From Synechococcus sp. BO 8801 (GTDB lineage: Bacteria; Cyanobacteriota; Cyanobacteriia; PCC-6307; Cyanobiaceae), in the NCBI RefSeq assembly GCF_002252675.1, contig NZ_NQKY01000009.1, forward strand, positions 1 through 64,000: 64,000 bases of DNA, given 5' to 3'. A model generated the notes under the pieces. That model made no database searches. It was not told the origin of the DNA and saw only the letters and a program-made list of their open reading frames with translations. Positions 1-64,000 of this stretch are shown here, piece after piece. The position numbers and the translations under genes were made by a program. Within the stretch, counting starts at the first letter, position 1. Every line of letters starts with the position of its first letter.

Positions 1-619
1 CCGGGCGGGCGGGTGCCGCCGGGACCGGTCGGGCCGGTGGGCCGCCGGGGGAGGGCGGCGTCGCCGCCGGGCCGGAGGCCGGGGGTGCGGCGGAGGGTTT
101 GCCCATGATCGTGGGCGGCCGGCCGGCCGGTTTGCCGGCCTCGACAGGCCGTGGGCGCGCCGGGGCGGGTGCCGGGGCCCCAGCGGGCCTGGGCCGCGCC
201 GCCGGGGGCTCGGGGCGGGACGGGGCCGGGGCCGGTGGCGAAGTAGCGGCCACCGGGCGGGGCGCGGGGGGCCGGCTGGCGGGGGGAGCCGGGGGTGCGG
301 CGGCTGAAGCGGCGTTGGCCGGAGCTGGGGACGCAGCGCTGGCCCTGGGGGCGCTCACCGGAGCCGGAGCGGCCTTCTTCACCGCCAGGATCGCCTTGGC
401 CGGGGGGGTGGGCGCCGGCGGTTCGGGCCGTGCCGGTGACGGGGTGGTGACGGTCACAGCGATCAGGGAACGGATCCGGGAGGCCTCGTCATCACTGATG
501 GAGCTGCTGTGGCTCTTGGCCGCAATGGAGAGCTTCTCGGCGGCATCGAGCACGTCCTTGTTGTCCAGGCCCAGGTCCTTCGACAGCTCGTAGATTCTCA
601 CTTTGCCGCTGCTGGTCAT
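1..619 (-). CDS. infB: Translation initiation factor IF-2, N-terminal part
   Basis: The frame starts at an ATG at 619 ([16 protein letters not shown]) and stays open to the window edge, so the GTPase core lies outside. The first 50 residues are the conserved IF-2 N-terminal helix domain ([15 protein letters not shown]). The rest is a Pro/Ala-rich linker, long in cyanobacterial IF-2. IF-2 brings initiator fMet-tRNA to the 30S subunit. The ATG overlaps the ylxR stop in an ATGA, and the order rimP-nusA-ylxR-infB is the classical nusA operon. The call rests on the N-terminal motif and gene order, because the G domain cannot be seen. Confidence 0.9.
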
Positions 620-972
620 TCAGAAAGGTCTCCGTACGGTGGGGCCGAAAGGACCCCGGGGCCGCACGCACGTGGCGACCATGGTTCATCTTGCCTCAGA
701 GGTCGCGGTGCCGATCGCTCGAGACGTGCCTCGAGGCTGGCGAGGATGGCCTCGCTGACGGCGCAGCGCAGGCCGCGCTGGAGACGGCGACGGCGGCGGG
801 CTTCCTCCAGGCAGCTCGGTTGCGGGCAGAGATAGGCCGATCGGCCCATCCCCCCATCCAGGCTCACCGTCCCGTCCGCCTGGCGCACCACACGCCAGAG
901 CTGGGTGCGGTCGCACAGGCGGCGGCAGGAGACGCAGCGCCGCAGCACCGGCCGCCCGGTCGGCGCCGTCAC
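616..972 (-). CDS. ylxR: YlxR family RNA-binding protein (DUF448)
   Basis: A 118-aa basic protein. The N-terminus carries the YlxR signature RRCVSCRRL followed by [10 protein letters not shown], and a Cys pair is spaced CVSC. YlxR/RnpM proteins bind RNA and are encoded between nusA and infB in most bacteria. Both ends overlap a neighbour by four bases (ATGA with nusA upstream and infB downstream), so translation is coupled across the operon. The C-terminal 50 residues are Arg-rich and poorly conserved. Confidence 0.88.
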
Positions 973-2408
973 CGGACGTCCTCACCAGGGGTCTCCTCGG
1001 TGGCCCCGTCGACGGCCTCGTCGATGGGGGGCTCCGGCTGGTCGTCCGGCTCGGCTTCGGATGGGGCGACGTCCTCGCCGCCCTCCTCGCCATCACCCTC
1101 GCCGTAGGACTCATCGTCTTCCGGCAGGGGGTAGAGCTCCCGCAGGCGGGCGTCCTCCTCGGCGCGGGTGGCCTGTTCGGCCTCCAGACGGGCCTCGGCC
1201 TCGGCCTGCAGGGCCTCCTCCTCCTGGCGCTGGGCGATCAGGGTCGCCACCCTCTCGTCCTCGCTGACCTGGTCGTACTCCTGGGCATCCTTGATGTCGA
1301 TCTTCCAGCCGGTGAGGCGGGCCGCCAGGCGCACGTTCTGGCCCTCCCGGCCGATGGCCAGGCTCAGCTGATCGTGGGGCACGAGCACATGGGCGTGGTG
1401 CCCTTCGGGATCCACCAGGCGCACCATCTCCACCCGCGCCGGGCTGAGGGAGTTGGCCAGGTACTGGGCCGGGTCCGGGGACCAGCGGATGACGTCGATC
1501 TTCTCGCCCCGCAGTTCGTTCACCACCTGCTGGATGCGGGAGCCGCGGGCACCGATGCAGGCCCCCACCGGATCCACTTCCCGTTCGACGCTGTCGACGG
1601 CCACCTTGGTGCGGGGGCCGACGGCGCGGGAGGGGGGATTGGCCTCACGGGCCACGGCGACGATCCGCACCGAACCCTCCTGGATCTCGGGCACTTCGTT
1701 CTCGAACAGATAGACCACCAGGCCCGCATTGGCCCGGGAGACGAACAGCTGGGGACCGCGGCGGGGCACCTCGCTGACCTCCTTGAGGAACACCTTGAAG
1801 GTGGCGTTGGCGCGGTAGTTGTCGTTGGGCAGCTGGTCGCGGCGGGGCAGCTCCGCCTCCACCTCCGGCCGGCCCAGGCCGCTGCTGACGGCCATGATCA
1901 CGCTCTGGCGCTCGAACCGGATCACCCGGGCGGTGAGCACCGGATCCTCCAGGTCGGCGAATTCCTCCTGGATCATGCGGCGTTGCTGGTCCCGCAGCTT
2001 CTGGGCCAGCACCTGCTTGGTGGTGGATGCGGCCATGCGGCCGAAATCGTCCTTCTCCGGGGTCACATCCAGCACCACCGTGTCGCCGATCTGGGCGTCC
2101 TCCGCCACCTGGCGCACTTCCTCGATGGCGATCTGGTGGTCGTCGCTCTCCACCTCCTCGACGATGATCTTGCTGGCCAGCACCCGGTAGCCCTCCTCCT
2201 CCAGATCGAGGGCGACGTCGAAGTTGCTGAAGTAGTCCTCTTCGAAGGGGTCCTCGCTGATGCCCAGGTAAAGGGTGCGGCGGTAACGCTCGTAGCCCTT
2301 CAGCAGCGCCTCCCGCAGGGCCGCCTCCACCACCTGGGGAGCCAGCTTCTTCTCGTCGCTGATGTCCTCGATCAGGTTGTTGAGACCGGGGAGCAGAACC
2401 AGGGCCAT
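969..2408 (-). CDS. nusA: Transcription termination/antitermination factor NusA
   Basis: 479 aa from the ATG at 2408 (MALVLLPGLNNLIEDIS). The open frame runs 64 codons further upstream, but that part overlaps rimP in another frame and has no NusA similarity. In order one sees the N-terminal RNA polymerase-binding domain (1-130), the S1 domain (around 135-200), KH1 and KH2 (around 205-350, with GACIGARGSRIQ and LAIGREGQNVRLAARLTGW), and a very acidic tail rich in Glu and Asp. NusA modulates pausing, termination and antitermination. It lies 52 bases after rimP and its stop overlaps ylxR. Confidence 0.95.
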   Translation of the reverse strand: MALVLLPGLNNLIEDISDEKKLAPQVVEAALREALLKGYERYRRTLYLGISEDPFEEDYFSNFDVALDLEEEGYRVLASKIIVEEVESDDHQIAIEEVRQVAEDAQIGDTVVLDVTPEKDDFGRMAASTTKQVLAQKLRDQQRRMIQEEFADLEDPVLTARVIRFERQSVIMAVSSGLGRPEVEAELPRRDQLPNDNYRANATFKVFLKEVSEVPRRGPQLFVSRANAGLVVYLFENEVPEIQEGSVRIVAVAREANPPSRAVGPRTKVAVDSVEREVDPVGACIGARGSRIQQVVNELRGEKIDVIRWSPDPAQYLANSLSPARVEMVRLVDPEGHHAHVLVPHDQLSLAIGREGQNVRLAARLTGWKIDIKDAQEYDQVSEDERVATLIAQRQEEEALQAEAEARLEAEQATRAEEDARLRELYPLPEDDESYGEGDGEEGGEDVAPSEAEPDDQPEPPIDEAVDGATEETPGEDVR

Positions 2409-2460
2409 GAACTCGGGGGCGTGGGGGCAGGAAAGGGAACGGGGGGGTGAACCGAGCGGT

Positions 2461-2934
2461 TCAGGAATCGGGAGGCGCCTGGGTGAGCCGCACCCGCAGC
2501 ACGTCGTCGCGGGGGATGCGCAGGATGCGGCCGCGTTCGTTGAGCTGCACCACCTCGGCATCGCGGCCGAGCAGGAGGCCCATTCGCCGCACTTCTGCAC
2601 CGTCAGCGTCCCGGCGGATCACCTCCACCGGAAAGCCCCGGAAGCTGACGAAATCCCGGTCGGAGTGGAGATCCTCCCCGATGCCGGGGCTGCTCACCTC
2701 CAGGACGTAGGCCATCGTCAGCAGCCCGGAGGCCTCGATGGCCTCGGCGAGGGGACCGCTCACGGCGGCACACTCATCGAGATTGACATCGCTCCCGTCG
2801 GCCCGCTGCACCCGCACGACGACCGTCAGGGGGATGCGGTGGGCCAGCACCTCGACCGACTGCACCTGGAGATGCGCCGCCTCGACCACCGGCCGAGCCA
2901 GCGTCTCCAGGTCGTCAGTGAGGGGATGGGGCAA
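2461..2934 (-). CDS. rimP: Ribosome maturation factor RimP
   Basis: 157 aa from a TTG at 2934 (reads MPHPLTDDLETLARPVV). This start is chosen because RimP proteins begin right at this point and are about 150-155 aa long; the frame is open back to a TTG at 3051. Conserved elements are VNLDECAAVSGPLAEAIE, YVLEVSSPGI and the C-terminal Sm-like segment after FVSFRGFPVEV. RimP is needed for 30S maturation. It is the first gene of the nusA-infB operon here. Confidence 0.88.
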   Translation of the reverse strand: MPHPLTDDLETLARPVVEAAHLQVQSVEVLAHRIPLTVVVRVQRADGSDVNLDECAAVSGPLAEAIEASGLLTMAYVLEVSSPGIGEDLHSDRDFVSFRGFPVEVIRRDADGAEVRRMGLLLGRDAEVVQLNERGRILRIPRDDVLRVRLTQAPPDS

Positions 2935-3075
2935 GGACGGGCGGCGTAGGGAGAGGTCTCCCGCTGGCGGGATGGTCCGCCGCGCGCTGCAGTGTTCACT
3001 GCCCCCAACCACCAGGCTGCCTCCCGTCAGGGGGAAGGCCGTGCGGAACAAGGGTGAGGCCCGGCGGGCACCAAT

Positions 3076-3360
3076 TCACCCTAGAGGATTGGCCTCCGGT
3101 GGCCTCGGAATCTCCAGGATGGGAGCCTCGGCGTAGTAGTCGTTGGCGGTGACTTCGCCCCGCAGGCTGAGGTCCTGGTTGAGGCACTGGCCGCACTGCT
3201 CGGGCGTGCGCAGGTACTGACACACCCGGGCCCAGAGCTTGGCGCGGCTGCCCGGGGCCCCCTGGCTGAAGTGGACCAGGTCGTTGCCTCCGGCCATCCC
3301 CTGGATCTCCACCTTGCAGAGGGTGCAGCGCTGCCGCGTGCCGGGGGGGATCGGGGCCAT
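3076..3360 (-). CDS. Small Cys-rich conserved hypothetical protein
   Basis: 94 aa from the ATG at 3360 ([15 protein letters not shown]). A TTG at 3384 would add eight residues without obvious coding character. There are two Cys pairs, CTLC near residue 13 and CGQC near residue 61, so it may bind zinc or iron. No membrane segment or signal peptide is visible. It sits upstream of rimP on the same strand, 141 bases away, and diverges from the phosphoesterase gene at 3441. The function is not recognised. Confidence 0.65.
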
Positions 3361-3440
3361 GGCCTCGGGGAGGAGTGGGGGCAAAGTTAAGCCGATTCAG
3401 GTCGCGTGGTCCCGCCCCGGGCCGGCCGGAGCCGTCTCCG

Positions 3441-5386
<1,946 letters not shown>

Positions 5387-5417
5387 GAGCCAGGGGGGGC
5401 TGGACTGTCCCCCTTGC

Positions 5418-5423
5418 TACGGT
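5418..5423 (+). promoter_or_regulatory. Putative -10 element for rpiA
   Basis: TACGGT lies 24 bases before the rpiA ATG in the 61-base gap after htrA. It fits the TANNNT pattern of cyanobacterial sigma-70 -10 boxes and resembles the elements in front of queF, rpsT and the helicase gene in this window. No clear -35 hexamer is seen. Confidence 0.35.
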
Positions 5424-5447
5424 CTGCGCCATTTCCGGCAGACCCCG

Positions 5448-6161
5448 ATGTCCGATCTTCAGGACCGAATGAAGGAGGCCGTGGCCACGGCGGCGGTGGA
5501 TCAGATCCGTGACGGCATGGTGGTGGGGCTGGGCTCGGGCTCCACGGCGGCCCTGATGATCCGGGCCCTCGGCCGCAAGCTGCAGCAGGGCGAACTCAGC
5601 GGCATCGTCGGGGTCACCACCTCTTTCCAGGGGGAGGTGCTGGCCGCCGAGCTGGGCATCCCCCTGCAGACGCTGAACGCCGTGCAGCGCATCGATCTGG
5701 CCATCGACGGCGCCGATGAGGTGGATCCCTCCTTCCAGCTGATCAAGGGGGGTGGGGCCTGCCACGTGCAGGAGAAGCTGGTGGCCCGCCGGGCCGACCG
5801 CTTCGTGGTGGTGGTGGATGCCACCAAACTGGTGGAGCGCCTCAACCTGGGCTTCCTGCTGCCGGTGGAGGTGCTGCCCGGGGCCTGGCGCCAGGTGCGG
5901 GATGAACTCACTGCCATGGGCAGCCGCGTCGAGCTGCGCATGGCCGTGCGCAAGGCCGGTCCGGTGGTCACCGACCAGGGCAATCTGGTGCTGGATGTGG
6001 CCTTCGACGGGGGCATCGACGATCCCGCCGCCCTGGAGGCAACGATCAACAACATCCCCGGGGTGCTCGAGAACGGGCTGTTCGTGAACCTCGCCGATCA
6101 GGTGCTGGTGGGTGAGGTCGTGGACGGCGAGGCCGGGGTGCGCGACTTGGCGAGGCGCTGA
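5448..6161 (+). CDS. rpiA: Ribose-5-phosphate isomerase A
   Basis: 237 aa. The protein shows the RpiA motifs [14 protein letters not shown] (26-39), [27 protein letters not shown] and the C-terminal [23 protein letters not shown]. It interconverts ribose-5-phosphate and ribulose-5-phosphate, feeding both the Calvin cycle and the oxidative pentose phosphate pathway. It stands alone, between htrA and a c-di-GMP signalling gene on the same strand. Confidence 0.97.
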
Positions 6162-6232
6162 GCGGCTCTTCTGCTGGGCTGCCTGGCGGTTGGCCCCCAG
6201 AATGGGGCGATCCTCTGTGGGCTGGGCGAGCG

Positions 6233-8080
6233 GTGCCCCACGGCGACCTCAGCAAGCCGCTGCTCCAGCTTCTGGCGGAGACGGCAGAGGCGTTCATCGT
6301 CGAGCCCACGAGTGAACTGGACGCCACGATTGATCGCACCCTGGCGTCCATCGGCGGCCTGTTCGATGTGGATCGGGCCTATGTGTTCTCCCTGACGCGC
6401 TATCCGGGTTTCGCCAGCAACACCCACGAATGGTGCGCGCCCGGGGTGGAACCGCAGGTCCAGCATCTCCAGCACGTGTCGGAGGTGTCCATCGCCTGGT
6501 TGATGGGGGAAATGCGGGCGGGGCGGGCGATCAATCTCGAGTCGCTGGTCGATCTCCCCGTCGGGGCCGATGCCGAGCGTGCCCATCTCAGCTCCCAGGG
6601 CATTCAGTCGCTGCTGGTTCTTCCCCTGGTGCGGCGAGGCGAGCTGGAGGGGTTCGCGGGCTTTGACCACATCCGCGGCTGCCGCCGCTGGAGCGAGCAG
6701 GAAGTGGCCGTGCTCTCGATCGTGGTGAGCGGCTTCGCCCAGGGATTCGAACGTCGTCTGATTGACCAGCAACTGCGTCAGCTGGCCTACGAGGATCCGC
6801 TCACTCGCCTGCCCAATCGCTCCCTGCTGAGTCAGCGTCTCGGCGAGGAGCTGGAGCGGGCCAGGCGCAACGGCACCCACCTGGCGGTGGGCTACCTCGA
6901 TCTGGACAACTTCAAGCCCATCAATGACAGCCACGGCCATGCCGTCGGAGACCAGTTGCTGGTGGCCGTCGCCGAGCGCCTCTGCCGTTGCCTGCGACCC
7001 GGCGACACGGTGGGCAGGCTGGGGGGGGACGAATTTGTGGTGATCCTTCCCGGCCTCAGCAGCCTGGCCGAGCTGGAGTCGCTGGGGGAACAGCTGCTCA
7101 GCGCGGTGGCCGAGCCCACGCTCATCGGCGAGACGCTCTGCGTGGCCTTGAGCACCAGCATCGGCTTCCGGCTGGTGCCTCCCGACGATGCCGATCCGGA
7201 TACCTTGCTGCGCCAGGCCGACCAGGCCATGTATGCCGCCAAGCGAGATGGTCCGGGGCGGATGCACCACTTCGACGTGGAGCTGGAACGGCGCCAGTCG
7301 CTGCAGCGCTTCCGTCTGGAGCGGGTGCGCCAGGCGATCGAAGAGCAGCAGCTGCGCCTGTTCGTGCAGCCGGTGATCGATCTGGCCACCGGGCAGCTGT
7401 GCTTTGCCGAAGCCCTTGTGCGCTGGCAGCACCCCCAGCAGGGGCTGCTGTTGCCGGAGGCCTGGCTGGGCTGGATCGAGGATCAACCGGAGATCAGCCG
7501 CCTCGGAGACTGGGTGCTGGAGCAGGCCCTGCGCCACTGCTCCGCCTGGATGCGGGCAGGGCTGGCTGTGGCGGTGAGCGTGAACATGTCGGCCCGGGAG
7601 CTGCGCGATCCAGGTTTCGCGGAGCGGATCGGCGCGGCCCTGGCCCGCCATCCCGATCTGCCTGCCTCGGCGTTGAGGCTGGAGGTGCTGGAAACAGCCG
7701 CCCTGGAGGATCTGGAGCAGGTGGCCCAGAACATCGCCCACTGCCGCGAGCTGGGTGTGAGCTTTGCCCTCGACGACTTCGGCACCGGCTACTCCTCGCT
7801 CACCTACCTGCGCAGGCTGCCGATCTCCACGATCAAGATCGACCGCTCGTTCGTGGCCAGGATGTTGGTGGACCCCGCCGATCGGGCCATCGTCAAGGCC
7901 GTGGTGGATCTGGCCCATGCCTTCGGCCGCACCTGCGTGGCCGAAGGGGTGGAGACGCCTGAGCACCTGCAGGCGTTGCGGGCGATGGGCTGTGAACTGG
8001 CCCAGGGGTTCGTCATCGCCCGGCCGATGCCGGCGGAGGACCTGCCCGGCTGGAAGCTCCCGCCCTCCGCAGGCGGATGA
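6233..8080 (+). CDS. GAF-GGDEF-EAL cyclic di-GMP signalling protein
   Basis: 615 aa from a GTG at 6233 (MPHGDLSKPLLQLL); no ATG start is available nearby in frame. An N-terminal GAF-type sensor (about 20-170) precedes a diguanylate cyclase domain with an intact GGDEF site (264-268) and YLDLDNFKPIND, then an EAL phosphodiesterase domain with E393-A394-L395, LDDFGTGYSS, IKIDRSFV and AEGVETPE. Both active sites keep their catalytic residues, so the protein could make and degrade c-di-GMP. No membrane segment is seen, so it is cytoplasmic. It converges on hisD with a 12-base gap. Confidence 0.93.
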   Translation: MPHGDLSKPLLQLLAETAEAFIVEPTSELDATIDRTLASIGGLFDVDRAYVFSLTRYPGFASNTHEWCAPGVEPQVQHLQHVSEVSIAWLMGEMRAGRAINLESLVDLPVGADAERAHLSSQGIQSLLVLPLVRRGELEGFAGFDHIRGCRRWSEQEVAVLSIVVSGFAQGFERRLIDQQLRQLAYEDPLTRLPNRSLLSQRLGEELERARRNGTHLAVGYLDLDNFKPINDSHGHAVGDQLLVAVAERLCRCLRPGDTVGRLGGDEFVVILPGLSSLAELESLGEQLLSAVAEPTLIGETLCVALSTSIGFRLVPPDDADPDTLLRQADQAMYAAKRDGPGRMHHFDVELERRQSLQRFRLERVRQAIEEQQLRLFVQPVIDLATGQLCFAEALVRWQHPQQGLLLPEAWLGWIEDQPEISRLGDWVLEQALRHCSAWMRAGLAVAVSVNMSARELRDPGFAERIGAALARHPDLPASALRLEVLETAALEDLEQVAQNIAHCRELGVSFALDDFGTGYSSLTYLRRLPISTIKIDRSFVARMLVDPADRAIVKAVVDLAHAFGRTCVAEGVETPEHLQALRAMGCELAQGFVIARPMPAEDLPGWKLPPSAGG

Positions 8081-8092
8081 GCAGCGGTTCGC

Positions 8093-9911
<1,819 letters not shown>

Positions 9912-9921
9912 AGCCCTCCCC

Positions 9922-10737
9922 ATGGCCGTGAGCTCCCAGCAGGCCGCCCCATCCCTGGTCGACAGCCACTGCCACATCGTGTTCCGCAACTTCGAGGCGG
10001 ATCTCGACGAGGTGGCCGGCCGCTGGCGTGAGGCGGGGGTGAAGGCGCTGGTCCATGCCTGCGTGGAGCCGGCGGAGATTCCGGCGATCCGGGCCCTGGC
10101 CGATCGCTTCCCCGAACTGCGCTATGCCGTCGGGGTCCACCCCCTCGACACCCAGCACTGGCATGGCGACACCGCCGCCACCCTCGAGGCGGCGGCCCGT
10201 TCCGACGACCGGGTGGTGGCGATCGGCGAACTGGGTCTTGATCTTTTCAAGGCCACGAACCTCGACGAGCAGCTGGCGGCCCTGGGGCCCCAGCTGGACC
10301 TGGCGGTGGCCCTGGATCTGCCGGTGATCATCCACTGCCGGGATGCGGCCGAACCGATGCTCGCCGAGCTGCGCCGGCGCGAGTCTGAGGGCCGCTGCCC
10401 CCGTGGGGTTATGCACTGCTGGGGGGGCACCCCCGAGGAGATGGCCGGCTTCCTCGAACTCGGGATGTTCATCAGCTTCAGCGGCACGGTCACCTTCCCC
10501 AGGGCCGAGCCCATCCATGAATGCGCCCGGCTGGTGCCGGCCGACCGCTACCTCGTCGAGACCGACTGCCCCTTCCTGGCGCCGGTGCCCCGCCGCGGCA
10601 AGCGCAACGAGCCCGCCTACGTGGCTTCGGTGGCCGCCCGGGTGGCCGAACTCCGGGGCGAGACGCTCCACGAGGTGGCGACGACCACCACTGCCAATGC
10701 GGCCCGTCTTTTTAGGCTGCCCCTCCAGGTTGTATGA
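9922..10737 (+). CDS. tatD: TatD family metal-dependent deoxyribonuclease
   Basis: 271 aa. Metal-binding and catalytic motifs are in family order: VDSHCHIVF (13-21), IGELGLDLF, IIHCRDA, HCWGGTPEE and LVETDCPFLAPVP. TatD proteins are TIM-barrel nucleases linked to DNA turnover and repair. The gene follows rpsT closely, and the rpoB operon begins about 215 bases later. Confidence 0.92.
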   Translation: MAVSSQQAAPSLVDSHCHIVFRNFEADLDEVAGRWREAGVKALVHACVEPAEIPAIRALADRFPELRYAVGVHPLDTQHWHGDTAATLEAAARSDDRVVAIGELGLDLFKATNLDEQLAALGPQLDLAVALDLPVIIHCRDAAEPMLAELRRRESEGRCPRGVMHCWGGTPEEMAGFLELGMFISFSGTVTFPRAEPIHECARLVPADRYLVETDCPFLAPVPRRGKRNEPAYVASVAARVAELRGETLHEVATTTTANAARLFRLPLQVV

Positions 10738-10952
10738 TGTCTTATTGGCCTGGAAGCGGAAGCGCTCCTTTTGTCCACGACGGCATCAATTGAGTCGGCA
10801 AACCAGCAGCGAGCCCTGTAAGCGCCCCCGCCGGATCGTTCGTCCCTGTTCCAGGGGCGGACGTTTCGGCTGAGCGCCTGTTGGCATGGCCCGTCCCGCC
10901 GTCCGTCCCCGTCCAGGTCCGCCCCACCACCTCGTTCCTGCAGGTTCACCGC

Positions 10953-13900
10953 ATGAGCAGCGCGATCCAGGTCGCCAAGACCGTCACTTACCTTCCCGAT
11001 CTCGTGGAGGTACAGAGGGCGAGCTTCAAATGGTTCCTGGAGAAGGGCCTGATCGAGGAGCTGGACAGCTTCTCCCCGATCACCGACTACACCGGCAAGC
11101 TGGAGCTGCATTTCATCGGCGATCAGTATCGCCTGAAACGCCCTCGCCACGACGTGGAAGAGGCCAAGCGTCGCGATGCGACCTTCGCCTCCCAGATGTA
11201 CGTCACCTGCCGCCTGGTCAACAAGGAGACCGGTGAGATCAAGGAGCAGGAGGTCTTCATCGGGGAGCTTCCCCTGATGACCGAGCGCGGCACCTTCATC
11301 ATCAACGGCGCCGAGCGGGTGATCGTCAACCAGATCGTCCGCAGCCCCGGCGTCTACTTCAAGGACGAGCAGGACAAGAACGGCCGCAAGACCTTCAACG
11401 CCAGCCTGATCCCCAACCGGGGCGCCTGGCTCAAGTTCGAGACCGACAAGAACGACCTGCTGCACGTGCGCGTCGACAAGACCCGCAAGATCAACGCCCA
11501 CGTGCTGATGCGGGCCATCGGCCTGTCCGACAACGACGTCCTCGACAAGCTGCGGCACCCGGAGTACTACCAGAAGTCGATCGAGGCCTCCAACGAGGAG
11601 GGCATCTCCTCGGAAGACCAGGCCCTGCTGGAGCTCTACAAGAAGCTGCGTCCCGGTGAACCCCCCTCGGTGAGCGGCGGCCAGCAACTGCTGCACAGCC
11701 GCTTCTTCGATCCCAAGCGCTACGACCTGGGCCGGGTGGGTCGCTACAAGATCAACAAGAAGCTGCGTCTCACCATCCCCGATGCGGTGCGCACCCTCAC
11801 CGCCGAGGACGTCCTCTCCACGATCGACTACCTGATCAACCTGGAGCTCGATGTGGGCGGCGCCTGCCTCGACGACATCGACCACCTGGGCAACCGCCGG
11901 GTGCGCTCGGTGGGCGAGCTGCTGCAGAACCAGGTCCGCGTTGGCCTTAACCGCCTGGAGCGGATCATCAAGGAACGGATGACCGTCGGCGAGACCGAAT
12001 CCCTCACCCCCGCCCAGCTGGTCAACCCCAAACCCCTGGTGGCGGCGGTCAAGGAGTTCTTCGGCTCCAGCCAGCTGAGCCAGTTCATGGACCAGACCAA
12101 CCCCCTGGCCGAGCTGACCCACAAGCGCCGCATCAGCGCCCTCGGCCCCGGCGGCCTCACCCGGGAGCGGGCCGGCTTCGCCGTGCGCGACATCCACCCC
12201 TCCCACTACGGCCGCATCTGCCCGATCGAGACCCCCGAAGGACCCAACGCCGGCCTGATCGGCTCGCTTGCCACCCACGCCCGGGTGAACGAGTACGGCT
12301 TCATCGAAACCCCTTTCTGGCGCGTCGAGAACGGCATCGTCCTCAAGCAGGGCGATCCCCTCTACCTCTCCGCCGACCTCGAAGACGAGTGCCGGGTGGC
12401 CCCGGGTGACGTGCCGACCGACGCCACCGGACGCATCACCGTCGATCTGGTGCCGGTGCGCTACCGCCAGGACTTCGAGAAGGTGCCCCCCGAGCAGGTG
12501 GACTACGTCCAGCTGTCACCGGTGCAGGTGATCTCGGTGGCCACCTCCCTGATCCCCTTCCTCGAGCACGACGACGCCAACCGGGCCCTGATGGGCTCGA
12601 ACATGCAGCGCCAGGCCGTGCCCCTCCTGCGCCCCGAACGGCCCTTGGTGGGCACCGGCCTGGAAACCCAGGTTGCCCGCGACTCCGGCATGGTGCCCAT
12701 CACCAAGGTGAACGGCACCGTCTCCTTCGTCGATGCCACCGCCATCGTCATCCGTGACGACCAGGGCCGCGACCACACCCACTTCCTGCAGAAGTACCAG
12801 CGCTCCAACCAGGACACCTGCCTCAACCAGCGGCCGATCGTCCGCCAGGGCGATCCGGTGATCGCCGGCCAGGTGCTGGCCAACGGCTCCGCCTGCGAAG
12901 GCGGCGAGATCGCCCTCGGCCAGAACGTGCTGATCGCCTACATGCCCTGGGAGGGCTACAACTACGAGGACGCCATCCTGGTGAGCGACCGACTGGTCCA
13001 GGACGACCTCTACACCTCGGTGCACATCGAGAAGTACGAGATCGAAGCCCGCCAGACCAAGCTCGGTCCCGAGGAGATCACCCGGGAAATCCCGAACGTG
13101 GCCGAGGAGAGCCTGGGCCACCTCGATGAGATGGGCATCATCCGCATTGGCGCGTATGTCGAATCCGGCGACATCCTGGTGGGCAAGGTGACCCCCAAGG
13201 GCGAGTCGGATCAGCCGCCGGAAGAGAAGCTGCTGCGCGCCATCTTCGGTGAGAAGGCCCGCGACGTGCGCGACAACTCCCTGCGGGTGCCCAGCACCGA
13301 ACGGGGCCGGGTGGTCGACGTGCGCATCTACACCCGCGAGCAGGGCGACGAACTGCCGCCGGGCGCGAACATGGTCGTGCGGGTCTACGTGGCCCAGCGC
13401 CGCAAGATCCAGGTGGGCGACAAGATGGCCGGCCGCCACGGCAACAAGGGCATCATCAGCCGCATCCTTCCCCGGGAGGACATGCCCTACCTGCCCGACG
13501 GCACCCCCATCGACATCGTGCTCAACCCCCTGGGGGTGCCGAGCCGCATGAACGTGGGCCAGGTGTTTGAGTGCCTGATGGGCTGGGCCTCCTCCCACCT
13601 CGACTGCCGCGTCAAGGTGGTGCCGTTCGATGAGATGTACGGCCCCGAGAAGTCGAAGCAGACGGTGCAGGCCTACCTCGAGGAAGCCGCCAAGCTGCCC
13701 GGCAAGGACTGGGTCTACAACCCCGCCAACCCCGGCAAGATCCAGCTGATCGATGGCCGCAGCGGCGAACCCTTCGACCAGCCGGTGACCGTGGGCTACG
13801 CCCACATCCTCAAGCTGGTGCACCTGGTGGACGACAAGATCCACGCCCGCTCCACCGGCCCCTACTCCCTGGTGACCCAGCAGCCCCTGGGCGGCAAGGC

Positions 13901-14243
13901 CCAGCAGGGCGGCCAGCGACTCGGGGAGATGGAGGTGTGGGCCCTGGAGGCCTACGGCGCCGCCTACACCCTGCAGGAACTGCTCACCGTCAAGTCCGAC
14001 GACATGCAGGGCCGCAACGAGGCCCTCAACGCCATCGTCAAGGGCAAGCCCATCCCCCGGCCGGGCACGCCGGAGTCGTTCAAGGTGCTGATGCGGGAGC
14101 TGCAGTCCCTCGGCCTCGACATCGCCGTCTACACCGATGCCGGCGAGGAGGTCGACCTGATGCAGGACGTCAACCCGCGCCGCAGCACCCCCAGCCGTCC
14201 CACCTACGAATCCCTCGGTGTCGCGGATTACGACGATGACTGA
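10953..14243 (+). CDS. rpoB: RNA polymerase beta subunit
   Basis: 1096 aa from the ATG at 10953 ([21 protein letters not shown]); the frame is open 24 codons further but that is non-conserved leader. Hallmarks include the fork and rifampicin region ([43 protein letters not shown]), [20 protein letters not shown] and the C-terminal [18 protein letters not shown]. The length is typical for cyanobacteria. It is the first gene of rpoB-rpoC1-rpoC2; the 215-base gap before it presumably holds the operon promoter. Confidence 0.98.
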
Positions 14244-14301
14244 TCGCTTGATTCACCGGCTCTGATTTCTCCGTCTCTCTCGATCACCCTGCGTCCCCGC
14301 C

Positions 14302-20575
<6,274 letters not shown>

Positions 20576-20576
<1 letters not shown>

Positions 20577-21634
20577 TGGCCGGGCCTGCCCCCCTGCTGG
20601 GGATGGGCCAGGCGGCCCTGGAGGCCTGGGCCGGTGACCAGGGCCAGCCGGCCTTCCGGGGCCGGCAGCTGCACGACTGGATCTACGCCAGGGGGGCCCG
20701 CAGCCTCGACGCGATCACGGTGCTGCCCAAGGCCTGGCGCGAGGGGCTGGCGGCGGCCGGCACCGGCATCGGCCGCTCGGCCCTGCTGCACCGCAGTGAC
20801 GCCAGCGACGGCACCACCAAGCTGCTGCTGGCCACCGCCGATGGCCTCAGCCTCGAGACCGTCGGCATCCCCAGCGGCGACCGGCTCACGGTCTGCGTCA
20901 GCAGCCAGGTGGGCTGCCCCATGGCCTGCCGCTTCTGCGCCACCGGCAAGGGCGGGCTGCAGCGCTCCCTGGCGGTGCACGAGATCGTCGACCAGGTGCT
21001 CAGCATCCGCGAGGCCATGGACCGGCGCCCCTCCCACGTGGTGTTCATGGGTATGGGCGAACCCCTGCTGAACACCGAAGCGGTGCTGGAGGCCATCGCC
21101 TGCCTCTGCACCGACCTGGGCATGGCCCAGCGCCAGATCACCGTCAGCACGGTGGGGGTGCCCCGCACCCTGCCCACCCTGGCGGAGCGGGCCCTTGAGC
21201 GGCTGGGGCGGGCCCAGTTCACCCTGGCCGTGAGCCTCCATGCCCCCGACCAGCGCCTGCGGGAGGAGCTGATCCCCACCGCCCACGCCTATCCCCTCGA
21301 GGCGCTGCTGGACGACTGCCGCCACTACGTGGCCATCACCGGCCGGCGGGTCAGCTTCGAGTACATCCTGCTGGGGGGCGTCAACGACCATCCCCGCCAG
21401 GCCGATGCCCTGGCTCGCCTGCTGCGGGGCTTCCAGAGCCACGTCAACCTGATCGCCTACAACCCGATCGCCGAGGAGGACTTCCGGCGCCCCGCTCCGG
21501 AGGCGGTGGAGGCCTTCCGCGCCCAGCTGGAGCGGCGCCACATCGCCGTCAGCGTGCGGGCCAGCCGCGGCCTCGACCAGGACGCCGCCTGCGGCCAGCT
21601 TCGCCGCAGGCTGATGGACGCCCCGGCGGGGTGA
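20576..21634 (+). CDS. rlmN: 23S rRNA/tRNA adenine-C2 methyltransferase RlmN
   Basis: 352 aa from the ATG at 20576, which shares bases with the hli stop. The radical-SAM cluster motif CPMACRFC supplies C114, C118 and C121, and a second catalytic Cys lies near the C-terminus in [10 protein letters not shown]. Other family signatures are [45 protein letters not shown] and YNPIAEEDF. The enzyme makes m2A in 23S rRNA and some tRNAs. A four-base overlap couples it to the next gene. Confidence 0.96.
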
Positions 21635-22431
21635 TCGCCATTTCGATGCCGCCACGCGCTGCCACGGCCCTGGCGGTCCTCCTGGCCGGCGGACTGGCCT
21701 ACGGGGCCCTGTGCGGCCTTCTGTTCCTGCGCCAGCGCTCCCTGCTCTATTTCCCCCAGCCCCGCTCCGCCGATGCGCCCGGCGAGCTGCTGGCCCTGCC
21801 GATCACAGGCGGCCCGCCGGGGGCCCGGGTGTTGGTGACGGTCCGCCACCGCCCCGGCCCGAAGGCGCTCCTCTACTTCGGCGGCAATGCCGAGGCTGTG
21901 GCGGGCCAGCTGCCCCTGCTGGCGGCCGCCTTTCCGGAGCACGCCCTCTATCTGCTGCACTACCGGGGCTACGGCGGCAGCAGCGGCCAGCCCTCGGAGC
22001 GGGCCCTGTTCGCCGATGCCCTCGCCCTCTTCGACCGGGTCCGGCCTGACCACGACCAGATCGCCGTGATCGGCCGCAGCCTCGGCAGCGGCGTGGCGGT
22101 GCACCTAGCGTCCCGGCGCCCCGTCGCCCGGCTGGTGCTGGTCACGCCGTTCGACAGCATCGAGGCGGTGGCGGCCCAGCGTTTCCCCCTGGTGCCGGTG
22201 GGGCTGCTGCTCCAGGACCGGTACCGCTCCGACCAGGCGGCTCCCCGGGTCGGGGCGCCCACCCTGCTGATCGCGGCCGAACGGGACGAGGTGATCCCCC
22301 GCGCCAACACCGACGCCCTGCTGTCCAGCTTCAGGCCCGGGGTGGCGTCCCTGGTGGTGCTGCCGGTCGAGGGCCACAACGCCGTGGAGGGCTCCCCGCG
22401 CTACATCGGCCTGCTGCGCGGCGACCCCTGA
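21631..22431 (+). CDS. Alpha/beta hydrolase of the ABHD13/BEM46 type
   Basis: 266 aa from a GTG at 21631 overlapping the rlmN stop; an ATG at 21646 is the alternative. A hydrophobic helix at residues 10-32 suggests a membrane anchor. The fold motifs are [26 protein letters not shown], nucleophile GRSLGSG, acid ERDEVIP and His in VEGHNAVEG. These are serine hydrolases of uncertain substrate; the anchor suggests a lipid or ester target near the membrane. Confidence 0.85.
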
Positions 22432-22622
22432 GCTGCAGCTCTTCGAGGCTCGGTGACATCCTGAGCCTGAAACTTCACACCCGATTCTCAGCGGAATAAC
22501 CTCGTGGATGAATCATTGATGCCGCTCTTTGTGCCGGAGAGAAAACTGTTTGTGGTGGATTCTGGCGCGATGGGATTCGGTCAGTATGGGCCAGCAAACT
22601 TTGTCTTCTGTGTGAGTTGCTG

Positions 22623-23348
22623 ATGGGCTCTCCACCGTCCTTCCAGGTGATTGGCGATGACATGCAGGCCGTCGAGATTGACCTGGCCCCAGGCCAGGCA
22701 GTGATCGCGGAAGCCGGCACCCTGATCCTTCTGGAGGAGGGCATCACGTATCAGGCCCTGATGGCCGATGGGAGCGAGCCCGCCGGCCAGGGACTTCTCG
22801 GTAGCCTCAAGGGGGCCGCCAAGCGGATGGGGTCCCAGGCCGGGCTCTTTCTCACTCACTTCACCAATCTGACTCAGAACAGTCGTAAGGTTGTCTTCGG
22901 TGCGAGTAATCCCGGCAAGCTAGTTCCGGTAGAACTGCCGTCCTGGGGCGGTCAGATTCTGTGTGCAGCCAGCAGCTTTGTGTGTGCCGAGATGGGCACG
23001 AAATTGGATGCCGCCCTGGTGAAAAAACCTACCGTCGGATTCTACGGAGGATATGGTTTTATCTTGCAGAAAATCTCAGGGGATGGTCTGGTCTTCCTCC
23101 ATGCCACCGGTTCCCTGTTGCGGCGTGAGTTGAGGGGTGAATCCTTGCGCATCGAGCCGGGTGCCCTGGTGGCGTTTTCCGCGGATCTGGACTATTCGAT
23201 CGAGCGGGCTGGAGACCTCAAGACCATGCTGTTCGGCGGCGAAGGTCTGTTTTTGGTCACGTTGCGTGGGCACGGCAGTGTGCTGATCAACAGCCTGCCG
23301 TGGCACAGGGTCGTGCATCAGATCGTGGAGCAAGTGCCACGGCAATGA
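22623..23348 (+). CDS. AIM24 family protein (TIGR00266-like)
   Basis: 241 aa from the ATG at 22623. The sequence begins like AIM24/TIGR00266 proteins (FQVIGDDMQAVEIDLAPGQAVIAEAGTL) and contains the two Gly-rich beta-helical halves (GFYGGYGFILQKISGDGLVFLHATGSL and LFGGEGLFLVTLRGHGSVLINSLP). The bacterial role is unknown; the mitochondrial homologue affects inner membrane organisation. Base composition is visibly lower in GC than the genes on both sides, and a 190-base gap precedes it, so the gene may have been acquired. Confidence 0.85.
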   Translation: MGSPPSFQVIGDDMQAVEIDLAPGQAVIAEAGTLILLEEGITYQALMADGSEPAGQGLLGSLKGAAKRMGSQAGLFLTHFTNLTQNSRKVVFGASNPGKLVPVELPSWGGQILCAASSFVCAEMGTKLDAALVKKPTVGFYGGYGFILQKISGDGLVFLHATGSLLRRELRGESLRIEPGALVAFSADLDYSIERAGDLKTMLFGGEGLFLVTLRGHGSVLINSLPWHRVVHQIVEQVPRQ

Positions 23349-23376
23349 GCGTGACCGCGCCCATGAAACGGCGCGC

Positions 23377-24657
23377 TCAGCCGCCGTCCCGCTCGGCGCT
23401 GTAGGCCCCGCGGGCGCCCTGGCCGTTCCAGGGGGTGAGCCGCAGCATCAGCAGGAAGGCCGGCAGGGCCGCGGCGGCGGTGGCCAGGAAGAAGCCCGGC
23501 CAGCCCAGCCGCTCGGCCACCAGGCCGGCCGGGGCGGCCAGCAGGGAGCGGCTCAGGGCATAGACGCCCGAGAGCAGGGCGTACTGGGTGGCGGAGAAGC
23601 GGGGGTTGCAGAGGCTCATCAGCAGCGCCACGAAGGCGGCGCCCACCATGCCGCCGCCGATGTTCTCGAGGGCCACGGCCGTCAGCAGGGCCGGCATGCC
23701 GCCGTCGAAGCGGGCCAGGCCCCAATAGGCCAGGTTGCCCGCCGCCCCCACCAGGGCGAACAGCCACAGGGAGCGGTTCATGCCCAGCCGGCCGAACAGC
23801 ACGCCCCCCAGCACCGTGCCCACGATGGTGGCGCCGATGCCCCAGCCGGCCAGCACCGACCCCACCACCTCAGGGCTGAAGCCCTTCTGGATCAGGAACG
23901 GCACCGCCATCAGGCCGAGCAACCCGTCGGGCCAGCGGTAGAGCAGCACCAGGGTGAGCAGGGCCACGGCCCGGGGGCCGCCGCTGCGGTGCAGGAACTC
24001 CCGCGCCGGACCCAGCACCGCCTGGCGCAGGCTGGTCACCGGCACCGCCAGGGGTTCCAGCCGCGGCGCCGTGAGGGTGAAGGGCACCACCACCAGCATC
24101 AGCAGGGCCGAGAACAGGAAGGCCAGGGGCCAGTCGAAGCGGCCGGCCAGGATGAAGCCGCCGGCCCCCACCGCCAGCATCGCCGTGCGGTAGCCCAGGT
24201 TGGAGGCGGCGGCCCCGGCACCCCGCTCGAGGTCGGGCAACAGGTCGGTGCGGTAGGCATCCACGGCGATGTCCTGGGTGGCGCTGACCACCGCCAGCAG
24301 CACCGCCATCACCCCGATCGCCGTGAGGCTGGCCGGATCGCTCGAGGGCCGCAGCAGGGCCATGGCGCCGATCACCGCCACCAGGGTGAGCTGCAGCACC
24401 AGCAGCCAACCGCGGCGGCGGTCCGGCCAGGGCAGGGGCCAGCGGTCCAGGGCCGGCGCCCAGAACATCTTCAGGGTGTACGGCAGCTCCGCCAGCCCCA
24501 GCAGGCCGATCAGGCCCAGGGGGATCTGGCTGGCGGTGAGCCAGCCCTGCAGCAGCTTGGTGCCCACCATGTAGGGGGTGCCGCTGGCCACCCCCTCGGC
24601 GGCCACCGCCAGGAGGCGACGCCAGGGGCGGACACTGCTGGAGGCAGGGCTGGCCAT
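23377..24657 (-). CDS. ampG: AmpG-like major facilitator transporter
   Basis: 426 aa from the ATG at 24657 (MASPASSSVRPWRRLLAVAAEG); upstream in-frame codons overlap the divergent promoter region. About 12 hydrophobic segments are visible. AmpG-like features are GVASGTPYMVGTKLLQGWLT, KMFWAPALDRW and SATQDIAVDAYRTDLL. AmpG imports anhydro-muropeptides for cell-wall recycling; the exact cargo here is inferred from the family. It is divergent from a small membrane-peptide gene at 24735. Confidence 0.85.
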   Translation of the reverse strand: MASPASSSVRPWRRLLAVAAEGVASGTPYMVGTKLLQGWLTASQIPLGLIGLLGLAELPYTLKMFWAPALDRWPLPWPDRRRGWLLVLQLTLVAVIGAMALLRPSSDPASLTAIGVMAVLLAVVSATQDIAVDAYRTDLLPDLERGAGAAASNLGYRTAMLAVGAGGFILAGRFDWPLAFLFSALLMLVVVPFTLTAPRLEPLAVPVTSLRQAVLGPAREFLHRSGGPRAVALLTLVLLYRWPDGLLGLMAVPFLIQKGFSPEVVGSVLAGWGIGATIVGTVLGGVLFGRLGMNRSLWLFALVGAAGNLAYWGLARFDGGMPALLTAVALENIGGGMVGAAFVALLMSLCNPRFSATQYALLSGVYALSRSLLAAPAGLVAERLGWPGFFLATAAAALPAFLLMLRLTPWNGQGARGAYSAERDGG

Positions 24658-24734
24658 GGCCGCTCGCGGATCGCCGAACCCTAGGGGCGACCGGTCGGAC
24701 CACAATGCAGCCAGCACCCCCGTCCCTATCCCCC

Positions 24735-24860
24735 ATGTCCTTCCTGCGCTCCACGCTGCTGCCGGTCGCGATCGTGCTGCTGTTCGGCCTGGCCCTGTTC
24801 GCCGTCAGCGCCCGCATCTGGCTGCCCGGCGACATGGCCGCCCCAGCCCCGCTGGGCTGA
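24735..24860 (+). CDS. Small single-span membrane protein (41 aa)
   Basis: MSFLRSTLLPVAI starts a 41-residue frame with one hydrophobic helix (about 8-27) followed by ARIWLPGDM. It fits between the divergent ampG promoter and the HEAT-repeat gene in a stretch with no other reading frame. Codon use matches the neighbours. Small one-helix proteins of this shape are common in picocyanobacteria, but the function is not recognised. It is a prediction from context and composition only. Confidence 0.55.
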   Translation: MSFLRSTLLPVAIVLLFGLALFAVSARIWLPGDMAAPAPLG

Positions 24861-24924
24861 TCCCGCCCCCCTGGGCTGATCCGGCGCCGCCCGGCTTTTA
24901 CGATGCCTTCACCTGGATGGCTCC

Positions 24925-25725
24925 ATGCCGGACGACGGCCTGCCCTTTCCCGAAACCACCCACGCGCTGGCCCTCGATCCGGAGGTGCTGGCCCGGGAAC
25001 TGGCGCAGGAGCTCCTGGGTGATCCCCTCGATGAAATCGACAGCGTCGCCCCCTCCAGCTCCGACGTGGCCGCCGAGTGCGACCTCGGCATCGAGCTGCT
25101 GAAGGGGGGACGGGAGGAGCGCCTGCAGGGCCTGCGCATCTTCTGCGAGCACCGCGACCCCCGGGCCATTCCCCTGCTGCTGCCGCTGCTGAAGGCCGGC
25201 TGCCCGATCGTGCGGATGAGTGCCGTCTACGCCCTCGGCCGCAACCCCCACCCCCTGGCGGTGGAGCCCCTGCTGGGCCTGCTGGCGGCCGACGACAACG
25301 GCTACGTCCGCAAGGCGGTGGCCTGGAGCCTCGGAAACTACCCCGAGGCTCCGGTGCTCAACCCGCTGATCCGGGCCCTGGAGCTCGACATCGCCGCGGT
25401 GCGGCTGTGGGCGGCCAGCTCCCTGGCCGATGCCGGCGCCACCGGCGTGGCCAAGGCCGACCCCGCCGCCGCCCAGCTGCTGCTGAGCCTGCGCATCGAC
25501 AGCGAGCCGGCGGTGCGCAGCAACTGCGCCTGGTCCCTGGGCCGCCTCTACACCGATCTGGTGGAGCCGCGCCAGCTGGACGTGGTGGAAGCCCTGCTGC
25601 ACACGATGCTGCACGACGGCGACCCCACCGTGCGGGACGAAGCCCGCATGGCCCTCGAGCAGCTGGAACAGCCCGAGGTGCTCGAACGGCTGCAGACCCT
25701 GGTGGACGAGGGACTGATCAGCTGA
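24925..25725 (+). CDS. HEAT-repeat protein (PBS lyase-like repeats)
   Basis: 266 aa. Residues 45-260 are five to six HEAT-like helical repeats of about 30 residues with RMSAVYALGR, VRKAVAWSLGN, VRLWAASSLADAG, VRSNCAWSLGRL and VRDEARMALEQL. Related proteins include CpcE/F-type phycobilin lyase subunits, but conserved stand-alone HEAT proteins of this length exist in all cyanobacteria. A scaffolding role is likely; a lyase activity is not shown. Confidence 0.8.
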   Translation: MPDDGLPFPETTHALALDPEVLARELAQELLGDPLDEIDSVAPSSSDVAAECDLGIELLKGGREERLQGLRIFCEHRDPRAIPLLLPLLKAGCPIVRMSAVYALGRNPHPLAVEPLLGLLAADDNGYVRKAVAWSLGNYPEAPVLNPLIRALELDIAAVRLWAASSLADAGATGVAKADPAAAQLLLSLRIDSEPAVRSNCAWSLGRLYTDLVEPRQLDVVEALLHTMLHDGDPTVRDEARMALEQLEQPEVLERLQTLVDEGLIS

Positions 25726-25810
25726 TGGCCGCCGGCCAGGGCTGTCCGGCGGCCGCGAGCTCCGGAAATCGCGGTTAAGATCCCGGTCTCACCTGTGCAG
25801 CCCATCCGGG

Positions 25811-26026
25811 ATGGCCCAACGCACCATCCGCTTCCGCATTCGCCCCGACGGGCGCGTGGAGGAACTCGTGGAGGGCGTGCAGGGCGAGGGGTGCTCCCAG
25901 CTGACGGAGCGGATCGAGGCCCGGCTGGGCAGCGTGCAGCAACGACGCAGCACCTCGGAAGCGTTCCAGACGCCCCCCCTCGTTCTCCAGGACCCCCAGG
26001 TGGTCGTTCAGCACCACGGCCCCTGA
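25811..26026 (+). CDS. DUF2997 family protein
   Basis: 71 aa (MAQRTIRFRIRPDGRVEELVEGV, then CSQLTERIEARLG). The N-terminal strand pattern RTIRFRIRPDGRVEE fits the small DUF2997 family, found next to ycf35 in cyanobacteria. It is followed within 28 bases by ycf35 and then a ferredoxin gene in one apparent operon. A TTAAGATC stretch 35-40 bases upstream may be its -10 element. Function unknown. Confidence 0.8.
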   Translation: MAQRTIRFRIRPDGRVEELVEGVQGEGCSQLTERIEARLGSVQQRRSTSEAFQTPPLVLQDPQVVVQHHGP

Positions 26027-26054
26027 GCCCCCGCTCCCCCTTCCCTTTCGTCCC

Positions 26055-26447
26055 ATGTCGCACTTCAGCACCGTCAAGACCGAGCTGCGCGATCGCCAGG
26101 CCCTGGTGGAAGCCCTCCGCGACCTGGGCCACCCTCCGGCCGAGGGCTCCTGCCAGGTGCGCGGCTACCGCGGCCAGACGGTGACCGCCGATCTCGCCAT
26201 CCCCCAGGCCGACGGTGTCGACATCGGCTTCCGCTTCAACCCCGACAGCGGCAGCTACGAGCTGGTCACCGACCTGGAGCTCTGGAAGCAGCCCATCCCG
26301 GTGGAGCGCTTCCTGGCCAAGCTCACCCAGCGCTATGCCCTGCGCACCATCCTGGCCAGCACCGTCGAGGAGGGCTTTCAGGTGAGCGAGCAGACCAACC
26401 ACCAGGACGGCAGCATCGAACTGGTGGTGACTCGCTGGGACGCCTGA
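26055..26447 (+). CDS. ycf35: Ycf35 family protein (DUF1257)
   Basis: 130 aa. MSHFSTVKTELRDRQALVEALRDLG and the downstream VTADLAIPQADGVDIGFRFN are typical of DUF1257/Ycf35, a family shared by cyanobacteria and red-algal plastids. The biochemical role is unknown. It lies between DUF2997 and a 4Fe-4S ferredoxin with gaps of 28 and 4 bases, so the three products probably work together in a redox process. Confidence 0.9.
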   Translation: MSHFSTVKTELRDRQALVEALRDLGHPPAEGSCQVRGYRGQTVTADLAIPQADGVDIGFRFNPDSGSYELVTDLELWKQPIPVERFLAKLTQRYALRTILASTVEEGFQVSEQTNHQDGSIELVVTRWDA

Positions 26448-26451
26448 TCCC

Positions 26452-26874
26452 GTGAGCGCGACGGGCCCCTCCGCCGGTCTCGACCCCGCCCTCGCCTTCC
26501 GCACCGCGGTAGCCCCCGAGTCGGCAGCTACCGGCCGGGAGCCCGTGCTGGGTGGGGCCCTGCGCCAACAGGCCGTCTGGGTCGATGAGGCCGTCTGCAT
26601 CGGCTGCCGCTACTGCGCCCATGTGGCCGGCAACACCTTCGTGGTGGAACCCGACTGGGGCCGCTCCCGGGCCCTGCGCCAGGACGGCGACAGCACCGAG
26701 CGGATCCAGGAGGCGATCGACACCTGCCCCGTGGACTGCATCCACTGGGTTCCCTACGAGCAGCTGCCGGTCCTGAGGGCCCAGCTCGACGACCAGGAGA
26801 TCCAGCCCCTGGGGCTCCCCTCCCATGGTCGCCGCCGCCGCACCCTGCCCCGCTCCGTCGCGCCATCGCCGTGA
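26452..26874 (+). CDS. 4Fe-4S ferredoxin
   Basis: 140 aa from a GTG at 26452. The cluster ligands are CIGCRYCAHVAGN (first three Cys) and CPVDC for the fourth, so one 4Fe-4S cluster is likely (3+1 pattern). The 40-residue N-terminal extension and the Arg-rich tail are variable. It ends in a four-base overlap with the aldo/keto reductase gene. The linkage to Ycf35/DUF2997 is the best hint to its partner. Confidence 0.88.
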   Translation: MSATGPSAGLDPALAFRTAVAPESAATGREPVLGGALRQQAVWVDEAVCIGCRYCAHVAGNTFVVEPDWGRSRALRQDGDSTERIQEAIDTCPVDCIHWVPYEQLPVLRAQLDDQEIQPLGLPSHGRRRRTLPRSVAPSP

Positions 26875-28100
26875 CGATCCCCAGCCGGCGTTTCGGCCGC
26901 ACGGGACTGGCCATGCCGGTGCTCTCCCTGGGGGGGATGCGCTTCCAGCAGAGCTGGAGCGACCTGCCGGCCGAGGCGGTGGAGGCCGGCAGCCAGGCCA
27001 ATCTTGAGGCCACGCTGCGAGCCGCCATGGGGGCGGGGCTGCACCACATCGAGACCGCCCGCCACTACGGCACCTCGGAACGGCAGCTGGGATGGTTGCT
27101 GCCCCGGCTGCCGGATCCCCGGCGCATCCTCCAGACCAAGGTGCCCCCGGCCGCGGACCCGGCCGCCTTCGAGGCCGACCTGCGGACCAGTTTCGAGCGG
27201 CTGGGCCTGGACGGCGAGGCGGGGCTGGATGGCAAAGAGGGCCGGGTCGATCTGCTGGCCATCCATGGCCTCAACACCCCGGAGCTGCTCGATCAGACCC
27301 TGCGCCCCGGCGGCTGCCTGGCGGTGGCCCGCCGCTGGCAGGAGGCGGGCCGGATCGGCCACGTGGGCTTCTCCACCCATGCGCCGCTGCCCCTGATCCT
27401 GGAGGCGATCGCCAGCGACCAGTTCGACTTCATCAACCTGCACTGGTACTTCATCCGCCAGGACAACCTGGCGGCGATCGAGGCCGCCACCGCCCACGAC
27501 ATGGGGGTGTTCGTGATCAGCCCCACCGACAAGGGCGGCCACCTGCACAGCCCCTCCCAGCGCCTCTGCGAGCTCTGCGCGCCGCTGCATCCGATCGTCT
27601 TCAACGACCTGTTCTGCCTGTCGGCCCCCGGCATCCACACGATCAGCGTCGGCGCCGCGTCCCCCCAGGACCTGGACCTGCACCTGGAGGCGGTGGCGCT
27701 GCTGCCCAGGGCCGGGGAGCTGCTGCCGCCGATCCTGGCCCGCCTCCAGGAGGCCCGCCGTGAGGCCCTCGGGGACGACTGGCTGGCCAGCTGGGACCGG
27801 GGCCTGCCCGCCTGGGAGGACACCCCCGGCCGGATCAACCTGCCGGTGCTGCTCTGGCTGCACAACCTTCTGGAGGCCTGGGATCTGGAGGCCTACGGCC
27901 GCGCCCGCTACGGCCTGCTGGGCCAGGGCAGCCACTGGTTTCCTGGGGAGAACGCCGAGGCCCTCGATGGCAGCGTCAGCGAGGCCGAGCTGCTGGCGGC
28001 GCTGCAGGCCAGCCCCTGGGCCGCCGAGATCCCAGGCCTGCTGCGGCGCCTGCGGCAGCGGCTGGGCGGTGAGGCCGTCAAGCGGCTGCAGGTGGCCTAG
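26871..28100 (+). CDS. Aldo/keto reductase
   Basis: 409 aa from a GTG overlapping the ferredoxin stop. [34 protein letters not shown] (active-site Tyr), ILQTKV (Lys) and LLAIHGLN (His) give the family's catalytic residues. The long C-terminal region (after about 250) is typical of the ferredoxin-associated cyanobacterial AKR group. Coupling to a ferredoxin gene suggests a redox role. The stop shares a CTAG palindrome with the convergent rsmG stop. Confidence 0.88.
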
Positions 28101-28873
28101 GCCCCTGGCGTGATGGCCCCCGGCGCGATCGGTGTTTTCTGGGGCACTCCCACGGCCCGGGGGTAGGCGGCCGGACAGGGGCCGACCGGCCGCAGCCAGA
28201 GGCCGTGGCGCACGCCCCGGCCCGCCGGCAGGTCGCGGCGCTGCACGGGATCCACCGACGCCCGCAGCACCCCCACGGCCGCCTCCAGATCCCGCTGGTC
28301 GTCGGTCCCCCATTGGCCCCGGTAGAGCAGGGCCAGGCCGTCGGGCTTCAGCAGGGGCACCAGGTATTCGGCCACCACCGGTGCGCTGGCCACGGCGCGG
28401 GCCATGGCGCGATCGAAGCGTCCCCGGCAGTCGCGGGAGCGGCCGGTGCGCTCGACCCGCTCGCAGCGCAACCGCAGCCGCCCCTCCAGCCCCAGGCTGC
28501 GGGCCATGGCCCGCACCGCCTCCAGCTTGCGACCCACCGAATCCACCAGGGTGATCCGGGCCGTGGGCATGGCGATCGCCAGGGCCAGCCCGGGGAAACC
28601 GCCGCCGGTGCCCACGTCGATCAGCTCCAGGCCGTCCGGAACGCCGCCCGGGGCCGTGAGCAGCGGCACCCAGGGCCAGAGGCTGTCGAACACCTGGGCG
28701 ATCCAGAAATCGTCGCCCTCCACGAGGCGGGTGAGGTTGACCCGGCCGTTCCACAGCCGCAGCTGCTCCTGCAGGGCCACCAGCGCCGCCAGCTGGTCAT
28801 CGGTGGGGGTCCAGCCCAGCGCCTGCCAGAGGCCGGCATCGGCGGGGGGGCTGGGGTCGGGGCTGGCGGCCAT
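28097..28873 (-). CDS. rsmG: 16S rRNA m7G527 methyltransferase RsmG
   Basis: 258 aa. [26 protein letters not shown], the SAM-binding loop [17 protein letters not shown] and [11 protein letters not shown] identify RsmG (GidB). [27 protein letters not shown] follows in the usual order. It methylates G527 of 16S rRNA in the 530 loop. The gene converges on the aldo/keto reductase and the two stop codons use the same four bases. Confidence 0.94.
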
Positions 28874-28898
28874 CCGCTACGGCAGTGGTGCTTCTCCC

Positions 28899-28904
28899 TA
28901 GGAT
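28899..28904 (+). promoter_or_regulatory. Putative -10 element for the J-domain gene
   Basis: TAGGAT (followed by C) lies 40 bases before the ATG at 28945 in the divergent gap between rsmG and the J-domain gene. The same heptamer precedes rpsT and the helicase gene. Confidence 0.35.
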
Positions 28905-28944
28905 CCCTCACGCCGGGCAGGCTGCCACCGCCGCCTCAGGGACC

Positions 28945-29484
28945 ATGTCCTCCACAGCCAAGCCCTCCACCCCCACCCACTACCAGGTGCTGCAGCTGCA
29001 GCCCACCGCCACCGACCAGGAGCTGCGCCAGGCGTTCCGGGGCCTCAGCAAGCGCTACCACCCCGACACCACCGCCCTGCCGGCGAGCGAGGCCGAGGTG
29101 GCCTTCCGGCAGTTGCGTCAGGCCTACGCCGTGTTGAGCGACCCGGCCGCCCGACGGCTCTACGACGCCGCCCTGGCCCAGCCGCCCCCCCCGGCGCCGC
29201 TGCGGCCTCCCCCGGCGCCCGTCGTCCGGCCCGTGCCCGTGCGCCGTGCCCTGTCCGGCGGCGAGTGGTTCGCCCTGCTGCTGCTGGCCCTGGCCCTGGT
29301 GCTCAGCCTGGTGCTGGGGCTCGGGGTGGCTTGGGCCCGCGGCACCGAACTGATGGCCTGGCCCAGCTGGTGGTCGGAGCTGGAGGCGGCATCAGTCCCC
29401 CCGGCCACCCTGGAGCCTGCGCCCCCGGCCCCCCTGGCTCCAGCGCCCGAGACGCCCCCGCTCCCCGAGCCGCCCGCCGCCTGA
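28945..29484 (+). CDS. J-domain (DnaJ-like) membrane protein
   Basis: 179 aa from the ATG at 28945. Residues 11-75 form a J domain with the essential HPD in KRYHPDTTA, followed by a Pro-rich linker (76-105), one transmembrane helix (around 115-135, WFALLLLALALVLSLVLGLG) and a Pro-rich tail. The J domain would stimulate an Hsp70 at the membrane. A DUF3143 gene follows 23 bases later, an arrangement common in cyanobacteria. Confidence 0.88.
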   Translation: MSSTAKPSTPTHYQVLQLQPTATDQELRQAFRGLSKRYHPDTTALPASEAEVAFRQLRQAYAVLSDPAARRLYDAALAQPPPPAPLRPPPAPVVRPVPVRRALSGGEWFALLLLALALVLSLVLGLGVAWARGTELMAWPSWWSELEAASVPPATLEPAPPAPLAPAPETPPLPEPPAA

Positions 29485-29507
29485 CCATCCCTCCCCCTGT
29501 CGATCCG

Positions 29508-29777
29508 ATGGCGACCCTGCCCCCCCAGCCCACCACCCCCCTCTACAACCACCCCCTGCCCGCCCTGGAGGACTGGCTGCGGCAGCTGGGCGCCAGCCAG
29601 TCGCGCAGCAATGTGGCCCACTGGGACCTGCACCGCCCCGAGTGGAGCGCCCGGATCGAGATGGACGTGGAGGAACTGCGGGTGAGCTGGCACCAGGAGG
29701 GCCGCACCACGGCGCGCCAGTTCCCCTACGGACTCTCGCGGGCCGATGTGGAGGCCGCGATCCTGGCGGGCCCCTGA
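29508..29777 (+). CDS. DUF3143 family protein
   Basis: 89 aa from the ATG at 29508 (MATLPPQPTTPLYNHPLPALE). The conserved core is LYNHPLPALEDWLRQLGA, HWDLHRPEWSARIEMDVEEL and RTTARQFPYGLSRADVE. It is a small soluble protein of unknown function, conserved in cyanobacteria and here coupled to a J-domain gene. The longer open frame to 29265 overlaps the J-domain gene and is discounted. Confidence 0.85.
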   Translation: MATLPPQPTTPLYNHPLPALEDWLRQLGASQSRSNVAHWDLHRPEWSARIEMDVEELRVSWHQEGRTTARQFPYGLSRADVEAAILAGP

Positions 29778-29817
29778 ACTCCCGCCCCCGCGCCCTCGCC
29801 CAGGATCCGGCGCCCGC

Positions 29818-31092
29818 TCAGAGGCTGGAGAGGGCCGCCTCGATCACCGCATAGCAGTGGGCCAGTTGGTCGTCGTCGAGGCAGAGCGGCGGCAACAGAT
29901 AGACCACCTGCCCCAGGGGCCGTAGGAACACCCCCCGCTCCAGGGCCTGCCGCTGCAGCCGCTGGCCGACGGGATTGAGGTAGCCGGGCTGATCCGTGGC
30001 CACCTCGAAGGCGGCCACGCTGCCCATCAGCCGCGGCCGCCGCACCAGGGGGTGGCGCGCCAGGGCCTCCAGGTGGGGACGGTGGCGCGCCTCGAACCCC
30101 TGGTGGCGCTCCGGCCGCTCCTGCAGCAGCTCAAGGCTGGCCAGGGCGGCGGCGCAACCGAGGGGGTTGGCGGTGAAGCTGTGGCCGTGGAAGAGGGTCA
30201 GGCCGGGGGTGGTGCCGATGAAGCCTTCGAAGATGGCCTCCCGGGCCAGGGTGACGCCCATGGGCAGGAAACCGCCGGTGAGCCCCTTGGAGAGGGCCAT
30301 CAGGTCGGGGTGGATGCCGGCCCGTTGGCAGGCGAACAGCTGGCCGCTGCGGCCGAAGCCTGTCATCACCTCATCGGCGATCAGCAGGGCCCCGCTGGCA
30401 CGCACCAGCGCCTCCACCCGGCGCAGGAACTCCTCCCGCACCAGGGCCATGCCGCCGGCCCCCTGCAGCAGCGGCTCAAGGATCACCGCCGCGGTGGGCG
30501 TCTCCAGGAGTTGCTCCAGCCGCTCCAGGGCCGCCGCCTCCCGCGCCTCCACCCCGTCGTCGCCCCACCAGGTGGCGGGCCAGGGGGCCCGGGCCACGGC
30601 GAACAGCAGCGGCTCGAAGGCCTCGGAGAACAGGGAGCGCTCCCCCACCGCCATGGCGCCGAAGGTGTCGCCGTGATAGGCCCCATCGAAGGCGATCAGC
30701 TGCCGGCGCGGTTCGCCCCGGTTGCGCCACCACTGCCAGGCGATCTTCAGGGCCACCTCCACCGCCGTGGAGCCGTTGTCGGAGAAGAACAGCCGCTCCA
30801 GTCCGCTGCAGGCGGCCAGGCGTTCGGCCAGCTGCTCGGCGGCCGGGTGGCGGAAATCGGAGAAGCCCACCTGCTCCAGGGTGCGGGCCTGGCGGGCCAG
30901 GGCCTCGGCGATGGCGGGCTCGCCGTGGCCGTGCAGGGTCACCCACCAGCTGCTGATGGCATCGATCAGTTGGCGGCCGTCCTCCAGTTCCAGCAGGGCC
31001 CCTTCGCCCCGCACCACCCGCAGGGGCGGGTCGGCGGTGGCCACCTGGGTGAAGGGGTGCCAGAGGTGGGGATGCCAGCCGGGTCCGGTCAC
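29818..31092 (-). CDS. bioA: Adenosylmethionine-8-amino-7-oxononanoate aminotransferase
   Basis: 424 aa from a GTG at 31092 (reads MTGPGWHPHLWHPFTQ); the frame continues upstream but BioA similarity starts here. Signatures are IDAISSWWVTLHGHGEP, FFSDNGSTAVEVALK, DGAYHGDTFGAMAVG, LIADEVMTGFGRSG and the PLP lysine in LSKGLTGG. It transfers the SAM amino group to KAPA, giving DAPA in biotin synthesis. It is the last gene of the minus-strand biotin operon, eight bases after a 51-aa ORF. Confidence 0.93.
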   Translation of the reverse strand: MTGPGWHPHLWHPFTQVATADPPLRVVRGEGALLELEDGRQLIDAISSWWVTLHGHGEPAIAEALARQARTLEQVGFSDFRHPAAEQLAERLAACSGLERLFFSDNGSTAVEVALKIAWQWWRNRGEPRRQLIAFDGAYHGDTFGAMAVGERSLFSEAFEPLLFAVARAPWPATWWGDDGVEAREAAALERLEQLLETPTAAVILEPLLQGAGGMALVREEFLRRVEALVRASGALLIADEVMTGFGRSGQLFACQRAGIHPDLMALSKGLTGGFLPMGVTLAREAIFEGFIGTTPGLTLFHGHSFTANPLGCAAALASLELLQERPERHQGFEARHRPHLEALARHPLVRRPRLMGSVAAFEVATDQPGYLNPVGQRLQRQALERGVFLRPLGQVVYLLPPLCLDDDQLAHCYAVIEAALSSL

Positions 31093-31100
31093 GGTGGGGC

Positions 31101-31256
31101 TCAGCGGCAGACCTCCGAACGGCGTTCGCCCTCGGTGGCGATCGGCCCGCAGTTGACCCAGCGGGTGACGCTGGTCTCGATGTCGGTGAACAGCACCAGG
31201 ATGCCCGCACAGAGCGCGGCCACGGCAGCTGTCACGAGCAGATGCTTGCGGCTCAT
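31101..31256 (-). CDS. Small single-span protein within the biotin operon (51 aa)
   Basis: The frame MSRKHLLVTAAVAALCAGILVLFTD to SEVCR stops at 31101. One hydrophobic helix (about 5-23) is followed by a short Cys-containing domain (WVNCGPIATEG, EVCR), which could be exported or anchored. Its ATG overlaps the bioD stop (ATGA) and its stop lies eight bases before the bioA start, so it is part of the operon. It also removes what would otherwise be a 160-base gap. Function unknown. Confidence 0.6.
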   Translation of the reverse strand: MSRKHLLVTAAVAALCAGILVLFTDIETSVTRWVNCGPIATEGERRSEVCR

Positions 31257-31876
31257 GGCTGCAGGCTACGGGCCAGGCCACTGCGCTGCCATTGCCGCTC
31301 CAGACCCACCCGGTCGAGGGGATCCAGGGGCGGCAGCTCCGCCAGCACCGGCACGCCGCCGAGGGCCGCCAGGGTGCGGGGATTGTCGGGGTGGGGATCG
31401 CCGTTGAGCACCAGCCCGAGGACGGGGATTGAGCGCCGCTGCAGGGCCTCAAGGGAGAGCAGGGTGTGGTTGAGGGTGCCCAGGCCGCTGCGCGCCACCA
31501 GCAGCACCGGCAAGCCCCAGACGGCGAGCTGCTCGATCTGCAGCCAGTTGCGCCGTAGGGGCACCAGCAGGCCGCCGGCCGTCTCCACCACTAGGGGGCC
31601 GTCCCCGGTCGGCAGGGCCAGCCGGGCCGGGTCGATGCTGAGCCCGTCGCGCTCGGCCGCCCAGTGGGGGGAGACGGGGGCCGTGAGGCGGTAGGCCTCG
31701 GGTACCACCCGCTCCGGCGGCAGCCCCAGCAGCTGCTGGACCCGGCCCGTGTCGCCGCCCCCCTCCATCCCGCTCTGCACCGGCTTCCAGTAGGTCGCCC
31801 CCAGCCCCTGCACCAGCAGGGCGCTCACCACCGTCTTGCCCACGTCGGTGTCGGTGCCGCAGACCACCAGCCTCAT
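31253..31876 (-). CDS. bioD: Dethiobiotin synthetase
   Basis: 207 aa from the ATG at 31876 (MRLVVCGTDTDVGKT). The P-loop GTDTDVGKTVVSALL, YWKPVQSG and VETAGGLLVPL are diagnostic. It closes the ureido ring of dethiobiotin using CO2 and ATP. The ATG overlaps the end of the bioC frame and its own stop overlaps the 51-aa ORF, each by four bases. Confidence 0.93.
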   Translation of the reverse strand: MRLVVCGTDTDVGKTVVSALLVQGLGATYWKPVQSGMEGGGDTGRVQQLLGLPPERVVPEAYRLTAPVSPHWAAERDGLSIDPARLALPTGDGPLVVETAGGLLVPLRRNWLQIEQLAVWGLPVLLVARSGLGTLNHTLLSLEALQRRSIPVLGLVLNGDPHPDNPRTLAALGGVPVLAELPPLDPLDRVGLERQWQRSGLARSLQP

Positions 31877-32615
31877 GCGATCCTCCGGCCCACCAGCAGC
31901 AGCACGTCCCACGACATTGCCGCACCGGAGGGCCAGTGGCGCAGCAGGCGGCGCAGCTGGGCGGGGCTCAGCGGCGCGGTGCGGCTGCTGCCGGCGCCCA
32001 GATCGCGCAGGCGCCGCAGGGTGGCCAGGCCGCTGCCGGCCGGGCGGCTGAAGCGCAGCCGTTGCTGGAGGGTGGTGGCCAGGCCGGCGCGGGCCAGGGC
32101 ACCGATCAGATCGTCGGCGTCGGGCAGCTCCAGGGCGGTGCAGGGCACCCCGGCGGCGGCGGCACGGGCACCGCCAGCGCCAACCAGCCGCCCGGGGCCA
32201 GGGCGCGCCCCCAGCGCTCCAGTTCCCGGGCCGGCGCCTCCAGCCACTGCAGCGCGAAGCTCGACACCAGCAGCCCCGCCGGCTCCAGGGCGGCGGGCAG
32301 GCCGCCGTTGAGGTCCCACACCAGCGGCGCCGGGCCGGCGGTGGCGAGGGGATTGCGGGCGAGCAGCTCGGGGCAGAGATCGAGCTGCAGCAGGGGGTGG
32401 CTGGCCAGGCCGGGGCAGTGGTGCAGCAACGCGCGGCTGAGCAGACCGCTGCCGGCGCCCAGATCGGCCCGGGGGGCGTCGGGCGGTGGGGCCGGCAGGT
32501 CGCGGCAGAGGCGGGCGAGCCGCCAGGCGATGCCCCGCTGCAGGCCGGCCTGGCCCTCGTAATCGGCGGCATGGCGGCCAAAGGCCCCGCACACCTGCAG
32601 GGGGAAGGCGGTCAT
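31873..32615 (-). pseudogene. bioC: bioC, malonyl-ACP O-methyltransferase, frameshifted
   Basis: Two frames are needed. The first (from the ATG at 32615) holds MTAFPLQVCGAFGRHAADYE, the SAM loop ADLGAGSGLLSRALL, LVSSFALQWLEAPARELERWG and GGWLALAVPV. The second, ending at 31873, holds GVPCTALELPDADDLIGAL and SWDVLLLVGRRIA. The break lies near 32150-32175 in a GCC-rich run. The second frame still meets bioD in a perfect ATGA overlap, so it was coding until recently. Some residues expected between the halves also appear missing. It is either a recent mutation or a sequencing error. BioC methylates malonyl-ACP to start pimelate synthesis. Confidence 0.75.
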
Positions 32616-33358
32616 GGGCCGAGGGTGCCGGTGATCCAGCGGCGCAGTTCCCTCGGCAGGGGCGCCTGCAGCAGGCAGTGGCCCGCCCCCTCGAAGCTGA
32701 GCACCTCCGCGTGGGGCAGGCGTTGGCGCAGCAGGGCCCGCGCCTCGGGCCCCACGATCCGATCGGCGCCGGCCTCCACGATCAGCACCGGCACGTCCTC
32801 GGGAAAGCCGGGCGGCAGATCGGCGCAGGCCGCCAGACGCTCCAGGTCGTCGCGCAGCCGCCGCCGGCCCTCGGGTCCCACCGGCTGGCTGGCGGGGCCG
32901 TGGGGCAGGAGTTCGGGCGGATCAGGGGAGGCCGCCTTCTCCAGGAAGGCCTGCAGCATGCGCTGGGCGCGGCGGGCCGTGTCGGACTCGTCTGGTCCTT
33001 CGGCGAGCTGGGCCGCCATGCCGGCGAGGGCGGTCTGCAGCCGGCGGCCCTCGCGGCCCGGGGGCAGGAAGCGGGCGAAGCTGGCCAGCAGCACCACGGC
33101 CTCGGCCTGGGCCAGCAGCGACGGGGGCAGCAGGTGGGGCCCCATCGAATGGCCGATCAGCAGCCGCCGGCCGCCGGGGGCCCACTGGGGACGCTCGGGC
33201 GTGCGGCCGCCGTAACCCCGTTCGCCGCACTGCCAGTGCCAGTCCGGCGCGGCCAGGGCCTGGCGCAGCAGGTCCCAGCCCAGGCCGTCGCCGGCCCAGC
33301 CGTGCATGGCGATCACCTGCAGGGACGACGCCGGGGTGGCCTCAGGGGGCGAGGGCAT
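32612..33358 (-). CDS. bioK: Pimeloyl-ACP methyl ester esterase, BioK/BioH-like alpha/beta hydrolase
   Basis: 248 aa. The fold begins VIAMHGWAGDGLGWDLLRQAL, with nucleophile LLIGHSMGPHLL, acid in VEAGADRIVG and His in FEGAGHCLLQAP. The position between bioF and bioC is the known place of the non-homologous BioH substitutes in picocyanobacteria (BioK), so it should remove the methyl group from pimeloyl-ACP. Its start lies inside the bioF 3' end and its stop overlaps bioC by four bases. The exact subfamily is inferred from gene order. Confidence 0.83.
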   Translation of the reverse strand: MPSPPEATPASSLQVIAMHGWAGDGLGWDLLRQALAAPDWHWQCGERGYGGRTPERPQWAPGGRRLLIGHSMGPHLLPPSLLAQAEAVVLLASFARFLPPGREGRRLQTALAGMAAQLAEGPDESDTARRAQRMLQAFLEKAASPDPPELLPHGPASQPVGPEGRRRLRDDLERLAACADLPPGFPEDVPVLIVEAGADRIVGPEARALLRQRLPHAEVLSFEGAGHCLLQAPLPRELRRWITGTLGP

Positions 33359-34586
33359 GGCGGGGGGCGAGGGGGCCGGGCCCGAGCGCGGCCAGCAGCC
33401 GATCGAGGGAGCCGGTGGGGAGATCCTGGCGCAGCACCAACCGCAACCTGGCGGTGCCTTCCGGCACGGTGGGCGGCCGGATCGCCACGGTGAGCAGGCC
33501 GGCCGCCTCCAGCCGACGCTGGGCCGCCAGGGCCTCGGCGTCGACGCCGAGGAGCAGCGCCAGGATCGGCCCGACGCCGGGGGGCCGGGGCCAGCCCGCG
33601 GCTTCGATGGCGTCGCGCCAGCGGGCGGCTCGCTCCGCCAGGGCCAGGCCCACGGACGGCGTGGCCTGGAGGTGATGGAGGGCCGCCAGGGCGCCGGCCG
33701 CCAGCGGCGGGGCGAGGGCGGTGGTGTAGCGGAAGGCGCCGCTGCTCTGCAGCAACCAGTCGCCCACCAGGGCGTCGGCGGCGAGGAAGGCGCCGCCGCT
33801 GCCGAAGGCCTTGCCGAAGGTGCCGCTCACGATCGCCACGGAGCCGAGGCCATGGGCGAGGCCGCGGCCGCCGGGGCCGAGCACGCCGAGGGCATGGGCC
33901 TCATCCACCAGCAGGGGCGCGTCGTGACGGAGGCAGAGGGCCGCCAGGGCGGCGACGGGCGCGCTGGTGCCTTCCATGCTGTAGAGGCTTTCGCAGAGCA
34001 CCAGCAACCGGCCACCGGGCCGTTCGCGCCGGGCGGCGACCAGGCGACGTTCCAGGTCTGAGGTGTCGTTGTGGGCGAAGCGCTGCAGGCGGGCACCGCT
34101 GGCGCGCACGCCCACCAGCAGGGAGTGGTGGATGAGCCGATCGGCCAGCACCAGGGTGTGGCGTTCCGCCAGGGACGCCACGGCGGCGAGGTTGGCCTGG
34201 AAGCCGCTGGGAAAGAGCAGCACCCGCTCGCGGCCGAGCCAGGTGGCCAGGGCGGCCTCCAGCTGCTGGTGGATGGGCCGGGTGCCGGTGACCAGGCGGG
34301 AGGCCCCGGCCCCCAGGCCGCTGGCGGCCAGTTCGGCCGCGGCGGCCGCGAGCACGGCGGGATGGCGGCTCAGGCCGAGGTAGTCGTTGCTGGCCAGATC
34401 CAGCAGGGGGAGCGCGTCGCTAGGGGGTGCGGGCTGGAGGCTGGCGGCGGCGGCGGGCTCAAGGGTGCGCAGGGCGCGGCTGCGGACGGCGGGCAGGGCC
34501 GCGAGGGCGTCGCGCAGCTGCCGTCGCCAGGGGGGCTGGGGGGCGGTGGGGTCGCCGCTCTCCGTGGTGGGGGGAGGAGGGATCAG
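33342..34586 (-). CDS. bioF: 8-amino-7-oxononanoate synthase, start codon not identified
   Basis: BioF signatures run through the frame: LDLASNDYLGLSRHPAV, VTGTRPIHQQLEAALATWLG, LLFPSGFQANLA, LLVDEAHALGVLGPGGRG and the PLP lysine in SGTFGKAFG. The first usual start codon in frame is a GTG at 34355, but this would cut off LDLASNDYLGLS and the preceding WRRQLRDALAALP. Upstream the frame is open to a TGA at 34682 and contains no ATG, GTG or TTG. The end given here is an in-frame CTG at 34586 and is a guess. The island junction begins just beyond. The gene may be 5'-damaged or use a rare start. Confidence 0.8.
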   Translation of the reverse strand: MIPPPPTTESGDPTAPQPPWRRQLRDALAALPAVRSRALRTLEPAAAASLQPAPPSDALPLLDLASNDYLGLSRHPAVLAAAAAELAASGLGAGASRLVTGTRPIHQQLEAALATWLGRERVLLFPSGFQANLAAVASLAERHTLVLADRLIHHSLLVGVRASGARLQRFAHNDTSDLERRLVAARRERPGGRLLVLCESLYSMEGTSAPVAALAALCLRHDAPLLVDEAHALGVLGPGGRGLAHGLGSVAIVSGTFGKAFGSGGAFLAADALVGDWLLQSSGAFRYTTALAPPLAAGALAALHHLQATPSVGLALAERAARWRDAIEAAGWPRPPGVGPILALLLGVDAEALAAQRRLEAAGLLTVAIRPPTVPEGTARLRLVLRQDLPTGSLDRLLAALGPGPLAPRHALAP

Positions 34587-34881
34587 GGCGGCCCGATACC
34601 AATGACAGGGGGCAGTCTGGGATGGGGGGTGGGATGGAGGCTCGGTTTGGACGTTGATGGGGTTAACGCGTGGGCCGCGTCACTGCAAACGTGCACCTCA
34701 TAGGTGTAGCCCGGGATACCGGTGGTTCTCGGGTCCGAGAACCAGGGGCAAGCTCTTTGTGAGTGGGGTGGATACTCTGTGGGCTGACTGTGTTCTGGCC
34801 GTGCTGATGTTCGGGGTGCACCTGTGGTTCACGGAAAGGAAAGGTGACTGGGGCGTGGTTCTCGGAACCGTCTAATGACTT
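34587..34881. other. Junction region between bioF and the first gene cassette
   Basis: No convincing gene is seen. GC content drops through this stretch. It contains a small hairpin with arms CACCT (34694-34698) and AGGTG (34702-34706), a near-perfect 22-base palindrome (34723-34744), and a second copy of the decamer TGGTTCTCGG at 34857-34866. It lies where an integron attI site or cassette promoter would be expected, but no integrase gene is visible. Confidence 0.5.
34723..34744. repeat. 22-base palindrome
   Basis: Ten-base arms TGGTTCTCGG and CCGAGAACCA are separated by GT. The left arm recurs at 34857-34866, 16 bases before the first cassette junction, and a one-mismatch relative (TGGTTCACGG) lies at about 34834. 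It may be a protein-binding site; a Rho-independent terminator is unlikely because no T-run follows on either strand. Confidence 0.65.
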
Positions 34882-34888
34882 GTTAGCC
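34882..34888 (+). repeat. Integron core-site-like heptamer at the left end of the cassette array
   Basis: GTTAGCC resembles the GTTRRRY recombination core site and directly abuts the ATG of the first cassette ORF. It takes the position that GTTAGGC takes in the downstream attC sites. It differs from the consensus at one base, and no complete attC or attI could be drawn upstream. Confidence 0.45.
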
Positions 34889-36091
34889 ATGTCGAGACAA
34901 GAAGCGATGAACCAGACAGCAGGCCATTACTCGGACGCCTTGGTGGACTACAGCGGTCTAAGCAAGACGCTCGGGGATCTTGGGCACTCGTTCTCGCTCC
35001 TAGAGTTCCTTGACCTCTGCGCAGTTCTGGAAGGTATCGTTCTGCACGACCGCCTGGTTGTGGTAGGTGGCGACTCGCTGGTCTCTGGACCTTTAGATAC
35101 ACAGCCTCATCAACAGTCGGTTCCATCCCGTCAAACGCTACCAGGAGTCGTTCGGTCTCAGGGCATGGAGAGATGGCGCAGTCTCGTCAAACCGCTTGTA
35201 GATGCTGGCGTGCTTGTCGCGGCTCCACGCACTCGTCCCGGCAACGCTGGACCGAAGCCAGCCGATAGTGCAGGCGAACGCGGTTTTAATGTCCGCGCAC
35301 ACCTTAGTCGAGGCTCTGCTCCGATGATTGCGAGGTCAACGGAACTTGATTCGTGGTACGAGGCTGGACGGCTTATCGGTGCCGAGCAAGATCTTGGATG
35401 TCCCCCCCTCGCCCTCATCCGACAACGTCCATTTTATGAGCGGGGTGGCCAAACCGCGCCTCGGCACACCGTATGTGACCTCATGGGTCGGTATCAAGAC
35501 TTGGCGTCCGCACTTGGCGAACTGCGATCACGAACACGGCTCTCTATGGCCTCATTTCTTGAGGTGCCGGTCCCTCCGTTGCCGCTGATGGTCCTGAAGC
35601 TGTGTTCGTCGTACGATGATATCGTCCCACGCGCGCTGGACATCCGAGAGGACTATGCGGACCTTCGCGCTTCGCTTCGATCATTGCGAAGCGACTTGGC
35701 GGACGACACGCTCTCGCCAAAGAAGAAACTGGGGGCGATCTCCTCCTGGCGGCGCTCATGGGCGACTCTACGGAGCTACAGCGACGGGTCCAGCCAGGTT
35801 GAGTTCGCCAGTAATGCTCTTGACATTCCTGACCTCAACAGTGCAATCGAAGGAGATGCCTTTAACGCGGTAAGCCTGAACGGACTGCTTAAGGTCCTGG
35901 CCCAAACGGGCACACGCGCGTTCTACTCGTGGCGCGTGCGCGTGCTGCATCGTGTTGCGCGAAGGTATCTCGCGACCCCAGATACCGAACTCGGTGCCCA
36001 GGTCGAGCGCCTGTTCAGGACGCGAGTGACACCAGAACAACTTCGGGCCCTTCACGTTCACTGGGGGGCGGCCGGTGGTGCGAATGGCTAA
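34889..36091 (+). CDS. Cassette ORF 1, hypothetical protein (400 aa)
   Basis: 400 aa from the ATG at 34889 (MSRQEAMNQTAGHYSDALVDYSG), immediately after the GTTAGCC junction. Its TAA stop lies within the first box of the following attC, as in true gene cassettes. There is no signal peptide or membrane span. The C-terminal third is rich in helical, basic segments (LRASLRSLRSDLADD, FYSWRVRVLHRVARRYL). I recognise no domain. GC content is well below that of bioF. Confidence 0.75.
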   Translation: MSRQEAMNQTAGHYSDALVDYSGLSKTLGDLGHSFSLLEFLDLCAVLEGIVLHDRLVVVGGDSLVSGPLDTQPHQQSVPSRQTLPGVVRSQGMERWRSLVKPLVDAGVLVAAPRTRPGNAGPKPADSAGERGFNVRAHLSRGSAPMIARSTELDSWYEAGRLIGAEQDLGCPPLALIRQRPFYERGGQTAPRHTVCDLMGRYQDLASALGELRSRTRLSMASFLEVPVPPLPLMVLKLCSSYDDIVPRALDIREDYADLRASLRSLRSDLADDTLSPKKKLGAISSWRRSWATLRSYSDGSSQVEFASNALDIPDLNSAIEGDAFNAVSLNGLLKVLAQTGTRAFYSWRVRVLHRVARRYLATPDTELGAQVERLFRTRVTPEQLRALHVHWGAAGGANG

Positions 36092-36145
36092 CAACAGCAT
36101 GCAGCGGACGGCGCTCCTCGCCGCCGTTGATGCTGAGCGTTAGGC
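36086..36145 (+). repeat. attC recombination site 1
   Basis: 60 bp. Outer boxes are GGCTAAC (36086-36092, containing the TAA stop of ORF 1) and GTTAGGC (36139-36145). Inner boxes CAGCAT (36095-36100) and ATGCTG (36130-36135) pair with each other. The centre is a GC-rich imperfect stem (CGGACGGCG against CGCCGCCG). This is the four-box layout of integron attC sites, with the expected size, orientation and position after an ORF. Confidence 0.85.
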
Positions 36146-36181
36146 GTCACAATCAACCCATCTCCCTCACCCCAACTGCAT

Positions 36182-37339
36182 ATGTATCGCCCCTTCGTTG
36201 TTGGCTACACACAAGAGATAGCAGAGATTTGGGCTGCGCTTTCCTCAGGCAGGGACGTCGCGCTTCACGGACCACGCGGTAGCGGGAAAACCACGTTGCT
36301 TTACAGGATTCGGGACGGTGCCGCAGAGCGACGCTTTGCAGCCGCCTTCATAAACGCTGGAGTTGCACGCAATCCATCAGAGTTTGTCTCTGGTCTATAC
36401 AAGGCTGCTAAGGCGATCCCAAGCGCAGAGGTCGCGATCAAGGAGGCAACTAGAAAGCTCAAGAGCGGCTTAGCCGGGATTGCAGCAGTTGAGGTTTCAC
36501 TATCTGGGCTAAAGCTTGAGTTCGATAAAGAGGCAAAGGGACGACAAGAGGGCGACTGGAAGGTCGCAGGCGAGGTTCTCCTATCTTCGCTCGAGTCGCT
36601 CAAGTCCAATACAGTGATAATCGTCGACGATTTTGACTGTTTTCTCGAATCTTTAGAACAATCAGCTTTGCCCGAGTTCTTGTCTTGGTTCCGAGCGATG
36701 TGCGAGATAGGACGGCAGAGCAACTCCGCTAGCTGGCTGTTTACGAGCAATCATCGGCTACACCAGTATGTGCTTGAGCACAGTAGCCGGAATGCGTTAC
36801 ATGACCTCTACTATGTGGAGCTTCGGCCTTTCGATGAATCAACTGCTGGGGATTTTCTTTACACAGCGTTAGCATCGAGTGGTTTGGAGGTTCAGGAGGA
36901 CGATCGGCTATACGCTATCAAGCGCCTAGGAACAACCTATCCCTACTTCCTTCAGGCGTTCGCTCACACGCTCTCGCGAATCGCGCCGACCGGCGCCAAC
37001 ATCGTAACTCGCGCAGACATTGACGCGGTGTTTGAGCGCCTTGCTCTGGACACTTCGACATTCATACCTCGTATCACCGCGATCGTCTCCTCGCAAGTCG
37101 GCCCGCAGTACTCCGACGCCACGATGCAGATCCTGAAGGAGATAAGCAAATCAGAGACTGGACTAACCAAAGAGCAGGTAGACAAGCTGCTGAAGAGTGA
37201 GCTTGGGTCAAAGGCTCCAAAGCGAGCCGCAGCAGCGGTACTGTCGACGCTGGTAGCGGAACACATTCTCAGTAAGCAGGACGACCGCTTTACCGTTGCG
37301 ATTGGACCGCTCAGAGAATCGTTGCGCGGTGATGCCTAA
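36182..37339 (+). CDS. Cassette ORF 2, P-loop ATPase
   Basis: 385 aa from the ATG at 36182. Walker A is GPRGSGKT (30-37), Walker B VIIVDDFD (145-152), and a sensor-like WLFTSNH follows near 185-191. The YxREIxxLW-like N-terminus (MYRPFVVGYTQEIAEIWAAL) and the C-terminal winged-helix-like region (ILKEISKSETGLTKEQVDKLL) fit the AAA/STAND-type ATPases often found in defence and conflict genes. The TAA stop lies inside the first box of attC 2. The neighbouring cassette encodes a trypsin-like protease. Confidence 0.85.
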   Translation: MYRPFVVGYTQEIAEIWAALSSGRDVALHGPRGSGKTTLLYRIRDGAAERRFAAAFINAGVARNPSEFVSGLYKAAKAIPSAEVAIKEATRKLKSGLAGIAAVEVSLSGLKLEFDKEAKGRQEGDWKVAGEVLLSSLESLKSNTVIIVDDFDCFLESLEQSALPEFLSWFRAMCEIGRQSNSASWLFTSNHRLHQYVLEHSSRNALHDLYYVELRPFDESTAGDFLYTALASSGLEVQEDDRLYAIKRLGTTYPYFLQAFAHTLSRIAPTGANIVTRADIDAVFERLALDTSTFIPRITAIVSSQVGPQYSDATMQILKEISKSETGLTKEQVDKLLKSELGSKAPKRAAAAVLSTLVAEHILSKQDDRFTVAIGPLRESLRGDA

Positions 37340-37462
37340 CCCCTCGTTCAACCTGACGCGCTACGGCAGCCAATACCTGGCCGCTCCAGGCGCCCGTGGC
37401 ATGATGCCTTCCGCGGCCAGTCGTCGTCTGCCTCCGCGTGCAGGTTAACTCGGACGTTAGGC
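37334..37462 (+). repeat. attC recombination site 2
   Basis: 129 bp. Outer boxes are GCCTAAC (37334-37340, containing the ORF 2 stop) and GTTAGGC (37456-37462). Inner boxes TTCAACCTG (37347-37355) and CAGGTTAA (37441-37448) are complementary apart from one position, and the stem continues with ACGCG against CGCGT. The boxes and layout match the well-known 59-base-element type closely. Confidence 0.9.
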
Positions 37463-37474
37463 ATCTGAAATCAC

Positions 37475-38485
37475 ATGGATGACATCCCAAGACCCCCGCG
37501 TTTCTCTCGGCTGGCACCTTTATCCGTGCAAGATCAGACGAATCTCGCGATTGCCGCGTTAAAATTCTTCTCCCCGATAGAGTATGAGAAGAATTGCGAA
37601 ATCACCGGGCACGCTCCCACCCCAGGAAGAACAGAGCCATTAGATGGCTCAAAGCTACTGACGTACCTAGAAAAAACCGGCGCCTTATTTGAGCCGCGTA
37701 GATATCAAGTCCGGATTGCCGAATTGCTCTCGCGTCTGGAGCGTGCTGGGTTGCTTATTCCCTTTGGCCAAGGCAACGACCTCTTCTTGGGAAAGAAGTA
37801 CTACTTCTTGAAAGAATTCACGACTCTGGAGAAGAAAGGCTTACTCTGGCTTTCCGAAGCACTTGGGCCCCAGTTCGTCCGCAGCCAGTACGCTTCGATC
37901 ACAGTTCAGATAACTGGTGAAACAGAAGCTGGTGATGTTCATGCAGGCACTGGCCTCGCCATAGCACCGAACTGTATTCTCACTTGTGCACATGTTATTC
38001 GTGACATGACAGTGTATGATACTCAGCAGTTTGGTGGGCAGAGCTATCAAGTAATCGACGTACTCCCGCATGAGTCAATAGACGTCGGCCTAGTCAAGGT
38101 TGAGCCTACGCTGCAAGTGCTCCCATCCTTGGCATTTCGGGACCCGTGTCTTGCTGATCAGTTGTATACGCTGGGATACCCAAGGGTTCCGCTGGCTCGT
38201 TCTGCGCCTTTGGTCATGCAGAGTGGTGAAGTAACTTCACCAGAGGTGACCTTGCTTCATGGCCCCGAAGTCTTCCTCTACTCTGCAATCGCAAGGCCCG
38301 GAAACAGCGGCGGTCCAATCATCTCCGCGTCTGGCCATGTGCTTGGCATCGTCACGGAAGAGTTAACCGCAGAGTCAGCGCGATTATCGTTGCCATTTCA
38401 TGCCGGTATCAAGGCGTCCACGATCAATTCAGTAGTTGGGGAAATCGATGAGTCAATAATTCTTCCGATAGAGGACTACGAGTGA
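37475..38485 (+). CDS. Cassette ORF 3, trypsin-like serine protease
   Basis: 336 aa from the ATG at 37475. Residues 1-130 look like a helical or winged-helix module (YLEKTGALFEPRRYQVRIAELLSRLERAGLLIPFG). The protease domain follows, with His173 (LTCAHVI), Asp203 (ESIDVGLV) and Ser278 (RPGNSGGPI). There is no signal peptide, so it acts in the cytoplasm, unlike HtrA, and it has no PDZ domain. This suggests an intracellular effector or processing protease that may be controlled by the ATPase of ORF 2. The stop is one base before the next attC-like box. Confidence 0.87.
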   Translation: MDDIPRPPRFSRLAPLSVQDQTNLAIAALKFFSPIEYEKNCEITGHAPTPGRTEPLDGSKLLTYLEKTGALFEPRRYQVRIAELLSRLERAGLLIPFGQGNDLFLGKKYYFLKEFTTLEKKGLLWLSEALGPQFVRSQYASITVQITGETEAGDVHAGTGLAIAPNCILTCAHVIRDMTVYDTQQFGGQSYQVIDVLPHESIDVGLVKVEPTLQVLPSLAFRDPCLADQLYTLGYPRVPLARSAPLVMQSGEVTSPEVTLLHGPEVFLYSAIARPGNSGGPIISASGHVLGIVTEELTAESARLSLPFHAGIKASTINSVVGEIDESIILPIEDYE

Positions 38486-38486
38486 T

Positions 38487-38557
38487 GCCTAACCGTTCCA
38501 TCGTAAGGACGGCATAAAGGCTACGCCCTCGACCTGCCTCACGTGTCAACGCTAGAC
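38487..38557 (+). repeat. Degenerate attC-like site 3
   Basis: 71 bp. The first box GCCTAAC (38487-38493) is perfect. The last box reads GCTAGAC (38551-38557) instead of GTTRRRY. A partial stem can be drawn (CGTAAGG against CCTCACG). It may be an inactivated site that fixed the right end of the array. Confidence 0.55.
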
Positions 38558-38574
38558 AAGAATGCTAATTGATC

Positions 38575-39543
38575 ATGAGAGACAATCCTCCAACAAATAA
38601 ATTGAGCTATCTTGCTAGAAAAGCGATTTGCCCTAGACTGGAGATAGGCGACTTTATTGGTGCGCTAAGTAGTGCCGAGACGATACTGTCTTGGAATGAC
38701 TGCAGAGGCGATAGCAGCTTTCAAGAACAGGTTATATCGATTATAAATTATTGCCGGCCCCTAGCCGAGCGACAGCGTAAAGACCTTGAAGAAAGCGCAA
38801 GGCGTCAAAAAATTGAAAGAGAAATAGAGCTAGAGAGACAAGCAGAGATCATTGCCAAGAAGCGATTGATAAGGGAGCAGACCATTGCCATCTTTGGACC
38901 TTTGGCCGAGAAGTATGGGGCTCCATCTGAAATGGTTATTGAGGACAACGAGCCCTCCACGCTAGTAATCATTCTTCAAGAGCTCGATGAAGCAAGCTCA
39001 TTATCTGAGGAACACTACAAATGGCTAATCAAGAAAAAGCTATATCTAATGGCGGCCCGGGCTTGTTACAAGGTCTTCCAGAAATCGGGAGATCTTTGGG
39101 CTCTCGCAAAGTCTGGGAAGAGTCTTAGAAAAGCTGGGAAGCCAGACAAGGTTATTGAGCTGGTTACGGATCAATTTCTATCTGGAATCCAAACCTGCAA
39201 AGTCAAAAGTGCACTGCTGACAAACAGAGCTGGGGCAAAACGTGATTTACATGACCTTGAGGGTGCCAGGGGTGATGGCCATGGAGCCGTAAAGATTAAC
39301 CCTCAGAGCTTTCATCCGCACAACTTACTGGGCGCAGTTTACTATCAAGCTGGGGAGCCGCAACTTGGAGACAAACACTTTGAAATTGCTATAAGCCTTG
39401 GGGCTAGTCGTGAAGAACAGGATAATGAAATCAAGTCTGCCCTTCAAAGATCAACTCCGGAGGCCAGGGTTGCTGTCGTTGAGTATCTGCTGGCTAAAAA
39501 TCCTGTGAAGTATGCTTGGCTGCGTTCCATGAGAATCGAATAG
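38575..39543 (+). CDS. Coiled-coil and TPR-like protein
   Basis: 322 aa from the ATG at 38575 (MRDNPPTNKLSYLARKAICP). A charged coiled coil covers about 60-105 (LAERQRKDLEESARRQKIER). Residues 150-285 look like tetratricopeptide repeats, with the best unit AVKINPQSFHPHNLLGAVYYQAGEPQLGDKHFEIAISLG split across the end. There is no membrane span. AT-richer than the cassette ORFs before it. No attC follows, so it is either a final cassette whose site is lost or an unrelated gene. Confidence 0.75.
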   Translation: MRDNPPTNKLSYLARKAICPRLEIGDFIGALSSAETILSWNDCRGDSSFQEQVISIINYCRPLAERQRKDLEESARRQKIEREIELERQAEIIAKKRLIREQTIAIFGPLAEKYGAPSEMVIEDNEPSTLVIILQELDEASSLSEEHYKWLIKKKLYLMAARACYKVFQKSGDLWALAKSGKSLRKAGKPDKVIELVTDQFLSGIQTCKVKSALLTNRAGAKRDLHDLEGARGDGHGAVKINPQSFHPHNLLGAVYYQAGEPQLGDKHFEIAISLGASREEQDNEIKSALQRSTPEARVAVVEYLLAKNPVKYAWLRSMRIE

Positions 39544-40064
39544 CATTAATATTGCACTGTCTATCATCCAGATGCAGAAGACGGGAGCGAAGTTGTCTTT
39601 TTCAGCCAGTGCGTATCTTCCCGCTTCTGATCTGGAGCGTTCGAAGGATCTATGTTTAGCACTATATAGACTAAGTCAAGCGTAATTGTAAATCGAACTT
39701 AGCTCTGCGGAAAAATCAAGCATACACAGAATACAGGTCTAAAGCTGCCTTGAGCCCGGAAATGCATTATCGAGAAGAGGGTGGTAAATCATTGCGAGTT
39801 GCGCATAAGAGAAGAACCTGGAAGATCGCTTATCAGTTCAGTACATCAAAAGGGATGACGACCCTCCAAGAATGCGATGAGCTGACGTGGGAGCATCATC
39901 ATCTTTCCCCTCAACAGTATAGTGAAAGCCCAGAATTCATGATGGCCTTGCGGGCATGCGGATGAGAAGCTCACTACTGCCCAAGCGAATCCTCTAAACG
40001 GCTTGGCGCATTGGCCTAGAAGCCTGTACAATCGGAAGACTATGTGAGTTCATGTTCCCGCTTT
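39544..40064. other. Gene-poor gap in the island
   Basis: No gene can be supported. A 71-codon frame at 39750-39965 with a TTG start has no recognisable features and probably is chance or a remnant. The stretch includes a 35-base segment (39610-39644) that is repeated with eight mismatches at 41965-41999, beyond the nuclease pair. The last 40 bases should contain the promoter of the next operon. Confidence 0.5.
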
Positions 40065-40583
40065 ATGCTCACGATTCAACATTACAAGGAGAGTCTAAGC
40101 AGGGCTTACATTACAGCTATTGTGGGCAGTGCCCGACAGCAATTGAAATGGGGTTCCGAATATGACTACGGAGTAGATGGGCAAGTTAAACGGATTATTA
40201 GCAGAAACGGGAGACGCACCGAGGCAGGATTTGGATTTGACTTCCAAGCAAAAGCGTCTACTGACTGGGAGCTTCGCGACGGCCACGTCATCTATGACCT
40301 TGAAGTAGATAACTATAACGATCTAGCACAGCGATCCGAAGACAATCGAGCAATGCCGCTCATTTTAATCCTAATGTGTCTCGATAGGGAGGAAGGCAGA
40401 TGGCTCGATGTTGACACTAGGAGGCTAAAACTGCAAAAATGCTCATATTGGCTTCAAATACGCTCTGGCTTTAGTTTGAATCAGACCTCGCAGCGAGTGA
40501 AAATTCCGGCTAGCAATACGTTTTCCCCTGGCACTGTTATTCAACTTCTTGATGACATCGAATGCGGGAGCCTTTTGCCATGA
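40065..40583 (+). CDS. DUF4365-like PD-(D/E)XK nuclease-fold protein
   Basis: 172 aa from the ATG at 40065 (MLTIQHYKESLSRAYITAIVG); a GTG at 40044 is an alternative. The region SEYDYGVDGQVKRII followed by GFGFDFQAKAST has the spacing of DUF4365-type restriction-endonuclease folds (acidic residue, then QxK on the next strand). Such proteins occur in defence loci, usually beside a second gene. Its stop overlaps the next ORF in an ATGA, so the two are translationally coupled. The catalytic assignment is by eye. Confidence 0.75.
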   Translation: MLTIQHYKESLSRAYITAIVGSARQQLKWGSEYDYGVDGQVKRIISRNGRRTEAGFGFDFQAKASTDWELRDGHVIYDLEVDNYNDLAQRSEDNRAMPLILILMCLDREEGRWLDVDTRRLKLQKCSYWLQIRSGFSLNQTSQRVKIPASNTFSPGTVIQLLDDIECGSLLP

Positions 40584-41725
40584 CAAGTCAATCCCCCGGT
40601 CAAATTAGCCTCGAGAAGCTTTATCGTTTACTAGATGATAATGATTGGCAAAGAGTGGATCATCCAAATGCACGCATCAATGTCTTTGAGGGCTTGGATC
40701 GTAATGGGGAGTATATCAAACTAGTTTTGCCGGCGACGGCAGACCTGGTCGATGCTCAGTCTCTTATATCTAATGCACTGGCCTTGTTGTCAGAGTCTCT
40801 TAACATATCTGTCAACTCGCTGACAGCATTTCTTGTTCAGCATATTGCCGATGTTCTTCGTACAAGATCGTTTAGACTGGTAGGGCATGATGACTCGCTG
40901 CCACTGGATATTGCAAGTGAATGGATTTTGCGGATGAAGCAATTGCTGGCTGCCTCAGCGTATACAGAGCATGACCCCAGACCATCTTTTGAAAAGACAG
41001 GAGCGCTAGGTTCTGAATTCGCCCACCACTGCAGGTTTGGGCATACTTTTAAGGGAAGCTTTGGACTATCGATTGAATCTCCTGTATTCGTAAATCCATC
41101 TATTCCAGAGCTTGAGGCGTCTGCAGGCCAACCATTTGAGCGGAGAGTGTTCGAAAGAATTGCCAGGGGTATAAGGAATTTGCGTGATGCAGTTAATGGG
41201 GATTCGATTGATATCCTGCTGGAATCTTATAGCACTGGTCTCAACGCTAATATGTGTAGAGCACTGTCCGATGCTTATGAGGCCGTAGATGGCAGACGCA
41301 TTGAATATCTTTTTGCCTGGAGCTCCGAAATTCCTGTAGCAGAAGACCTATCAGGTCTTAATCCATTTGTATTTGATGGTAGAGCTTATGAGTTTGCCAA
41401 GGCTACTGCGTTACAGCTTGAGCAGAAGGATGATTGCGAAGATCAGCTTGTTGAAGGAATGATATATCAGCTCAAGTCTAAAGAGCCTGTAACTCCTGCT
41501 TTCGAGCTTCTGCAGGCTGATAGGGTAATTACAGTCAAGTGGAGCACTGAAGGGGCTCCTGGCAAGTCTATTCGGGTCCCTCTCTCCGCAGAAGACTATC
41601 AACTGGCGTGTGATGCTCACCGAGATGGCCAAATGATTCAAGTCTCAGGAAAGCCCCAAAAGAACGGAAAGGTCTGGACTCTTCACAATGTACACGGATT
41701 TAGAATTCATGGCTTTAATGATTAG
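40580..41725 (+). CDS. Hypothetical partner of the DUF4365-like protein
   Basis: 381 aa from the ATG at 40580 (MTSQSPGQISLEKLYRLLDDN). There is no signal peptide or membrane span. The middle (about 120-260) is mostly alpha-helical; the C-terminal 90 residues look like a small beta domain (RVITVKWSTEG, IQVSGKPQKNGKVWTLHNVHGF). I recognise no family. The four-base overlap with the nuclease-like gene indicates a two-component system. Confidence 0.75.
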   Translation: MTSQSPGQISLEKLYRLLDDNDWQRVDHPNARINVFEGLDRNGEYIKLVLPATADLVDAQSLISNALALLSESLNISVNSLTAFLVQHIADVLRTRSFRLVGHDDSLPLDIASEWILRMKQLLAASAYTEHDPRPSFEKTGALGSEFAHHCRFGHTFKGSFGLSIESPVFVNPSIPELEASAGQPFERRVFERIARGIRNLRDAVNGDSIDILLESYSTGLNANMCRALSDAYEAVDGRRIEYLFAWSSEIPVAEDLSGLNPFVFDGRAYEFAKATALQLEQKDDCEDQLVEGMIYQLKSKEPVTPAFELLQADRVITVKWSTEGAPGKSIRVPLSAEDYQLACDAHRDGQMIQVSGKPQKNGKVWTLHNVHGFRIHGFND

Positions 41726-42023
41726 CTGTCATCTCCTTTTATGTCTAAAAACTATAATATTGAGTGGCTTGGAATAACCCTAGTCACTTATTGAAGTTTC
41801 GACATTAGTGCCATGAATGGCATTGTCCCAAATTTCTTGATGGGTCCCTAGGCCCACCTCTGGTATTTGTATTCACATGGCCTTTCTTTTCGCAAAGAGA
41901 TTGTGTTTAGGCCTGCGAGCACAAAGATTCAGCAATCGGGCGCAGAAGTGTCTTATTGGTGCAATGTGTTTCTTCCCGCCGCTGATCTTGCGCGTTTGAC
42001 ATTTTAGGAGCCCCGTATCTTTA
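41726..42023. other. Gap at the right end of the island
   Basis: About 300 AT-rich bases with no gene seen. It includes the second copy of the 35-base repeat (41965-41999). The composition changes back towards high GC near 42060, so the island boundary probably lies in or just after this stretch. Confidence 0.45.
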
Positions 42024-42377
42024 TCAGCCTTCTGCCTGATCGATACAGGGCTTGCGTGCGCAGAAGATGGGCACATGCTCCACAAGCACAAGCCGGCGTC
42101 CGGTTTTGGTGCTTGTCTTGCTCTGGCGCGGGGCTGGAGTATCGATGGCGTGCTCCTCGTGCTCCGCGATCACTAGGCGTAGTTCTGCTCTGTCCGGCTC
42201 GGGCAGGTCGATCCGAGCCTCCCAGAGCGGCGGGCGCAGGCAGAGGTGTTCCGTCCCGACCCCAAGGTCCAGCGCTTCGGCGAAGTGGCGCTCCGCGATC
42301 AGCTCGCGGCCCTGAGCCAGCCGTTCCAGCCACACCTCCACCACCGGTTGTGGCGACAACGGCGTCACCTGATTCAC
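42024..42377 (-). CDS. Hypothetical protein (117 aa)
   Basis: The frame starts at a GTG at 42377 (reads MNQVTPLSPQPVVEVWLERLAQG) and encodes a soluble 117-aa protein with a Lys/Thr-rich turn (QSKTSTKTGRRLVLVEHV). GC is high, like the core genome. An eight-base gap follows the upstream small ORF on the same strand, so the two could form an operon. A 35-base inverted repeat (arms ACAAGCAC and GTGCTTGT, 42082-42116) lies within it. No family is recognised. Confidence 0.4.
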   Translation of the reverse strand: MNQVTPLSPQPVVEVWLERLAQGRELIAERHFAEALDLGVGTEHLCLRPPLWEARIDLPEPDRAELRLVIAEHEEHAIDTPAPRQSKTSTKTGRRLVLVEHVPIFCARKPCIDQAEG

Positions 42378-42385
42378 CTGCCTGC

Positions 42386-42613
42386 TCAGAGGGTCGATGT
42401 CGGAATGCTGCTGTACGCGGCCGCGCGCACGACCAGCGAGCGGTCGGCGGCCAGTTGCATCGCCTCGGCATGCACCACCTCGGACAGGAGCCCCCCCTCG
42501 GTGGAACAGGGCTGATAGCGCGCTCGCGCCAGCCGCACGAACGGCCAGCAGGCGGCACCAATGTCGATCTCGTTGTCGCAGAACCAGAGCCCGCGCTCGG
42601 GGTAATCGGTCAC
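42386..42613 (-). CDS. Hypothetical protein (75 aa)
   Basis: The frame starts at a GTG at 42613 (reads MTDYPERGLWFCDNEIDIGA) and ends eight bases before the next small ORF. Composition (WPFVRLARARYQPC, VVHAEAMQLAADRS) looks protein-like but no family is recognised. The pair could be toxin-antitoxin-sized genes or remnants. The 250 bases between this ORF and the helicase gene hold no other gene. Confidence 0.4.
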   Translation of the reverse strand: MTDYPERGLWFCDNEIDIGAACWPFVRLARARYQPCSTEGGLLSEVVHAEAMQLAADRSLVVRAAAYSSIPTSTL

Positions 42614-42852
42614 GTCATGGGGGGCGACCAGGGCCGGGCGCGCCGCCCGGCATGAAGGCTGACGGCCAGATCGGGCCGTTGCCCCACTCGCTCCCCGTCC
42701 AGCCCACCGCCTCTGGGCCTTCCAGCGTGATCGCCCCTTCAGGGCCGCCGGACGAGCCCACGGGCAGGCTTACTGGTGACCAACCTCTTCCTGCGCACCG
42801 GCACACCGGCGCCCACGGCGCCTGAGCCGCGCGCCCCGGGGCGGCCGCGCCA

Positions 42853-42858
42853 TAGGAT
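42853..42858 (+). promoter_or_regulatory. Putative -10 element of the helicase gene, close to a leaderless start
   Basis: TAGGAT (followed by C) ends six bases before the ATG at 42865. If it is the -10, transcription would begin at or next to the start codon and the mRNA would have no leader. Confidence 0.4.
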
Positions 42859-42864
42859 CTCCCG

Positions 42865-45654
42865 ATGCCCTCCAGCCCCACCGTCGGCTCCGCTGACACC
42901 ACCACCGGTGGCGTGCCGTCGCTGGAGCAGCTGTTTCCCTTCCCCCTCGACGGCTTCCAGCTCGAGGCGATCGATGCCCTGAACCAGGGCCACTCGGTGG
43001 TGGTGAGCGCCCCCACCGGCTCCGGCAAGACCCTGGTGGGCGAGTACGCCATCCATCGGGCCCTGGCCCATGGCCAGAAGGTCTTCTACACCACGCCCCT
43101 CAAGGCCCTCTCCAACCAGAAGCTGCGCGATTTCCGCCACCAGTTCGGCGATGAGAAGGTGGGCCTGCTCACCGGCGACCTGAGCCTGAACCGGGAGGCC
43201 CAGGTGGTGGTGATGACCACCGAGATCTTCCGCAACATGCTCTACGCGGAGATCGACCACCTCGACGACGACCCCCTGGCCGATGTGGAGGCCGTGGTGC
43301 TCGACGAGTGCCACTACATGAACGACACCCAGCGGGGCACGGTCTGGGAGGAGTCGATCATCCACTGCCCCTCGCGGGTGCAGCTGGTGGCCCTCTCGGC
43401 CACGGTGGCCAATGCCGGCCAGCTCACCGACTGGATCGAGCGGGTGCATGGCCCCACCCGGCTGATCCACAGCGACTTCCGCCCCGTCCCGTTGGCCTTC
43501 AGCTTCTGCAGCGCCAAGGGTCTGCACCCCCTGCTCAACGACGAGGGCACCGGCCTGCACCCCAACTGCAAGGTCTGGCGCCCTCCAAAGTCCACCCGCC
43601 GCAAGGGACCGAAGGAACCGCGGCCGCCCCAGCCGGAGGCGCCGCCGATCGGCTTCGTGGTGGCCCAGATGGCGGAGCGCGAGATGCTGCCGGCCATCTA
43701 CTTCATCTTCAGCCGCCGCAACTGCGACCGCTCCGTGCGCGACCTGGCCAAGGTGTGCCTGGTGGATCCCCAGGAGCAGGCGCGCATCCGCCAGCGGCTC
43801 GACGCCTTCATGGCGGTGACCCCGGAGGCGGTGCGCGACGGCGGCCATGCCGATGCCCTGCTGCGGGGCATCGCCGCCCACCACGCCGGCGTGCTGCCGG
43901 CCTGGAAGGAGCTGATCGAGGAGCTGTTCCAGCAGGGGCTGATCAAGGTGGTGTTCGCCACCGAGACCCTGGCCGCCGGCATCAACATGCCCGCCCGCAC
44001 CACGGTGATCTCGGCCCTCTCCAAGCGCACCGAGCGGGGCCACCGGCCGCTGATGGGCAGCGAATTCCTGCAGATGGCGGGACGCGCCGGCCGCCGCGGC
44101 CTCGACACCCAGGGCTACGTCGTGACGGTCCAGAGCCGCTTCGAAGGGGTGCGGGAGGCCGGGGCGCTGGCCACCAGCCCGGCCGATCCGCTGGTGAGCC
44201 AGTTCACCCCCAGCTACGGCATGGTGCTCAACCTGCTGCAGCGCTACGACCTGGCCAAGGCCCGGGAGCTGGTGGAGCGCAGCTTCGGCCGCTACCTGGC
44301 GGGCCTGGATCTGGCCGAGGACGAGGCCCGCATCGCCGAGCTGATGGCCCAGCTGGCCACGCTCGAATCCAGCGGCGGCGAGGTGCCCTGGGACGATTTC
44401 GAGGACTACGAGAAGGTCCGCGGCCGCCTGCGGGAGGAGCGCCGCCTGCACAGGATCCTGCAGCAGCAGGCCGAGGAGACCCTGGCCCACGAGCTCACCC
44501 TGGCGCTGCAGTTCGCCAGCGAGGGCACCCTGGTGAGCGTCAAGGCGCCGGCCCTGCGCAGCCGGGTCACGCCGGCGGTGATCGTGGCCAAGGTGCCGGG
44601 ATCCGGCCAGTTCCCGCTGCTGCTCTGCCTCACAGACGAGAACGTCTGGATCCTGCTGCCCTGCCACGCGGTGGTGACCCTGCACGCCGAGCTCAGCTGC
44701 TTGCAGGTGGACCAGCTGGAGCCGCCCGAGCTGCACCACGCCAACGAACTGCGCCATGGCGACAACGCCAGCGGCGGGCTGGCCCTGGCGGTGTCCTCGA
44801 TGGCCCGCCGCCACGACATGCACACCCCCCGCTACGACCTGGCCGGCGAGGTGCGCCAGCAGGGTGAGCTGGTGCAGCGGCTGGAGCAGGAGCTGGAGGC
44901 CCACCCGGCCCACCGCTGGGGCGACCGCAAGCACCTCAAGAAGCACCGCCGCCGCATGGAGGAACTCCAGGAGGAGATCGGCGAGCGGCAGCGGCTGCTG
45001 CACCACCGCGCCAACCGCCACTGGGACACCTTCCTGTCCCTGATCGACATCCTGCGCTTCTTCGGCGCCCTCGATGGCGAGGAGGGGCTGGAACCCACCG
45101 AGGTGGGCCGCACCGTGGCGGCCCTGCGGGGCGACAACGAGCTCTGGCTGGGGCTGGCCCTGATGAGCGGCCACCTCGATGCCCTGGATCCGGCCGAGCT
45201 GGCCGCAGTGCTGGAGGCCATCTCCACCGAGGTGAACCGGCCCGACCTCTGGTGCGGCTACCCGCCGCCACCGGCCTCCGAGGAGGCCCTCCACGACCTG
45301 CGCAGCCTGCGGCGCGAGCTGCAGCGCCAGCAGGAGCGGGCGTCGGTGGTGGTGCCGGTGTGGTGGGAGCCCGAGCTCACCGGCCTGGTCCACGCCTGGG
45401 CCAGGGGCGCCAGCTGGAACGACGTGATCGCCAACACCTCCCTCGACGAGGGCGACGTGGTGCGGATCCTGCGCCGCACCGTCGATCTGCTGGCCCAGAT
45501 TCCCTACTGCGAGGCGATCAGCGAGCAGCTGCGCCGCAACTCACGGCTGGCCCTCAAGGCCATCAACCGCTTCCCGGTCTGTGAGATCGAGGATCTGCTG
45601 GCGGGCGGCAACGGCAAGCTGGATCCGGCGACGGAGCGGCCGCCGGCGGCTTAG
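42865..45654 (+). CDS. Ski2-type DExH RNA helicase with DSHCT-like C-terminus
   Basis: 929 aa. Helicase motifs in order: SAPTGSGKTLV (Walker A, residues 48-58), TPLKALSNQKLRDF, LTGDLSLN, VVLDECHYMND (DECH 147-150), LSATVANAGQLTDW, FIFSRRNCDR, FATETLAAGINMPARTTVI and MAGRAGRRGLD. The C-terminal part includes RYDLAGEVRQQGELV and a helical DSHCT-like domain (LVHAWARGASWNDVIANTSLDEGDVVRILRR). It is a conserved cyanobacterial RNA helicase of the Ski2/Mtr4 superfamily, probably acting in RNA decay or processing. It marks the return to core genome after the island. Confidence 0.93.
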   Translation: MPSSPTVGSADTTTGGVPSLEQLFPFPLDGFQLEAIDALNQGHSVVVSAPTGSGKTLVGEYAIHRALAHGQKVFYTTPLKALSNQKLRDFRHQFGDEKVGLLTGDLSLNREAQVVVMTTEIFRNMLYAEIDHLDDDPLADVEAVVLDECHYMNDTQRGTVWEESIIHCPSRVQLVALSATVANAGQLTDWIERVHGPTRLIHSDFRPVPLAFSFCSAKGLHPLLNDEGTGLHPNCKVWRPPKSTRRKGPKEPRPPQPEAPPIGFVVAQMAEREMLPAIYFIFSRRNCDRSVRDLAKVCLVDPQEQARIRQRLDAFMAVTPEAVRDGGHADALLRGIAAHHAGVLPAWKELIEELFQQGLIKVVFATETLAAGINMPARTTVISALSKRTERGHRPLMGSEFLQMAGRAGRRGLDTQGYVVTVQSRFEGVREAGALATSPADPLVSQFTPSYGMVLNLLQRYDLAKARELVERSFGRYLAGLDLAEDEARIAELMAQLATLESSGGEVPWDDFEDYEKVRGRLREERRLHRILQQQAEETLAHELTLALQFASEGTLVSVKAPALRSRVTPAVIVAKVPGSGQFPLLLCLTDENVWILLPCHAVVTLHAELSCLQVDQLEPPELHHANELRHGDNASGGLALAVSSMARRHDMHTPRYDLAGEVRQQGELVQRLEQELEAHPAHRWGDRKHLKKHRRRMEELQEEIGERQRLLHHRANRHWDTFLSLIDILRFFGALDGEEGLEPTEVGRTVAALRGDNELWLGLALMSGHLDALDPAELAAVLEAISTEVNRPDLWCGYPPPPASEEALHDLRSLRRELQRQQERASVVVPVWWEPELTGLVHAWARGASWNDVIANTSLDEGDVVRILRRTVDLLAQIPYCEAISEQLRRNSRLALKAINRFPVCEIEDLLAGGNGKLDPATERPPAA

Positions 45655-45690
45655 GGGGCGGCCGCCGGCGGGGTAGGGGCGGCCGCCGGG
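45636..45690. repeat. Three GC-rich tandem units at the helicase 3' end
   Basis: GCGGCCGCCGG recurs at 45636, 45658 and 45679, a period of 21-22 bases. The first copy is inside the last codons of the helicase gene; the others lie between it and the ATPase unit. Each holds the self-complementary core CGGCCG. They may act as a terminator-like structure or be slippage products. Confidence 0.6.
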
Positions 45691-45708
45691 GCTGGCGGTG
45701 AAGGACCT

Positions 45709-45768
45709 TTATTGGCGGAATGGCCAATACGGTGCCAGTATTGGCTTGCGTTCGGACGCTGCCAATAC
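45709..45768 (+). repeat. Left copy of the four-box palindromic repeat flanking the ATPase gene
   Basis: Box 1 is TTATTGGC (45709-45716), then 6 bases, GCCAATAC (45723-45730), 7 bases, GTATTGGC (45738-45745), 15 bases, GCCAATAC (45761-45768). Box 1 differs from GTATTGGC only in its first base. The right copy at 47053-47112 has the same four boxes and the same spacers of 6, 7 and 15, while the spacer bases differ. The repeat ends seven bases before the ATPase ATG, so it may also serve as an operator. Confidence 0.9.
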
Positions 45769-45775
45769 CCTCTCC

Positions 45776-47044
45776 ATGGCACTTCCGAACCTCTGGAGGC
45801 TCTACAACCTTCGCTCCTCGCCCTTTTTCCAGGCCACCCTCCGCCAGGACTCGGAGGCCACGCCCCTCAGCCTGTTCGTGGGGCGCCAGGACGAGCGGCA
45901 GCGGCTGCTCAACGCCATCGGTGGCTCCCGCAGTTCCCGTCAGGCGGTGGCGGGGCGGCCTGGTATCGGCAAGACCACCCTGGTGCAGGCCGCCAAGGCC
46001 GACGCCCTGGCCGCCGGCTACTGGACCTCAGCCGAGATCATCCCGATCACCGCGGATCTGACCAGTGAGGATCTGATCGGCCAACTGCTCGCCGGCGCCT
46101 TTGATGCCGTGCTCGCCTCCTGCCCGCAGGCGAGCGGACCCGCCGTGGAGGCTGCGCAGCAGTTGGTGCGCACCATCCGTCTGCGCGGTGGTGGCTTCAC
46201 GGTGTCGGCCGCCGGCTTTGGGGCGGGCGGCACCAGCACCCAGGCGGTCTCCTCGCCCCCTGGGGCCCTGCTGCTTGATGGACCCAGGGTTTTGCGCGAT
46301 CTGCTGGCCTTCGCGCTGGAGCAGGGCGCCTCCGGTGTGGTGCTGCACCTCAACAATCTCGAGAACCTCAGTGAGGCCGATGCCACCCGTGCTGCCGATC
46401 TGCTGCGCAGCATCCGCGACCAGGCCCTGTTGCTCGATGGCCTGCACTTGATCGTGGTGGGCACCACCGATGCCGTCCGCATCGTGGTGCAGAGCCACAC
46501 CCAGGTGCGCTCGGTGTTCAGCGATCCGGTGGTGCTCGAACCCCTGGAGCCGCAGGAGGTTCACCAGTTGCTGGAGGCGCGCTACCGATCCCTGCGACTG
46601 GAACCGAGCCTGCCGGTGCAGGCGCCCGTGCAGGGTGCGGTGATCGATGCGTTGCATGAGCTGTTCCGAGGCGATCTGCGCGGATTGCTCAAGGCCTTGG
46701 AGGACGGCATCTCTGCCCTGCTCGGTCTGACCGGCGACGGTGAGGGCCCCCAGCCGATTGACCTGGCCGACCTCACCCTCGTGCTGAGCCGTCGCTACAG
46801 ACTGGAATTGCTGGACCAGCTCGGCACCACCCTCTGGCAACGGTTGGAAGCCTGGGGCGAGCGGGACCTGCAGGCGGTGCTGACCCAGGCCGACCTGGTG
46901 AAGCTCTGGGGGATCAAGCAGCCCTCGGTGTCCCAGACGTTGCAGCAACTGGTGCATTCGGGTGCCGCGGACGTGCTGCCACGCCGGGGAGGGGAACCGC
47001 TTCAGTACCTGCTGACCGGCGCGACGCGGCTGGCCCTCAGCTGA
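45776..47044 (+). CDS. P-loop ATPase with C-terminal winged helix, flanked by four-box repeats
   Basis: 422 aa from the ATG at 45776 (MALPNLWRLYNLRSSPFFQ); the frame extends 26 codons upstream through the repeat and is discounted. Segments in order: N-terminal WRLYNLRSSPFFQ, FVGRQDERQRLL, Walker A AGRPGIGKTTL (59-69), the place of Walker B taken by VVLHLNNLE (188-196), sensor-like LIVVGTTDA (225-233), then a winged helix (about 362-422) with TQADLVKLWGIKQPSVSQTLQQLV. The layout resembles ORC/Cdc6-like or STAND ATPases that bind DNA. It lies between the core genes for the helicase and purB, with nothing but the two repeats around it. Function unknown. Confidence 0.85.
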   Translation: MALPNLWRLYNLRSSPFFQATLRQDSEATPLSLFVGRQDERQRLLNAIGGSRSSRQAVAGRPGIGKTTLVQAAKADALAAGYWTSAEIIPITADLTSEDLIGQLLAGAFDAVLASCPQASGPAVEAAQQLVRTIRLRGGGFTVSAAGFGAGGTSTQAVSSPPGALLLDGPRVLRDLLAFALEQGASGVVLHLNNLENLSEADATRAADLLRSIRDQALLLDGLHLIVVGTTDAVRIVVQSHTQVRSVFSDPVVLEPLEPQEVHQLLEARYRSLRLEPSLPVQAPVQGAVIDALHELFRGDLRGLLKALEDGISALLGLTGDGEGPQPIDLADLTLVLSRRYRLELLDQLGTTLWQRLEAWGERDLQAVLTQADLVKLWGIKQPSVSQTLQQLVHSGAADVLPRRGGEPLQYLLTGATRLALS

Positions 47045-47052
47045 AGGGCGAC

Positions 47053-47112
47053 GTATTGGCTGATCGGCCAATACCGGCGACGTATTGGCTGTTGGCAGCC
47101 ACCAGCCAATAC
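47053..47112 (+). repeat. Right copy of the four-box palindromic repeat
   Basis: GTATTGGC (47053-47060), 6 bases, GCCAATAC (47067-47074), 7 bases, GTATTGGC (47082-47089), 15 bases, GCCAATAC (47105-47112). It begins eight bases after the ATPase stop and ends 25 bases before the purB stop. The order of spacers is the same as on the left, so the two 60-bp units are in direct orientation. Confidence 0.92.
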
Positions 47113-47137
47113 CCCACCTGCTCGCCGCCCGCCCCCC

Positions 47138-48433
47138 TCAGATCCTCAGCCGCTCCCAGATCACGTCCAGATTCGCCCGGTGCAGGTCGGTGGCGAAGCA
47201 GGCCTCCAGCTGCTCGGGGCCCAGGTGGTCCGTCACCGCCGGATCGCCCGCCAGGTTGGCGCGGAAGTCGCCGCCCTCGGTGTTCCAGGCGGCGTGGGCG
47301 TGGCGCTGCACGATCCGGTAGGCCTCCTCCCGGCTCAGCCCCGCCTCCACCAGGGCCAGCAGCACCCGCTGGCTGAACACGACGCCGCCGTAGACGTTCA
47401 TGTTGCGGGCCATGTTCTCGGGGTAGACCCCCAGCCCTTCGACCACGGCGGTCATCTCCCGCAGCATGAAGTGCAGGGTGACCGAGCAGTCGGGCAGCAT
47501 CATCCGCTCCACCGAGCTGTGGCTGATGTCGCGCTCGTGCCAGAGGGCCACGTTCTCCAGCGCGGCCACGGTGTAGCTGCGCAGCACCCGGGCCAGGCCG
47601 CTGATGCGTTCGCTGCGGATCGGGTTGCGCTTGTGGGGCATGGCCGAGCTGCCCTTCTGGCCCTTGGCGAAGTTCTCCTCCACCTCCAGCACGTCGGAGC
47701 GCTGCAGGTTGCGGATCTCGGTGGAGAAGCGCTCCAGGGAGGTGCCCACCAGGGCCAGGGTCTGGACGTACTCGGCATGGCGGTCGCGGCCGATCACCTG
47801 GGTGCTGGCGGTGTCGGGCTCCAGGCCCAGCAGCCGGCAGGTGATCGCCTCCACCTCGGGGTCGGTGTTGGCGTAGGTGCCCATGGCGCCGCTGATCTGG
47901 CCCACGGCCACCACCCGCTCCAGCCGCTCCAGCCGCTCCCGGTTGCGCTCGGTCTCGGCCAGCCAGCCGGCCACCTTGAAGCCGAAGGTGATCGGCTCGC
48001 CGTGGATGGCGTGGGAGCGGCCGATCATCACCGTGTCCTTGTGGGCCCGGGCCAGCCGGCGCAGGGCGTCGGCCAGGCCATCGAGCTCGGTGCGCAGCAG
48101 GGCCACCGAGGCCTTCAGCTGCAGGGCCAGGCCGGTGTCCAGCACGTCGGAGCTGGTCATGCCCACGTGGATGTAGCGGCCCGCATCACCGACGTGCTCG
48201 TTGACGTTGGTGAGGAAGGCGATGACGTCGTGGCGCACTTCCGCCTCGATCTCCAGGATCCGCGGCACCTCGAAGGCCGCCTTCTCGCGGATCGTGGCCA
48301 GCGCCTCGGCGGGCACCCGGCCCAGCTCCACGTTGGCGGCGGTGGCGGCGATCTCCACCTCAAGCCAGCTCTGGAACTTCGCTTCCTCGCTCCAGAGGCG
48401 GCCCATTTCGGGCAGGGTGTAACGCTCGATCAA
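47138..48433 (-). CDS. purB: Adenylosuccinate lyase
   Basis: 431 aa from a TTG at 48433 (reads MIERYTLPEMGRLWSEE). Family signatures are HVGMTSSDVLDTGLALQL, GRSHAIHGEPITFGFKVAGW, GQISGAMGTYANTDP and the catalytic flexible loop KGQKGSSAMPHKRNPIRSE, with ERDISHSSVERMMLPD after it. It acts twice in purine synthesis (SAICAR to AICAR and adenylosuccinate to AMP). It converges on the ATPase unit. Confidence 0.96.
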   Translation of the reverse strand: MIERYTLPEMGRLWSEEAKFQSWLEVEIAATAANVELGRVPAEALATIREKAAFEVPRILEIEAEVRHDVIAFLTNVNEHVGDAGRYIHVGMTSSDVLDTGLALQLKASVALLRTELDGLADALRRLARAHKDTVMIGRSHAIHGEPITFGFKVAGWLAETERNRERLERLERVVAVGQISGAMGTYANTDPEVEAITCRLLGLEPDTASTQVIGRDRHAEYVQTLALVGTSLERFSTEIRNLQRSDVLEVEENFAKGQKGSSAMPHKRNPIRSERISGLARVLRSYTVAALENVALWHERDISHSSVERMMLPDCSVTLHFMLREMTAVVEGLGVYPENMARNMNVYGGVVFSQRVLLALVEAGLSREEAYRIVQRHAHAAWNTEGGDFRANLAGDPAVTDHLGPEQLEACFATDLHRANLDVIWERLRI

Positions 48434-48485
48434 GGGCCGGGCGGTGGCGAACGATCCACCAACCTATCGAGCCGCCCTTACCGGC

Positions 48486-48680
48486 TCAGGCGGCGGCGGT
48501 GAGGCGGCGGTAGGGCAGCTCCAGGTGCACCATCGACCCCCAGGCCTGCTGTCGCACCCAGCAACGGGTGCCGCGGCGCCGGATCAGCTGGAAGGGGGGC
48601 AGATCCTCCGGATGGTCCCGCAACCGCACGAAGCTTCCCGGGTGGAGCAGCTCCACCACGTTGGATCTGTTGGCAGCCAT
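48486..48680 (-). CDS. Small conserved hypothetical protein (64 aa)
   Basis: 64 aa from the ATG at 48680 (MAANRSNVVELLHPGSFVRLRDHPEDLPPFQ); an ATG at 48698 would add six residues. It is soluble, with a strand-rich pattern (GTRCWVRQQAWGSMVHLELPYRRL) like a small SH3-like barrel. It lies between purB, on the same strand, and tlyA, divergent. Function unknown, though the neat fit between neighbours supports it as a gene. Confidence 0.65.
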   Translation of the reverse strand: MAANRSNVVELLHPGSFVRLRDHPEDLPPFQLIRRRGTRCWVRQQAWGSMVHLELPYRRLTAAA

Positions 48681-48839
48681 GGATCCGGGGGCAGCCATGG
48701 GAGGGAACCGGGAAAAGACTGGAGCCATCCTGCGACTGTTCCGCGCCGAACCGTCTGCCCATCGGTTTTTGTTCGGTTTGGGTCGCTGTTCGGTGACAAC
48801 ATGCCGGTGGAGCGGCAGGACCCATGGCCGAAAAGCAGC

Positions 48840-49670
48840 ATGGCCCGTAAGCAGCGGCTCGATCGCCGGCTGGTGGATCTGGGCCTGGTGGCCAGCCGCC
48901 AGCAGGCCCAGCAGCTGATCCGCGCCGGCCGGGTGCGCGGGGGTGGCGAGGTGCTCGACAAGCCCGGCACCGAGGTGGCCGACTCCCTGCCGCTGGAGGT
49001 GGAGCAGCCCCCCCGGTACGTCTCCCGGGGGGGCGAGAAGCTGGAGGGGGCCCTTTCGGCCCTGCCGATCCGGGTGGAGGGCCGGGTGTGCCTCGACGGC
49101 GGCATCTCCACCGGCGGCTTCACCGATTGCCTGCTGCAGCACGGGGCCGTGCGGGTGTACGGGATCGATGTGGGCTACGGCCAGACGGCCTGGAGCCTGC
49201 GCACGGATGAACGGGTGGTGCTGCGGGAGCGCACCAACCTGCGCCACCTCACCCCGGAGCTGCTCTATGGCGACGGCGATGCCTGGCCCGACCTGGCCGT
49301 GGCCGATGTGTCGTTCATTTCCCTCACCCGGGTGCTGCCGGCCCTGCGGGCCCTGCTGACGGGGGCGGGTGAGGCGCTGCTGCTGGTCAAGCCCCAGTTC
49401 GAGGTGGGCCGCCAGCGGGTGGGCAAGGGGGGAGTGGTGCGGGATCCGGCGGCCCACGCCGATGCCATCGCCACCGTGATCACGGCGGCAAGGGAACTGG
49501 ACTGGCACCCGGCAGGGCTGGTGGCTTCACCCCTGACCGGGCCCGCCGGCAACCACGAATACCTGCTCTGGCTGGTGCCCCCCGGGGAGGGCGCCGAGCT
49601 CGCCTCCGATGGCATGGACTGGCCCGAAAGGATCGCAGCCCTGGTGAAGGACACCCTGGCCGGGGCCTGA
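48840..49670 (+). CDS. tlyA: TlyA family rRNA methyltransferase / hemolysin A-like protein
   Basis: 276 aa from the ATG at 48840 (MARKQRLDRRLVDLGLVASRQQAQQLI). An N-terminal S4 RNA-binding domain (5-65) is followed by a FtsJ-like methyltransferase domain with PRYVSRGGEKLEGAL, CLDGGISTGGFTDCLLQ (SAM loop), VYGIDVGYGQ and LLLVKPQFEVG. TlyA adds 2'-O-methyl groups to cytidines in rRNA. It converges on glnB. Confidence 0.93.
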   Translation: MARKQRLDRRLVDLGLVASRQQAQQLIRAGRVRGGGEVLDKPGTEVADSLPLEVEQPPRYVSRGGEKLEGALSALPIRVEGRVCLDGGISTGGFTDCLLQHGAVRVYGIDVGYGQTAWSLRTDERVVLRERTNLRHLTPELLYGDGDAWPDLAVADVSFISLTRVLPALRALLTGAGEALLLVKPQFEVGRQRVGKGGVVRDPAAHADAIATVITAARELDWHPAGLVASPLTGPAGNHEYLLWLVPPGEGAELASDGMDWPERIAALVKDTLAGA

Positions 49671-49709
49671 GGGGCCCACGGCCAGGGTCAGGGAGGCAGG
49701 GGCGGGGGC

Positions 49710-50160
<451 letters not shown>

Positions 50161-50229
50161 GCGAGCTCCGGGGCGCTGACGGGCGGCCGGGGCCCTTGAC
50201 GTGGGCTCCGCGCCATGGGCCAGCTCCTG

Positions 50230-50235
50230 TACGGT
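50230..50235 (+). promoter_or_regulatory. Putative -10 element of queF
   Basis: TACGGT, followed by CAAAA, lies 28 bases before the queF ATG at 50264. It matches the rpiA element. The NtcA box at 50147-50160 is about 70 bases upstream and belongs to glnB on the other strand. Confidence 0.35.
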
Positions 50236-50263
50236 CAAAAACCGTCTCCCAGTCCTGCTGACC

Positions 50264-50680
50264 ATGGCTTCCGGTGTCGCCGACCAGCCCCAGACCGTGA
50301 CCCCCCTGTACGGGGAGCGGGCCATCGCCGAGGCCCAGCTGATCTGCTTCGCCAATCCCCGCGAGGGTCGCGCCTACGAGGTGTCCATCGAACTGCCGGA
50401 GTTCACCTGCACCTGCCCCTTCTCCGGCTATCCCGATTTCGCCGTCCTGCGGCTGCTGTATCAGCCCGGCCCCCGGGTGCTGGAACTCAAGGCCCTCAAG
50501 CTCTACGTCAACAGCTACCGCCATCGCTCCATCTCCCACGAGGAGGCGGCCAACCGGATCCTCGATGACCTGGTGGCCGCCTGCGATCCCCTCTGGATGC
50601 AGCTGGAGGCCGATTTCAACCCCCGCGGCAACGTCCACACCGTGGTGCGGGTCAGCCACGGCGAGCGCCGGCCCTGCTGA
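50264..50680 (+). CDS. queF: NADPH-dependent 7-cyano-7-deazaguanine reductase
   Basis: 138 aa from the ATG at 50264. The active-site Cys lies in [14 protein letters not shown], followed by the QueF motif [27 protein letters not shown], and the fold ends with [11 protein letters not shown]. It is the short, single-domain type. It reduces preQ0 to preQ1 in queuosine synthesis. It diverges from glnB and converges on ccs1 with a one-base gap. Confidence 0.95.
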
Positions 50681-50681
50681 G

Positions 50682-52001
50682 TCAGGGCTGGGGTTCCAGC
50701 CGCTGCAGCAGCGCCGGCAGCTCGGCGGCGAAGGCCGTGAGGTTGCGGTTGCAGAGGCCCGCCACGTGCAGCCGGCCGCCGGGCCCATCGGCGATGGCCC
50801 AGAGCTGCCGGGTGGCCACCAGGCTCAGGGCACCGCCCGCCAGGGCGATGGCGAAGCCGGTGTACACCAGGGGAACGCCGGGATCCCGTTTGAACAGGAT
50901 GCCGCTGGCGGGCAGCACGCTCGCCACCCGGATCGGCAGACCCTTCACCTCCTGGGCCTCGCCGCCGGGCACCAGCTGGGCCAGGGCCACGCCATCGGGG
51001 CCGAACACCTGCACCGGCCCCTGTTCGCTGGTGAGGCTCAGCAGCACCGGCTCGGTGCCATCGGGGCGGGTGGGCAGCACCAGCCCCCAGAGCTGGTCGC
51101 CCAGCTGGGGGAAGGTCTGCAGCGGCAGCTCCAGCACCGGACTGCGGCCCAGCTGCAGGCTGATCGTCGCCAGGGACCAGTCGGCCTGATAAAGCGTCAT
51201 GCCCCGGTAGCGCAGGGGGTGGTTGACGCTGATGGCGGCTTCGGTGGTGGTGGCCGCATCGCCGGGGGTGATCAGCCGCAGGTTGGAGGAGAACTGCTCC
51301 GGCCGGCCGGCGGGATCACGCTGGATGCGGAAGTCGTCGAGGGCCAGGGTCACCTGGGTGCTGCCGCGGCTGTCGAGCAGCTCCAGCTCCCGACCCGGGG
51401 CCAGGAAGCGCTCCAGCCGCTGGCCCCCCAGGGCGCCCCAGGCCGCCCCCACCATCAGCACCACCATGCCGGCATGGACCAGCAGGGGACCCACCCGTCC
51501 GAGCACCCCCCGGCGGGCCGCCAGGCGGTCGTCCTGGCGATGGATCTGCCAGCCCGAACCGCGCAGTTCGGCCTCCAGCCGCCCGAGGCCGGCGACGGGC
51601 TCGGCGGTGACGAGGGTTTCGGCCACGCTCAGCTTGCTGAGCTGGCGGGGGCTGCGGTAGTCGATCCAGCGCAGGGAGGCCTGCAGGGCGGGCCACTGGC
51701 GGCGCCAGCTGCACAGGATCAGCGACAGGCCCAGCCAGGCGAGCAGGGCCAGGAACCAGCCACTGGAATAGACGTGATCCAGCTGCAGCTGCAGCACCCC
51801 ATCCCCGTGCAGCAGCCCCAGCCAGGGGGTGGGGTCGTAGAGCTGGTGGTAGAAGGCGGCCTCCTCCTTCTGGGGAATGGCCGTGCCGATGCCGCTGGCG
51901 ATGGCGATGACCAACAGCAGGCCGATCGCCAGGCGCAGGTCGGAGATCCAGGCGGCCAGGCGCTGCAGGGGGCGCCAGGGTGAGGCTGCCGTGCCGCTCA
52001 T
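50682..52001 (-). CDS. ccs1: Cytochrome c biogenesis protein Ccs1 (ResB)
   Basis: 439 aa from the ATG at 52001 ([27 protein letters not shown]). Three N-terminal membrane segments, a large lumenal domain (about 185-370) and a C-terminal segment match System II ResB/Ccs1; the conserved [20 protein letters not shown] and [11 protein letters not shown] stretches are present. It works with CcsA in haem attachment to cytochrome c on the lumenal side. Its start overlaps the ccdA stop by four bases. Confidence 0.92.
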
Positions 52002-52726
52002 GGCAGCACCGACAGCAGGGTGAGGCCGCCGCTGGCGAGCAGCACCACGCCGCTGATCGGCGGCACCCACTGGCCCAGGCGGCGCAGCTGGAGCAGTCCG
52101 GGCAGGGAGGCGGCCACCGTGCCGGCCAGCAGCAGGGGCATCACCTGGCCGGCACCGAAGCTGGTGAGCAGCGCCATGCCCACCAGTGGCTTGCCGGCCT
52201 GGGCCATCCAGGCCAGCAGCACGGCCAGCACCGGGGTGGTGCAGGGGGTGGCGGCCAGGCCGAAGGCCAGGCCGGCCGCCAGCGGGGCCAGAGGAGCCGG
52301 CACCCGCCGCCGCCAGCGCTCGGGGTCGGGCCCGGCCGGCAACGGCAACCGCAGCAGGCCCAGCAGGTTGAGGCCCATGACCACGGCCACGACGGCCACC
52401 AGCAGCGGCAGCTGGCCGGGGATGCGGCCGTAGAGGCGGCCCATCAGGCCACTGGCCAGGCCGAGCAGCACCAGGGCCGCCACGATGCCGGCCGCGAAGC
52501 TGGCGCTGCGCTGCCAGGGGGGACGCCCCTGGTCCTCAGTGCCGAAGCCGGCCAGGTAGGCCAGGGTGACGGGCAGCAGCGAGAGGGAGCAGGGGCCGAG
52601 GCTGGTGAGCAGGCCGCCGCTGAACACCACCGCCAGGGTCAGGGGGCCGGGGTGGGCCAGGGAACCCTGGAGCAGCAGTTCGCTGCTGCGGGCCCAGTCG
52701 GCGAACGGCAGCCCGGGGCTGAACAT
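51998..52726 (-). CDS. ccdA: Cytochrome c biogenesis thiol transporter CcdA
   Basis: 242 aa with six hydrophobic segments. The redox-active Cys pair lies in [11 protein letters not shown] and [12 protein letters not shown], as in CcdA/DsbD-type thiol transporters. It carries reducing equivalents across the membrane so apocytochrome Cys residues stay reduced. It is cotranscribed with ccs1, as usual in cyanobacteria. Confidence 0.93.
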
Positions 52727-52751
52727 GGCCGATCCAGATTTTCAGCAGGGC

Positions 52752-53978
52752 TCAGCCTATCGGGGCAGGCCGGGGGGCCCGCCGGCGGGGCCGGACCGGC
52801 TCGAGTCCGGAGGACTCCAGGGAGCAGCGCAGCAGCAGGCCCGCCAGGAACAGGCTGCTGAGCAGGGAGTTGCCGCCGTAGCTGATCATCGGCAGGGGAA
52901 GGCCGGTGGTGGGCATCGAGCCGCTGGCCACGGCGATGTTGAGGATCGACTGGCCCACCAGAAGGGTGGTGCAGCCGATGGCCACCAGGCGGTGCTGATT
53001 GCTCCGGCAGGCCATGGCCACCCGCAGGCCCACGAACCCGAAGATCATCAGGAACATCAGCAGCATCACCGAGCCGACGTAGCCGAACTCCTCGGCGAAG
53101 ACCGCGAAGATGAAGTCGGTGGTCTGGATCGGCAGGTACTGGAGCTTCTGGGTGGAGAGCCCGAAGCCCGAGCCGAGCACGCCCCCCGAACCGATGGCCA
53201 GCAGGCTCTGCACCAGCTGGTAGCCGTCCCCCTGGGCGACGCGCCAGGGGTTGAGGAAGGAGGTGACCCGGTCGAGCTGGTAGGGGTTGATCATGATGCT
53301 GATGCTGCCCAGCACGATCCCGCCGCCCGCGGCCCCCAGCAGCAGCGTCAGGGGCAGGCCGCCGGCCAGGGCCATCAGCCACAGCAGCAGGCCCAGCAGG
53401 GCGGCGGTGCTGAGGTTGGGCTGCTTGAGGATCAGCAGGATCACCACCCCGAAGATGCCGAGCCAGAGCAGTTTCTGGTCGAGGGCGATGCGGCGCCAGT
53501 GGGAGAAGATCACGGCCCCCTGCAGCACGATGAAGGGCTTGATCAGTTCCGAGGGCTGCAGCTGCACCGGGCCGAGCACCAGCCAGCGGCTGGCCCCGTT
53601 GACGGTGGTGCCCACCACCAGGGTGGCGGCCACCATCAGGGCCCCGACCAGAAGGGCCGGCGCGGCCAGGTGCAGCCAGCGGCGCATGGAGGTGCGCATG
53701 CCCAGCCAGAGGAGCCCCCAGCTGGCCACCAGCCAGATGGCCTGGCGCTTGACGTAATAGGCCCCGTCCCCCATCTCCCGCTCGGCCACCCACCAGCTGG
53801 CGGACGTGAGCACCAGCAGGCCCACCAGGCTCCAGAGGGCCACAAGGCCGAGCAGAAGGCGGGCTTCCGCGGGCCACTGCTGCCAGGGCAGCGGCAGGAA
53901 GCCGGCGCCGGGACGGCCGTGGAGCAGGCGGGGTGCTGGGGTGGACAAGGCCGCGGGAGGGTTCCGGGAATGGCCCAT
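52752..53978 (-). CDS. ftsW: SEDS peptidoglycan glycosyltransferase FtsW
   Basis: 408 aa with about ten membrane segments. SEDS motifs present: NGASRWLVLGPVQLQPSELIKP, VILLILKQPNLSTAALL, AVFAEEFGYVGS and PLPMISYGGNSLLSSLFLAG. The protein polymerises glycan strands in septal wall synthesis; FtsW is preferred over RodA from the sequence flavour, but this is not certain. It lies downstream of the apc operon terminator and 25 bases before ccdA. Confidence 0.88.
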   Translation of the reverse strand: MGHSRNPPAALSTPAPRLLHGRPGAGFLPLPWQQWPAEARLLLGLVALWSLVGLLVLTSASWWVAEREMGDGAYYVKRQAIWLVASWGLLWLGMRTSMRRWLHLAAPALLVGALMVAATLVVGTTVNGASRWLVLGPVQLQPSELIKPFIVLQGAVIFSHWRRIALDQKLLWLGIFGVVILLILKQPNLSTAALLGLLLWLMALAGGLPLTLLLGAAGGGIVLGSISIMINPYQLDRVTSFLNPWRVAQGDGYQLVQSLLAIGSGGVLGSGFGLSTQKLQYLPIQTTDFIFAVFAEEFGYVGSVMLLMFLMIFGFVGLRVAMACRSNQHRLVAIGCTTLLVGQSILNIAVASGSMPTTGLPLPMISYGGNSLLSSLFLAGLLLRCSLESSGLEPVRPRRRAPRPAPIG

Positions 53979-54055
53979 TCAGCCGTGACCGGGGTGGGTT
54001 TGTCGAGCCGCGGTGAACAATTCGCCGCCTGCGCCGCTGGCTTCGCTCGAGGGCA

Positions 54056-54082
54056 ACAAAAAAGCCCGGCCATGGGCCGGGC
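54056..54082 (-). terminator. Rho-independent terminator after apcC
   Basis: Arms GCCCGGCC (54064-54071) and GGCCGGGC (54075-54082) with a three-base loop. On the minus strand the stem is followed by six Ts. It ends the apcA-apcB-apcC transcript before ftsW. Confidence 0.88.
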
Positions 54083-54108
54083 GAGTGGGTGGGAACGCCG
54101 TGGCGTCC

Positions 54109-54309
54109 TCAGTTGCCGCAATTCTGCTGACGACGGCCGGTGGCCAGTTCCACCTTCAGGATCCTGCCGCCCTGCTTCATGATCCGCTGCTGCTCGGCGA
54201 ACCAGCTGTGATAGGGCACCCACTTGGTGAAGTAGGTGTTCTGCAGCTCCCTCTGACTGCGCACCTTCTCGGGGCAGGGGATGCAGGCCGTGATCTTGAA
54301 CAGGCGCAT
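54109..54309 (-). CDS. apcC: Phycobilisome core linker Lc (allophycocyanin-associated, 7.8 kDa)
   Basis: 66 aa (MRLFKITACIPCPEKVRSQRE to QQNCGN). This is the small core linker with the CpcD-like fold; FKITACIP and WFAEQQRIMKQGGRILKVE are diagnostic. It caps allophycocyanin discs in the core cylinders. It is the last gene of apcABC, directly before a strong terminator. Confidence 0.96.
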   Translation of the reverse strand: MRLFKITACIPCPEKVRSQRELQNTYFTKWVPYHSWFAEQQRIMKQGGRILKVELATGRRQQNCGN

Positions 54310-54355
54310 GGGTTGATCCTCGGAAAACGTGCCGTGTTGAGGGCGTTGCTGGGGA

Positions 54356-54844
54356 TCAGTTGCCCAGGCCGGAGCTGATGTAGTCGAAGTAGACGCCCAT
54401 CTCACGACCGGCATCGGGGCCGACGAGGGAGGCGGTGGCTTCTTTCATGGCCTGGATCGACTGCACCGTGGCGCCGATGGGCACACCCAGGGAGTTGTAG
54501 GTCTCCTTGAGGCCGTTCAGCACACGCTCGTCGAGGATCGACGTGTCACCGGCCAGCATGGCGTAGGTGGCATAGCGCAGGTAGTAGTCGAGGTCGCGGA
54601 TGCAGGCCGCGTAACGACGGGTGGTGTACATGTTGCCGCCCGGACGGGTGATGTCCGAGTACAGCAGGGCCTTGGCGACGGCTTCTTTGATGATGGCCGA
54701 AGCGTTGGCGCTGATGGTGGCGGCGGCACGCACCCGCAGCTCACCGCTGGCGAAGTACTGCTCGAGGCGGCCCATGGAGCCTCCGTCGAGATAGAGCCCC
54801 TGGACGTCGGCCTGGTTGATGACGTTGGTGATGGCGTCTTGCAT
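54356..54844 (-). CDS. apcB: Allophycocyanin beta subunit
   Basis: 162 aa from the ATG at 54844 ([21 protein letters not shown]). The phycocyanobilin-binding Cys is C81 in [23 protein letters not shown]. The full globin-like phycobiliprotein length is present, ending [10 protein letters not shown]. It pairs with ApcA in the phycobilisome core. It lies 43 bases after apcA. Confidence 0.98.
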
Positions 54845-54887
54845 GGATCCTGGGTTTGATGGCTTTGGACGATAGGGAGGTGAAACC

Positions 54888-55373
54888 TCAGGAGAGGGCG
54901 CCGACCACGTAGTCGAAGTAGAAGCCGGCCTCTTCGGCATCGGAGCCGGTGAGGAGGCCCGTGGCTGCGGTCTTCATCTCGCGCACGGCTTCCGCCATGG
55001 CTTCGAGGGGAGTGCCGAGGGCGCGATACATCTCGCGGGCCCCGATGACGCCGATCTCTTCGATCGGGGTCACATCCCCGGCGACCACGCCGTAGGTGAC
55101 CAGGCGGAGGTAGTAGTCCATGTCGCGCAGGCAGGAAGCCGTCATCTCTTCCCCGTAGGCGTTGCCGCCGGGGGAAACGAGATCGGGGCGCTTCTGGAAA
55201 AGCTGGCCTCCGGCCTGCTTCACGATGCGCTCCCGGCTTTCAGCCAGGACCTGGGCGACGCGCAGACGACGCTGACCTCCTGCCACGAACGACTTGATCT
55301 GGTCAAGTTCGCCAGGGCTGAGGTAGCGGGCTTCGGCGTCCGCGTTGATGATCGAGTTGGAGACGATGCTCAT
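54888..55373 (-). CDS. apcA: Allophycocyanin alpha subunit
   Basis: 161 aa ([22 protein letters not shown]). The chromophore Cys is C81 in [23 protein letters not shown], and the C-terminus [11 protein letters not shown] is typical. It is the first gene of apcABC, with a long 5' region of about 270 bases, as usual for highly expressed, light-regulated apc operons. Confidence 0.98.
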
Positions 55374-55643
55374 GCAGTTCTGCCTCGAAACAAGCGGTCA
55401 CCGTGAAGGAGACCGGTATCCGGTGGGTAAGGGTGATCGGCTTGGCCGACCGTCGCATCATTCTGTGGCAAGGGCCGTCGCTCCCATGGCAGCCGGTAAC
55501 AGTTCTTCACGGCGGATCGCCCCGCGAGATCCCTTGGCTTGCAACGGCTTTGGCCGGAGTTGTTATCACCGTCCAAGCGCAGCAATTGTTCATCTTTTGA
55601 GCTTGCCGTCCACGACGTCGCAAGTGCATCGACAGCCCAATCT
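55374..55643 (-). other. apcA upstream region (promoter and leader)
   Basis: About 270 bases between the hairpins downstream of apcE and the apcA start. No gene is seen. It is richer in A and T than the coding parts and should carry the apcABC promoter and a long untranslated leader. No single promoter stands out enough to call. Confidence 0.5.
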
Positions 55644-55667
55644 CTCCGTCTCGTTGTAGAGACGGAG
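55644..55667 (-). repeat. Perfect nine-base-pair hairpin downstream of apcE
   Basis: Arms CTCCGTCTC (55644-55652) and GAGACGGAG (55659-55667) with a six-base loop. It lies immediately after the apcE terminator in the direction of transcription and is not followed by a T-run. It could stabilise the 3' end, act as a second stop, or belong to the apcA promoter region. Confidence 0.7.
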
Positions 55668-55698
55668 CAAAAGAAACCCCCCGGGACTGACCCGGGGG
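55668..55698 (-). terminator. Rho-independent terminator after apcE
   Basis: Arms CCCCCGGG (55678-55685) and CCCGGGGG (55691-55698) with a five-base loop. On the minus strand the stem is followed by TTTCTTTT. It separates the apcE and apcABC transcripts. Confidence 0.85.
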
Positions 55699-55757
55699 AT
55701 CATCGGATGAGCCGCAGGGACTCCTTCAGGGGCGACCCGGGATGGCTCGGGGGCGGA

Positions 55758-58700
55758 TCAGATCGCGCCCCGCAGCGAGGGGGTGAGCCCGGCGTTGCCG
55801 CCGTAGAGGGCGGCGGTGCGGTTCACGGTCGTCAGGGGCACACCGTCCTCGGTGCCGAGGCCGCGCAGGTACGGGACTGTGTCCTGGCCGAAGGCGGTGG
55901 CGTACTCCCGGGCGCTGAGCAGTTCGGCGACGGCGGCCTGCTGGCCGGCGGTGGCGCGGGTGGCGAGGAACCGGCTGACCTCACCCGGCATGGCGGCCCG
56001 TCCGAGCAGGGCCAGGTAGGCGGCGGAGGCGGCCCGCAGGGGGGCCATCCGCTGGAGCCGCTGCTGGAAGAGATCGCTGCCGGCGATCTGGGCCACGAAC
56101 TCGGCCACCGAGAGCTGGCCGTCACGCAGCTGGGACTCGGGATCCATCTGGCGCTCGGCCGCGAAGGGCACGCGGTTGAGGAGCTGGCGGTAGACCGCCT
56201 GCACCACTTCCTGCACCTGGGTCTCGCTGGGATCGCGGAGCAGCTGCACGGGCCTGGAGAGGCTCTGACGGCGACCGAATCCCTGGGGAGCGCCCGGTCG
56301 GAGGGCCTTGGCCATGGCGCCGTCGGGGGCGGTGGCGACACCGCTCAGGAGGTTGGTGCCCACCAGGGCCTTCCAGCCACTGGCAAGGCCGATGCTGGCG
56401 GGGGCCGCGTAGCCATTGACGCTGCCGGCGGTGGAGACGCCGCTGCGCCAGACGGGGGCGGCGCCTCCGCCGGGCTGCCAGGGGGACTGGCTCCAGCTGC
56501 GGGTGGGGGCAGGGGGCTCCCGGAGGGTTCCGGGACCGCTGGGTACGCCCATGGAGGTCGACGCACTCTGGCCGCCGGCCACATCCGCCTTCCACTGGCC
56601 GCGCACCTTGGGCCTGGCCGTCAGGTTGCGGGGGACCAGATCGCCGACGGTGCGGATCTCCTGGGACACCGGCACGGTCGGCCGTTGCAGGGGGGTGATG
56701 TCGGCAACCGTTTCGAGGGTGCGCACCAGACCAGGGACGCGGCGGGCGTTGCGATCGGCCGGGGTGATGAAGCGCTCGTAGGGGACGGTGTCCTCGCCGA
56801 AGCAGTCGTTGTATTCGCGGCCTTCGATCATGGCGTCGACGACGCCGTAGAAGCCCTTGCGGGCGGCGGTGTCGAAGTAGGCGTTGATCTCCCAGCGACC
56901 GAAGGTGGGACGGCCGAGGATGCGGCGGTGCATCACCTCGATGGCTTTGGTGATGTAGAGGCCGCTCCAGTAACGACGGCGGAAGGCGTTGGAGCGGGCC
57001 ACCTGGCGGACGAACTCCCGCAGGCTGATGTCGCCGTTCTCGAGCTTGATCTCCTCGACCTTGTTGCGCTCGCCGGCGTAGCCGGCGGTGCCGAGAACCT
57101 GCACGTAGACCGCATTGATGACGGCCTGGGTGCTGGATTCGGTGCCGCGGATGCTGGGCTGGCCGCCCCGGCGGGGGGTGGAGCTGCCGCCGGTGGCGAT
57201 CTGGCTCAGGCGCACCACCTTCGGCCCCACTCGGCGCGGGGTGGCCTTGCGGAACTGGGCGCTGTCCATGGGCCCGGGCTGGGCCATGCCGTTGCCGATC
57301 AGGATCCGGCGGGTGTCGTAGCTGAAGGGGGCCGGGCGGGTGGCCACCGACGCCGTGCTGGACGGGAAGATCGCCCCGTAGGTGAGGGCCAGGGGATCGT
57401 TGCCGCCGCCGTAGGGGTGCTGGTCGGCGAGGGGCTGGCGGTAGGAGGCGTAGAGGGTGATGTACTGGGGCGCCCCCTCGAACGGCGCACTGAAGCGGAA
57501 GAGGTTGCGGTTGGATCCCCAGCCGGCGCTCTCCTGGGCCTCCTCGCCGATGTCGCGGAGGTAGGGGACCGTTTCCTCACCGAAGACCCGGGCGTACTCC
57601 ATGCTGTTGACCAGCGCATCGACGAGGCCGCCCAGGCCCTTGGCGCTGACGATGGCGAAGTACTGGCGGAACTCCTCGATCGAGCTCACGCCGCGGCCCA
57701 GGAAGTGGCGGAAGGCGAGCTCCACCACCCGGCTGTTGGAGAAGCGGCCGTAGAACTGGCGCCGGTAGACCTTGCTGCGGCCGAGGGCGCGGATGAACTC
57801 CCGCATCGAGAGCTGGCCCTGGCGCACCTGGGTGGCCTCCACCGGGCACACCACCTGGGAGTAGCCCTTGACGATGTCCCGCTCGAACACCTGGCGGTAG
57901 GCGGCACGGATGATCTCGGCCTTCTCGGCTCCGGAGAGGCCCGGCTTCATCACGAAGCGCTGGGAACCTTCGGCGGCAAGGGCATAGATCGCCGGCAGCT
58001 GCAGGCCCTGGTTGACGGGGCTGCCCAGGCGCGCTCGGGTGGAGGGGGTGGGGATCTCGAGCTCCTTGAGGAGCACGTTGAAGCAGTCGATCACCAGCTG
58101 GCGGGAGTCCGGCTCCCCTTTGAACAGTCCGGCGGCGGCGGCACGCATCTCCTGCAGGGCCACGTTGGTGGCCGCCAGGGAGCAGGCCTTCTCAAGCACG
58201 TCGCGGAGTCCGCGGGTGTTCACCGCCAGGATGCTGGGATCACCGGCGATCACGGCATAGCCCACGTAGCGGAGGAACCAGGCCAGGTCCCGCAGCGACT
58301 TGCGCATGCGGGCGTTGCCGTAGATCGCCACCGAGATGGGGTTGAAGCCGCTGGGCAGCACGACCCGCACGTCGGCGTCGGCCTGGACACCCTCGAGGAT
58401 GCGGCCGAGCAGACCACTGCCCCCCGATCCCTGGGCGAAGGTGCGAACCGAGCGCTGGAACGCGGCCTGGTCGGCGGCGAGGGCGACCCCGTCGGCGGCG
58501 CCCACGCTCGGCGTGCTGAGGGGGGCGTCGAGATAGGAGAGGGGCGTGCCGCCGGTGAAGATCCGGTTGGCGGCCTTGGCCACGATCGCGTCGGCGTTGG
58601 CGGAGATCCGTCGGGCGGCTTCGACGCGGATCTGGCCGCTGCGGAAGAAGGTGGTCAGGGCGTCCAGTTCGCCGCCGTCGGGGAAACGGTCCTGCTGCTC

Positions 58701-58784
58701 CGCCTTCCGGACGCTGGAGAGCGGCAGGGTGTCGTAGCGCTGGGGGGCGACCCTGGTGCTGCCGCTGCTGGCGGTCACGGTCAT
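55758..58784 (-). CDS. apcE: Phycobilisome core-membrane linker ApcE (LCM)
   Basis: 1008 aa from the ATG at 58784 (MTVTASSGSTRVAPQRYDTLP). The N-terminal phycobiliprotein-like domain (about 15-230) includes YGNARMRKSLRDLAWFLRYVGYAVIAGDPS and the Cys in LEKACSLAATN, the likely bilin attachment site. Three linker (REP) domains follow, with FVRQVARSNAFRRRYW-type cores (beginning YRQVFERDIV, YVQVLGTAGY and YRQLLNRVPF), separated by Gly/Pro/Ser-rich arms. Three REP domains predict a three-cylinder core. ApcE anchors the phycobilisome to the thylakoid and is the terminal energy emitter. Confidence 0.97.
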   Translation of the reverse strand: MTVTASSGSTRVAPQRYDTLPLSSVRKAEQQDRFPDGGELDALTTFFRSGQIRVEAARRISANADAIVAKAANRIFTGGTPLSYLDAPLSTPSVGAADGVALAADQAAFQRSVRTFAQGSGGSGLLGRILEGVQADADVRVVLPSGFNPISVAIYGNARMRKSLRDLAWFLRYVGYAVIAGDPSILAVNTRGLRDVLEKACSLAATNVALQEMRAAAAGLFKGEPDSRQLVIDCFNVLLKELEIPTPSTRARLGSPVNQGLQLPAIYALAAEGSQRFVMKPGLSGAEKAEIIRAAYRQVFERDIVKGYSQVVCPVEATQVRQGQLSMREFIRALGRSKVYRRQFYGRFSNSRVVELAFRHFLGRGVSSIEEFRQYFAIVSAKGLGGLVDALVNSMEYARVFGEETVPYLRDIGEEAQESAGWGSNRNLFRFSAPFEGAPQYITLYASYRQPLADQHPYGGGNDPLALTYGAIFPSSTASVATRPAPFSYDTRRILIGNGMAQPGPMDSAQFRKATPRRVGPKVVRLSQIATGGSSTPRRGGQPSIRGTESSTQAVINAVYVQVLGTAGYAGERNKVEEIKLENGDISLREFVRQVARSNAFRRRYWSGLYITKAIEVMHRRILGRPTFGRWEINAYFDTAARKGFYGVVDAMIEGREYNDCFGEDTVPYERFITPADRNARRVPGLVRTLETVADITPLQRPTVPVSQEIRTVGDLVPRNLTARPKVRGQWKADVAGGQSASTSMGVPSGPGTLREPPAPTRSWSQSPWQPGGGAAPVWRSGVSTAGSVNGYAAPASIGLASGWKALVGTNLLSGVATAPDGAMAKALRPGAPQGFGRRQSLSRPVQLLRDPSETQVQEVVQAVYRQLLNRVPFAAERQMDPESQLRDGQLSVAEFVAQIAGSDLFQQRLQRMAPLRAASAAYLALLGRAAMPGEVSRFLATRATAGQQAAVAELLSAREYATAFGQDTVPYLRGLGTEDGVPLTTVNRTAALYGGNAGLTPSLRGAI

Positions 58785-58933
58785 GAACGAGAGCGAGCCG
58801 GGCTGGGTCACGTTACGGCTGGCCCCCTGGCCCTCCGGGGCGGGATGAACAAATGTTTGCAGCCTTCTGATGCGCTCACGCTGAACGGCGGCCGGCGCCG
58901 TGGAATGCTGCCGGAACCCGCACCAAGGCATTG

Positions 58934-60169
58934 ATGGATCACCCCCCGGAGGCCCCGCTGGATGCCGCCACGCCGGTGGTCAGCGCCTTCTACGACCGCT
59001 TCCCCTACCCGGGGGACCCCCTCCAGGACGGCCCGCCCCCTGGATACAACTGGCGCTGGTGCGTGGACAGCGTGGTGGCGGCCGTGGACGGGGCCCTGCC
59101 GCCGCCGCCGCGGCCCTGGCGGATCCTCGACGCCGGCTGCGGCACCGGGGTGAGCACCGACTACCTCTGCCATCTCAACCCCGGCGCCAGCGTGCTGGCG
59201 GTGGACATCAGCGCCGGTGCCCTGGCGGTGGCCCGGGAGCGCACCGCCCGCTCCGGGGCCGCCGCCCGGGTGGCGGAGCTGCGCATCGAGCAGCGCAGCC
59301 TGCTCGACCTGGCGGGGGAAGGCCCCTTCGACTACATCAACTCGGTGGGAGTGCTGCACCACCTCGACCGGCCCGAGGAGGGACTGCGGGCCCTGGTGCC
59401 CCTGCTGCGGCCGGGGGGCCTGCTGCACCTCTTTCTCTATGCCGACGGCGGCCGCTGGGAGATCCACCGCACCCAGCGGGCCCTGGCTCTGATGGGGGTG
59501 GGCACCGGACCGGCGGGTCTGCGGCTGGGCCGGGAGCTGTTCGCCACCCTGCCCGAGACCAACCGCCTGCGGCGGCACCACGAGCAGCGCTGGGCCCTCG
59601 ACACCGCCGCCGATGCCAATTTCGCGGATATGTACCTCCACCCCCAGGAGACCAGCTACGACCTGGAGCGCCTGTTCCGCTTCGTCGACCAGCCCGGCAT
59701 CCGCTTCGCCGGCTTCTCCAATCCCGAGGTCTGGGATCCGGCCCGGCTGCTGCAGGGGGAACTGCTGGAGCGGGCCCGGGCGCTGTCGCCCCGGCAGCAG
59801 TGGGCCCTGGTGGAGAGCCTCGATCCCGACATCAGCCACTTCGAGTTCTTCCTGCGGCGCCAGGACGGCGACGGGGCGCCCGACGCCTGGAGCGGCACGG
59901 CGACGCAGGAGTGGAGCGACGCGGCCCTGCTGGCGGCCGGGGGCGAGTGCAACCGCTGCCTGTGGGGCTGGCCCTCCACGGCACTGCTGGGTCCCGACCT
60001 GCGTCCCCTGACCATCTCGGAGGAGGAGCGGGCCCTGATGGAGGCCCTGGAGGCGGCTCCTGCCGGCACGCCGATCGGGGCGCTTCCCCTGGCCCAGGGC
60101 CCCGCCGAGCGGCTGGCGGCGGCGCGGCGGCTCCTGGAGGAGCGGGTACTTCTGTTGCTTAGAGCCTGA
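58934..60169 (+). CDS. Class I SAM-dependent methyltransferase
   Basis: 411 aa from the ATG at 58934 (MDHPPEAPLDAATPVVSAFYDRFPYPGD). The SAM-binding loop is ILDAGCGTGVSTDYL, followed by VLAVDISAGALAVARER and INSVGVLHHLDRPEEGL. The C-terminal 180 residues, with a Cys in GGECNRCLWGW, are outside the common fold. The substrate is unknown. It is divergent from apcE and upstream of the atp operon on the same strand. Confidence 0.85.
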   Translation: MDHPPEAPLDAATPVVSAFYDRFPYPGDPLQDGPPPGYNWRWCVDSVVAAVDGALPPPPRPWRILDAGCGTGVSTDYLCHLNPGASVLAVDISAGALAVARERTARSGAAARVAELRIEQRSLLDLAGEGPFDYINSVGVLHHLDRPEEGLRALVPLLRPGGLLHLFLYADGGRWEIHRTQRALALMGVGTGPAGLRLGRELFATLPETNRLRRHHEQRWALDTAADANFADMYLHPQETSYDLERLFRFVDQPGIRFAGFSNPEVWDPARLLQGELLERARALSPRQQWALVESLDPDISHFEFFLRRQDGDGAPDAWSGTATQEWSDAALLAAGGECNRCLWGWPSTALLGPDLRPLTISEEERALMEALEAAPAGTPIGALPLAQGPAERLAAARRLLEERVLLLLRA

Positions 60170-60257
60170 ACGGGCCGAGTGATAAAGTCCGCACGCCAAG
60201 ACGGAGCCTCGTCGGTTGCAGGCTGCCCTGACCCCCTCCCCGGATGCCGTCCCCCCC

Positions 60258-60689
60258 ATGGAGACGTCGACCGAAGAGGTCGCAGTCCATCCGACCATCG
60301 AGCCTCCCCCCCAGCCTGAACTCGCCGCCGCTCCGGCGACGGTGAACAACGGCATGGACGGTTACCTGCGGCTGCAGCGCCGGATGCTTCTTTCCACGGT
60401 CTGTGTCACCGCCCTGGCGGTGCCCCTCACGGCCCTGTGGTTCGACCTTCCCACCGCTTTCAGTCTGCTGGTGGGAGCCCTGGCGGGGCTCCTGTACCTC
60501 CGCCTCCTGGCCCGCAGCGTGACCCGCTTCGGCGTCGAAACCAAGGGGGTGGGCAAGGCCCAGCTGCTGGTGCCGGTGGTGCTGGTGGTCGCGGCCGCCA
60601 GGCTCCCCGTCCTCGAGATCCTGCCCGCCGTGCTGGGATTTCTCCTCTACAAGCCCGCTCTGATCGTTCAGGCCGTCCTCGACACCTGA
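60258..60689 (+). CDS. atpI: ATP synthase protein I
   Basis: 143 aa from the ATG at 60258 (METSTEEVAVHPT); a TTG at 60216 would add 14 residues. After a Pro/Ala-rich N-terminus come four hydrophobic segments between about 60 and 140, in keeping with AtpI, which assists assembly of the c-ring. It is the first gene of the atp operon. A triplicated hairpin repeat follows its stop. Confidence 0.85.
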   Translation: METSTEEVAVHPTIEPPPQPELAAAPATVNNGMDGYLRLQRRMLLSTVCVTALAVPLTALWFDLPTAFSLLVGALAGLLYLRLLARSVTRFGVETKGVGKAQLLVPVVLVVAAARLPVLEILPAVLGFLLYKPALIVQAVLDT

Positions 60690-60695
60690 TCCCTT

Positions 60696-60759
60696 TTCAG
60701 CCGCTCCGGCGGCCCTCTTCAGCCGCTCCGGCGGCCCTCTTCAGCCGCTCCGGCGGCCC
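60696..60759. repeat. Three tandem 22-base repeats between atpI and atpB
   Basis: The unit TTCAGCCGCTCCGGCGGCC plus three pyrimidine-rich bases occurs three times in a row (60696, 60718, 60740). Each unit contains GCCG and CGGC able to form a short hairpin. The array almost fills the gap between atpI and atpB, so it will be transcribed and could act as an RNA structure altering atpB expression. Confidence 0.85.
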
Positions 60760-60785
60760 AGACGTTCCGCCAGGCCCTACCCCCG

Positions 60786-61914
<1,129 letters not shown>

Positions 61915-62014
61915 TCGGAGGCCATCGCGGGGATGACAGGGCCGCCCGTTCGTTGCGGCCCTTCTCCACCCCCGGCTCCATCCACGCCTCCACCACCGCC
62001 CGCCTTATTGCCCC

Positions 62015-62497
62015 ATGACCAGCTGGCTTCTGCTTGCCGAGGCAGGTGCGACCGCAGGGTCGCCCGAGGGAGGTCTGTTCGACCTCGACGCCACCCTGCC
62101 GCTCATGGCGCTGCAGGTGGTGATCCTCACCTTCATTCTCAACAGCCTGTTCTTCCGACCGGTCGGCAAGGCCGTCGAGGACCGTGAGGGCTACATCGCC
62201 ACCAGCCGGACCCAGGCGAAGGAGAAGCTCGCCCAGGCCGAGCGCCTCGAGGCTGATCTCAAGGAACAGCTGAAGGGGGCCAGGCTCGAAGCCCAGAAGG
62301 TGATTCTGGAGGCCGAGCAGGATTCCGACCGTCTCTACCGTGAGGCCCTGGCGGTGGCCCAGGCGGACGCCATCGCCAGCCGCGAAAGCGCCCGCAGCAA
62401 GATCGATGCTCAGCGCGCCGAAGCTCTGAGCGCTCTCGAGGCCGATGCCGACAAGCTCGCCGACCTCATCGTCGACCGTCTCCTGACCGCCTCATGA
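62015..62497 (+). CDS. atpF': ATP synthase subunit b'
   Basis: 160 aa with one N-terminal membrane helix (about 28-48) and a long charged coiled coil ([28 protein letters not shown] across 70-150). The duplicated, divergent b subunit is typical of photosynthetic bacteria and pairs with b in the peripheral stalk. Its stop overlaps atpF by four bases. Confidence 0.95.
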
Positions 62498-63021
62498 TCA
62501 CCTCCACCATCCCGCCGCTCCTCGCGAGCCACGGCAGCTTCGGCCTCAACCTCGACATCTTCGAGACCAACATCATCAACCTGGCGATCGTCATCGCCGG
62601 CCTGACGTGGTTCCTGAGGGGCTTCCTTGGGGGCATCCTGGAGCGCCGCCGCGAGCGGATCCTGGGGGAACTCAAGGACGCCGAGGAGCGGCTGAACGCG
62701 GCCACCGCCTCCCTCGCCGAGGCCCAGAAGAGCCTGGGTGAGGCCCGCACCCGCGCCGAGAAGATCCGCGCCGACGGCAAGGTCCGCGCCGAGGCCATCC
62801 GCTTCGAGAGCGAGAAGCGCACCGTCGAGGAGATGGCGCGCCTGAAGCAGGACTCCCAGTCCGACCTGGATTCGGAGGTCTCCCGCGTCAGCCGGCTGCT
62901 GCAGCGCGAGGCCGCCGAGATGGCCATCGCCAAGGCCCTGGTCAGCCTGCCCGGTCGCCTCGATGCCAGCACCCAGGCCCAGCTGATCGATCAGTCCATT
63001 CAATCGATGGGGAACGCCTGA
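62494..63021 (+). CDS. atpF: ATP synthase subunit b
   Basis: 175 aa. An N-terminal stretch ([28 protein letters not shown]) gives one membrane helix, followed by a coiled coil with [17 protein letters not shown]. It forms the heterodimeric stalk with b'. The stop and the atpH start share one base (TGATG). Confidence 0.96.
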
Positions 63022-63569
63022 TGCCTCTGCTCAACACCATCACCACCCCCTACGCCGACGCCTTCCTTCAGGTGTGCGACGCCAACGGCGACACCGAGGC
63101 GGTGATCGATCAGGCCCGGGCGATCCTCGCCCTCTGGCACGACTCCAGCGACCTGCGTGAGGCGATGGCCTCCCCGGTCCTCGAGGTCGAAGGCAAGAAG
63201 GCGGCGCTCGAGAAACTCTTCGGCAAGGACATCTCCCCCTCCTTCCTGAATCTGCTCAAGCTGCTGGCCGACCGCCAGCGCATCGGTTTCCTCGATGCCG
63301 TCCTGGAGCGGCTCCTGGATCTCTACCGCGAGCAGAACCAGATCGCCCTGGCCACCGTGACCTCGGCGAGTCCCCTGAGCGAGGACCAGCAGGCGCTGCT
63401 CGCCGAGAAGGCCAAGGCCGTGGCCGGCACCGACAAGGTGGAGATCAGCCTCGCGGTGGATCCTGCCCTGATCGGCGGCTTCATCCTCAGTGTCGGTTCC
63501 AGGGTGATCGACGCCAGCCTCGCCGGCCAGGTGCGGCGCCTGGGCCTGACGCTCGCCAACGTGAGCTGA
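63021..63569 (+). CDS. atpH: ATP synthase subunit delta
   Basis: 182 aa. YADAFLQVCDANGDTEAVIDQAR at the N-terminus and the C-terminal GGFILSVGSRVIDASLAGQVRRL are the delta/OSCP signatures. It joins the peripheral stalk to the alpha3-beta3 head. It is coupled to atpF. Confidence 0.96.
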   Translation: MPLLNTITTPYADAFLQVCDANGDTEAVIDQARAILALWHDSSDLREAMASPVLEVEGKKAALEKLFGKDISPSFLNLLKLLADRQRIGFLDAVLERLLDLYREQNQIALATVTSASPLSEDQQALLAEKAKAVAGTDKVEISLAVDPALIGGFILSVGSRVIDASLAGQVRRLGLTLANVS

Positions 63570-63632
63570 CGCTTCCTTCCCTCCCCCCCACTCCTCCCCA
63601 CTTCATCGCCTCCCCTCCGGGGACTCCCACCC

Positions 63633-64000
63633 ATGGTTTCCATCCGCCCCGACGAGATCAGCGCCATCCTCAAGAAGCAGATCGCCGACTACGACAAGTC
63701 GGTCTCTGTCAGCAACGTCGGCACCGTCCTGCAGATCGGTGATGGCATCGCCCGGGTCTACGGCCTCGAGCAGGTGATGGCCGGCGAGCTGGTGCTGTTC
63801 GAAGACGGCACCGAGGGCCTGGCGCTGAACCTGGAGGACGACAACGTCGGCGTCGTGCTGATGGGCGAGGGCCTGGGCATCCAGGAGGGCAGCACCGTCA
63901 AGGCCACCGGCCGCATCGCGGCGGTGCCCGTGGGCGACGCCATGCTGGGCCGGGTGGTGAACGCCCTGGGTCAGCCGATCGACGGCAAGGGTGAGATCGC
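63633..64000 (+). CDS. atpA: ATP synthase subunit alpha, N-terminal part
   Basis: The first 122 codons from the ATG at 63633 ([21 protein letters not shown]). The crown domain and [26 protein letters not shown] are visible; the P-loop lies beyond the window edge. The gene continues the operon 63 bases after atpH. Confidence 0.96.

Follow-up and report, generated by a model that had tools for sequence, protein, structure and literature searches.

A four-box DNA site at an AAA+ ATPase gene of Synechococcus sp. BO 8801 that recurs in defence loci, mobile elements and a few cyanophages

BrxR is a WYL-domain repressor of BREX systems and defence islands. It has two operators, the first preceding brxR itself and the other, farther along, preceding brxA, and it represses both; the operator is a single pair of 11-bp inverted repeats with a 5-bp gap (PMC9122601). 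In parallel, a 2026 survey placed BrxC and BrxD in the ORC/Cdc6 clade, with a winged helix after the BrxC ATPase (PMC12839542). The locus described here may share traits with both. It lies in a window of 64,000 nucleotides, the whole stretch of DNA that was analysed, and comprises an ATPase gene and two copies of a four-box site set between two core genes:

42865 to 45654, plus strand: SKI2-like helicase, the left flanking core gene, adjoining purB in genomes where the gap is empty
45709 to 45768, plus strand: left (upstream) four-box site, 60 bp, read directly from the sequence as TTATTGGC-6-GCCAATAC-7-GTATTGGC-15-GCCAATAC, with a counterpart in 21 of 21 homologues
45709 to 45716 (TTATTGGC), 45723 to 45730, 45738 to 45745 and 45761 to 45768: boxes of the left site
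45776 to 47044, plus strand: gene for a 422-residue AAA+ ATPase (AAA_16) with a C-terminal winged-helix-like region, from Pfam profiles and homologues
45953 to 45979, plus strand: Walker A motif (P-loop) GRPGIGKTT, almost invariant among homologues
46871 to 46990, plus strand: winged-helix-like region, approximate (residues about 366 to 405), from weak Pfam HTH matches over residues 363 to 405
47053 to 47112, plus strand: right (downstream) four-box site, 60 bp, read directly from the sequence as GTATTGGC-6-GCCAATAC-7-GTATTGGC-15-GCCAATAC
47053 to 47060, 47067 to 47074, 47082 to 47089 and 47105 to 47112: boxes of the right site
47138 to 48433, minus strand: purB, the right flanking core gene, convergent

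A preliminary description of this DNA had reported four alternating boxes on either side of one gene, with spacers of 6, 7 and 15 bases, and rereading of the sequence found them exactly so. Seven of the eight box copies are identical and the eighth carries one change, as had been stated, and the coordinates bear out the distances of 7 bp from the left site to the ATG at 45776 and of 8 bp from the stop codon (47042 to 47044) to the right site. Taken whole, the two sites form a direct repeat and differ at 1 of 32 box bases and 20 of 28 spacer bases, the spacer lengths being equal. Given the base composition, a four-box site would arise exactly by chance with a probability of about 10^-20 per position, and a search of the genome (3.27 Mb, 47 contigs) returned the two window sites and no third. 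Half sites sought at three mismatches over the whole genome gave few matches, fewer than a backward-pattern control. Between the right copies of the window and of genome G062, 0 of 32 box bases and 13 of 28 spacer bases are changed (p=7e-6). In the same way, information reaches 1.68 bits in the boxes vs 0.58 in the fixed-length spacers over 37 distinct sites, a set that includes related sequences, as do the other site counts.

The product had been described as an ATPase with a winged helix, and this stands: AAA_16 (PF13191) scores 46.7 bits against a cut-off of 32.6 (E 6e-12), and a winged-helix-like match lies at the C-terminus, where MarR_2 is found at E 2e-4, below its own cut-off. GRPGIGKT is invariant in the homologues and the following T nearly so. 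The AlphaFold model is poor (pLDDT 55.6); the winged-helix call thus depends on the weak Pfam matches, and the best PDB match of this low-confidence model, 2qby (Cdc6/Orc1, E 4e-4, TM 0.25), is a hint only, Cdc6/Orc1 being a protein that binds repeated boxes. As in ORC/Cdc6-STAND proteins, BrxC and BrxD included, an AAA+ module is followed by a winged-helix-like region. The family matches are nevertheless under their cut-offs for Pfam BrxC_BrxD (18.1 bits vs 22.2) and NCBIfam BrxD (15.5 vs 350), and weak for PADLOC BrxD (E 0.003) and nSTAND. Moreover, BrxC measures 1200-1300 residues vs 422 here, and unlike the BREX core ATPases the present one is not obligatory for BREX. The likeness to BrxR is that of a gene for a winged-helix regulator in a defence island with an inverted-repeat operator upstream of itself, binding by the ATPase being a prediction. 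BrxR carries a WYL sensor and no ATPase, whereas the Pfam scan gave AAA_16 and no WYL domain here; its operators lack the four 8-bp boxes with 6-7-15 spacing, and no sequence relation between the two proteins was found in this analysis. A phage or plasmid origin of the ATPase was considered and set aside, the phage and plasmid collections holding no match.

Full or partial relatives of the ATPase were found in 21 of 36 same-genus genomes in a first search, a few of which, short matches of about 30% identity, are probably unrelated ATPases. Outside the genus, 1 of 23 genomes gave a match, again of this short kind at about 30% identity. Further copies came from a genome scan, under record titles of Cyanobium, Synechococcus, Vulcanococcus and Aphanocapsa. 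The relatives are draft assemblies, some of them incomplete, in which a missing gene can be a gap, and some gene contexts derive from a simple codon-score gene finder and model searches of selected proteins. An upstream four-box site was present in 21 of 21 loci examined, ending 7-8 bp before the ATG, the copy of G027 being degenerate. A downstream copy was seen in 6 of the 21 (G000, G022, G062, G008, ATX 2A4, G021); these copies mismatch at no more than 7 of 32 positions, and shuffled sequences always gave at least 10. A downstream site is therefore rejected as a general rule, and the gene with two sites, taken earlier for the unit, fails as a general unit because most homologues have the upstream site only. 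Several genomes hold ATPase remnants with internal deletions or frameshifts, as expected of a dispensable accessory gene. A second, partial copy (residues 256-420) lies at contig C33:10746-11246 of G062, beside the complete site-gene-site unit of that genome. Of separate concern, L053:1-3106 carries the genes for the cyanobacterial ATPase and VRR-NUC although its assembly is titled Bifidobacterium breve, so that this title or bin is probably wrong. A strict pattern detected the site in none of 390 genomes of the class except members of the genus.

The gap between the helicase and purB occurs in three forms. Site, gene and site are found in G000, G022 and G062; one site without the gene in G007 and G017; and no site in G011, G025, G004, G060, G024, G012, G003, G061 and G008. 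The empty and single-site alleles agree with the earlier view of an insert between two core genes, and the predicted single-repeat allele is thus present in two relatives. In the lone site, the left flank and the first base are those of the left copy and the inner spacers those of the right copy, the 7-base spacer being that of the G062 right copy, and this mixed makeup places the exchange point at or near box 1. Its probable origin is recombination of one direct repeat with the other, which would delete the gene and leave one site, the direction and the mechanism being what we infer; as far as the sequences go, loss by repeat recombination and gain by insertion beside a resident site would both fit the lone-site allele. 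In a purB tree of weak support, G062 stands apart from G000 and G022, near which the no-site genomes G011 and G025 are placed, so that losses or transfers probably occurred more than once. PurB is 97% alike between G000 and G002 and the ATPase 70%, the corresponding values for G000 and G062 being 93% and 95%; ATPase identity does not track PurB identity, and the gene has therefore moved horizontally. It belongs to the accessory genes of defence islands and mobile elements and has spread by horizontal transfer. No clear target duplication was seen at the empty helicase-purB site. A MITE or insertion sequence is rejected for this reason and for the lack of terminal inverted repeats, as is a transposon with such repeats, since both whole sites point the same way and enclose no transposase gene.

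The defence genes near ATPase copies include BREX genes, hipBA, LeoA and VapBC, and models confirmed PglX, PglZ, BrxL, HipA, LeoA and PDC-S27 as neighbours. The gene stands opposite pglZ in G002 and G063, beside hipBA and BREX genes in G024, G033, Vulcanococcus and UBA5018, and beside a VRR-NUC gene in phage-like mobile elements of G021, G028 and Aphanocapsa. ATPases or their remnants occur in 11 of 13 genomes with a BREX-type pglZ vs 11 of 29 others (p=0.006, uncorrected for relatedness). On the other hand, pglZ is absent from the window genome, G022, G008, G027 and G035, so the ATPase is not always in a BREX locus. In L113:1152-10500, a BREX locus, a HipBA pair is inserted between pglX and pglZ-brxL, an arrangement that recurs in several genomes of the genus. 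Another restriction-type neighbour, a McrBC-like (McrC) gene, starts directly after one ATPase copy of G035 (L035:8509-8919). In G064 the gene is 57 bp from tRNA-Val, and in L051 this tRNA gene is complete and precedes the site by 57 bp. A 35-bp copy of the tRNA-Val 3' end, like an island attachment site, is found at L046:5140-5174 (G001), at a distance of 58 bp ahead of the site that belongs to an ATPase remnant.

The site also occurs without the gene. It lies upstream of VRR-NUC in elements of G021, G020, G035 and G061 that have no adjoining ATPase, where the slot beyond it holds YoeB-YefM, HicAB or other genes. The elements L108, L109, L110, L111 and L112 encode VRR-NUC, a ResIII helicase, a primase, an ssDNA-binding protein and BRO genes, the slot between VRR-NUC and the helicase being interchangeable among ATPase, YoeB-YefM and HicAB. 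A degenerate site is found between pglX and hipB in G023, a BREX locus without the ATPase. Among viral contigs, L147 matches at all 32 box bases, L153 and L154 have three boxes, with a small HTH-like gene about 19 bp away, and L155 carries the site too. The latter is a tailed-phage contig, and in its stretch 8262-8678 an insert of about 200 bp, host-derived and made of the four-box site and the 5' end of a BREX pglZ, interrupts a small gene whose counterparts in related phages are whole. Scattering of the boxes without the gene, named beforehand as a refutation, is thus seen in part, in mobile elements, a BREX locus and phages. Box-like stretches with 5-7-15 spacing in terminase genes (L156:363-421, L158:6619-6677, L159:1822-1880), antisense to the large subunit gene, are probably coincidence because a conserved protein motif already gives related terminases matches at 16-20 of 32 positions.

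Two ATPase-less elements differ at 0 of 32 box bases and 13 of 28 spacer bases (p=7e-6); boxes that stay fixed while spacers drift indicate that selection still acts on them. No ATPase relative was detectable in G061 and G020, though their boxes are intact, so either another protein binds there or the gene was recently lost. From the constancy of the boxes and from G061, they appear functional independently of the adjacent gene.

With moderate confidence, we read the site as an operator-promoter to which a winged-helix regulator would bind, in all probability the ATPase, and which travels with defence and mobile DNA. Two promoter-like matches fall within it:

45741 to 45769, plus strand: possible rightward promoter in boxes 3 and 4, TTGGCT, 17 bp, AATACC, then 6 bp to the ATG
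45737 to 45765, minus strand: leftward promoter-like match TTGGCA-17-AATACT in boxes 4 and 3, 9/12, shuffles averaging 0.1

The 17-bp spacing and a distance of 6-7 bp to the ATG recur in 16 of 16 loci compared, and the rightward hexamers match the sigma-70 consensus only weakly and are far from it. Boxes 3 and 4 would overlap a promoter whose transcript starts at or near the ATG, giving a leaderless mRNA; if so, the promoter would account for the constant length of the 15-base spacer as well as for the fixed distance to the ATG. An oligomeric winged-helix protein, most likely the ATPase itself, may bind the boxes and repress or activate its own gene together with the gene facing it on the other side (pglZ, hipBA or VRR-NUC), with ATP binding or a phage-derived signal as a putative switch. 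In G063 divergent pglZ has its ATG about 9 bp beyond the end of the site, the start of hipB is about 86-99 bp from the site in several loci and that of VRR-NUC 38 bp; with divergent genes starting so close on the far side, one site could control both. The helicase and purB orientations set the right copy between two convergent genes, and a simple operator without an obvious gene to control counts against this reading. That copy probably serves as a second operator, either in looping or for a neighbouring gene since lost. Of mobility, defence and autoregulation, all left open in the preliminary description, regulation fits best and the association with defence is strong, while mobility appears as carriage on islands and mobile elements; the unit includes no recombinase or transposase, which gives no support to autonomous mobility.

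The chief rival, in view of the varied cargo beside the site and the one-site alleles, is a recombination (attachment) site, which may fold into ssDNA hairpins, with the ATPase as one of several cargos and a recombinase encoded elsewhere. This recalls integron cassettes, in which a gene lies beside a site of paired inverted boxes and variable cargo follows the site. The attC core site is GTTRRRY. The box consensus here, GTATTGGC/GCCAATAC, lacks that core, the site is 5' of the gene, and no IntI was noticed beside the unit. The zero-, one- and two-site alleles at helicase-purB and the exchange point mapping to box 1 suit such a site, but for the single-site allele ordinary recombination across the 60-bp direct repeats is explanation enough. 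The slot after the site in VRR-NUC elements varies (ATPase, YoeB-YefM, HicAB) with homology stopping at or near the site, and a phage gene has received the site with a pglZ fragment; yet no recombinase travels with the unit, and the downstream site is missing from most copies. An attachment site moreover needs no constant 7-8 bp to an ATG. Of eight double changes in box pairs, seven keep pairing where 3.8 are expected, covariation that is suggestive only, as whole-structure controls are barely above shuffles, and a C-C mismatch in box 1 (GTATTGCC) is common and uncompensated. On balance a recombination site is possible but unlikely.

It is rather improbable that the site is owned by phages, as an origin, a packaging signal or a regulatory site, and that satellites and defence loci took it over so as to respond to, or be packaged by, infecting phages. 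The perfect site of L147, the three-box form near an HTH-like gene in L153 and L154, the copy in L155 and the presence of the site in VRR-NUC elements with primase, ssDNA-binding protein and BRO genes would accord with this. However, only about 3-4 phage lineages among 2.9 million viral contigs carry it, their positions share no homology, and the L155 copy is clearly host-derived. A variant of the operator reading is similarly doubtful: the site would be an infection-responsive operator common to cyanophages, phage-like elements, BREX loci and the ATPase, at which the AAA+ protein on the boxes shuts its own and neighbouring defence promoters until replicating phage or element DNA with the site titrates it away and turns defence on, the DNA site itself being the infection signal.

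Neutral palindromic repeats (REP or MITE-like) that flank the gene by chance and are kept alike by hairpin-templated correction are very improbable. Paired changes within box pairs and sites without the gene would be expected of them, and palindromic repeats also flank a gene in REP/BIME systems with RAYT. Here two copies, not dozens, are present in 3.27 Mb, with another sequence and no REP-associated transposase; the whole sites are direct rather than inverted, the boxes are conserved across widely diverged copies, and the fixed position before one gene in 21 of 21 loci had already made neutrality unlikely. Finally, RNA hairpins of the transcript (5' leader control, 3' end protection) instead of a DNA-bound site have the slightest chance, for although both hairpins pair in 92.6% of cells and one copy lies at each gene end, the promoter would need to lie upstream, in flanks unrelated at every locus, divergent use by pglZ and VRR-NUC requires both strands, and a terminator-like T run is absent.

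How defence genes are switched on in freshwater picocyanobacteria is poorly known. In these organisms the 8-6-8-7-8-15-8 pattern would be a precise regulatory code, common to BREX, toxin-antitoxin genes, mobile elements and phages. Binding of the site by the ATPase would make this protein an ATPase-type counterpart of BrxR, and recombination at the site would mean a new cassette system. The single-site and empty alleles of close relatives make the operator and recombination ideas directly testable. Common to the ATPase gene, BREX loci, mobile elements and a few cyanophages, the site appears to be a shared switch for control in the arms race between hosts and phages, and not a transposon's own.
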